A stretch of DNA of 35,808 nucleotides from positions 1 through 35,808 of the forward strand of contig JAGOQU010000001.1 in NCBI GenBank assembly GCA_018063165.1, read 5' to 3'. The DNA comes from Minisyncoccota bacterium. GTDB taxonomy: Bacteria; Patescibacteriota; Minisyncoccia; Phycocordibacterales; UBA5272. A program made the translations under genes and the position numbers. The notes below the pieces were generated by a model. That model searched no databases. It was not told where the DNA came from and was given only the letters and a program-made list of their open reading frames with translations. Below, piece by piece: positions 1 through 35,808 of this stretch. Position 1 is the stretch's first letter; each line of letters opens with the position of its first letter.

Positions 1-44
1 TTATTTTTATATAATTAAAGAAAGGGGGAGTAGTATGTTGTTAA

Positions 45-650
45 GTGATATACTTTATTGTAAATATGCTCACATTTGAAATTTTATATCTTATCCTTGT
101 TTTATTTGCAATGAGTGTTACTGTTTGGTTGTGTATTTTTGTGGTAAATTCTTTATTTGTTGACGCTCCTTATGTTCCTGTAAGAAGTAAAACAAAACAA
201 GAGATTGTTAAAGCTTTAAAACTATCCTCTGGAAATGTTGTTTATGATCTTGGGTGCGGTGATGCTAGAGTTCTTTTGGAAGCCAATTCTTCCGTAAAAG
301 GTATACGTATGATAGGTATAGAAAAAAATATAAGTGTATTTTTATATGCGAAATGGAAAGTTAGAAACACTCCAATTTCTATAAAATATACTGATTTTAA
401 TGATATATCTCTAGAACAAGCAACACACATATATATGTATTTATTCCCAGAAATAGTAGAAAAAATATTCTTAAAAATAAGAAAAGAATGTTCAAAAGGT
501 GTACGAGTCGTATGTTGTGATTTTTCTTTAAAAGATGTGATTCCTGATGAAGTAATAGAATTAAATGCACATAAAAATCAATTATGTAAAAGATTATATG
601 TGTATATAATTTATTTTTTTTTATTTTTAAGTTGTTGTATATGTAATTGA
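45..650 (+). CDS. Membrane-anchored class I SAM-dependent methyltransferase-like protein
   Basis: The protein begins with one strongly hydrophobic segment (about residues 8-36). A short APYVPV linker follows, then a Rossmann methyltransferase core with the SAM-binding motif VYDLGCGDARVL (residues 66-77) and an acidic IGIEKN strand. This arrangement suggests an enzyme held on the inner face of the membrane; its substrate is unknown. The start is uncertain. GTG 45 gives 201 aa and ATG 66 gives 194 aa. The purine run GGGGGAG at 24-30 sits closest to ATG 35, which opens only a 14-codon frame. The end is odd: after LYVY, where I would expect the core to stop, about 15 hydrophobic and Cys-rich residues follow. 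The gene ends in TGA, a rare stop here. Family assignment is good; function is inferred. Confidence 0.75.
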   Translation: MIYFIVNMLTFEILYLILVLFAMSVTVWLCIFVVNSLFVDAPYVPVRSKTKQEIVKALKLSSGNVVYDLGCGDARVLLEANSSVKGIRMIGIEKNISVFLYAKWKVRNTPISIKYTDFNDISLEQATHIYMYLFPEIVEKIFLKIRKECSKGVRVVCCDFSLKDVIPDEVIELNAHKNQLCKRLYVYIIYFFLFLSCCICN

Positions 651-731
651 CATATTTTGTTGTTATATATGGTTTTTGGAGAAAAAGTAGTGTACACTAT
701 AGGTATTGGCTTCTGTTTTTTTTAGCGTTAT

Positions 732-1109
732 ATGAAAGAAGAAACAAAAAAGAAAATTTTAATATTAGAAGATGAAAAACCTCTTGCTCACGCACTAGAA
801 CTCAAATTAACTCATGAGGGTTTTGATGTTGTTACTACTGATAATGGAGAGACAGGGGTTTCTATATTAGAAAAAGAAAAATTTGACCTAGTGCTTTCTG
901 ATTTAATTATTCCAGGGGTTAATGGTTTTGGTGTATTAGAATTGATACGTGACAAGAAGATAAAAGTGCCTGTGATTGTAATGACAAATTTAAATCAAGA
1001 TGAAGATAAAAAACGTGCGATTGATTTAGGTGCTGTTGATTTTTTTGTAAAATCTAATAGTACCCTTTCAGAAATAGTTGAAGTTGTTAAGAAAAGAATA
1101 CTTGCATAG
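732..1109 (+). CDS. Stand-alone response regulator receiver (CheY-like)
   Basis: This is a single receiver domain of 125 aa with no output domain. The acidic pocket (E13, D14), the phospho-acceptor D57 in LVLSDL, the switch residue T85 in VIVMTN and the invariant K107 in FFVKS are all present, so it should be phosphorylatable. It lies 11 bp before the MEMO/CapA gene and is probably co-transcribed with it. A histidine kinase lies at 10846-11655, beyond the pilus genes, and is the obvious candidate partner in this window, though nothing proves the pairing. Without an effector domain it must act through protein contacts, as CheY-type or pilus-associated receivers do. Confidence 0.93.
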   Translation: MKEETKKKILILEDEKPLAHALELKLTHEGFDVVTTDNGETGVSILEKEKFDLVLSDLIIPGVNGFGVLELIRDKKIKVPVIVMTNLNQDEDKKRAIDLGAVDFFVKSNSTLSEIVEVVKKRILA

Positions 1110-1120
1110 TTTTTATTGTA

Positions 1121-2947
1121 ATGCATTTTCATAAAATATATTTCTATATACCAGCGCTCTTAACTGCAATACTTATTTTTGTTGTTCCTTACTATCAAAA
1201 AAATAACACAGATGTTTTTGCTTCAAATGTACAGGATTCTTTTTCTTTATTTGATAAAGGATGTGAAAGTGATACATATCTTACTTCATCCACTTCACAA
1301 ATTTCATTAGAACAATATTATACAGATATTGTTCCTTCTGTAAAAAAAGGGAGGGGTGTGTTGATAGAAAGAAATGTGTATACTCCCCAAGTTTTGGCTA
1401 CACTGTTTAATGAAATTGCTACAGAAAATAAAACAACTGTACTTGTGATAGAAGAAGGAAAATCTTCACAAGAAGCAACTGTTATTGCTTCAAAAGAAGG
1501 TGTTTCGACAACATATGGAAACGTATCTATTTCTTGTGATATTATTTCTTTGTTAGAAAATAAAAATAGTATACGTGTAGATAATGAAGAGGGAGATGAT
1601 ACATTTTTTTTAACACTTGCCCCATTTATAAAAAGAGCTGTTCCTAACGGAGAGATACTTAGGATACATATAAAACCATATCTCACTAAAGAACAAATTT
1701 CTGAAATTAGTCAAAATCTTTTTGGTGTTCTTGATTCTGAAACAATCGTTATCGGTTCTTTTAGTTCTACTAATACAATATCTCAAACGCTAGCAAAATT
1801 TCATGCAGTAAAAAACATGTCCGACATAGGAACTTTTTCTTATGACTCTGTTATTGGTTCTAATTTTGTCAGCACATCGTCATTATTTTTAACTATGGAT
1901 TATATGAAAAAAAATAATGCGTTAGAGTATAGCCCTTCTCTTATTTCAAAAGATGCTATTGTTACAAAAAATGGAGAAACAGTGTACCATGGATATTCTG
2001 GAGGTGTTTTTTTTGAAGGATTTGAAAAGAAAGATGTGGCAGTTACAGTGATTTCTTTTGGAGATATGATGCTAGATAGACTTGTGAGAAGAAAAATAAT
2101 TGAAAAAGGTGCTATGTATCCATTTGAAAAAATTACTTCATTTATAGGAGGGAGTGATTCTGTTGTTGTAAACGCAGAAGGTCCTTTTACTGATTTTTCT
2201 TCAAAAACACTTTCTAACCCAAAAGGTCCTCTTACGTTTACATTTGATCCGGCTGTACTTTCTACAATTAAAAGTCTTGGATTTACTGTGCTTGGTAACG
2301 CTAACAATCATACACTCAATTTTGGAAAAGATGGGCTTTCTCAGTCAGAAAAATATATACAGAAATATGGTATGAATTATTTTGGCGACCCGCTTAACGT
2401 AAATCCAAAATCATATATAGAAACTATTAAAGGTAAAAAAATTACGTATATTGGGTATCATCAATTTGCTAGTGGTGGAATGCAGGTTATTTTAAATGAA
2501 ATACGAGAAGCAAAAAAGAATGAATCTTTTGTTGTTGTATACCCTCATTGGGGTGAAGAATATAAAGAAATGTCAATGACAAAAGGTCAAATAAAAATTG
2601 CACATGATTTTGTAGATGCTGGAGCTGATGTTGTCATAGGAAGTCACCCTCATGTTATAGAGCCAATAGAAATATATAAAAATAAAGTAATTCTATATTC
2701 TCTTGGTAATTTTATTTTTGATCAAGCAAGTGTTGGTGCAACAAGTAGAGGATTAGCACTTGGTTTTTCTCTAGAAAAGTCTAAAGTTACGTATTATCTT
2801 TTTCCTTTTGATATTAAACATGTGCAAGCTGAAATAATGTCTGCTGTTAATGAAAATACATTACTCACTACTCTTGCAAATAATTCTATAGCAAGTGATG
2901 CTATAAAAAATCAAATACGAAAAGGTGTTTTTGTGATACAGAGATAA
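1121..2947 (+). CDS. MEMO-like domain fused to CapA-type metallophosphatase-fold domain, membrane-anchored
   Basis: The protein has 608 aa. Residues about 6-25 form a signal anchor. Residues about 305-600 are a CapA/PgsA domain of the calcineurin-like phosphoesterase fold: ISFGDMMLDR near 308, NAEGP, GNANNHTLNFG near 391, PHWGEEY, GSHPHVIEP near 506 and SLGNFIFDQ near 526, so the metal-site signatures are kept. CapA proteins act outside the membrane in anionic polymer synthesis; the polymer here is unknown. Residues about 45-300 resemble the MEMO (AmmeMemoRadiSam B) fold: a VLVIEEG strand where MEMO has the GpxH strand, TTYGNVSIS like the TPLG-V-D motif, and FFLTLAPFIKRAVP like the EVQLPFLQ motif. 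The histidines that bind metal in MEMO appear replaced, so this half may only bind a ligand. It follows the response regulator by 11 bp. Confidence 0.85.
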   Translation: MHFHKIYFYIPALLTAILIFVVPYYQKNNTDVFASNVQDSFSLFDKGCESDTYLTSSTSQISLEQYYTDIVPSVKKGRGVLIERNVYTPQVLATLFNEIATENKTTVLVIEEGKSSQEATVIASKEGVSTTYGNVSISCDIISLLENKNSIRVDNEEGDDTFFLTLAPFIKRAVPNGEILRIHIKPYLTKEQISEISQNLFGVLDSETIVIGSFSSTNTISQTLAKFHAVKNMSDIGTFSYDSVIGSNFVSTSSLFLTMDYMKKNNALEYSPSLISKDAIVTKNGETVYHGYSGGVFFEGFEKKDVAVTVISFGDMMLDRLVRRKIIEKGAMYPFEKITSFIGGSDSVVVNAEGPFTDFSSKTLSNPKGPLTFTFDPAVLSTIKSLGFTVLGNANNHTLNFGKDGLSQSEKYIQKYGMNYFGDPLNVNPKSYIETIKGKKITYIGYHQFASGGMQVILNEIREAKKNESFVVVYPHWGEEYKEMSMTKGQIKIAHDFVDAGADVVIGSHPHVIEPIEIYKNKVILYSLGNFIFDQASVGATSRGLALGFSLEKSKVTYYLFPFDIKHVQAEIMSAVNENTLLTTLANNSIASDAIKNQIRKGVFVIQR

Positions 2948-3017
2948 CATATTTTTTTGATGTAAGTAGTGAATAAGTCTACACTGTTATCGTGTATGTG
3001 ATGATACACTAAAGTAT

Positions 3018-4736
3018 ATGAAGATTGTTAATGATAACATTAAGGAAATTCTTATTGCTGGTAGTTATATTAGTGATGAAGATGTTAAACGTGCAGACGC
3101 TCTTGTAAAGGCAGGTGGTGTTACTTTTATAGATGCACTTTTACGTGATGGTGTTGTTAATAATGATATTATTGGTCAGGCAATAGCAGAGTCGTACAAA
3201 GTTCCTTATTCTGATCTTAACTCTGCCGCCATTACTCCTGATCAGATTAGAAAAATACCAGAAGATGTTGCAAAAAAAATACGTGTAGTTCTTTTTATTG
3301 ACGGAGAAGAAGAGGTAACTGTCACTACAGATAATCCACTAGCAGAAGGGATAGAAAAAGAATTAAAGACTGTTTTTCCTACTAAAAAAATACATATAAC
3401 ATATTCTCTTCCAGAAGATATTGAGAGTATGTTTATTCATTATGAAAAACCTCTTGATACACGTTTTTCTAAAATAATTGAAGAGAGTGATAGGGTCGCA
3501 CCAGAAATTCTTGAAGAGATTTTTGATGATGCTATTACATATAAAGCGTCAGACATACACTTTGAACCACAAGCGGTAACAGTTCTTATACGTTTTCGTG
3601 TAGACGGTGTACTTCATGAAGCTGGACGTCTTCCTAAAGAATATTATGAAAATGTTTTAAATAGAATAAAAGTAAAAAGTGCACTCCGTATAGATGAACA
3701 TTACGCAGCACAAGATGGATCTCTTCATTATGAACATAAAGGTATTGCAGTTGATATGCGTACTTCGATTATTCCAATAGTAGAAGGTGAGAAGGTTGTA
3801 CTACGTGTTCTTGGCTCATATGTGCAGGGTCTTACTTTTAATGATCTTGGGTTAACACAAAAAAATCAAGAATTACTTCGAGAAGCTTCCGAAAAACCAT
3901 TCGGTATGATACTTGTTGTGGGTCCTACAGGTTCTGGAAAAACCACAACACTTTATTCTTTATTAAAGATGATGAATACTCCGGATACTAACATTACTAC
4001 AATTGAAGATCCTGTAGAGTATAAAGTACAAGGACTTAATCAGATACAAGTTAATCTTGCGACAGGTCTTACATTCGTAAGAGGTCTTCGTTCTGTGGTG
4101 CGTCAAGATCCTGATATTATTTTGGTGGGAGAAATACGAGATCTTGAAACAGCGGAAATATCTGTTAACGCTGCGCTTACTGGTCACCTCCTTCTTTCTA
4201 CATTTCACGCTAACGATGCAGCAACAGCAGTGCCGCGTCTTCTTGATATGGGTATTGAACCATTCCTTCTTTCTTCGACTATGAATCTTATTATTGCACA
4301 GCGTCTTGTACGAAAGATTTGTGATCACTGTAAACATAGTGTTGTTAAAAATCCTTCAGACTTTGACACTCCACAACTTAAAGGTGTTGCAAAGTTTTTA
4401 CCTGGAAAAAATCTTACTCTATATGAAGGTAAAAAATGTGAAGCTTGTGGTTTTACTGGATATAAAGGAAGAACCTCTATTTATGAAGTAATAAAAATTA
4501 CCCCAACATTACAGGAACTTCTTGTAAAAAGACCATCTGCACAAGAAATATGGATACTTGCACGTAAAGAAGGTGCTAGATCTGTTTTTGAAGATGGAAT
4601 AGAAAAAGTAAAAAGTGGTCTTACTACCATAGAAGAACTTGTACGTATAGCTCCACCACCTGATTTTCTTATTGATTCTCAAATAGAAAAAACTGTTTCT
4701 GTGAAAAAAGTAACAAAAAAAGTAGTTAAAAAATAA
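3018..4736 (+). CDS. pilB: Type IV pilus extension ATPase PilB/GspE family
   Basis: This is the cytoplasmic hexameric motor that powers pilin extraction and assembly. The 572-aa protein has an N-terminal MshEN-like region (about 1-140). The secretion ATPase core follows, with Walker A GPTGSGKTTT near residue 301, an Asp box (TTIEDPVEYK), Walker B (DPDIILVGEIRD) and a His box (LSTFHANDA). A four-cysteine zinc site is formed by CDHC near 435 and CEAC near 473, which marks the GspE/PilB branch rather than the retraction ATPase PilT. The C-terminus ends in a lysine-rich tail. ATG 3018 lies 8 bp after a GATACACT element, so the message may be leaderless. The next gene, pilC, starts 1 bp after the stop. 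Confidence 0.96.
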   Translation: MKIVNDNIKEILIAGSYISDEDVKRADALVKAGGVTFIDALLRDGVVNNDIIGQAIAESYKVPYSDLNSAAITPDQIRKIPEDVAKKIRVVLFIDGEEEVTVTTDNPLAEGIEKELKTVFPTKKIHITYSLPEDIESMFIHYEKPLDTRFSKIIEESDRVAPEILEEIFDDAITYKASDIHFEPQAVTVLIRFRVDGVLHEAGRLPKEYYENVLNRIKVKSALRIDEHYAAQDGSLHYEHKGIAVDMRTSIIPIVEGEKVVLRVLGSYVQGLTFNDLGLTQKNQELLREASEKPFGMILVVGPTGSGKTTTLYSLLKMMNTPDTNITTIEDPVEYKVQGLNQIQVNLATGLTFVRGLRSVVRQDPDIILVGEIRDLETAEISVNAALTGHLLLSTFHANDAATAVPRLLDMGIEPFLLSSTMNLIIAQRLVRKICDHCKHSVVKNPSDFDTPQLKGVAKFLPGKNLTLYEGKKCEACGFTGYKGRTSIYEVIKITPTLQELLVKRPSAQEIWILARKEGARSVFEDGIEKVKSGLTTIEELVRIAPPPDFLIDSQIEKTVSVKKVTKKVVKK

Positions 4737-4737
4737 T

Positions 4738-6018
4738 ATGGCAGTAAAAAAGACTATCACAAAAAAAGCTGTCACTATAAAAAAAACTAAAGAAGATACA
4801 ATAAGTAAAAATGTTGTAGAAAAAACAAACAAAGAAAGTGATGTAAAAGAAAATAGTGTTATAAAAAACACAAAAAATGTGGAGTCAGACACTCCTTCTT
4901 TGCCGGTGACAGCAACCCCTAGAGTTGTTAAAGTTGAAGATAAAAAAGCTGGTTTTTTTGATACGTTTGGTCTTAGTAAAGAAAGGGATCATTTTATTGA
5001 GAATCTTAGTATGCTTGTGCTTTCTGGTATGCCTATTATGAGTGCTTTATCAGCGATCACAAGAGACACTAAAAATGCTCAGATGAAGAAAATATTGGAG
5101 CGTATATTGTCAGAACTTGAAGCTGGTTCACCGCTCTGGAAATCCTTTGACAGAACTAATCTTTTTAAAGGGTATACTATTTCACTTATTCGTATTGGAG
5201 AAGAGTCTGGAAAATTTGCAGAGAACCTTAAGGTTGTTTCTTTAGAGCAAGAAAAGGAGAGAGGATTTAGGTCAAAAGTTAAATCAGCCCTTATGTATCC
5301 AGCTTTTGTTCTTTTTCTTACTGGTTTTATTGGTATAGGTATTTCTTGGGCTATCCTTCCAAAACTTGCTAAAATTTTTGAAGATCTTAAATTAACATTA
5401 CCTCTTGTTACTAAAGTTTTAATAGGATTTGGATTATTTTTAAGCGAATATGGTATTATCGTGGTTCCGTTAGGTATTATTGTTCTTTTCTTTATTGGTT
5501 TTATTGTGTTTGTATACGATAAAACAAAATTTATCGGAGAAAGTATTTTATATTCGATACCTGGTATTAATACACTTCTTATGGAAGTTGAAGTTGCTCG
5601 TTTTGGGTATTTATTGGGTACACTTTTAGAAGCGGGACTTCCTATTACTAAAGCTATTGATTCTTTGGCGAGTGCTTCAGAAGCTATACGGTATAGAGCT
5701 TTTTATATATATCTTCGTGAGTCTATAGAAATGGGGAATTCGTTTCAGAAAAGTTTTGCAGGATATAAAAAAATAGATAAACTTATTCCTCCTCCTATGC
5801 AACAGCTTGTATTTTCTGGAGAGCAATCAGGAAATCTTAATAAGACACTTCTTAAAATTGGACAAGTGTTAGAAGAGAAGTCAGATACTACAACAAAAAA
5901 CCTTACTATTATTATGGAACCTATACTTCTTGTTATTGTGTGGGCAGGCGTTGTTGCTGTTGCCTTCGCTGTTATTTTACCTATTTATAGTTTGGTTGGA
6001 GGTATTAATAAAATTTAA
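4738..6018 (+). CDS. pilC: Type IV pilus inner-membrane platform protein PilC/GspF family
   Basis: This is the polytopic platform on which the PilB motor acts. The 426-aa protein has two repeated T2SSF domains (about 85-205 and 285-410), with hydrophobic segments near 185-205, 225-265 and 395-420. Characteristic features are the GMPIMSALSAI and GLPITKAIDSLA helices and the SGEQSGNL/IGEESGKF pair at equivalent places in the two domains. The first 70 residues are an unusual Lys/Thr-rich, low-complexity extension (KKTITKKA-type runs). This matches the lysine-rich tail of PilB just upstream, so the two tails may contact the same partner or the membrane. The start codon follows the pilB stop by 1 bp, suggesting translational coupling. 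Confidence 0.95.
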   Translation: MAVKKTITKKAVTIKKTKEDTISKNVVEKTNKESDVKENSVIKNTKNVESDTPSLPVTATPRVVKVEDKKAGFFDTFGLSKERDHFIENLSMLVLSGMPIMSALSAITRDTKNAQMKKILERILSELEAGSPLWKSFDRTNLFKGYTISLIRIGEESGKFAENLKVVSLEQEKERGFRSKVKSALMYPAFVLFLTGFIGIGISWAILPKLAKIFEDLKLTLPLVTKVLIGFGLFLSEYGIIVVPLGIIVLFFIGFIVFVYDKTKFIGESILYSIPGINTLLMEVEVARFGYLLGTLLEAGLPITKAIDSLASASEAIRYRAFYIYLRESIEMGNSFQKSFAGYKKIDKLIPPPMQQLVFSGEQSGNLNKTLLKIGQVLEEKSDTTTKNLTIIMEPILLVIVWAGVVAVAFAVILPIYSLVGGINKI

Positions 6019-6019
6019 T

Positions 6020-6469
6020 ATGAGTATATATAAAAAAAATATACGAGGGTTCACGTTGTTAGAAATGGCATTGTCAATTTCTATTTTAGGTATTATTTTT
6101 GCTATGTCAGGACCGCTTTATCGCGTGTTCATGGTTAGAAATGATTTGGATATAACTGTGAGCACTATGGTACAAAACCTAAGAAGAGCTCAAACACTTT
6201 CTCAAGTAGCAGATGGGGACAGTGAATGGGGTGTTCATGTGGCAACAGGGAGTATACTACTCTATAAAGGTTTTAATTACGCTCTTCGTAATGAAGCTTT
6301 TGATGAAAATACAGAGATACCTACAAATATCTCTGTTTCTGGGTTACTTACTATTACATATCAAAAGAAAACAGGTATCCCTCAAAGTGTTGGTACAACA
6401 ACGTTTACATCAGTAACAAATGAAACAAGAAATGTCACAATTAATCAAAAAGGAATGGTGGACTATTAA
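6020..6469 (+). CDS. Minor prepilin, GspH/FimT-like
   Basis: This is a 149-aa class III-signal prepilin. MSIYKKNIRG is the cytoplasmic leader, cleavage is expected after Gly10, and FTLLE places Glu at mature position 5, followed by a hydrophobic helix (ALSISILGIIFAMSG). The C-terminal domain includes an RRAQTLSQVADGDSEWGVHV stretch typical of GspH/FimT-type minor pilins. ATG 6020 is chosen because it lies 1 bp after the pilC stop and gives a standard short leader. A longer in-frame reading from 5930 would lie inside pilC. The 3' end overlaps the next gene by about 50 bp. Its likely role is as a minor or tip-complex pilin that primes assembly. Confidence 0.88.
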   Translation: MSIYKKNIRGFTLLEMALSISILGIIFAMSGPLYRVFMVRNDLDITVSTMVQNLRRAQTLSQVADGDSEWGVHVATGSILLYKGFNYALRNEAFDENTEIPTNISVSGLLTITYQKKTGIPQSVGTTTFTSVTNETRNVTINQKGMVDY

Positions 6470-8744
6470 ACACGTAAGAGCTTTTTTACTTGTTGAAATA
6501 TTACTATCAAGTTCTCTTTTTATTATTTTCCTTACTGCTTTTGTTGGAGTGCTTTATTATGGCATGGAATCTTCTGTTCTTGCGGGTAACAGAGCGCAAG
6601 CTGTGATGCTTGCTGAAGAAGGACAAGAAGCAGTAAGAAGTATGAAAAATGTTAATTTTGCAAATGTAGCAGATGGAACACATGGTCTTGTGTATTCTAA
6701 TAATGCGTGGAGTTTTTCAGGTTCTGAAGATGTTTCTAATGGTTACACAAGACAGGTTGTTGTTGAAACAATTGATGCAAATAGAAAAAATATTACAACC
6801 ACAGTATCTTGGCAACAAACACCATCAAGAACTGGAAGTATTTCAACTGTTGGTAGACTTACAAATTGGAAAACGGTTTTAAATTTAGGCCAAGGTTTAA
6901 TGGTTAACGCTGTTGTTATTAATCATGGTCTTTCTAATACTGCTTCTTATTTTGTTCCATATAAAGTTGGTACTACAACAGTGCAACTTGCTACATCAAC
7001 AAAATTTGGAGCGGGGACATATACTGTTTCTGGTGGCACACATTCAAATTATATACAGACATTTAGTGGTGATTGCAATGTTAGTGGACAGGTGGTATTA
7101 ACATCATCATCTTCTAAGTTGTGCACTATTACATATGAAGAAAAACTTTCTTATGTGTATGCAACAAGTACTGTTATTAACCACGGAGGAACAAAAACAC
7201 CAGCAGATTTTGCACCATATAAAGTCGGGTCAACAACAATTACTATAGGCGCTACAACTACTATTAATTCTGGTTTATATTTTTTGACGTCAGCTACAAG
7301 TTCTAGTTACACGCGTACGTTTAGTGGTGGATGTTTTACTGATGGAAGTATTAGTCTTATTTCAGGTGACAGTAAAACATGTATGATTACTAATGAAGAA
7401 ATATTAACTGGAGGAGGGGGAGGCAGTTCATCATTATCAGGTCTTGTAATTTATGGTGACGGTACTAATGTGCCAAAATTTAGAACATACAATGTTTCCG
7501 CAGATACGTTCGGTGCTGAAACGGGTACTTTTACAGCTACTGTTGGTCCTACATGGATTATAAGAACATCACCTACAAGCCATCTTGCTCTAGCTGGGTA
7601 TTATGATTCTACAGGGTCACTGACAGTTATGTGTTTTAATGGTACAACATGGACACAAGAATTCGTGGCAGCGTCAGGTGGTGTTGGAAACAGACATCGT
7701 AATGATATAGCTTTTGAAAAGAATACAGGAGATGCTATGGTTATTTACAGTAAAGGAACTCATAATTTTAGTAAATTGGGATATCGTACAAAATCTGGTT
7801 CAACAGGATGCGGATCAGCTAATTGGTCTTCAGAAAGTATACTTGACCCGCTTAGAACGTCGAATGATATTATGTATGTAAAGCTTGCTCAAGATAAAAG
7901 ACCTGATTCTAATCTTCTTGCTGCTACATGGGTAGATACTAGTGAAGATATTTCAGCTGCTATATGGAATGGAAGTGCTTGGGTTAATGAACCTTCTTCT
8001 GTTACAGATAATAATCTAGAAAAGATTTCTGCTTCTCACGATATAGAAAATATGGATATAGAATATGAGTCTCTTTCTGGAGATTTGATGCTTGTGTGGG
8101 CAAACGCAACAGGAGGGAATGGTACTAATGGTGTTAGATATCGTACATGTACAGGTGGTGTCTCTATGTGTACATGGGGAGCTGTAACAACCCCGCCAAC
8201 ATTTTTAGATGATGCAACAAGTTTAGATATTGCATCTAATCCAATAAGCAACGAAATCGTTTTTGCTTCTATTGGGAATGCAGGAGGGGATCTTCAACTT
8301 GGATATTGGAATGGGTCAGCTTGGACAAATACTGCAAATGCAGATACATCTTGTACTGTTCCATACACAGCTTCAAAATTAGTGACGGCTGGATGGGTTA
8401 CAACAGGTACGTCAACTAGATCTGTTGTTGTATATTCTGATTTAAATTCCAGAAATATAAATTGGTATGCAGGGAATGGTGGTTCATTTATAAGACAGCC
8501 AGATTTTGTTCCTACACCTCTTATGGCTACATCTCGTGGGTATATGGCTATAGATCAAGATCCTGTAAGTCAAAATCAATTTATGTTCACCACATCAGAC
8601 AGTGCAAGTGATTTGTATGCTAAAAGGCTTGTTTTGACAGGCACATCTACACTTACATGGTCTAATTCTTCAGCGGTAGCACTCGAAACTACACTACCAC
8701 AAATGATTTCGTCACCATTTTCTTTTGCATTTTGGCAAAAATAA
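6420..8744 (+). CDS. Giant pilin-like surface protein with repeated prealbumin-like domains and a propeller-like C-terminus
   Basis: This 774-aa protein has a prepilin-type N-terminus: basic leader, Ala at -1, then FLLVE with Glu at +5, and a hydrophobic helix (about residues 23-45). Residues about 47-160 form a pilin-like domain (AEEGQEAVRSM). Two repeats follow (about 162-240 and 243-325). Each runs from VINHG...PYKVG through FSGDC/FSGGC to a C-x-ITYEE/ITNEE end. This is the pattern of prealbumin-like/SpaA-type stalk domains, each with a Cys pair. A Gly/Ser linker (about 331-343) leads to about 430 residues of repeated beta-strand units (GYWNGSAW, AIWNGSAW, LVWANATGG), suggestive of a beta-propeller adhesin head. 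ATG 6420 or ATG 6432 could be the start; both overlap the previous gene. A pilus-borne adhesin is an inference from the domain order. Confidence 0.85.
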   Translation: MKQEMSQLIKKEWWTIKHVRAFLLVEILLSSSLFIIFLTAFVGVLYYGMESSVLAGNRAQAVMLAEEGQEAVRSMKNVNFANVADGTHGLVYSNNAWSFSGSEDVSNGYTRQVVVETIDANRKNITTTVSWQQTPSRTGSISTVGRLTNWKTVLNLGQGLMVNAVVINHGLSNTASYFVPYKVGTTTVQLATSTKFGAGTYTVSGGTHSNYIQTFSGDCNVSGQVVLTSSSSKLCTITYEEKLSYVYATSTVINHGGTKTPADFAPYKVGSTTITIGATTTINSGLYFLTSATSSSYTRTFSGGCFTDGSISLISGDSKTCMITNEEILTGGGGGSSSLSGLVIYGDGTNVPKFRTYNVSADTFGAETGTFTATVGPTWIIRTSPTSHLALAGYYDSTGSLTVMCFNGTTWTQEFVAASGGVGNRHRNDIAFEKNTGDAMVIYSKGTHNFSKLGYRTKSGSTGCGSANWSSESILDPLRTSNDIMYVKLAQDKRPDSNLLAATWVDTSEDISAAIWNGSAWVNEPSSVTDNNLEKISASHDIENMDIEYESLSGDLMLVWANATGGNGTNGVRYRTCTGGVSMCTWGAVTTPPTFLDDATSLDIASNPISNEIVFASIGNAGGDLQLGYWNGSAWTNTANADTSCTVPYTASKLVTAGWVTTGTSTRSVVVYSDLNSRNINWYAGNGGSFIRQPDFVPTPLMATSRGYMAIDQDPVSQNQFMFTTSDSASDLYAKRLVLTGTSTLTWSNSSAVALETTLPQMISSPFSFAFWQK

Positions 8745-8749
8745 TTCGT

Positions 8750-9268
8750 ATGCGTTATATTTTTTCTCCAAAAAAAGGGTTTTCACTTGTTGAAATGATA
8801 TTATACGTTGCTATTTCATCATTTGTGTTATTATCATTATCACTTTTTTTAACGTCACTTCTTGGGTCTAGAGTAAAAAATCAATCCATTTCTGATGTAA
8901 ACGATCAAGGGTTACAGGTTATGCAAATGATTACACATACAATTAGAAATGCTCGCAGTGTTGATTTTCCTGTGATTGGTGCAACTAGCACTTCCTTATC
9001 TCTCACAGTTGTTGATCCACTTCTTAGTCCTACAGTATTTGATATTGCTTCTGGTACAATACGCATAAAAGAAGGGTCAAGTGATCCGATACCACTTACT
9101 AATTCACATGTTGCTGTATCTTCGTTTATATTTCAAAATATTTCTAGTATAAGTTCTTTAGATAGAATAGTTCGTATTTCTTTTACTGTTGACCATGTAA
9201 ATAATAATGCTCGAAATGAAAATTCATTTACAAAAAATTTTATTGGTAGTGCTACATTAAGACAGTAA
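8750..9268 (+). CDS. Minor prepilin, GspJ/PilW-like
   Basis: This 172-aa prepilin starts MRYIFSPKKG and is cleaved before FSLVE (Glu at +5). A long hydrophobic helix rich in Leu and Ser follows, then a soluble domain containing QVMQMITHTIRNARSVDFP, a pattern common in the GspJ/PilW branch. ATG 8750 is preferred: it lies 5 bp after the stop of the large pilin and gives a normal leader. A TTG at 8732 would extend into the upstream gene. The next gene begins 5 bp after its stop. With its neighbours it probably forms the initiating tip complex of the pilus. Confidence 0.87.
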   Translation: MRYIFSPKKGFSLVEMILYVAISSFVLLSLSLFLTSLLGSRVKNQSISDVNDQGLQVMQMITHTIRNARSVDFPVIGATSTSLSLTVVDPLLSPTVFDIASGTIRIKEGSSDPIPLTNSHVAVSSFIFQNISSISSLDRIVRISFTVDHVNNNARNENSFTKNFIGSATLRQ

Positions 9269-9273
9269 AAGCA

Positions 9274-9699
9274 ATGAAACATTTTTTATATAAAAAAAGA
9301 ATAGGTGGTAATTTAAGAAGAGGGTATATAGCACTTATTTCTGTTATCGTAATAGGTGCTATTGGTGTTGCTATAATGCTTTCTATTATGTTATCTGGCA
9401 TATCAACCACAAAAACTGATTTTGCTGTACAACAATCAGGAAGCGCAAAAGTTCTAGCTTCATCTTGTGGAGAAGAAGCTCTTCAAAAGATTTTAGAGAC
9501 GGGGACTACTTCAAGCAGTGTAACTATTGCAATAGGAGAAGGAACGTGTTCGTATACAATAACAAGTCAAAGTGGGCAAAATATAACAATACAAGCCACA
9601 GCCCTTATTGGAACAATAACAAGTAAAGTAAAAATTGTTATAGCTACAACAACACCTGCAATACTCTTATCCTCATGGCAAGAGGTTGGGGACTTTTAA
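9274..9699 (+). CDS. PilX/GspK-like minor pilin lacking Glu5
   Basis: This 141-aa protein has a basic leader and an RRGYIALISVIVIG hydrophobic helix. Mature position 5 after the Gly is Leu, not Glu. Loss of Glu5 is characteristic of GspK/PilX-type subunits that sit at the very tip, because Glu5 is needed to dock onto the N-terminus of the previous pilin. A CGEEALQKIL segment and a small Thr/Ser-rich beta domain with two Cys follow. The gene is tightly packed with the other minor pilins (5 bp from the previous stop). The following 176 bp contain no gene, so this is probably the last gene of the minor-pilin transcript. Confidence 0.78.
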   Translation: MKHFLYKKRIGGNLRRGYIALISVIVIGAIGVAIMLSIMLSGISTTKTDFAVQQSGSAKVLASSCGEEALQKILETGTTSSSVTIAIGEGTCSYTITSQSGQNITIQATALIGTITSKVKIVIATTTPAILLSSWQEVGDF

Positions 9700-9875
9700 A
9701 GCCTTATTTATTTGATATACTAAAAAAGGTAGGTTATTTAGGTTTAGATACTGGAAAAATAACTTACTAGGTTTTAATCTACCTTAGATTAATTTCTTTA
9801 GGGGTTATTTTGTGTCAGTGTCTTAATTATTAAAAAGTTTAATTGTTTACATACATTAAAATTAATTTACATTTT
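9700..9875 (+). promoter_or_regulatory. Leader region before the major pilins
   Basis: No coding frame is seen in these 176 bp. A TATACT hexamer at 9716-9721 (TTTGATATACT context) would start a transcript with a leader of about 150 nt before the first pilin, unlike the short leaders typical of this window. Partly complementary GGTAGGTTATTTAGG and CCTTAGATTAATTT segments could fold. A separate promoter would fit the need for far more major pilin than minor pilin. The promoter call is tentative because no clear -35 is visible. Confidence 0.35.
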
Positions 9876-10331
9876 ATGAAATCACTACTTCGTAGTCAAA
9901 AGGGATTCACTCTTATTGAAATCCTCCTTGTGGTTGCAGCTATTGCTATCTTGGCTGGTATCGTTATTGTAGCTATTAACCCAGGAAAGCAACTTGGTGA
10001 TACACGTAACGCACAACGTCGTTCTGATGTTACTACAATACTTAACGCGGCATATCAATATTCAATTGATAATAATGGTGTTTTACCAGCAGGTATTACA
10101 GCATCTTCAACTGAAGTGTGTGTGGCTGGTGCATCAGGAGGAGCATGTGCTGGTTTTATTGACCTATCTGTTCTTGCACTTAACGGTAAGTATCTTGTAG
10201 GTATTCCAACAGAACCACAAAAAGTTAATGCAGGAGGTGCTGGATATATGATTAGTCGTGATGCTAATGGTCGTATCACTGTATCTGCTCAATATGCAGA
10301 ACAGAGTGCTGTTATTGCAGTAACAAGATAA
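9876..10331 (+). CDS. Type IV major-type pilin, copy 1
   Basis: This 151-aa prepilin has the leader MKSLLRSQKG, cleavage before FTLIE (Glu5) and a hydrophobic helix ending in AINPGKQLGDTRNAQRRSDV, the form common in Patescibacteria pilins. The globular part contains two Cys (VCVAGASGGAC) that could form a disulfide loop, and ends in AVIAVTR. ATG 9876 gives the standard leader length. A TTG at 9843 would add an unlikely extension. The gene is followed after 54 bp by a paralogue with the same architecture. Over 135 bp the two genes are base-for-base identical, so one is a recent duplicate or they are kept alike by conversion. Confidence 0.93.
   Translation: MKSLLRSQKGFTLIEILLVVAAIAILAGIVIVAINPGKQLGDTRNAQRRSDVTTILNAAYQYSIDNNGVLPAGITASSTEVCVAGASGGACAGFIDLSVLALNGKYLVGIPTEPQKVNAGGAGYMISRDANGRITVSAQYAEQSAVIAVTR
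9903..10037 (+). repeat. 135-bp direct repeat, left copy (in pilin 1)
   Basis: Every base here equals the base 510 bp downstream (10413-10547), including synonymous positions. The repeat covers the pilin N-terminal helix and the start of the globular domain. It ends abruptly, after which the genes diverge at several third positions and residues. Confidence 0.93.
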
Positions 10332-10385
10332 CTATTCATAAATAGATAGTTCTACTACAAGTGTAAACTATCTCCAAGTATTATT

Positions 10386-10835
10386 ATGAAAAAACTTTTA
10401 CGTAACCAAAAAGGATTCACTCTTATTGAAATCCTCCTTGTGGTTGCAGCTATTGCTATCTTGGCTGGTATCGTTATTGTAGCTATTAACCCAGGAAAGC
10501 AACTTGGTGATACACGTAACGCACAACGTCGTTCTGATGTTACTACATTGCTTAATGCTGTGTATCAATACTCAATTGATAATAATGGTACGCTACCATC
10601 AGGTATTACAGCATCTTCAACAGAAGTCTGTGCTTCTGGTGCACCTTCTTGTGTAGGTTTTATTGACCTCACTGTGCTTACTGTTAATGGTAAGTATCTA
10701 GTTGGTATTCCATCAGAACCACAAAAAGTTAATGCAAATGGTGCTGGATATAGAATTAGTAGAAATGTGAGTGGTCGCATTACTGTTGATGCTCAGTATC
10801 CAGAACAAAGTGCAGTTATTTCTGTAACAAGATAA
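10386..10835 (+). CDS. Type IV major-type pilin, copy 2
   Basis: This 149-aa paralogue of the preceding gene has the leader MKKLLRNQKG, FTLIE cleavage context, an identical N-terminal helix and a similar globular domain with two Cys (VCASGAPSC) and the end AVISVTR. The differences cluster in the surface-exposed second half. It is followed after 10 bp by a histidine kinase, probably on the same transcript. Two near-identical major pilins in tandem would allow mixed fibres or switching of the surface antigen by recombination; this is an inference. Confidence 0.93.
   Translation: MKKLLRNQKGFTLIEILLVVAAIAILAGIVIVAINPGKQLGDTRNAQRRSDVTTLLNAVYQYSIDNNGTLPSGITASSTEVCASGAPSCVGFIDLTVLTVNGKYLVGIPSEPQKVNANGAGYRISRNVSGRITVDAQYPEQSAVISVTR
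10413..10547 (+). repeat. 135-bp direct repeat, right copy (in pilin 2)
   Basis: This is the partner of 9903-10037 at a constant offset of 510 bp. Recombination between the copies would delete or duplicate exactly one pilin unit and leave an intact gene with the second gene's globular domain. Confidence 0.93.
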
Positions 10836-10845
10836 GTCTAATTGT

Positions 10846-11655
10846 ATGTCTTTAGATTTATACGAAAAAAATAATAGTAATAAAACAGCAAACGGCGACA
10901 CATTGCTTTCGCTTGCTTCACATGAATTAAGAACACCTCTTTCTATCATTAAGTGGTATACAGAGATGCTTTTAGATGGTGACGCTGGTCCACTTACTGT
11001 TGATCAAAGTAAATATCTAAAAACTATACAATCGAGTAATCAAAGAGCTATAGATCTTATACGTTCTTTACTAAATGTTTCTAGACTTGATTTAGATACG
11101 TTTAGTATTATTCCAACAGATACAGATCTTAGATTTTTGGTAAAACAAATTATCTCAGAAAATAAAAGTATTCTTGATGAAAAGAAAATTGCAGTTGAAG
11201 AGTCGTATCTTGGCAGTACTCCTGGTACTGTAGGGGTTCTTCACGCAGATAAACAAATATGTTTAGTTATTCTGCGTATTCTTTTTACAAATGCAATTCT
11301 TTTTTCAAAAGAAAATTCTTCTATTTCTGTGCATATTCAAGAAATGAAACAGGGTGAAATGGCTGGTTCTAAAATAATTTCTGATGACAGTTTTGTTGTT
11401 TCTTTTGTTGATTCTGGTATAGGTATACCAGAAGAGGATAAAGAAAATATTTTTTCAAAATTCTTTAAAGCAAGTAATGCTATTAATGAAGATTCAAAAG
11501 GTGCAGGTCTTAGTCTTTATATTGTAAAACTAATACTTAGCAAAACTGGAGGAGATGTATGGTTTACGTCTACTCTAAACAAAGGTTCTACTTTTTATGT
11601 AGCATTTCCAAAATCTGGTATGCCACTAAAACAAGGTAAAACAACATTAGATTAA
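10846..11655 (+). CDS. Soluble sensor histidine kinase core (HisKA-HATPase)
   Basis: The 269-aa protein has the H-box SHELRTPL with phospho-acceptor H26. A dimerisation helix pair follows, then the ATP-binding domain with an N-box-like NAILFSKENS, the G1 box DSGIGIP, an F-box (IFSKFFKA) and the G2 box GAGLSLYIVK. There is no transmembrane segment and almost no input domain, only about 20 residues before the H-box. It must therefore sense something in the cytoplasm or be controlled by a partner protein. It follows pilin 2 by 10 bp, pointing to co-expression with the pilus genes. The CheY-like protein at 732-1109 is a plausible target. A strong bidirectional terminator follows. Confidence 0.94.
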   Translation: MSLDLYEKNNSNKTANGDTLLSLASHELRTPLSIIKWYTEMLLDGDAGPLTVDQSKYLKTIQSSNQRAIDLIRSLLNVSRLDLDTFSIIPTDTDLRFLVKQIISENKSILDEKKIAVEESYLGSTPGTVGVLHADKQICLVILRILFTNAILFSKENSSISVHIQEMKQGEMAGSKIISDDSFVVSFVDSGIGIPEEDKENIFSKFFKASNAINEDSKGAGLSLYIVKLILSKTGGDVWFTSTLNKGSTFYVAFPKSGMPLKQGKTTLD

Positions 11656-11672
11656 GATTTTAGAATATGCTC

Positions 11673-11708
11673 AAAGAAAAACGACATCATACGATGTCGT
11701 TTTTCTTT
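11673..11708. terminator. Bidirectional intrinsic terminator
   Basis: A perfect 16-bp stem with loop ATAC is flanked by A/T runs that give a U-tract on either strand. It separates the histidine kinase (plus strand) from the convergent murA fusion (minus strand) and can end both transcripts. Confidence 0.93.
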
Positions 11709-11719
11709 TACTTATTTTT

Positions 11720-13234
11720 TTAAATACCTCGCATGACTGTTACTTTTGCACCGATGGAATTAAGTCTTTCTGCGATATCTGCATATCCACGTTTTATAGA
11801 ATATACATTACGTAGTAGAGATTTACCTTCAGCACCAAGCATTGCGATAAGTATGATGGCTGTAGGACGCAGTGCAGGAGGTGAGACAATTTGAGCGCCT
11901 CGTAATTTTTTTACACCCGTAACAAGAGCCCTGTGTGGATCAAGTAATTTTATATCAGCACCAAGTCTGTTCAACTCTGTAAAATATATAGCTCGATTTT
12001 CCCATGTCCAGTCATGTATAAGTGTTTGTCCTTCAGCAAAACAACATATTGGTACAAAGAATGGGAGGTTGTCATTGTTGATTCCTGGAAATGGTTGTGT
12101 GTGTATTTTGTCAGGAGGGGCTATAAGTTTTGATGGTAATATGGTTATATCAAACAATGTTGTTCTTTCATTTTTTGCAAGGTATCTCTTTGATGTTGTA
12201 TATATAAGACCCATACGTTTTAACTTTTCTAGTTCAAGAATAAGAAATTCTTCAGGACATCTAGTAATGGTAAGTTTTGATTTGGTTACAATACCAGCAG
12301 AAATAAAAAACATACTTTCTATAGGGTCTTCACTATTATAATGTTCTACATCTACATGTATATTTTTTTTACCATGAACAGTAAGCGTGGTTGTTCCTAT
12401 ACCGTCAATTTTTACTCCAAAACGTTCAAGTAAAAAACATACATCTTGCACCTGATAATTAGGTGGCGCAAATTTTATTATAGTTTCTCCTTCTATTTTT
12501 GAAGCTGCAATTATTGCAGTTATAGCTCCAGTATCAGATGATTCATATAAAGGTATAACCCCCGTATGCATTTTTTTGTATGAAATTGCATAATGATTCT
12601 CTTTAGTTTCTATATGTACACCAAGATAATCAAGTGCGTATTTGTGTGATACTACTGTTCTTTCTCCCATTTTACATCCGCCAGAATGAGGAAGTTTAAA
12701 TGAATTAGAAAAATGTATAAAAGCACCAGCGAATGTAAAAGATCGTATTTTTGTAGCAACTTGAATATCCATTTTTGAGAATAAAAGTTTTTTAGGTGGT
12801 ATTATGGTAAGTGCTGTATCGTTATGTGTCCATTTAATTGAAACACCAAGACTCTCTAATAATTCTTTATACCTGGACACTTCTTCTATGTGAGGAATGT
12901 CTCTAAGGATGGTTGTACCAGAATTAACAAGAGAAGCTACCATCATGTTAATAGCGCCATTTTTTGAAGTATTGGTTACTATTGTTCCTGAAAGTTTACG
13001 ACCGCCTTCAACCTGAAAATCTATTGTGTCTTGAAGGTTTACTATATTATGTTTTAGAACTTCACCCATTTTCATTAATTGTTCTATGGTAACATTTTGA
13101 TTACCTGATTCTATGCGAGCAACAGCAGATTGAGAAGTTTTTAATGCATCTGCAAACTCCTCTTGTGTTAAACCTTTTTCTTCACGCAGTTTTTTAATAA
13201 AAAGCCCAATTTTTTCTTGGTTATTTGGTTCCAT
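11720..13234 (-). CDS. murA: XRE-type HTH domain fused to MurA (UDP-GlcNAc 1-carboxyvinyltransferase)
   Basis: MurA transfers enolpyruvate from PEP to UDP-GlcNAc, the first committed step of peptidoglycan synthesis. From ATG 13234 the protein has 504 aa. Residues about 5-65 are a Cro/C1-type helix-turn-helix (LREEKGLTQEEFADAL, SQSAVARIESG). From about 72 a full EPT domain follows: KNGA (K91-N92, the UDP-GlcNAc/PEP site), the mobile loop SGGCKMGER with catalytic Cys187 and Arg192, PGINNDNLP in the place of the PGFPTD motif, and LRPTAIILIAMLGAEG near the end. MurA is usually about 420 aa, so the HTH is a clean addition. ATG 13252 is also in frame, but ATG 13234 lies 7 bp after a TATACT box. The fusion could let the enzyme sense precursor and regulate genes; that role is inferred. 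Confidence 0.92.
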   Translation of the reverse strand: MEPNNQEKIGLFIKKLREEKGLTQEEFADALKTSQSAVARIESGNQNVTIEQLMKMGEVLKHNIVNLQDTIDFQVEGGRKLSGTIVTNTSKNGAINMMVASLVNSGTTILRDIPHIEEVSRYKELLESLGVSIKWTHNDTALTIIPPKKLLFSKMDIQVATKIRSFTFAGAFIHFSNSFKLPHSGGCKMGERTVVSHKYALDYLGVHIETKENHYAISYKKMHTGVIPLYESSDTGAITAIIAASKIEGETIIKFAPPNYQVQDVCFLLERFGVKIDGIGTTTLTVHGKKNIHVDVEHYNSEDPIESMFFISAGIVTKSKLTITRCPEEFLILELEKLKRMGLIYTTSKRYLAKNERTTLFDITILPSKLIAPPDKIHTQPFPGINNDNLPFFVPICCFAEGQTLIHDWTWENRAIYFTELNRLGADIKLLDPHRALVTGVKKLRGAQIVSPPALRPTAIILIAMLGAEGKSLLRNVYSIKRGYADIAERLNSIGAKVTVMRGI

Positions 13235-13318
13235 ATATAAAAAGTATATCATATATGATATATACTATAAAAGTTAAAAAAGTGGACAATTGAACATCTG
13301 CTTACTTTTGCTTCATTG

Positions 13319-13405
13319 CGGAAACGGAGAGATTTGAACTCTCGAACGAGTTACCTCGTTGCCTGGTTTCGAATCAGGTGCCTTAAACCTCTCAGCCACG
13401 CTTCC
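13319..13405 (-). tRNA. tRNA-Ser(CGA)
   Basis: The 87-nt gene folds with acceptor GGAAGCG/CGTTTCC, a D-arm, the long variable arm typical of tRNA-Ser (a hairpin around AACGAGGTAACTCGTT) and a T-arm (GAGAG-TTCAAAT-CTCTC). The anticodon loop TTCGAAA gives CGA, reading UCG. The anticodon stem has an A:C mismatch at its loop end (31:39). CCA is not encoded; the gene is followed by CGCAATG, so the tail must be added after transcription. The discriminator is G, as expected for serine. Confidence 0.96.
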
Positions 13406-13442
13406 TTCATCTCTTAAAAGATATTAGAAACTTTAGCATATT

Positions 13443-13474
13443 TTGACTATTTTTTGAAATAAATTTGATATACT
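13443..13474 (+). promoter_or_regulatory. Promoter of the NRAMP-like gene
   Basis: TTGACT (13443-13448) and TATACT (13469-13474) face the gene. The spacer is long (20 bp), so the -35 may be weak. The -10 ends 9 bp before ATG 13484, which predicts a leaderless or nearly leaderless mRNA. No Shine-Dalgarno site is present. Confidence 0.65.
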
Positions 13475-13483
13475 TATCACAAT

Positions 13484-14758
13484 ATGTTTACAAAATTTAA
13501 AGAATATTGGAATAAAATAGGTCCAGGTTTGGTTACTGGAGCAGCAGATGATGATCCGTCAGGTATAGCTACGTATTCTCAGGCTGGTGCTCAATACGGT
13601 TTTTCATTTCTTTGGACATCACTTTTTACATTTCCTTTTATGGCTGTTGTGCAAGAGATGTGTGCACGTCTAGGTATAGTAACTGGAAAAGGTCTAGCTA
13701 GTGCAATACGTACGTATTGCCCACCATATGTTCTGTACACAGCAACTATTTTTTTGATGATAGCTAATACATTTAATATTGGTGCAGATATTAGTGCGGT
13801 AGGTGAAGCTGTACAATTACTTTTTCCACACATCTCAGCTATTGCAATAGTGCTTGCTTTTACATTTACAAGTTTAATGCTTCAGGTTTTTATACCATAT
13901 CAAAAATATTCTAAGTATCTTAAATATCTTTCTTTTGTGCTTATTGCTTATATTTTAGCTGGACTTAGTATCGATTTTGTATGGCGTGATCTTATTGTTT
14001 CGACACTTATTCCACATTTCACATTTGATAAGAATTCAGTGTTACTTATTTGTGCTATTTTAGGAACAAGTATTAGTCCTTATTTGTTTTTTTGGCAAAC
14101 TTCTCAGGAAGTTGAAGAAAACATTGCACAGAGAAAAGGAGATCATTTTGTTGGTTCTGAAATTAGTGTTGTAGATACGAAGCATGCAATTAAAGATATG
14201 CGTTTTGATGTTTGGACAGGTATGTTTTTTTCTAATATTACTATGTTTTTTATTATAGCTGTATGTGGCGCTGTTCTTTTTCCAAATGGTGTAACAAACA
14301 TAGAAACAGCATCCCAAGCCGCAGAAGCTCTACTTCCTTTTGCCGGAAGATTTACATATTTGTTGTTTGCACTTGGTATAATAGGAACAGGATTATTGGC
14401 TGTTCCTATATTAGCTGGATCAACAGCTTATGCTATTTCTGAGACATTTAAATTTAAAGAGGGGTTATATAGAAAGTATACTGAAGCTAAAGCTTTTTAT
14501 GGTATTATAGCAATTTCAATGTTTGTTGGTTTACTTATAACGTTTGTAGGTATTCCTCCTATGAAAGCACTTTTTTATTCAGCTGTTCTTAACGGTATTA
14601 TTGCCCCACCGCTTCTTTTTATAATCGTGTATCTTTCTAGTAAAGAAATCATTATGAAAGAATGGAAAAATACTAAATTGCAATCTTTTTTGGGTTGGGT
14701 TATTACTATAATTATGGCGCTTGCAAGTAGTATGACTCTTTTTTATATATTTGTATAA
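13484..14758 (+). CDS. NRAMP-superfamily divalent metal transporter (variant clade)
   Basis: This is a 424-aa polytopic membrane protein with about 11 predicted hydrophobic helices. The first carries GPGLVTGAADDDPSGIATYSQ: DPSG (residues 24-27) takes the place of the canonical DPGN metal-site motif. In helix 6 the segment TSISPYLFFWQ (near 195) stands where Mn/Fe NRAMPs have the A-x-x-MPHN motif, so the metal-binding methionine appears to be Ile/Ser. NRAMP-related proteins without this Met include Mg2+ transporters, so the substrate should not be assumed to be manganese. It is monocistronic or shared with the TfoX-like gene 21 bp downstream. Confidence 0.88.
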   Translation: MFTKFKEYWNKIGPGLVTGAADDDPSGIATYSQAGAQYGFSFLWTSLFTFPFMAVVQEMCARLGIVTGKGLASAIRTYCPPYVLYTATIFLMIANTFNIGADISAVGEAVQLLFPHISAIAIVLAFTFTSLMLQVFIPYQKYSKYLKYLSFVLIAYILAGLSIDFVWRDLIVSTLIPHFTFDKNSVLLICAILGTSISPYLFFWQTSQEVEENIAQRKGDHFVGSEISVVDTKHAIKDMRFDVWTGMFFSNITMFFIIAVCGAVLFPNGVTNIETASQAAEALLPFAGRFTYLLFALGIIGTGLLAVPILAGSTAYAISETFKFKEGLYRKYTEAKAFYGIIAISMFVGLLITFVGIPPMKALFYSAVLNGIIAPPLLFIIVYLSSKEIIMKEWKNTKLQSFLGWVITIIMALASSMTLFYIFV

Positions 14759-14779
14759 CTATTTAAAAATAGTATCTAT

Positions 14780-15118
14780 ATGAAAATGACACCTTTTCTT
14801 GAATATATCATGTATGATATATTTGGTGAATCAGAACCTATAACTTTTAGAGCAATGATGGGTGCATATGTTTTATATTATGAAGGAAAAACTTTTGCTA
14901 TTGTAGATGGTGATGATCTTTATTTTAAAGGATCAAAAGAATTGGAGGAGTGGTACATATCACGTGATAGTAAGATATTCGAATATCAAAAAGATAACAC
15001 AAAAGCTAGTTTATATTATTTTCTTGTTCCACCAGAAATCTATGAAACTAGAAGTAGTAGGGATGAATGGTTGGATATAGCACTCTCAGTAGCAAGAGTG
15101 CCAAAGAAAATGAATTAA
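14780..15118 (+). CDS. TfoX N-terminal domain protein
   Basis: This 112-aa protein matches the TfoX/Sxy N-terminal fold. RAMMGAYVLYYEGKTFAIVDGDDLYFK (two strands and a turn, residues about 24-50) corresponds to the family's RxMFGGxGxY...FALIxxDxLYFK pattern. A YYFLVPPEIYE segment and a terminal helix (DEWLDIALSVARVP) follow. In proteobacteria TfoX/Sxy regulates competence, but stand-alone N-domains are widespread with unknown roles. A link to DNA uptake through the pilus encoded upstream is possible but unproven. Its stop codon overlaps that of the convergent ABC exporter by 4 bp. Confidence 0.8.
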   Translation: MKMTPFLEYIMYDIFGESEPITFRAMMGAYVLYYEGKTFAIVDGDDLYFKGSKELEEWYISRDSKIFEYQKDNTKASLYYFLVPPEIYETRSSRDEWLDIALSVARVPKKMN

Positions 15119-16857
15119 GAAGAAAGTTGATGAGCGACAAGATTTTGATACAGTGTGTTATGTTGCATGAGTTCATCATGTGTTCCTTCCCCAACAACTT
15201 TTCCTTTATCCATAACAATAATTTTATCAGCATCACGAACAGTAGAGAGGCGATGAGCAATAATAATTGACGTTTTACCAAAAGAAACATCGTTAATAGC
15301 TTCCATTACTTTTGCTTCATTTTCAGCATCAAGTGATGCTGTTGCCTCATCAAAAATGAGTATTTCAGGATTCTTAATTATGGCACGTGCTATGCCTATG
15401 CGCTGACGTTCACCTCCAGAGAGTTTTACACCACGTTCACCAATATAGGTATCAAATTTTGTTTCACCTAATCTGTGATAGAACTCAGTTATACGTGCAT
15501 GTTTTGCAATCTCTTCCAATCTTCTTTCTGCTCCTTTTTTATTTTTATTTTGGACACCAACTAAAATATTTTCTTTAATAGTGTCGTCAAAAAGATCGAC
15601 ATGTTGTTCTACGTAGCCAATATTTTCTCTGAGGTATACACTATCGATATTTTTTAATTCGTTGCTATTAATAGTTATTGATCCTTCGTTATATGTATAT
15701 ATACGAAGTAATAGTTTTACAATAGTTGATTTTCCAGATCCAGAAGATCCAACAAATGCTACTTTCTTCCCGTAGGGGATAGTAAGAGAGAGATTATTAA
15801 AGAGCTCTATATTTCCATGTGGATATTTGAAATTGAGATTCGTGACAATAATATCTCCTGAGAGTTTTGAATGTATGCCTTTTTCATCAAAGAGAGATTC
15901 TTTGTCTACGATATCAAGATATTTCTCAAGCTCACTAAAACGAAGTGGTATCTGACGTATCGCTTGTATAATTGTAAAAATTTGGCTATTAGCTTCATTG
16001 ATATATGACCAAATAGCATAAATTGAACCAACCGTTACAGTTCCAAGATAAGCAAGGTAAATAATAATGATTGTACTAAAGTTTCTTGTTGTTACAAAAA
16101 AACCAAACCTTTTATGTCCATGTACAACAGCTTTATTCCAAACGAACTTTTTATAGTCCATAATACTTTGCCTGTTCCTTAAATATTTTTCAAGATAAAA
16201 ATCTTCAGCTCCAAGTGTACGTATTAAACTAAGGTGCTGAAATGACTCCGTTCTTATTTTCTTTTGTTTGTCACCATTATCTATATCTTCTTTTATAAAT
16301 GGTCTGTGGTATTTTGCAAAATAGTTACTCCAAAGAATAACAGCAAGTAGTGAAGCAAAAGTCCAAAGTGCAATTACCTTTGAATAAAATGAAAGTGCAA
16401 TAATTGCAAAGAAAACTTGAGTCACTGTAGGGAGTATGTTAAGTACTATTGTGGAAATGATATTTTCAATTGCCATTTCACCTCTATGGATTACTTGTTC
16501 TTTAATTGCAGAATGGTCTTCTGTGTACTGAGAAATATTAAGTTTAAAAATTTTCTTAAAAGAATATTCTTCAAGATGCTGCTGTATAGCGTATCCTATA
16601 TTATTTTGTGCATGTATTTCTGTAAAGTAGCTTACTATAATCTTTACAAACAAAATACCAAGATTCATTATTGTTAGATGCACTGCCTCCTCAAAATTTT
16701 TATGTATTAACACATCAAGAATTTTTGCAGTAAGATAAATACTGTATACAGTTATTGCTTGTTGTACGACTGTTGATCCGAGTTGCAAATAAAAATCCTT
16801 ATGAAAGGGTTTTAACATTTTCCAGAGACGAATGATAAGTAAAAGATATTTTTGCAT
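15115..16857 (-). CDS. ABC exporter, fused permease and ATPase (half-transporter)
   Basis: The 580-aa protein has an N-terminal six-helix transmembrane domain (about 15-310) and a C-terminal nucleotide-binding domain. The latter carries Walker A GSSGSGKST near 370, a Q-loop (YVEQHVDLF), the signature LSGGERQR near 477, Walker B ILIFDEATASLD near 500 and an H-loop IIAHRLSTV. The complete catalytic set predicts an active ATPase that works as a homodimer or heterodimer. The substrate (lipid, peptide or drug) cannot be told from sequence. It appears monocistronic. No separate terminator lies between it and the convergent TfoX-like gene, and the two coding ends overlap by 4 bp. Confidence 0.94.
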   Translation of the reverse strand: MQKYLLLIIRLWKMLKPFHKDFYLQLGSTVVQQAITVYSIYLTAKILDVLIHKNFEEAVHLTIMNLGILFVKIIVSYFTEIHAQNNIGYAIQQHLEEYSFKKIFKLNISQYTEDHSAIKEQVIHRGEMAIENIISTIVLNILPTVTQVFFAIIALSFYSKVIALWTFASLLAVILWSNYFAKYHRPFIKEDIDNGDKQKKIRTESFQHLSLIRTLGAEDFYLEKYLRNRQSIMDYKKFVWNKAVVHGHKRFGFFVTTRNFSTIIIIYLAYLGTVTVGSIYAIWSYINEANSQIFTIIQAIRQIPLRFSELEKYLDIVDKESLFDEKGIHSKLSGDIIVTNLNFKYPHGNIELFNNLSLTIPYGKKVAFVGSSGSGKSTIVKLLLRIYTYNEGSITINSNELKNIDSVYLRENIGYVEQHVDLFDDTIKENILVGVQNKNKKGAERRLEEIAKHARITEFYHRLGETKFDTYIGERGVKLSGGERQRIGIARAIIKNPEILIFDEATASLDAENEAKVMEAINDVSFGKTSIIIAHRLSTVRDADKIIVMDKGKVVGEGTHDELMQHNTLYQNLVAHQLSS

Positions 16858-16942
16858 ATGTATATAGCTACTATAGCAGACCTTTACATTTTTTGTAAGT
16901 CTTGTTTTATATAGTTTGTATATGATACACTTAGGTTTAGTA

Positions 16943-16975
16943 AAAAAGAGCGACCACTTCGTGGTCGCTCTTTTT
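16943..16975. terminator. Intrinsic terminator after the thioredoxin reductase-like gene
   Basis: A perfect 15-bp stem has loop TTC and a GAGCGACCAC core. It lies 8 bp beyond the stop of the minus-strand gene, and the A-run on the plus strand gives a U-tract on the minus transcript. Confidence 0.93.
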
Positions 16976-16983
16976 ATCTATAA

Positions 16984-17901
16984 TTACGCATGTAAATGAA
17001 GATATATATCTTCAAGAGCTCTTACAGCATCTCCTGCAGCTATGTTATTTTGATGATACAAAATATCTGTACAGTCTCCTGCTGCCCATATTCCTTTAGT
17101 TGAAGTTTCTTGGGTCCGTGGATTAATAATGATATTTTTTGTATGTGTCATCTCTACAATATTTTCAACAAAAGATGTTGAAGCTATTTGTCCTATTTCA
17201 ACAAAAATTGCACTCGTTGGTAAAGTGATTTCTTTTTTTGTTTGCGTATCTACATAGGTAACAGAAGTCACAAAGGTATCACCACTTACCGATTGAGGTA
17301 TTACATTTTTTAATAATGTAAAATTATTTTTTGTTAGTAATTTTTCAACAGTAATGGCATCTGCTTTTGGCTCGCTTCGAGATAAGAGGGTAACACTTTT
17401 ACAATAAGCAAGTAATTGTGCTGCTGATTCAAAACCTGCATTACCTCCACCTATAACCACTACATCCATACCTGTAAAAAGTGGACCGTCACATGAAGCG
17501 CAGTAGGTGATTCCTTTGTGTTCATATTGTGTAGCACCTTCTATGTCTAGTGTGCGTCTAGATGAACCAGTAGACACAAGTACTGTTTTACTGCGATACA
17601 CTTCTTGATTTTCAAGAGTAACACTAAAATCCCCGTTAGAGCCAGAAACTGCCTTTACAGCACTTCCTTCGTGCACTGATAGTATTTCCCCTTTATATTC
17701 CAAAACATGAGCCTTGAGTGATTCTGCAAGTTTAGCACCAGATATGTGAGGGGTTCCTATCCAATTTTGTATATCTTCAGATACAATCGACTGCCCACCC
17801 CATTCTTTTACAATTAGAAGTGTTTTAAGTTGTTTTCGTGCTGCATACACTGCAGCTGCCGATCCTGCTGGACCTCCACCGATAATAATCAAATCGTACA
17901 T
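16984..17901 (-). CDS. trxB: Thioredoxin reductase-like FAD/NAD(P)H-dependent oxidoreductase
   Basis: The 305-aa protein has the FAD-binding GGGPAG motif (residues 8-13), a redox-active Cys pair in YCASCDG (C134, C137) and a second dinucleotide-binding GGGNAGFESA motif. The C-terminal FAD motif is GIWAAGDCTD. Length and order match low-molecular-weight thioredoxin reductases, which pass electrons from NADPH to thioredoxin or glutaredoxin-like proteins. No thioredoxin is encoded in the window. The second motif lacks the usual HRR residues for NADPH ('LLSRSEPK' instead), so cofactor preference is unclear. A TATACT element lies about 45 bp upstream of the start, and ftsZ upstream ends in its own terminator, so this is likely a separate transcript. 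Confidence 0.9.
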   Translation of the reverse strand: MYDLIIIGGGPAGSAAAVYAARKQLKTLLIVKEWGGQSIVSEDIQNWIGTPHISGAKLAESLKAHVLEYKGEILSVHEGSAVKAVSGSNGDFSVTLENQEVYRSKTVLVSTGSSRRTLDIEGATQYEHKGITYCASCDGPLFTGMDVVVIGGGNAGFESAAQLLAYCKSVTLLSRSEPKADAITVEKLLTKNNFTLLKNVIPQSVSGDTFVTSVTYVDTQTKKEITLPTSAIFVEIGQIASTSFVENIVEMTHTKNIIINPRTQETSTKGIWAAGDCTDILYHQNNIAAGDAVRALEDIYLHLHA

Positions 17902-17970
17902 AGTAATGTGTAGTTAGTGTGTTGATAAGTGTTGTGTCTAAGGAGTATATCATGCTACATTTTAATATAA

Positions 17971-17996
17971 AAAACTGAGTCAAGTGACTCAGTTTT
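17971..17996. terminator. Intrinsic terminator after ftsZ
   Basis: A 12-bp perfect inverted repeat (ACTGAGTCA core) lies just 6 bp after the ftsZ stop on the minus strand, followed there by a U-rich tract. The A-rich other side could make it act in both directions. Confidence 0.9.
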
Positions 17997-18002
17997 TATG
18001 TT

Positions 18003-19259
18003 TTATTTTTTTCTTCTAAGGAATGGTGGTAAAGCTTCCCAATCATCATCCTCATCTTCATCTTCAAATTTAAAAACAGTTTTCTTTGGAGGTGTTATTG
18101 TTTTTCGTTCTTCCTCTTCTGTGTGTGGAATATCTTTCATTTCTAAGTCTATACGTTTTTCTTCTTTTGTTTCTATGATTGACTCACGTACAGTTTCTGT
18201 TTTTTCTGTGCGAGCTTGAGGTTCTGGACGTAGTGTTTCTAGTTCTCTTACTGCTTCAACAGGAGAATGTGATGACATATGTCCTTGACCACGTGCTGCA
18301 AAGACACTAGGAAATCCTGTTGCTATAACAGTGACTTTAATTTCATCTTTTTTAAGATTAGGATCTGTTGCAATACCAAAAATAATTTTTGCATCTTTAT
18401 CAACTGATTCTGTAATAATTTTTGCTGCTTCTTGCACTTCGAGCATACCAAGGTCTTCTGCTCCATAAATAGCAAACAGAACACCTTTAGCTCCATGAAT
18501 AGAAACATCAAGAAGAGGGGAATTAACTGCAGCTGAAGCAGCTTCACGTGCTCTGTTTTCTCCCATTCCACGTCCAACACCCATAAGCGCTGTTCCAGAA
18601 TCTTTAAGTATTCTTTTGATATCAGCAAAGTCAAGGTTGATAGTTCCGGCAGTTCTAATAATATCAGAAATACTTTCTACTGCTTGCTTGAGCACTTCGT
18701 CACACATTTCAAAGGCTTGTTTTACTGAAGTATTTTTATCAATAACAGAAAGAAGTCTGTCGTTAGGTATAACTATGAGAGCGTCTACTTCTTTTTCAAG
18801 TTCTTCAAGTCCTTTTTCTGCAAGCTTCATACGAGATGAACCTTCAAAGAAAAATGGTTTTGTAAAAACACCAATAGTAAGTATTCCTTCATTTTTTGCT
18901 ATTGCAGCAACAACAGGCGCAGCACCTGTACCTGTACCTCCACCCATACCACCAGCTATGAACACCATATCAGCGCCTTTGATTACATCTTGTACTTCTT
19001 CACGAGTTTCTTCTGCTGATCTCTTACCAATTTCTGGATCCATGCCAGCACCAAGACCCTTCGTTAAATTTTTACCAATGTGAATTTTCTTTTCAGCGAG
19101 CGAGTGGTGAAGATCTTGAGTATCTGTATTCATTGCAATAAACTCCACACCTTGCAGTTTGGAATTGATCATATGGTTAAGAGCACCTTTTCCAGATCCT
19201 CCTATACCAATTACTTTAATACGTGCGAAACTTTCAATTTCTGGGTTTACTTTTGCCAT
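18003..19259 (-). CDS. ftsZ: Cell division protein FtsZ
   Basis: FtsZ is the tubulin-like GTPase that forms the division ring. The 418-aa protein has GIGGSGKGALNHMI at the N-terminus, the GTP-binding tubulin signature GGGTGTGAAP near 106-115 and the T7 loop NLDFADIKRIL near 207 carrying the catalytic Asp. A variable Glu-rich linker (about 320-400) leads to a C-terminal peptide (ALPPFLRR) of the type that binds FtsA. The N-terminus is short, with ATG 19259 giving MAKVNPEIE. It has its own promoter although ftsA lies 105 bp upstream. Confidence 0.98.
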   Translation of the reverse strand: MAKVNPEIESFARIKVIGIGGSGKGALNHMINSKLQGVEFIAMNTDTQDLHHSLAEKKIHIGKNLTKGLGAGMDPEIGKRSAEETREEVQDVIKGADMVFIAGGMGGGTGTGAAPVVAAIAKNEGILTIGVFTKPFFFEGSSRMKLAEKGLEELEKEVDALIVIPNDRLLSVIDKNTSVKQAFEMCDEVLKQAVESISDIIRTAGTINLDFADIKRILKDSGTALMGVGRGMGENRAREAASAAVNSPLLDVSIHGAKGVLFAIYGAEDLGMLEVQEAAKIITESVDKDAKIIFGIATDPNLKKDEIKVTVIATGFPSVFAARGQGHMSSHSPVEAVRELETLRPEPQARTEKTETVRESIIETKEEKRIDLEMKDIPHTEEEERKTITPPKKTVFKFEDEDEDDDWEALPPFLRRKK

Positions 19260-19294
19260 GGCTGTGCTTTGTGGTATTAGATTATTATGTAATA

Positions 19295-19323
19295 ACTATA
19301 CCAATTTAGCAGATGTTTTGCAA
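19295..19323 (-). promoter_or_regulatory. ftsZ promoter
   Basis: On the minus strand TTGCAA (19323-19318) and TATAGT (19300-19295) are separated by exactly 17 bp and point at ftsZ. The leader would be about 30 nt with no clear Shine-Dalgarno site. This allows ftsZ to be expressed above ftsA. Confidence 0.7.
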
Positions 19324-19364
19324 AGGTTGTTTTTTTATCTATTTTTTTTAAAAAACCTTGAAAA

Positions 19365-20534
19365 TTAAGGCAAAAACTGAACAATTAATTTCTTGACACG
19401 AGTAATCAAAGATGTTAAAAGCTCTTTGTAAGCATCTTTTTCTGTATCATTTGGAGCAAGGAATGTGAGACCGTAACATCTAGCCCATCCACTATCTTTA
19501 AGTGTATCGTGTGTCAATTTTGAAATTTCTTGTGTTGCTATTTTTATTGGAAGTTTTAACTCTGATCTAAAAACATATTCTAATCTCATAACAAGGGAAG
19601 ATGATCCGCAAACAACAATACCAGCAGGAAGAAGTTCTTGTCTTTGTATACGTGCAAGCTCTTTTGTAATTTTGACACACATGTCTTCTAGTCGTGCTTC
19701 TATTATTTCTTCTAATCTTCTCTTTGAGTGTAGCACCTGACTTCTTCCACATTTAATTTCTTCTGCTTCCTCTAATGTAATTTTCATACCAAGGGCTATG
19801 TCTTTTGTTATATCATTTCCTCCAACACCAATAGTGGAAACAAGAAGAGGGACGTTATTTTCATATACAAGTATTGAAGTAACTTCAGCACCGATATTAA
19901 TAAGAGCAACACCTGCTACTTTTTGTTTTTTTGTAAGAAGTGGAATGCTTTCTGCTATTGGCCCTGCAACAATATCAGTGATACGTACTTTAGCTCCTTC
20001 GAGTGATTTTTTTAGAACATTCATACATTGAAGAGGGTAAGTAATAAAAAGCGTTTTTACTTCTAATTTATTTCCTCTTACTCCGATAATGGTACCGGGT
20101 ACGTCTTTACCATCTAACCTGTATTTCATTGGAATGGTATGCACTATTGCTTTGTTGCGTATGTCAGGTACTAGTTTGTGTGCATCATTAATAGCTTTTT
20201 CTATATCAAGATCAGTTACAGAAGCATCGCCACGAGATACTTGTGTTTGACCATTTACATGATTTGAAGAAAGGCCAACGCCACCAAGAGATATAAGTGT
20301 GTGTAATGTATTTTTCCCAGACTGATCTTCTAGTGCGTAAATAGCATCTATAATAGCTTGTGTAACATCTTCTGTATTTGTAATATTTCCTCTTTCTGTG
20401 CCATCAATTGTTTTTTTGTAACTAGCTACTACAACTGGATGGCGTACGTTTGGAGTATTGATAGTACCAACAGCACGCAAGCTACCGCTTCCGATGTCTA
20501 TACCCACTATCATGTCTTTTGTATTACGTGCCAC
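19365..20534 (-). CDS. ftsA: Cell division protein FtsA
   Basis: FtsA is the actin-like ATPase that tethers FtsZ to the membrane. The 389-aa protein starts with the phosphate-1 motif VGIDIGSGSLRAV. It contains the FtsA-specific 1C region, a GVALINIGAEVTSILVY phosphate-2 segment, VGGNDITKDIALGM and a C-terminal adenosine motif (GIVVCGSSSLV). It ends in an amphipathic helix (SLITRVKKLIVQFLP) suited to membrane binding, which favours FtsA over other ASKHA proteins. The start is GTG 20534, which overlaps the ybeY stop by 11 bp; ATG 20513 is an alternative. The gene order ybeY-ftsA-ftsZ suggests that division genes share transcription with ribosome maturation. Confidence 0.93.
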   Translation of the reverse strand: MARNTKDMIVGIDIGSGSLRAVGTINTPNVRHPVVVASYKKTIDGTERGNITNTEDVTQAIIDAIYALEDQSGKNTLHTLISLGGVGLSSNHVNGQTQVSRGDASVTDLDIEKAINDAHKLVPDIRNKAIVHTIPMKYRLDGKDVPGTIIGVRGNKLEVKTLFITYPLQCMNVLKKSLEGAKVRITDIVAGPIAESIPLLTKKQKVAGVALINIGAEVTSILVYENNVPLLVSTIGVGGNDITKDIALGMKITLEEAEEIKCGRSQVLHSKRRLEEIIEARLEDMCVKITKELARIQRQELLPAGIVVCGSSSLVMRLEYVFRSELKLPIKIATQEISKLTHDTLKDSGWARCYGLTFLAPNDTEKDAYKELLTSLITRVKKLIVQFLP

Positions 20535-20937
20535 GGAAAAATTGTTTTAAATAAGTATCTTCTAACCCCTCCATTGTACTACCATGATCCAATCCTTTCA
20601 AATGTAATAACCCATGTATTACAAGAAGGTGAAGAAATTTAATATATGACATATTAAATTTTTTTGCGTCACGTCTTACAGTTGATAAAGAAATGTATAT
20701 TTCTCCTTCATCTTGAGATAAAGGAAAAGAAAGTATATTTGTTGGATAATCTTTACCCCTGTATGTATTATTTCTTTCTTTAGATTCTTTTGGTGTACAA
20801 AAAATAATAGTTAATAGATATTGTTTACCAACTATTTTTTCTTTTATATCAAGAAAAGGTATATCTGGTAAAGATCCATTTTTTCGTATAACTGTAAGAT
20901 TGTGTTTTTCTATGAGTGACATAAAAATAGTTTTCAA
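20524..20937 (-). CDS. ybeY: Endoribonuclease YbeY (rRNA maturation)
   Basis: YbeY is a zinc-dependent single-strand endonuclease acting in 16S rRNA 3'-end maturation and ribosome quality control. The 137-aa protein carries the metal motif HGLLHLKGLDH (H108, H112, H118), preceded by the family's NILSFPLSQ-type strand and GEIYIS. All three zinc ligands are present. MSLIEKHN (ATG 20922) is a possible alternative start. Its end overlaps ftsA by 11 bp, so translation is probably coupled. Confidence 0.95.
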   Translation of the reverse strand: MKTIFMSLIEKHNLTVIRKNGSLPDIPFLDIKEKIVGKQYLLTIIFCTPKESKERNNTYRGKDYPTNILSFPLSQDEGEIYISLSTVRRDAKKFNMSYIKFLHLLVIHGLLHLKGLDHGSTMEGLEDTYLKQFFRGT

Positions 20938-20941
20938 GTAA

Positions 20942-20995
20942 AAAGTCCATAAAGTTTTTAAAGTTGTTAAGTACTTTATAAACTTTATGGACTTT
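20942..20995. terminator. Long hairpin terminator after rpsU
   Basis: A 23-bp arm pairs with a second arm with a single mismatch around loop TGTTAAGT. It lies 11 bp beyond the rpsU stop on the minus strand, and a U-rich tail follows in that direction. The stem also sits directly before ybeY, so it isolates the lepB-hisS-rpsU unit from ybeY-ftsA. Confidence 0.88.
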
Positions 20996-21006
20996 AAAAA
21001 TGTATA

Positions 21007-21255
21007 TTATCTTCGTCCTTTCTTTCTTTCTATCACTTTACCCATTTTCTTTGCTAGTTCGTACTTTGCAAGGTTTCCTATTTTCTTTAGTTTTGCTCGT
21101 TTAGATTTAAGCTCTGAAAGAGGGCGGATATTGTAACGGATACCACGAACACGTGGAAGAACTCCAGATTCTTGAACGCGCTTTTGGAAGCGACGCACAA
21201 GAGAAAGAGCATTCTCGTTCGCATTCTTTTTTACTTCTACGTTTGTGTTTGACAT
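21007..21255 (-). CDS. rpsU: Small ribosomal subunit protein bS21
   Basis: This 82-aa, very basic protein begins MSNTNVEVKKNANENA and continues with SLVRRFQKRVQESGVLPRV, the bS21 pattern (a helix with an FKR-type arginine cluster). A second helical Lys/Arg-rich tail ends in ERKKGRR. bS21 sits near the platform of the 30S subunit, close to the anti-Shine-Dalgarno, which is notable in a genome with many leaderless genes. ATG 21276 is also in frame (adding MVELHLH), but the shorter form matches the usual bS21 N-terminus better. It follows hisS by 75 bp from this start. Confidence 0.88.
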   Translation of the reverse strand: MSNTNVEVKKNANENALSLVRRFQKRVQESGVLPRVRGIRYNIRPLSELKSKRAKLKKIGNLAKYELAKKMGKVIERKKGRR

Positions 21256-21330
21256 ATGTAGATGCAATTCTACCATAAGAATAAAGACTATGCAATCATT
21301 TGTTGATTAAATAAAGGTAATACTTTTAGT

Positions 21331-22659
21331 TTATTTAAGATGCTTAATATAATCACTAAGAGCGTCAATTTTTACTGTATCCTGAGAGTGTACCGACATA
21401 TTACGTACAATTACCGTGTTATCCATTGCTTCTTTTTGTCCAAAAATAATACAGAAAGGAATTTCCATTTTTTCTGCAGATGCTAATTGTGCAGATAGAG
21501 AGTCTTTTGAAAGTGTTTGGTATACAGGAATATGAGCTTTTCGTAACGTTTCCATAATACAAAGACTTTTTAGTTTAGCTTCAAAACCGAGTTGTATAAA
21601 ATATACTTTAGGTGTCTTTATGATACGAGGTCTAATATTTTTACATTCTGGAAACATCATAATACGTTCCATACTAAGACCTGTTCCAACAGAGGGTACA
21701 TCTTTTTTACTACCCATCATTTTTGCAAGGTTGTCGTATCTTCCTCCTCCTGTGATAGTTATTTCTTTTTCTTTACCATTTTCATCTGTGTCGATTTTTA
21801 TTACTTCAAATACTGTTCGTGTGTAATAGTTTTGACCACGAACAAGAGAGTTGTTAATACGATACTGTATTCCCATTTCTTCTAAGTATTGTATTACTTC
21901 TTTAAAGTGACTACGTGCTTCATTTGAAAGGAAAGAAAGAGAAGAGGGTGCATTTTCTTTGAATTGCTGACACTCTTCTTGTTTGCAGTCAAGTAGTTTA
22001 AGTGGATTACTGATAAGTCTTTCTCTGCAATCTTTACAAAGGTTTTCTGAGTGTTTTTTGTAATACGTAACAAGTTCTTTAACAAAAGTAGGCCTTGTTT
22101 CTTTGTCTCCCATTGAATTAATATCAACGATAAGATTTTTGAAACCATACTCTTCAAGAATAGTCATAAGTGTTCGTATGACAAGAGCATCTACTATTGA
22201 TTTTCCTGAACCTAGTATTTCAAGATTGAATTGTCTAAATTGTCGCCATCTGCCACGCTGAGGTTTGTCATGACGAAGAGTTTGACCATAAGAATATAAC
22301 ATAACTGGTTGCGGCAATGTTTGCATTCCGTGTTCTAGGTATGCACGCATAACAGAAGCTGTATACTCTGGTCGTATTGCAACTTTTTCTCCTCCTTTTG
22401 TTTTGAAAGAATAAATTTCTTTATCTATAATATCTGTTCCTTCTCCAATTGCTGAAACAAACACTTCTTCACGTTCAAGAACGGGTGTTTCTATTGGTTT
22501 GAATCCATAATATACAGCTATTTCTTGTGCTTTTTCAAAAAGGCCTTGAAATGCATAGTATTGTTCATCTATGAGATCGTCCATACCCTTTAAAGATGTA
22601 GGTGGATCTTTCTTATCTTTTTTTTGTGCTATTTCATTTGTTGATTTTTGTTCTGGCAT
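21331..22659 (-). CDS. hisS: Histidyl-tRNA synthetase
   Basis: HisRS charges tRNA-His. The 442-aa class II enzyme has an N-terminal extension of about 22 polar residues. The catalytic core follows: YGFKPIETPVLE, motif 2 (RPEYTASVMRAYLEH and the RGRWRQFRQFNLEILG loop), the histidine-specific LVRGQNYYTRTVFE segment and GGGRYDNLAKMMG, then motif 3 (GTGLSMERIM). The C-terminal anticodon-binding domain runs from about 345. An insert has two Cys pairs (CKDC near 202 and CKQEEC), which suggests a small zinc-binding knob; this is less usual in HisRS. ATG 22659 lies 12 bp after lepB, so the two are co-transcribed. Confidence 0.96.
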   Translation of the reverse strand: MPEQKSTNEIAQKKDKKDPPTSLKGMDDLIDEQYYAFQGLFEKAQEIAVYYGFKPIETPVLEREEVFVSAIGEGTDIIDKEIYSFKTKGGEKVAIRPEYTASVMRAYLEHGMQTLPQPVMLYSYGQTLRHDKPQRGRWRQFRQFNLEILGSGKSIVDALVIRTLMTILEEYGFKNLIVDINSMGDKETRPTFVKELVTYYKKHSENLCKDCRERLISNPLKLLDCKQEECQQFKENAPSSLSFLSNEARSHFKEVIQYLEEMGIQYRINNSLVRGQNYYTRTVFEVIKIDTDENGKEKEITITGGGRYDNLAKMMGSKKDVPSVGTGLSMERIMMFPECKNIRPRIIKTPKVYFIQLGFEAKLKSLCIMETLRKAHIPVYQTLSKDSLSAQLASAEKMEIPFCIIFGQKEAMDNTVIVRNMSVHSQDTVKIDALSDYIKHLK

Positions 22660-22671
22660 ACAAGTGTATAT

Positions 22672-23400
22672 TTATTTTGTATAGGTGTATTGTCCTGGCT
22701 TATACGATAGTTTGGTAAATGGAAATATTCTAAAAAGTACTTGTCCTCGTATGCTATCTGCATCGAGAGCTCCCCAATCTCTACTATCGTAACTTTGAGC
22801 TCTGTTATCTCCCATCATAAAATAATGATGGTCATCGAGAGTTATATCTGCAGATTTTGTTTTTAATGTATTCTCTACAAATCTTTCATCAAGAATGAAA
22901 CCATTTGGATTTGATTTATTATAAATAGTTGTAACACCATTATACACAACAACACGTTCTCCGGGGAGTCCTATAACACGTTTGATGAGATGTTTTCCTT
23001 CATAAGGGTTGTTGTTATTTTCGTATAATTTAAAAATCATAACATCTCCACGTTTCGGTTCATGAAGAAGGTATGATAATTTATCTACAAGAAGAAATTC
23101 TTTACTTACATATGTAGGAAGCATTGAATCTCCTTCAACAATGAATGGTTGTACGATGAATGCTTGTACTAATTTTACAATAATAATAATACTTATTATC
23201 CATATGAGAAGAGATTTTGGTTCTTCGTCTTCTTCAAGAAGCTTGAGAGAAATAAGAGCATCTCTCCAAGAAGAAAAGAAAATCGCAAGAGTGAGTGCGA
23301 TAATAAAAATAAAAAGTATACTAAAAATAACAATCGATACTGGATTTTGTGACGCGTCAGATAGTGAAGAAAGGATTGCGCTTGTGATGGAAGAAAACAT
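22672..23400 (-). CDS. lepB: Signal peptidase I
   Basis: LepB cleaves signal peptides on the outer face of the cytoplasmic membrane. The 242-aa protein has two hydrophobic segments (about 20-43 and 66-88). The second leads into box B, GDSMLPTY, with nucleophile Ser92. KRVIGLPGERV supplies the general-base Lys140, and box E is GDNRAQSYDSRDWG. Both catalytic residues are present. The extra first membrane segment and the acidic loop between them (LLEEDEEPK) are longer than in Gram-positive enzymes. A minus-strand TATACT (23415-23410) ends 9 bp before the ATG, predicting a leaderless mRNA, and the divergent pth gene has the same arrangement. Confidence 0.95.
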   Translation of the reverse strand: MFSSITSAILSSLSDASQNPVSIVIFSILFIFIIALTLAIFFSSWRDALISLKLLEEDEEPKSLLIWIISIIIIVKLVQAFIVQPFIVEGDSMLPTYVSKEFLLVDKLSYLLHEPKRGDVMIFKLYENNNNPYEGKHLIKRVIGLPGERVVVYNGVTTIYNKSNPNGFILDERFVENTLKTKSADITLDDHHYFMMGDNRAQSYDSRDWGALDADSIRGQVLFRIFPFTKLSYKPGQYTYTK

Positions 23401-23409
23401 TGTGAGCTT

Positions 23410-23415
23410 AGTATA
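23410..23415 (-). promoter_or_regulatory. -10 element of lepB, leaderless start
   Basis: TATACT on the minus strand ends 9 bp before the lepB ATG. No purine-rich Shine-Dalgarno fits in the gap, so transcription should begin at or next to the start codon. Confidence 0.6.
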
Positions 23416-23506
23416 TAGATTTGCTCAAAGAGATGCAAGAAGAAAGTATCAAATGGTTATCTGTGAATCATTTTTTTAACAGTATCCATTTATTTTTTCT
23501 TTGTTG

Positions 23507-23512
23507 TATACT
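23507..23512 (+). promoter_or_regulatory. -10 element of pth, leaderless start
   Basis: TATACT ends 7 bp before ATG 23520. This is the expected position for transcription to start at the ATG itself, and it fixes the start of pth at 23520 rather than further upstream. Confidence 0.65.
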
Positions 23513-23519
23513 AAGAGTC

Positions 23520-24050
23520 ATGATATATACATTTTTCTTGCTTGGAAATCCTGGTGAAAAGTATGCTAGAACTCGTCATAATATAGCGCGTATTTTATTT
23601 TCCTTTATCGATAATGATGTACAAAAAATAGAAGGAGTAGAAATTGTTACACCAAATACTTTTATGAATGAAAGCGGAAAAGCTATTGCGGAGTATATGC
23701 GTTATCACGAAGGAAGAGAGATTGTAATTGTGTACGATGATAAAGATTTAGCATATGGTACATTTCGTATATCACATGATAGAGGTGATGGTGGTCACAA
23801 TGGTGTTAAGAATGTTATTGAATCACTAGGTACAAAAGAATTTATACGTATACGTATTGGTATTGCTCCACATGATACAGATGGTAAAGATATAAAAGCT
23901 CCACACGGAGAAGCTGTTCAGGGTTATGTAATGGGTCAAGTAAGTGAGAAAGAAGAGGAATCACTTCGTATTATATCTAAAGATGTTATTGGTGCTATAA
24001 AAATAATTGTTTCAGATGGGTATCAGAAGGCAATGGAAAGGTATAATTAA
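23520..24050 (+). CDS. pth: Peptidyl-tRNA hydrolase (compact form)
   Basis: Pth recycles peptidyl-tRNA released by stalled ribosomes. The 176-aa protein keeps the catalytic set: LGNPGEKYARTRHNIA with His20, TFMNESG with Asn50, YDDKDL with Asp73/74, and GGHNGVKNVI with Asn94. Bacterial Pth is usually about 185-195 aa. The shortening lies between residues 25 and 44, where the strand pair before the FMN motif is cut down to a short loop, and at the C-terminus. A longer in-frame reading from 23421 is rejected because of the TATACT box directly before ATG 23520. Confidence 0.94.
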   Translation: MIYTFFLLGNPGEKYARTRHNIARILFSFIDNDVQKIEGVEIVTPNTFMNESGKAIAEYMRYHEGREIVIVYDDKDLAYGTFRISHDRGDGGHNGVKNVIESLGTKEFIRIRIGIAPHDTDGKDIKAPHGEAVQGYVMGQVSEKEEESLRIISKDVIGAIKIIVSDGYQKAMERYN

Positions 24051-24074
24051 TTTGCATTATTTATCTACTTATAT

Positions 24075-24797
24075 ATGAATACACATAATTTTAATCAAGA
24101 GATTACTACATTAGAAAAAATGGAAGAATCGTATACAGGTATGGCGCTTGAAATTAAAAAGCTTGAAACCTCTTTAGAGGGTAATGAGTCTGTTCAAAGT
24201 GAGGGTATTGTGTCGTTTGAAAAAAGTATAGAGAGTCTAGGTTTCACATCTTCTTCTCCTGAAACGTATTTAACGTCAGTATCTTCTATGTACGGTTCAA
24301 AGATTATAGTTAGAAGATCAAAAATGGAGCCAGTTTTTTCTGCTATTGAAAACAATACTCCTTTACATATTAGTAAATATGACTCTGAACCTAACGCAGC
24401 TATTCTTGGAAGTGTGGACACTACACATCCTCGAGATTCTAAGATTAGCGGAATAGAAGCGTCTATGACAGGTGGTTTTGATTGGATTGTTCATGGTAAA
24501 GTTGCTTGTGTTTTTGGTTTTTTAACAAATAATTCAGATATTACTATTTCAGAAATACCGAAAGATTCACCTTCACATAAAAAAGAATATTCGAACACTA
24601 TGAAAAGTATAGAAGGGGATCTTAACCCAAAGGATATTTTATTTTTTCTCATACGCACACATAAAGACTTTTATCCAGAAGAGTTATGTGAAGATGATGA
24701 TTTTTATGATATTTTTGATCCTGTTACAAAAAAGAATGTAAAAGTTCGTAAACAATATGTTCTGCGTTTGTATAAAAAAATCCACCAGACACAATAA
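24075..24797 (+). CDS. Uncharacterised 240-aa protein
   Basis: I do not recognise this family. There is no signal peptide or membrane segment. The N-terminal 45 residues are helical and Glu-rich (EITTLEKMEES, EIKKLETSLEG), possibly a coiled coil. The central part has a GGFDWIVHGKVACVFGF strand pair. The C-terminus is acidic then basic (CEDDDFYDIFDP, then KKNVKVRKQYVLRLYKKI). It starts 24 bp after pth and is probably co-transcribed. The last codons overlap a hairpin that serves as the terminator of the convergent zinc-finger gene. Coding status is supported by length, codon pattern and operon position. Confidence 0.75.
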   Translation: MNTHNFNQEITTLEKMEESYTGMALEIKKLETSLEGNESVQSEGIVSFEKSIESLGFTSSSPETYLTSVSSMYGSKIIVRRSKMEPVFSAIENNTPLHISKYDSEPNAAILGSVDTTHPRDSKISGIEASMTGGFDWIVHGKVACVFGFLTNNSDITISEIPKDSPSHKKEYSNTMKSIEGDLNPKDILFFLIRTHKDFYPEELCEDDDFYDIFDPVTKKNVKVRKQYVLRLYKKIHQTQ

Positions 24798-24821
24798 TAA
24801 AAAGTTATGTTGTCTGGTGGA
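24781..24821 (-). terminator. Terminator of the DksA/TraR gene, inside the 3' end of the convergent gene
   Basis: An 11-bp perfect stem (CCACCAGACA type) has a 19-nt loop. On the minus strand it is followed at once by seven T residues, which on the plus strand are the Lys codons of the convergent gene. On the plus strand no T-tract follows, so it is directional. Confidence 0.75.
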
Positions 24822-24833
24822 CTTGAGAGTCTC

Positions 24834-25106
24834 CTAATTAAGTTTTTTTTCAAAAATATTTTGACACAAGATACATCGTTCAGCTTCCGGAATAAGTGTT
24901 AGCCTTTCTTGCGGTATTTTTGTACCGCAATCAATGCACTCACCATATGATCCAGTTCGTAATCTTTCCAGTGCTTTTTTAATGCGAATAATGTCATCTT
25001 TGCTGTGAGAGAGTGATTGCTCTCCTCCTTCACGTAATATATTTTTTTTATGAGACATTCTTCCTTCAAGATGTGATTTTACTCGTATATCATCTTTATT
25101 TCCCAT
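24834..25106 (-). CDS. DksA/TraR-family C4 zinc-finger protein
   Basis: This 90-aa protein has a helical N-terminus (residues 30-52) and a C-terminal four-cysteine zinc finger, CIDC near 57-60 and CILC near 78-81, with the family's GSYGECIDCG and IPxERL patterns. DksA/TraR proteins enter the RNA polymerase secondary channel. The DxxDA tip of DksA is not evident, so the effect on transcription may differ. An AAGGA site 8 nt before the ATG supports the start. The promoter combines TTGACA from the adjacent insertion-sequence tip with a TATAAT in the flanking DNA. Confidence 0.9.
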   Translation of the reverse strand: MGNKDDIRVKSHLEGRMSHKKNILREGGEQSLSHSKDDIIRIKKALERLRTGSYGECIDCGTKIPQERLTLIPEAERCILCQNIFEKKLN

Positions 25107-25153
25107 GACGGAAATCCTTTCATATTATATGAATAACTTAAGATAGGGTACCT

Positions 25154-25182
25154 ATTATATCATATTTATATTGATATGTCAA
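25154..25182 (-). promoter_or_regulatory. Hybrid promoter of the DksA/TraR gene using the IS tip
   Basis: On the minus strand TTGACA (25182-25177) and TATAAT (25159-25154) are separated by exactly 17 bp, a consensus sigma-70 promoter. The -35 lies in the terminal inverted repeat of the insertion sequence and the -10 in the flanking DNA. The leader is about 40 nt and includes an AAGGA ribosome site. Confidence 0.8.
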
Positions 25183-26134
25183 TATGTCCCGTATTAGAGT
25201 CAACACCTATGCATCACTTAGCATCTCTTCTGGTGTCTTGTAATTGATTCCCATGTGTATTCTTTTGGTATTGTAATGGTGTAGATATGTTTCTAAATCT
25301 TTCTGAATGTGAATAGATAGATTATGTTTCTCTGGTTCTTCTTGTAATGTTCTATTGAATCGTTCAAGATGCCCGTTCTCATTTGGTGAGCGTGGGTGAT
25401 TATGCCTATGTTTAATCTTGCAGTGGTCCGTAAACCACTTTCCAAACTCAGGACCGTTATCAGTTTGTATGCATCTAATATTAAATTGAAAGTATGCCTG
25501 TACTCTCTTTAAAAAATGAAGAGTATTGTGTGTGTTTGCTTTCTTATACCATCTTGCATATCCATATCTAGAATACACATCTATTGCAGTATAGATGTAT
25601 GTTTTAATACCATCCTTGTCTATGAAGTGAACAGTATCAAATTCAACTAAATCTCCTTGCTTTGCAATATCAGGACGTAGTGGGTAAATCCTTTTCTTTT
25701 TCCATGGAGATCTCTTCTTAAGGCAAGAATATCGAGTAAGTGTTCGTTTAACTGTAGAAAGTGAAACTTCTACACCACGTTTCTTGAGAATGTGATACAC
25801 AACCTCAGAACATCGTTTTGTTTCTTCTCTTACACCAACGATCATTGCTTCAATCTCTTTAGAAGTTCTCCTTGGACTAGTCTTTGGTCTAGAACTTTTT
25901 GTAGGTATACCACTCTTGTTATGCCATACTTCGTTTTTTCTTTTACACCATCTGACGATTGTAGATTGATTGTATCCAAAATGCCTTGCAACTTCTCTGG
26001 TACTTTTACCATTAAGTACCATTCTTACTGCAAGAAGTCTTACTTTCCCAATATTTTCATTTGATGTATATGCCATGATCATACTCTAGCAGAAGGGTGA
26101 TGCAAAGGTATTGAACCATAACGTGTCCTTGACA
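25177..26134 (-). mobile_element. IS481-like insertion sequence, about 958 bp
   Basis: A single DDE transposase gene is flanked by imperfect terminal inverted repeats of about 38-41 bp. Both tips read TGTCAA inward, and both arms share the nearly identical inner block CAACACCTATGCATCAC / CAATACCTTTGCATCAC. The outer ATA bases also match, so the true ends could be 2 bp further out. I see no clear target-site duplication. The element looks intact. Its tips read TTGACA outward on both sides. Confidence 0.75.
25207..26076 (-). CDS. IS481-family-like DDE transposase
   Basis: The protein has 289 aa from ATG 26076 (ATG 26082 adds two residues). An N-terminal helix-turn-helix (STREVARHFGYNQSTIVRWCKR) is followed by a second HTH-like region and an RNase H-fold integrase core. 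The catalytic residues are Asp in VEFDTVH (near 147), Asp in QTDNGPEF (near 206) and Glu in NENGHLERFNRTL (near 238). The C-terminus YNTKRIHMGINYKTPEEML is the usual 'R-H-x-L...TP' end of rve transposases. All three acidic residues are present and the frame is open, so it is probably functional. It belongs to the insertion sequence at 25177-26134. Confidence 0.93.
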   Translation of the reverse strand: MAYTSNENIGKVRLLAVRMVLNGKSTREVARHFGYNQSTIVRWCKRKNEVWHNKSGIPTKSSRPKTSPRRTSKEIEAMIVGVREETKRCSEVVYHILKKRGVEVSLSTVKRTLTRYSCLKKRSPWKKKRIYPLRPDIAKQGDLVEFDTVHFIDKDGIKTYIYTAIDVYSRYGYARWYKKANTHNTLHFLKRVQAYFQFNIRCIQTDNGPEFGKWFTDHCKIKHRHNHPRSPNENGHLERFNRTLQEEPEKHNLSIHIQKDLETYLHHYNTKRIHMGINYKTPEEMLSDA

Positions 26135-26157
26135 TATACTATTTTAAATTATAGTAT
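26129..26157 (+). promoter_or_regulatory. Hybrid promoter at the right IS tip
   Basis: TTGACA (26129-26134), the last six bases of the insertion sequence, is separated by exactly 17 bp from TAGTAT (26152-26157) in the flanking DNA. It would drive the small gene at 26215 with a leader of about 50 nt. Confidence 0.65.
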
Positions 26158-26214
26158 AAAATACTACTTTAATATACGTTCTTTAGAAAATTATTTACCT
26201 TAGAAAGGGTGCAT

Positions 26215-26415
26215 ATGGAATATCCAAAAACACAATTGCTTAAAAAGGCAGAAAGTGTTTTGAGAAGATTTGGTATTTCTGATATTCCTCAGAGGATAGA
26301 TCAGACACCATATTTTGTGTCAAAATATGAAGATAGGTTTTTTTCAGAACTCTCGTCTTTTGTTTTTTATGGTAGAACCTATAAAGTAGGGGAGAAAGTT
26401 AAAGAGAAAGTCTAA
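26215..26415 (+). CDS. Small uncharacterised protein (66 aa)
   Basis: The protein starts MEYPKTQLLKKAESVLRRFG and ends KVGEKVKEKV. It is basic, without membrane segment or known motif. An AGAAAGGG Shine-Dalgarno lies about 6 nt before ATG 26215; a GTG at 26209 is in frame but too close to that site. It is followed by a good terminator. The gene lies between an insertion sequence and ribosomal protein S1 and may depend on the IS-derived promoter. Function unknown. Confidence 0.65.
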   Translation: MEYPKTQLLKKAESVLRRFGISDIPQRIDQTPYFVSKYEDRFFSELSSFVFYGRTYKVGEKVKEKV

Positions 26416-26441
26416 TATATATAATGCATTAAAAATGTATT

Positions 26442-26473
26442 AAAAAAGTGAAGTCGTAAGACTTCACTTTTTT
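26442..26473. terminator. Bidirectional terminator between the 66-aa gene and S1
   Basis: A perfect 14-bp stem (AAAAAAGTGAAGTC type) with loop GTAA has U-runs on both strands. It can end the small plus-strand gene and the minus-strand S1 gene. Confidence 0.93.
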
Positions 26474-26497
26474 GCATTCTATAAATAGAAAATAAAA

Positions 26498-27583
26498 TTA
26501 CTTTTCAGCTTTTTTGATATCTCCGTACGCAAGTGTCATTCTTTCGTCGTTTGCATCAAAGAGAGTAATAGAAAAGTTGTAACTCTTTCCAAGTGATAAT
26601 GCTGCACGAAGCTTTGTCTCATCACCGAAATCAGATACATGGACAAGTCCAGCAACACCTTCTTCGATAGATACAAGTGCTCCGTGTTTATTAAACTTAA
26701 TAACAACACCAGCAACTTCGTCTCCTTTTTTATATTTCTTTGAAGCTTCTTTCCATGGATTTGCTTTAAGAGCTTTTAATGAAAGAGAAATTTTACCATC
26801 TTTTATTTCGATGATCTTTGCTTTTACTTTTTCACCAACACGAGCATATGCTTTAGTGTCTTCTACAAGACCCCAATCAATCTCACTCTTGTGAACAAGT
26901 CCTTCAACACCATCTTCGAGTTTAATGAAAATACCAAATTCTACAACACCAGTAACAGTACCGTCTACCTCATCACCAACTAAGTGACTACCTGATGCCA
27001 TTTCTTTTGTTTCTTTTGTTCCACCATCTTTTTCTGAGAAGATAAGTTTACCTTCTTTTGGAATAGCAGAAATAATACTTACAGAAACACGCTTTCCGAT
27101 AAGTTTCTTGAGTTCGCGAAGTATTTTATCTTTATCTCCGTCTTCAATACGTGGATAGTTTTCTTCTTTAAGCTGTGATGCAGGAAGGAATCCTGACATA
27201 CCTTGCCATTCAATAATAAGACCACCCTTGTTAGCATCTTTAACAACAAGATCCATAACACGTTTTTCTTTGATGGCTTGTTCTGCATCGTTCCACATAA
27301 GCGCTTGACGAGCTTCCTTAAGAGAAAGTTCTACATAGCCTTCTGTGTTTTCACGGAGAACTATTTTTGCTGAAATAGTATCACCAATATTAATACGCTT
27401 GATAACATCACGTGCATTCATGAATTCGATACCATAAATGATACCTGTTCCTGAAACACCTAAATCAACATAAAGCGCTGCCTTTTCAATAGCAACGACG
27501 ATACCTTCTACGATGTCTTCTTCTTTAAATAATACTGCGTCAACTGCAAATGGTGCAATTGCTTGAGCTTCTGTTGTTGTCAT
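26498..27583 (-). CDS. rpsA: Ribosomal protein bS1 (four S1 domains)
   Basis: bS1 unfolds and delivers mRNA to the 30S subunit. The 361-aa protein has four S1/OB-fold repeats starting near residues 22, 105, 190 and 275. The third and fourth are the most canonical (GTVTGVVEFGIFIKLEDGVEGLVHKSEI and VVIKFNKHGALVSIEEGVAGLVHVSDF). The second is diverged, as in other bacterial S1 proteins. Four repeats place it with the short Gram-positive-like S1 forms rather than the six-domain form. ATG 27583 is used: the in-frame extension upstream would lie in the leader hairpin. No Shine-Dalgarno precedes it, and a GC-rich folded leader of about 115 nt does. Confidence 0.95.
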   Translation of the reverse strand: MTTTEAQAIAPFAVDAVLFKEEDIVEGIVVAIEKAALYVDLGVSGTGIIYGIEFMNARDVIKRINIGDTISAKIVLRENTEGYVELSLKEARQALMWNDAEQAIKEKRVMDLVVKDANKGGLIIEWQGMSGFLPASQLKEENYPRIEDGDKDKILRELKKLIGKRVSVSIISAIPKEGKLIFSEKDGGTKETKEMASGSHLVGDEVDGTVTGVVEFGIFIKLEDGVEGLVHKSEIDWGLVEDTKAYARVGEKVKAKIIEIKDGKISLSLKALKANPWKEASKKYKKGDEVAGVVIKFNKHGALVSIEEGVAGLVHVSDFGDETKLRAALSLGKSYNFSITLFDANDERMTLAYGDIKKAEK

Positions 27584-27589
27584 AATAAA

Positions 27590-27698
27590 AATAAATACCG
27601 CCCACAAAAGGCGGTTAACCCTTCGGTCTGGGCTCCGTCTTAATGTTAGCTACACTTGAGTCGGGGATTACGCCAGAACGTTTTTTCTTAATAGGAAT
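27590..27698 (-). promoter_or_regulatory. Structured 5' leader of rpsA
   Basis: The leader is distinctly more GC-rich than its surroundings. Read on the minus strand, its last part forms ACCGCC-TTTTGTG-GGCGGT followed by an AT-rich stretch that runs into the ATG, resembling a terminator or start-site hairpin. Just before it lie GGTTAACC and a GACC-GAAG-GGTT hairpin. In Escherichia coli the rpsA start region also lacks a good Shine-Dalgarno and uses hairpins for autoregulation. A similar role here is an inference. Confidence 0.5.
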
Positions 27699-27704
27699 AC
27701 ATAA

Positions 27705-27733
27705 ATACTACATCATTTTATTAAGAATAGCAA
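27705..27733 (-). promoter_or_regulatory. rpsA promoter
   Basis: On the minus strand TTGCTA (27733-27728) and TAGTAT (27710-27705) are 17 bp apart. Transcription would begin near 27698, giving the leader of about 115 nt. Confidence 0.65.
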
Positions 27734-27760
27734 TATTTCCTATGTTGCTATAAAAATAAA

Positions 27761-27788
27761 AAAACCACCAATAAAAATTGGTGGTTTT
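27761..27788 (-). terminator. Terminator of the 76-aa repeat protein gene
   Basis: A 12-bp perfect stem (AACCACCAAT type) with loop AAAA lies 16 bp past the stop of the minus-strand gene and is followed by a long U-rich stretch on that strand. Confidence 0.92.
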
Positions 27789-27804
27789 TGAAAACAACAT
27801 AATG

Positions 27805-28035
27805 TTATTTCCATTTTTGTAGCATCGATTTTCTCTGAAGAATTTGAGCAGCTTGCTTATTTCTCTCCTGAATCATTTTTAAGCGAGCAACTTCCGCTAT
27901 CTCATCTTCTTCGGTCCTTTCATAGTTCTTTTGAATCATTTTTAAGCGAGCAACTTCCGCTATCTCATCTTCTTCGGTCCTTTCATAGTTCTTTGAATGA
28001 ACTATTTCTGCTAATGCCGTTGAAAATTTACCCAT
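27805..28035 (-). CDS. Small charged protein with a perfect internal duplication (76 aa)
   Basis: The protein starts MGKFSTALAEIVHSK, then carries two identical 21-residue units (each containing NYERTEEDEIAEVARLKMIQ), then ERNKQAAQILQRKSMLQKWK. It should be almost wholly helical and highly charged, perhaps a coiled coil. Function unknown. GAAAGGA lies 7 nt before ATG 28035, a strong Shine-Dalgarno. It has its own promoter with a palindrome over the -10 and its own terminator, so it is an independently controlled gene. Confidence 0.75.
   Translation of the reverse strand: MGKFSTALAEIVHSKNYERTEEDEIAEVARLKMIQKNYERTEEDEIAEVARLKMIQERNKQAAQILQRKSMLQKWK
27869..27994 (-). repeat. 63-bp tandem duplication, two copies
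   Basis: Copy 1 (27869-27931) and copy 2 (27932-27994) match at essentially every base and keep the reading frame (21 codons). The lack of synonymous change means the duplication is very recent or is actively homogenised. Confidence 0.93.
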
Positions 28036-28098
28036 GATGTGTCCTTTCAATGTTTACACAAAAGAACATATTTCTAACGTGTATGTAGAGTGTATTTC

Positions 28099-28141
28099 TC
28101 TACAATATATATACAGTATATCTATTGTAGACATATGTCAA
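28099..28141 (-). promoter_or_regulatory. Promoter with operator-like palindrome
   Basis: On the minus strand TTGACA (28141-28136) and TATACT (28120-28115) are 15 bp apart. The inverted repeat TCTACAATA / TATTGTAGA (28099-28107 and 28123-28131, perfect 9-bp arms, 15-bp centre) spans the -10 and the likely start site. This is the classic position for a dimeric repressor. No regulator gene is adjacent. Confidence 0.6.
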
Positions 28142-28234
28142 TATTTGTGCTGTTGATAACTAAAAAAATTTTTATTGTATAAGTGTTTTTTGTAATATTG
28201 TTTTGTTATATAAAAATAAATAAAAAAAATAAAA

Positions 28235-28258
28235 ACCGCATGTCTTACGACTTGCGGT
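28235..28258 (-). terminator. Terminator of the 108-aa/63-aa gene pair
   Basis: A 10-bp stem with one mismatch (ACCGCATGTC / GACTTGCGGT) and loop TTAC lies 13 bp past the stop of the 63-aa gene. It is followed on the minus strand by a long U-rich tract. Confidence 0.88.
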
Positions 28259-28271
28259 GTTTTTTTGTGAA

Positions 28272-28463
28272 TTACGCAACTGCGCGCGACTGTTGCACTT
28301 GGTTGGTGCGATAACGTTGTGCACGTTTACACCCCAAGATATCAACGATGTACATTTTCACAGGATTTTTTTTAAGATCCTGTGTGCCACGCCTGTTTTC
28401 GTTTCCTTTGAAGAAACTGGCTAGCATGCCAGATTCCTCATCAGAAACTTCGTACTTTCCCAT
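28272..28463 (-). CDS. Small uncharacterised protein (63 aa)
   Basis: The protein starts MGKYEVSDEESGMLASFFKG, is basic in its second half (GCKRAQRYRTNQ) and ends QSRAVA. No known motif was recognised. GGAG lies about 7 nt before ATG 28463. It follows the 108-aa gene by 11 bp on the same transcript and shares its higher GC content, unlike the AT-rich neighbours. The MGK start recalls the 76-aa gene next door (MGKFS). Function unknown. Confidence 0.68.
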   Translation of the reverse strand: MGKYEVSDEESGMLASFFKGNENRRGTQDLKKNPVKMYIVDILGCKRAQRYRTNQVQQSRAVA

Positions 28464-28474
28464 CTTTTACTCCT

Positions 28475-28801
28475 TTAAAGGATTGTAAAGAGTTTACGGA
28501 TTGTTGTCCGAGCAGGTTTCTTACCTTTCGGTTTCCGTCCTGCATTCCGCCGAGGCTTAATGTAGTAACCTTGCTCTTCGTGCGACAGCGGTTTTTCAAA
28601 ACGCTTTTTGCACGAACCGTGCTTAGAATGTTCTCCACAGGTTAAAGGAACAACACGTTTCTTTGCCGGTGTTGACGGCATAGAGGTAGTCACATTCCCC
28701 GCTTTACCTGTGATCAGGTTTTTGAGCCCCGAAGTCAGGGGCATTTTCATCGGGTTGAAAGTAATTTTTAACCCATGAACAGTAATCATCGAAACTAGCA
28801 T
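28475..28801 (-). CDS. Small basic uncharacterised protein with a Cys/His cluster (108 aa)
   Basis: The protein begins MLVSMITVHGLKITFNP. A CGEHSKHGSC cluster (near residues 55-64) could bind a metal but matches no finger family I know. The C-terminus is Arg/Lys-rich (RRNAGRKPKGKKPARTTIRK), fitting nucleic-acid binding. AAAGGA lies 6 nt before ATG 28801, and a strong promoter lies upstream. Base composition is clearly richer in GC than the surrounding genes, a possible sign of transfer. Another frame across 28441-28638 is a shadow of this gene. Confidence 0.65.
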   Translation of the reverse strand: MLVSMITVHGLKITFNPMKMPLTSGLKNLITGKAGNVTTSMPSTPAKKRVVPLTCGEHSKHGSCKKRFEKPLSHEEQGYYIKPRRNAGRKPKGKKPARTTIRKLFTIL

Positions 28802-28868
28802 TCTCTTTCCTTTAAAATGGACTCATTAAAATCCTATAAGAAACGTGTGTCTCTTGAGGGCTGTTATA

Positions 28869-28896
28869 AGTATACACTATTTAAGCAATTTGTCAA
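28869..28896 (-). promoter_or_regulatory. Promoter of the 108-aa/63-aa gene pair
   Basis: On the minus strand TTGACA (28896-28891) and TATACT (28874-28869) are 16 bp apart, close to consensus. The leader is about 60 nt and ends in an AAAGGA ribosome site. Confidence 0.75.
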
Positions 28897-29231
28897 GTAT
28901 AACTCTTTACTTTTTATAAAAAAGTAGTATAAAAGCTTTTAAATATAACTAGTTTGTATTATTATTCTTTAATTTGTATTTCAAAATAGTAAGGATTTTT
29001 CACAAGAACTAACTATCGGAGGCTGCGATTAGTAAATCGTATCGGGAGATAAAAAGCCGATAGTGAGGCAACTTTTTAGTAAAAAAGTATGCCGTTTAGT
29101 TTGGTAAAAAATCAAAAGAAAACAATACATTTACTAAAACTTTCAGATTGGTAGATGTGTTCATCCTAAATCTTAAGGAAAACGAGTTATCCCTTTTTCT
29201 AAAAAAGCAACTTTATGGTACTATAGAGAAC
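28897..29231. other. Gene-free region upstream of the MBL-fold gene
   Basis: I see no convincing gene here. The first part (28897-29000) is AT-rich and includes a TACTTTTT-ATA-AAAAAGTA hairpin (28908-28926). The second contains the structured element at 29012-29093. The rest, up to ATG 29232, contains a short open frame continuous with the MBL-fold gene that lacks coding character. TACTAT at about 29219-29224 lies 7 bp before ATG 29232 and may be its -10 box. Confidence 0.5.
29012..29093 (+). ncRNA. Candidate structured RNA or cis-regulatory element
   Basis: An outer stem ACTATCGG/CCGATAGT (29012-29019 with 29057-29064) encloses an inner hairpin TGCGATT-AGTA-AATCGTA (29024-29041). A second hairpin follows at once, GGCAACTTTTT-AGTA-AAAAAGT-A-TGCC (29067-29093). 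The two hairpins share the same AGTA tetraloop. Unpaired purine-rich segments (GGAGAT, GGAGG) lie between stems. It matches no RNA family I can name, and the strand is a guess. It lies about 140 bp before ATG 29232. Confidence 0.4.
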
Positions 29232-29867
29232 ATGATAATTACACACTTTGGACGACAACATTTTAAGGTGACTGTGGGCGATTTAACTATAGCAATTAAT
29301 CCTGTTTCAAAAGAGGGGAAAGGAAAAGTTACAAAATATGGTGCTGATATAACACTCATCACAACGAATCATCCTGATTACAATGGTGCTGAACAAACAG
29401 AGCATGGTGACAAAGTGCCGTTTGTGATTCGTGGTGCAGGGGAGTATGAAGTGAGAGACATTTTTATTAAAGGATTTGGAACTGTTACAAAACTTCATGA
29501 AGGTAAAAAAGAAAAAGAATATCAAAACACAAGTTATGTGCTTACAGTAGATAATATACGTGTTACCTTTTTAGGAGCGCTATCACAAGCACTTTCGCCA
29601 GAACATAAAGAAATAATTGACGAAACAGATATCCTTTTTATACCAGTTGGTGAAGATGGTTTTCTTCTTAATGCCTATGACGCACAAAAACTTGCAGTGT
29701 CGCTTGAGCCAAAACTTGTTATTCCTATAGACTATAATGAACAATCACTACCTATATTCCTCAAAGAAGCTGGCGCAGAAAAAGTTGAGCCGGTAGAAAA
29801 ACTAACTATTAAGAAAAAAGATATTGAAGGAAAGCTAGGTGAGGTTGTGCTTTTCCATGAGATGTAG
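29232..29867 (+). CDS. Degenerate UlaG-like metallo-beta-lactamase-fold protein
   Basis: This 211-aa protein follows the UlaG-like plan: MIITHFGRQHFKVTVGDLTIAINP, the loop ADITLITTNHPDYNG, GAGEYEV, then DILFIPVGEDG and EPKLVIPIDY. In active relatives the loop reads SHDHPDHN. Here TNHPDYN (residues 45-51) keeps one His and the Asp but loses two His, and the final His position is Asp (PIDY). The active metal centre is therefore probably lost, leaving a structural or binding role. ATG 29232 begins at the conserved N-terminus; an in-frame extension to 29148 is not supported. No clear Shine-Dalgarno is present. Confidence 0.85.
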   Translation: MIITHFGRQHFKVTVGDLTIAINPVSKEGKGKVTKYGADITLITTNHPDYNGAEQTEHGDKVPFVIRGAGEYEVRDIFIKGFGTVTKLHEGKKEKEYQNTSYVLTVDNIRVTFLGALSQALSPEHKEIIDETDILFIPVGEDGFLLNAYDAQKLAVSLEPKLVIPIDYNEQSLPIFLKEAGAEKVEPVEKLTIKKKDIEGKLGEVVLFHEM

Positions 29868-29886
29868 CATGAATAGACATTAGTTA

Positions 29887-29994
29887 TTAGCTGATAGTAA
29901 TTAGCTTTGAATACAAATAACAAATACAAAAGACGACAGCGAAGCTGTCGTCATTTGTATTTTATGTTGTATGTAACTAACGACTATCAGCTAA
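29887..29994. repeat. Nested palindromic intergenic element with terminator core
   Basis: Outer arms TTAGCTGATAGT / ACTATCAGCTAA (29887-29898 and 29983-29994) are perfect. Inside, AATACAAA / TTTGTATT arms flank a GC-rich hairpin GACGACAGC-GAA-GCTGTCGTC (29932-29952) followed by T-rich sequence. The core can terminate the MBL-fold gene. The outer arms go beyond what a terminator needs and resemble REP or MITE-like palindromes. Confidence 0.75.
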
Positions 29995-30007
29995 GAGCTA
30001 AAAGCTG

Positions 30008-30013
30008 TATAAT
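30008..30013 (+). promoter_or_regulatory. -10 element of the 114-aa membrane protein gene
   Basis: TATAAT ends 7 bp before ATG 30021, which predicts a leaderless mRNA. It begins 14 bp after the outer arm of the palindromic element. Confidence 0.6.
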
Positions 30014-30020
30014 AGTCTTT

Positions 30021-30365
30021 ATGAAGCGTCATCTCAAAAAGTATACGAGTATCACTAACTATATTGAGTTCATTAGAAGACAACCTAGCCATGTTCAGCA
30101 TGTATACGGTGTTGTTTTTGCTGGAACTATTACTTCTTTGATTGCATTTTTTATTTTATATATTGATTATGGTTTTTGGCATGAAAGATATATTAATGAC
30201 GATATAGTAAAAATAGCAAATGAAGAAGAACAGGTAAAACTTGAATCTCCTACTAAAATGTTCGGTAGTTTTCTAGAAGAAGCAGGTGAAAGATTTAAGG
30301 AAATTAAAATACCAAATAAAGCACTCCTTGAAGGAAAGGAGTCGTATTCTCAAGAAAATCAATAG
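30021..30365 (+). CDS. Small single-span membrane protein (114 aa)
   Basis: A basic N-terminus (MKRHLKKYTS, IEFIRRQPSHVQH) is followed by one hydrophobic helix (VYGVVFAGTITSLIAFFILYI, about residues 28-48). The outer part then turns acidic and helical (ANEEEQVKLE, FLEEAGERFKEIK). By the positive-inside rule the C-terminus faces outward. I do not recognise a family. ATG 30021 is set by the TATAAT box 7 bp upstream; the frame is open further upstream but crosses the palindromic element. It lies before gyrA with its own promoter. Confidence 0.72.
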   Translation: MKRHLKKYTSITNYIEFIRRQPSHVQHVYGVVFAGTITSLIAFFILYIDYGFWHERYINDDIVKIANEEEQVKLESPTKMFGSFLEEAGERFKEIKIPNKALLEGKESYSQENQ

Positions 30366-30427
30366 TTTTTTATTTTGTATAATAAAAAAATTATACTATT
30401 TAGTTTTATATATCTTTCATAATAGTA

Positions 30428-30457
30428 TTGGCTAAATGTCCTTTTTCTTGCTATACT
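30428..30457 (+). promoter_or_regulatory. gyrA promoter
   Basis: TTGGCT (30428-30433) and TATACT (30452-30457) are 18 bp apart, giving a leader of about 18 nt. A second hexamer TATAAT lies near 30465 and could give an even shorter leader. There is no Shine-Dalgarno before ATG 30483. Confidence 0.65.
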
Positions 30458-30482
30458 TTTATGATTATAATTACACATTTCT

Positions 30483-32972
30483 ATGGCAAAAAAGATAACT
30501 CCACAAGAAGAACCAATCGTGCCTGCATCAGCTCATGTAGGACTTCATCCAGTTAATATTGCTCAAGAAATGCGTGAAGCATATCTTGACTATGCAATGT
30601 CAGTTATTACGTCACGAGCACTTCCTGATGCGCGTGATGGTCTCAAACCTGTACATCGTCGTATCCTATATTCTATGAATAATATGGGGCTCACACCAGG
30701 CGCTAAGTTTCGTAAATCTGCAACCATTGTTGGAGATGTACTTGGTAACTATCACCCACATGGTGATGCGTCTGTATATGATGCGATGGTAAAGTCTGCT
30801 CAAGATTTTTCGTATCGTTATCCTCTTGTGATGGGACAAGGTAACTTTGGTTCTATAGATGGTGACGGTGCAGCGGCATATCGTTATACAGAAGCAAAAA
30901 TGTCAAAAGTGTCTATGGAAATGCTTCGTGACATAGAAAAAGACACAGTTCAGATGGAACCTAACTACGATGGAAGTAAAAAAGAGCCTCGAGTACTTCC
31001 TACTGCTGTACCTAACCTTCTTTTAAATGGAACACTCGGTATTGCTGTAGGTATGGCGACAAATATTCCACCACACAATCTTTCAGAAATTGTTGACGCT
31101 ACCACTCATTTAATTGATAGTCCTCAAGCTACGACAGAAGATCTTTGTGAGTTCGTTAAAGGTCCAGACTTTCCTCTTGGGGGTATTGCCTTTGGTCAGG
31201 CAGATATTCGTGCTGCGTATGCAACTGGACGTGGTGGTGTAACTGTTCGTGGTGAAGCTGAAATATTTGAAACTAAGAATGGTCAATTCCAGATTATTAT
31301 TACGTCAATTCCTTTTCGTGTTCTTAAAAGTAATTTAATTGAAAATATTGCTGATCTAGTACGTGATAAAAAAATAGAAGGCATAAAAGGTCTTCGTGAT
31401 GAATCGACAAAAGATATTCGTGTCGTTATTGATTTAAAGAGTGGTACACAACCACAGAAAGTTCTTAATTATTTATATAAACATACAGAGCTTGAAAGTG
31501 TTTTCCATTATAACGTTGTAGCACTTGTAGATGGTGTACCTCAGACTCTCGGTCTTAAAGGTGCTCTTGAGTCTTTTATCGGACATAGAAAAGAAGTTGT
31601 ACGTCGTCGTACAGAATTTGATCTCAAACGTGCTCTAGAAAAAGAGCATATTTTACTAGGTCTCAAAAAAGCACTCGATCATATTGATGAAATTATTAAG
31701 ACTATTCGTGCTTCGAAAGATACTCCTGATGCTCATGCACAACTTGTTAAGAAATTTAAATTTTCTGATATACAAGCAACAGCTATTCTTGAAATGAAGC
31801 TTCAGCGTTTAGCTGGTCTTGAACGTAAGAAAATAGAAGATGATCTTAAAGCAGTACAAATACTCATAGCAGAACTTCAAGCGATACTTGCTTCTGTAAA
31901 GAAGATGATGTCTATCATTAAAGGTGAGCTTGCAGATATTAAAGATAAATATGGTGATGCTCGTCGTACAAAAATAGTTAAGCATAAAGCAAAAGAATTT
32001 AACCCAGAAGATCTTATTGCTGATCGTGAAGAGGTTCTTGTGTATACATCTGGCGGATATGTTAAGCGTACTGACCCAGATGAATTCCGAACTCAGAAGC
32101 GAGGTGGTGTAGGTGTTGTTGATCTTAATACAAAAGAAGAAGATTTCGTGACTATGTCTCTTACGACATCGACACACAGTGATATGCTCTTCTTTACTGA
32201 CAAAGGTAAAGCGTATCAGATTAAGATGTATGATCTTCCAGAAGGAAAGCGTGCGACACGTGGTAAGAGTATTATGAACTTCCTTCAACTTTCTGATGGA
32301 GAAAAAGTGACAAGTATACTTCCAATGCCAAAGGAAATGAAACAAGCGAAAGGAAAAGAAAATGAAGGTGTGTCACTTATGATGATCACCAAAGATGGTA
32401 CAGTAAAGAAATCGTCCGCTGAAAGCTTTAAAGATGTTCGTCGTAACGGTCTTATTGCGATCAAGCTTGAAGAGGGTGACGAGCTACTTGCTACATTGTT
32501 TGTTCGTGACGAAGACAGTGTCATCCTGACAACAAATAACGGTCAATCAATACGCTTTAGTCATACAGACGTTCGTGAGATGGGGAGAACGGCTGCTGGT
32601 GTTATTGGTATGAAGTTAGATAAAGGAGATGTTATTGTCGCCGCAGACAAAATCCCTGGAGGAACAAAAGGTGCAGAACTTCTTATTATGACTGGTAATG
32701 GATATGGAAAGAAAACAAAGCTTTCAGAATATAAGATACAAAAGCGTGGAGGTAGTGGTATAAAGACAGTAAAAGTAACAGATAAAACAGGTAAACTTAT
32801 GATTGCTCGTGTTGTTACTGCAGAAAACGAAGAGATACTTGCTGTGTCAAAAGATTCACAAGTGATTCGTACAGAACTTACTTCTATTCCGACACTTGGA
32901 AGAGATACTCAAGGTGTTCGTATTATGAAGTTACGTGAAGGGGATACACTAGCATCGTTTAATCTTCTTTAA
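30483..32972 (+). CDS. gyrA: DNA gyrase subunit A (type IIA topoisomerase A subunit)
   Basis: GyrA forms the DNA gate of gyrase. The 829-aa protein has the breakage-reunion domain (about 20-500) with catalytic Tyr135 in AAYRYTE and the quinolone region [10 protein letters not shown]. That region has Ala96-Ser97 where Escherichia coli has Ser83-Ala84; Ala at this place occurs in mycobacteria with lower quinolone sensitivity. The coiled-coil gate is followed by a six-bladed C-terminal propeller (about 510-829). The GyrA box is QKRGGVG (near 537) instead of QRRGGKG, and another blade carries QKRGGSG. The degenerate box leaves open whether the enzyme supercoils strongly or behaves more like ParC. 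No gyrB or parE is in the window. Confidence 0.94.
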
Positions 32973-32992
32973 GATACTATAGTTATAAACAT

Positions 32993-33023
32993 AAAAAAGT
33001 TACTCAAAAAGAGTAACTTTTTT
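32993..33023. terminator. Terminator after gyrA
   Basis: A perfect 13-bp stem (AAAAAAGTTACTC) with loop AAAAA and a T-tract lies 20 bp after the gyrA stop. Confidence 0.93.
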
Positions 33024-33049
33024 ATTACACAATAGTAGTAAATACGGTG

Positions 33050-33055
33050 TATACT
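33050..33055 (+). promoter_or_regulatory. -10 element of the 108-aa gene, leaderless start
   Basis: TATACT ends 9 bp before ATG 33065, with no room for a Shine-Dalgarno. It sets the start at 33065 rather than the in-frame GTG 33047, which would overlap the -10. Confidence 0.6.
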
Positions 33056-33064
33056 GTATGGTAT

Positions 33065-33391
33065 ATGGAACATATAGAAGATGATAAAAATTGTGAGGTA
33101 GAAAAAAATAATGCGTTTACAGAAGAAAAGATTTTCATTCGAGGTATTGGTATGATATCTCTTGCTCAAGCAACAGAAGAGGCAAAAGAAGAAGTCATAG
33201 GCGATATTTTTGTAGGTAATGGTTTTACGCTTGCTAATTTAGAAAAAATAGAAGAAGATGCAAGTGATTTAAGAAGAGATGGGCTTGTTACAAGTGAAGA
33301 GTTAAGATCATATCACGATCAAATGATTAAAAATATTGAAAGAAAATTAATCATACGCGAAGCTCTTAAAATGAGAGAATTTGAAAAATAG
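33065..33391 (+). CDS. Small acidic helical protein (108 aa), unknown
   Basis: The protein starts MEHIEDDKNCEVEKN and is Glu-rich. Predicted helices include SLAQATEEAKEEVIGDIF and a long C-terminal one (TSEELRSYHDQMIKNIERKL). There is no membrane segment and no recognised motif. It is monocistronic, between the gyrA terminator and a second terminator at 33439-33467. Function unknown. Confidence 0.7.
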   Translation: MEHIEDDKNCEVEKNNAFTEEKIFIRGIGMISLAQATEEAKEEVIGDIFVGNGFTLANLEKIEEDASDLRRDGLVTSEELRSYHDQMIKNIERKLIIREALKMREFEK

Positions 33392-33438
33392 TACAAGTAG
33401 TTTAGGAGTTTTGCATCGTTTGAGATTTTTTTTATATA

Positions 33439-33467
33439 AAAACAGATACGTATAAAGTATCTGTTTT
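33439..33467. terminator. Bidirectional terminator
   Basis: An 11-bp perfect stem (AAAACAGATAC) has a 7-nt loop and T-rich sequence on both strands. It separates the 108-aa gene from the convergent gene ending at 33479. Confidence 0.88.
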
Positions 33468-33478
33468 ATTTTTTTTGA

Positions 33479-33958
33479 TTATGTTCCTATAAAAAGACAA
33501 TATGCACTATCTTCTCCCATAATAGGAATATATTCATATATAGAAATTTCATCTAACTGCATATCAACTGGACCACCACGCAAGTCACCACTTTTCGTAA
33601 GTTTTGCATGTTCCCAGAAGAAAAATTCCATAGAGGTAATACATTCTTCTGGTTCTTGGTTTTTGTTGGTGATATCAATAGATGGAAAAGATAAGTGCAT
33701 GCCAGAAATAAGTACAGACACACCTTCTGTTGTAGCAACACCTCTTCCAGATATTCTGTGTGCAAGAGCTTTGAATATTTCTTGTATTTGTACTCTTGAT
33801 AACTCAGGAAATTCACAAAGATCTAATTCTTTTGCTGTGATGAGTAATTTTGTATATATTCGAAATGTGTCAGGTAGCACATCGAAACTAAGTAATGTGC
33901 ATTCCCCAAATGTCGGTATATGTAGTGTTAAAGACTCAGTTTTCTTACTGGTGAGCAT
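33479..33958 (-). CDS. Uncharacterised protein (159 aa)
   Basis: The start MLTSKKTESL at 33958 is chosen because TTGGAGAAA lies about 6 nt upstream, one of the clearer Shine-Dalgarno sites in the window; the open frame extends to 34054 without such support. The protein is mixed alpha/beta and acidic, with TLHIPTFGECTLLSF, an AHRISGRGVATTEGVSVLIS segment and EFFFWEHAKL near the end. There is no membrane segment. I do not recognise a family. It is divergent from the methyltransferase gene at 34093. Confidence 0.68.
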   Translation of the reverse strand: MLTSKKTESLTLHIPTFGECTLLSFDVLPDTFRIYTKLLITAKELDLCEFPELSRVQIQEIFKALAHRISGRGVATTEGVSVLISGMHLSFPSIDITNKNQEPEECITSMEFFFWEHAKLTKSGDLRGGPVDMQLDEISIYEYIPIMGEDSAYCLFIGT

Positions 33959-34077
33959 GATATTTCTCCAAGTGAAAGTGTCCAATGTAATACTACATGA
34001 CTCTATACACAGAAGCAAGGAAGGGGTTATAAGAAATATGTATAATTTGTCCACTAGTAAGTAATACGTAGTAACTA

Positions 34078-34083
34078 TATACT
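34078..34083 (+). promoter_or_regulatory. -10 element of the methyltransferase gene
   Basis: TATACT ends 9 bp before ATG 34093, again predicting a leaderless mRNA. Confidence 0.6.
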
Positions 34084-34092
34084 ATATGTATT

Positions 34093-34611
34093 ATGTTTTT
34101 AACACCAGAGCATCTCGTACGAGAATTATATTTAAAACCAGGTGATCGTGTGGCTGATATTGGTTGTGGTACCGGTGCGTATACAATAGCACTTGCAGAA
34201 GAGGTTGGAGAAATGGGGCAAGTGTATGCAGTAGATGTACATCGTGAAGCGCTTCATACGCTAATAGGTACCTTAGAAAAAAGAAATATACAAAATGTTG
34301 AAATGTTATGGGCTGATGCCGAAGAATATATTCCTATAGACGGTTTTAGTCTTGACGCTGTTGTTGTTTCTAATGTTCTTTTTCAAGTATCTAATATACA
34401 TTCTTTACTTGCAAATGTATTAAAAATTCTTAAACCAGAAGGACAGCTTCTTATTGTGGAGTGGAGCGATAGTCATGGTGGTGTGGGTCCGCACAAAGAT
34501 CATGTTATTGATGAACAGTATGCAGAAAAATGTGTCGTACATAATCATTTTAGAATTCTAAAAAGACTTCCTGCTGGTGATTTTCATTATGCATTTATTG
34601 CACTTAGTTAG
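34093..34611 (+). CDS. Class I SAM-dependent methyltransferase (Methyltransf_11/25-like)
   Basis: This 172-aa soluble enzyme has motif I VADIGCGTGAYT (residues about 20-31), the acidic strand VYAVDVHREAL, motif II with ADAEEY, and the substrate-side VVVSNVLFQV and LKPEGQLLIVEW strands. UbiE-, ArsM- and protein-methylating enzymes share this plan, so the substrate cannot be told. It is short, with little beyond the SAM-binding core. It has its own -10 box and lies 88 bp before the solute-binding protein gene. Confidence 0.88.
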   Translation: MFLTPEHLVRELYLKPGDRVADIGCGTGAYTIALAEEVGEMGQVYAVDVHREALHTLIGTLEKRNIQNVEMLWADAEEYIPIDGFSLDAVVVSNVLFQVSNIHSLLANVLKILKPEGQLLIVEWSDSHGGVGPHKDHVIDEQYAEKCVVHNHFRILKRLPAGDFHYAFIALS

Positions 34612-34699
34612 TGTCTGTTAATGAGACCTTAGACTCTATTAACTTTGTGTGTACTACACTTCTGTGAAATAGTTGATAAACGTTATATACTAAGTGTAT
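34612..34699 (+). promoter_or_regulatory. Promoter region of the solute-binding protein gene
   Basis: TATACT (34686-34691) ends 8 bp before ATG 34700, which again predicts a leaderless start. No convincing -35 is seen. Confidence 0.5.
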
Positions 34700-35808
34700 A
34701 TGGTATCAAAAATTATTCTAGGTTTCGGTCTTTTCGCTGCATTATTCGCTATACTTATTTTTTCTGGGAAAATTAATCTTGGAAAGACTGTGTCGACACC
34801 TTCAGGTGAAGTCACGATGTGGGGGACATTTTCTGAAGAAAAAATGAATCGTTTTATACAAAATTTTAACATAGAAGCAAAAACATATAAAATAAATTAC
34901 GTTGAAGTTTCGGAATCATCTTTTGACCAAAGACTTCTTGAAGCACTTGCTAGTGGTACAGGACCAGATCTTATTTTGGCACCTTATCAAACAATACTCG
35001 CTCAAGCATCTCGTATATCACCATATCAAATAAATGAAAAGACTTTTAAAGATAGATTTTTTGACGGTAGTTTTTTGTTACACACACCAAGTGGAGCATT
35101 AGCACTCCCTGTTAGTATAGATCCTATGGTTCTTTTTTATAATCGCACTCTTCTCTCAAAACATGGCATAGCCAATCCTCCAAAAGACTGGAATGAGGTT
35201 ATGTCCATGGTTCAGAATATTACTATTCTTAATGACAGAAAACAATTTATTGAATCGGGTATTGCTCTAGGTACACCAAATACACCGTATGCAAAAGACA
35301 TTCTCATGACTATTGTTGCACAGCTTGGTCAAAAACCAGTACTAAAAACATACAACGGTGACGGTATGTCAGTGAGAAGTATGACAGCCAATAAACCTAT
35401 AATTGAAGATGGTGATGTATTTCCTCTTGCTACCACACTTCGTTTTTTTACACACTTCGCTGACCCGCTAAGTGTTTTATATTCATGGAATCAATCATCG
35501 GGTAATGCAGAAGATGTATTTTTGGCAGAAAAACTTGCTATGTATATAGGATATTATAGTGATTTTGTAAGTTTTCGTGCGCGTAACCCGCGAGCTGAGA
35601 TAGAAATGACTACACTTCCTCAGTCAAAAGGATATTATACAAATGTAACCGGGATGCGTATGTATGCTGTTGCAACTCTTAGTAAAACAAGGAATTATTC
35701 TGTTTCAAAATATGTACAAGAAATGCTTTCTTATGGAAAACATGCTGATTCTCTTGCTGTAATTATTGGAGGGGTGCCAGCATATAAAGATTATTTAAAA
35801 AAAGAGGG
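34700..35808 (+). CDS. Extracellular solute-binding protein, membrane-anchored (3' end cut by window)
   Basis: The frame is open from ATG 34700 to the window end (369 codons seen). MVSKIILGFGLFAALFAILIF is an N-terminal membrane anchor without a lipobox Cys, so it is held by a helix rather than lipid. The rest has the cluster B/sugar type binding-protein plan: GEVTMWGTFSEEKMN, an ALASGTGPDLILAP signature, PVSIDPMVLFYNRTLL, PPKDWNEVMSMV, and VFLAEKLAMYIGYYSD in the second lobe. ABC importers of this type take up sugars or oligosaccharides. The matching permease and ATPase genes would be expected downstream, outside the window. Confidence 0.9.
   Translation, partial: MVSKIILGFGLFAALFAILIFSGKINLGKTVSTPSGEVTMWGTFSEEKMNRFIQNFNIEAKTYKINYVEVSESSFDQRLLEALASGTGPDLILAPYQTILAQASRISPYQINEKTFKDRFFDGSFLLHTPSGALALPVSIDPMVLFYNRTLLSKHGIANPPKDWNEVMSMVQNITILNDRKQFIESGIALGTPNTPYAKDILMTIVAQLGQKPVLKTYNGDGMSVRSMTANKPIIEDGDVFPLATTLRFFTHFADPLSVLYSWNQSSGNAEDVFLAEKLAMYIGYYSDFVSFRARNPRAEIEMTTLPQSKGYYTNVTGMRMYAVATLSKTRNYSVSKYVQEMLSYGKHADSLAVIIGGVPAYKDYLKKE

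Follow-up and report, generated by a model that had tools for sequence, protein, structure and literature searches.

The element and its setting

The window, i.e. the whole stretch of DNA that was analysed (35,808 nucleotides of contig JAGOQU010000001.1 from a Minisyncoccota bacterium), is part of an 843-kb genome, and its relatives assign it to the Patescibacteria. Within it, an open reading frame for an IS481-like transposase sits between two outward-facing promoter-like pairs of hexamers, as an earlier note on this DNA had described. The minus-strand pair, TTGACA-17-TATAAT (25182 to 25154), matches the consensus at 12 of 12 positions and has a TG before the -10 box, and the plus-strand pair, TTGACA-17-TAGTAT (26129 to 26157), matches at 10 of 12; the spacing is exactly 17 bp in both. 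The exact pattern TTGACA-N16–18-TATAAT occurs once in the window, against 0.09 occurrences expected by chance.

No further copy of the element was found in the window's own genome, and its ends were therefore set from relatives. A scan of public genomes gave 34 such loci, 27 of them close relatives and mostly labelled as Patescibacteria lineages. The termini common to the relatives (CGTWATGKTTCAATA… and …TATTGAYTNNNNWACG) are of the CGT…ACG type. The features of the locus are as follows (coordinates, strand, feature and basis).

24834–25106, minus strand: 90-aa protein with a DksA/TraR C4 zinc finger (Pfam PF01258, 2.7e-10; under all NCBIfam cut-offs)
25154–25159, minus strand: host -10 box TATAAT of the divergent promoter, 17 bp from the -35 box and TG-extended (sequence)
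25177–25182, minus strand: host -35 box TTGACA of the divergent promoter, that of the DksA/TraR-family gene (sequence; outside the duplication)
25185–25189, no strand: target-site duplication TGTCC, left copy (perfect direct repeat beyond the tips)
25190–26123, minus strand (that of the transposase): IS481-like insertion sequence of 934 bp, CGT…ACG (relatives' ends and TGTCC direct repeat)
25190–25217, plus strand: terminal inverted repeat at the transposase-stop (3′) end (match to the family 3′ tip; inverted repeat)
25207–26082, minus strand: intact transposase of 291 aa with HTH and rve/DDE domains, D149, D208 and E240 (Pfam, NCBIfam and alignment)
26097–26123, plus strand: terminal inverted repeat at the transposase-start (5′) end (match to the family 5′ tip; inverted repeat)
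26124–26128, no strand: target-site duplication TGTCC, right copy, with the -35 box directly beside it (perfect direct repeat beyond the tips)
26129–26134, plus strand: host -35 box TTGACA of the targeted promoter, that of the 66-aa gene (sequence; family rule)
26152–26157, plus strand: host -10 box TAGTAT of the targeted promoter, 17 bp from the -35 box (sequence)
26215–26415, plus strand: 66-aa gene, read from the targeted promoter (open reading frame; a GTG start at 26209 is also possible)

The right TTGACA begins directly past its TGTCC copy and the left TTGACA lies 2 bp (TA) from the other. Both boxes are thus outside the target duplication and belong to the host DNA rather than to the element. 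The earlier note had taken the two TTGACA sequences for the tips of the element, which would supply outward -35 boxes to both neighbours; this does not agree with the CGT…ACG ends or with the position of the TGTCC repeats. With both boxes outside the duplication, both promoters should predate the insertion, which also removes the ground for the suggestion that the element placed a DksA/TraR regulator under a new strong promoter. A -35 box beside an insertion sequence is not attributable to that sequence unless the target duplication has been located.

The transposase

The transposase consists of N-terminal helix-turn-helix domains followed by an RNase-H-fold DDE domain. Its matches to the Pfam rve and HTH (HTH_23) models are above cut-off, and its best NCBIfam match is the IS481 model NF033577 (E = 1.3e-58), with a score of 198.8 bits that lies below the cut-off of 224. 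The predicted fold is nearest to IstA (IS21) and the retroviral integrases, with the domain arrangement uncertain given the quality of the model (pLDDT 80, pTM 0.61). No obvious extra targeting domain was found by domain search or in the predicted structure. The distance from the second catalytic residue to the third varies in the family: it is 31 residues in the window (208–240) and in several relatives and 34 in others.

TGT…ACA termini are usual in IS481. They have also been reported for the related IS481EU, in contrast to the CGT…ACG termini found here. The element resembles the IS481 family in its best transposase model, its short length with terminal inverted repeats and its 5–6 bp duplications, those of the family being mostly 6 bp with a range of 2–15 (PMC10045372), and differs from it in its termini and in a transposase that scores under the curated cut-off. 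For these last two reasons it is called IS481-like here and is not filed as a strict member of IS481.

A -35 box beyond the target duplication

Further whole-genome searches enlarged the set for comparison to 55 distinct copies, each with a 5′ tip that could be read and flanking DNA of 60 bp or more; nearly all of the sequences are metagenome assemblies. Viral contigs yielded no copy, whether by protein or by tip pattern. One family member (L079) is on a contig labelled Bacteroidetes, either by transfer out of the Patescibacteria or because the contig is mis-binned.

Target duplications 4 bp or longer were recognized in 31 of the 55 copies (16 of 5 bp, 14 of 6 bp and one of 4 bp). Read outward from the transposase-start end, the bases just past the duplication are TTGACA (12 copies), TTGACG (5), TTGACT (4) or near variants. 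Directly beyond the duplication, 27 of these 31 copies match TTGACA at five or more of six positions and 30 at four or more; position 5 of the target box is C in 25 of the 31. Across all copies, a -35 box of at least 5/6 is found 4–7 bp from the 5′ tip in 45 of 55, compared with a chance rate of 2.2% when the same test is applied to other DNA of these loci. Copies without a recognizable -35 box include L071, which has a clear duplication, and L131, L137 and L140.

The rule was written down after the first relatives had been read and ahead of the later searches. Extra genome searches for a fresh held-out set, which hit small groups, gave no new copies, and the held-out test thus comprises the 33 copies first read after the rule had been noted. 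Among these, a -35 box of at least 5/6 is present in 27 of 33, and those with a duplication match at 4/6 or better in 21 of 21 cases; a -10 box of at least 5/6 accompanies 13 of the 27.

At the transposase-stop end, by contrast, only three of 49 copies have a -35 box of at least 5/6, that of the window alone being a 6/6 match, and the position-wise information of the flank is near zero. The two boxes of the window are hence of different standing: the right box is an instance of the family-wide rule, while the left box, specific to this copy, is best read as part of the host layout given its rarity at that end.

Most copies lie between genes, with the promoter downstream of them left whole, as would be expected had the elements inserted at random and selection in compact genomes then spared genes and promoters. 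That account, however, predicts a spread over intergenic DNA in both orientations; abutment on a -35-like sequence in 30 of 31 copies, at one end only, is a base-exact and one-orientation position that effectively refutes it, and we give it next to no weight.

The -10 box, its spacing and the genes downstream

Among the 45 copies with a -35 box of at least 5/6, 23 also have a -10 hexamer of at least 5/6 at 16–18 bp from it. The signal has a sharp maximum at a spacing of 17 bp, with 19 copies against none to five at any other spacing, and the TG of an extended -10 box is present in 23 of the 45. About half of the copies lack a -10 box of at least 5/6, and the -10 box on the targeted side of the window itself matches at only 4/6.

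Control sites show far fewer -10 boxes. They accompany 81 (3.5%) of the 2310 TTGACA-like sites from these loci, 6.8% of 352 intergenic TTGACA-like sites and, in a control for promoter position (intergenic sites directed towards a start codon 35–150 bp downstream), eight of 94 (8.5%; Fisher p ∼6e-8). The adjacent gene usually points away from the element and in most cases starts 37–120 bp from the -35 box; in L072 and L135, for example, a -35 box, a -10 box, a ribosome-binding site and a start codon follow one another in that order.

These controls bear on an explanation in which RNA polymerase has no part: the transposase itself would read TTGAC DNA resembling its own ends, and promoters would be hit for containing the box. 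The ends of the element do carry, reading outward and 8–14 bp inside the tips, TTGAAC (33 of 55 copies) and TTGATT (27 copies), which makes a TTGA-reading domain plausible, and the lack of any visible extra targeting domain in the transposase points the same way. Set against this are the enrichment of the -10 box at 17 bp, well above all TTGACA-like controls including those in promoter position, and the base at position 5, which in the targets is C, as in the σ70 -35 box, and in the element's ends is A or T. Both observations favour recognition of a promoter over reading of TTGA, and we consider an explanation by the transposase's reading of TTGAC alone possible but rather unlikely. A variant in which the transposase directly reads both hexamers is conceivable. 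In the preferred reading, the -35 box abutting the duplication and the enrichment of -10 boxes give strong support, at the level of the family, to the suspicion of the earlier note that such sites are selected by the element.

Host origin of the box

Two copies from one genome, L101 and L153, are 92% identical and have different duplications and different boxes (TTGACG and TTGTCA), from which it follows that the box does not belong to the element. This bears on the further possibility that the tips carry -35 boxes and form hybrid promoters with host -10 boxes. The spacings in the window would be right for such promoters, which are known for many insertion sequences (PMC9330008), and two Bacillota IS481-like elements, L086 and L088, seem to have TTGACA inside one tip (TGTTCATTTGTCAATGATGTGAGACC), a true outward -35 box. 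In the present family, the boxes instead lie beyond the target duplication, differ between near-identical copies and are missing from the other end, so that hybrid promoters of this kind are most improbable here. As in the fusion promoters of the IS911 type, a -35 box adjoining the element is paired with a host -10 box; unlike in those promoters, in which the -35 box is inside the element (PMC9330008), the box here is that of the host and lies beyond the duplication.

The comparison with relatives free of the element, also put forward in the earlier note, was possible at one locus and not at that of the window. At L124, TTGAGT-16-TATATT lies beside the element; in two sister species that lack the element, TTGATT and TTGAAG-16-TATCGT, as read by eye, lie at approximately the same distance from the orthologous start codon. 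With genes only 42–51% identical, this is modest evidence. An empty site of the window locus was not found among the nine genus members fetched, in which the interval between the genes for peptidyl-tRNA hydrolase and S1 has other genes or none. The DksA/TraR-family gene had no match in 15 other genus genomes searched, and one genus member (G015) has, at the corresponding locus, a weak homologue of the 66-aa gene. When positions 23421–26498 of the window are compared with L157–L165, the flanking genes are syntenic and the interval (about 0.1–1.3 kb) is variable across the genus, with different accessory genes, for example for kinase-like proteins, or none.

Joining the flanks of the window gives ATATGTCAA-TATGTCC-TTGACATAT as the inferred empty site, in which 7 bp separate the -35 boxes of two divergent promoters. 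By the family rule, the targeted promoter is that of the 66-aa gene and the promoter of the DksA/TraR-family gene is its divergent neighbour. The element would thus have inserted between two divergent -35 boxes, leaving both intact and increasing their separation from 7 bp to about 950 bp. The joined segments 25168–25182 and 26129–26137 also contain a 9-bp perfect inverted repeat (ATATGTCAA-N7-TTGACATAT) that covers both -35 boxes and could be the binding site of a regulator, now split by the element.

Possible mechanism and comparison with known systems

We consider it highly probable that these copies form an IS481-like family of the Patescibacteria whose members insert immediately upstream of σ70-type promoters and always in the same orientation. 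The 5–6 bp target duplication would abut the host -35 hexamer at the transposase-start end, and a -10 hexamer, in many cases an extended one (TGn), would lie about 17 bp beyond the -35 box. The target would be chosen because it is a promoter, and the most likely route may be a contact of the transposase with RNA polymerase or its sigma factor on the -35 box. Targeting through such a contact would keep the host promoter usable and the cost to the host therefore low. A more specific proposal, to which we give even chances, is that the transposase recognizes the RNA polymerase holoenzyme, through sigma region 4, where it occupies the -35 box, and integrates at the upstream border of that box. The family would then be a bacterial parallel to Ty3 and the first known among bacterial transposons to be guided by the transcription machinery. 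Promoter targeting may extend to a wider Patescibacterial IS481-like group, some members of which have other tips (L113, L116, L150, L152).

The Ty3 and Ty1 retrotransposons of yeast are guided by RNA polymerase III factors. They share with the present family an integrase-type enzyme and insertion at a fixed distance from a place where the transcription machinery binds; they are, however, eukaryotic retroelements for which guiding by a bound factor is established, whereas here it is only inferred. Insertion sequences that seek out particular sites are known for dif, attC and REP targets. Elements of the ISAjo2 type (IS1202 family) target dif/pdif sites, inserting 5 bp from the XerC site in one orientation, and a contact with bound XerC has been proposed by the authors (PMC10132070). 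The family described here resembles them in being a DDE insertion sequence with a 5-bp target duplication and one orientation that operates without an extra targeting protein, and in lying at a fixed short distance from a protein-binding site, the -35 box taking the place of the XerC site. It differs in its target (a promoter rather than dif), in its ends (CGT rather than TGT), in its hosts (Patescibacteria rather than Acinetobacter) and in the length of its transposase (291 aa in the window and ∼290 in the family, against 441–457 aa in ISAjo2/IS1202). Promoter targeting is not described for the IS481 family in the papers found, and no earlier report of a promoter-targeting bacterial insertion sequence was found in the literature searched, which excluded ISfinder and most subscription papers.

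The results suggest that a small element of ultra-small bacteria, the Patescibacteria, finds its landing sites by recognizing promoters. If so, each copy would mark a promoter to the base in uncultured Patescibacteria, in which transcription is hard to study, and the family, with its single protein, would be a simple model in which to test how a transposase locates the transcription machinery.

Several distant IS481-like transposases (L113, L116, L150, L152, L118 and L008) also adjoin -35 boxes, some of them with different tips. At L113, the duplication GCAACA is followed by TTGATT-16-TAAAGT; at L116, CGCTC is followed by TTGACA-16-TATAAT at the transposase-stop end, i.e. in the opposite orientation.
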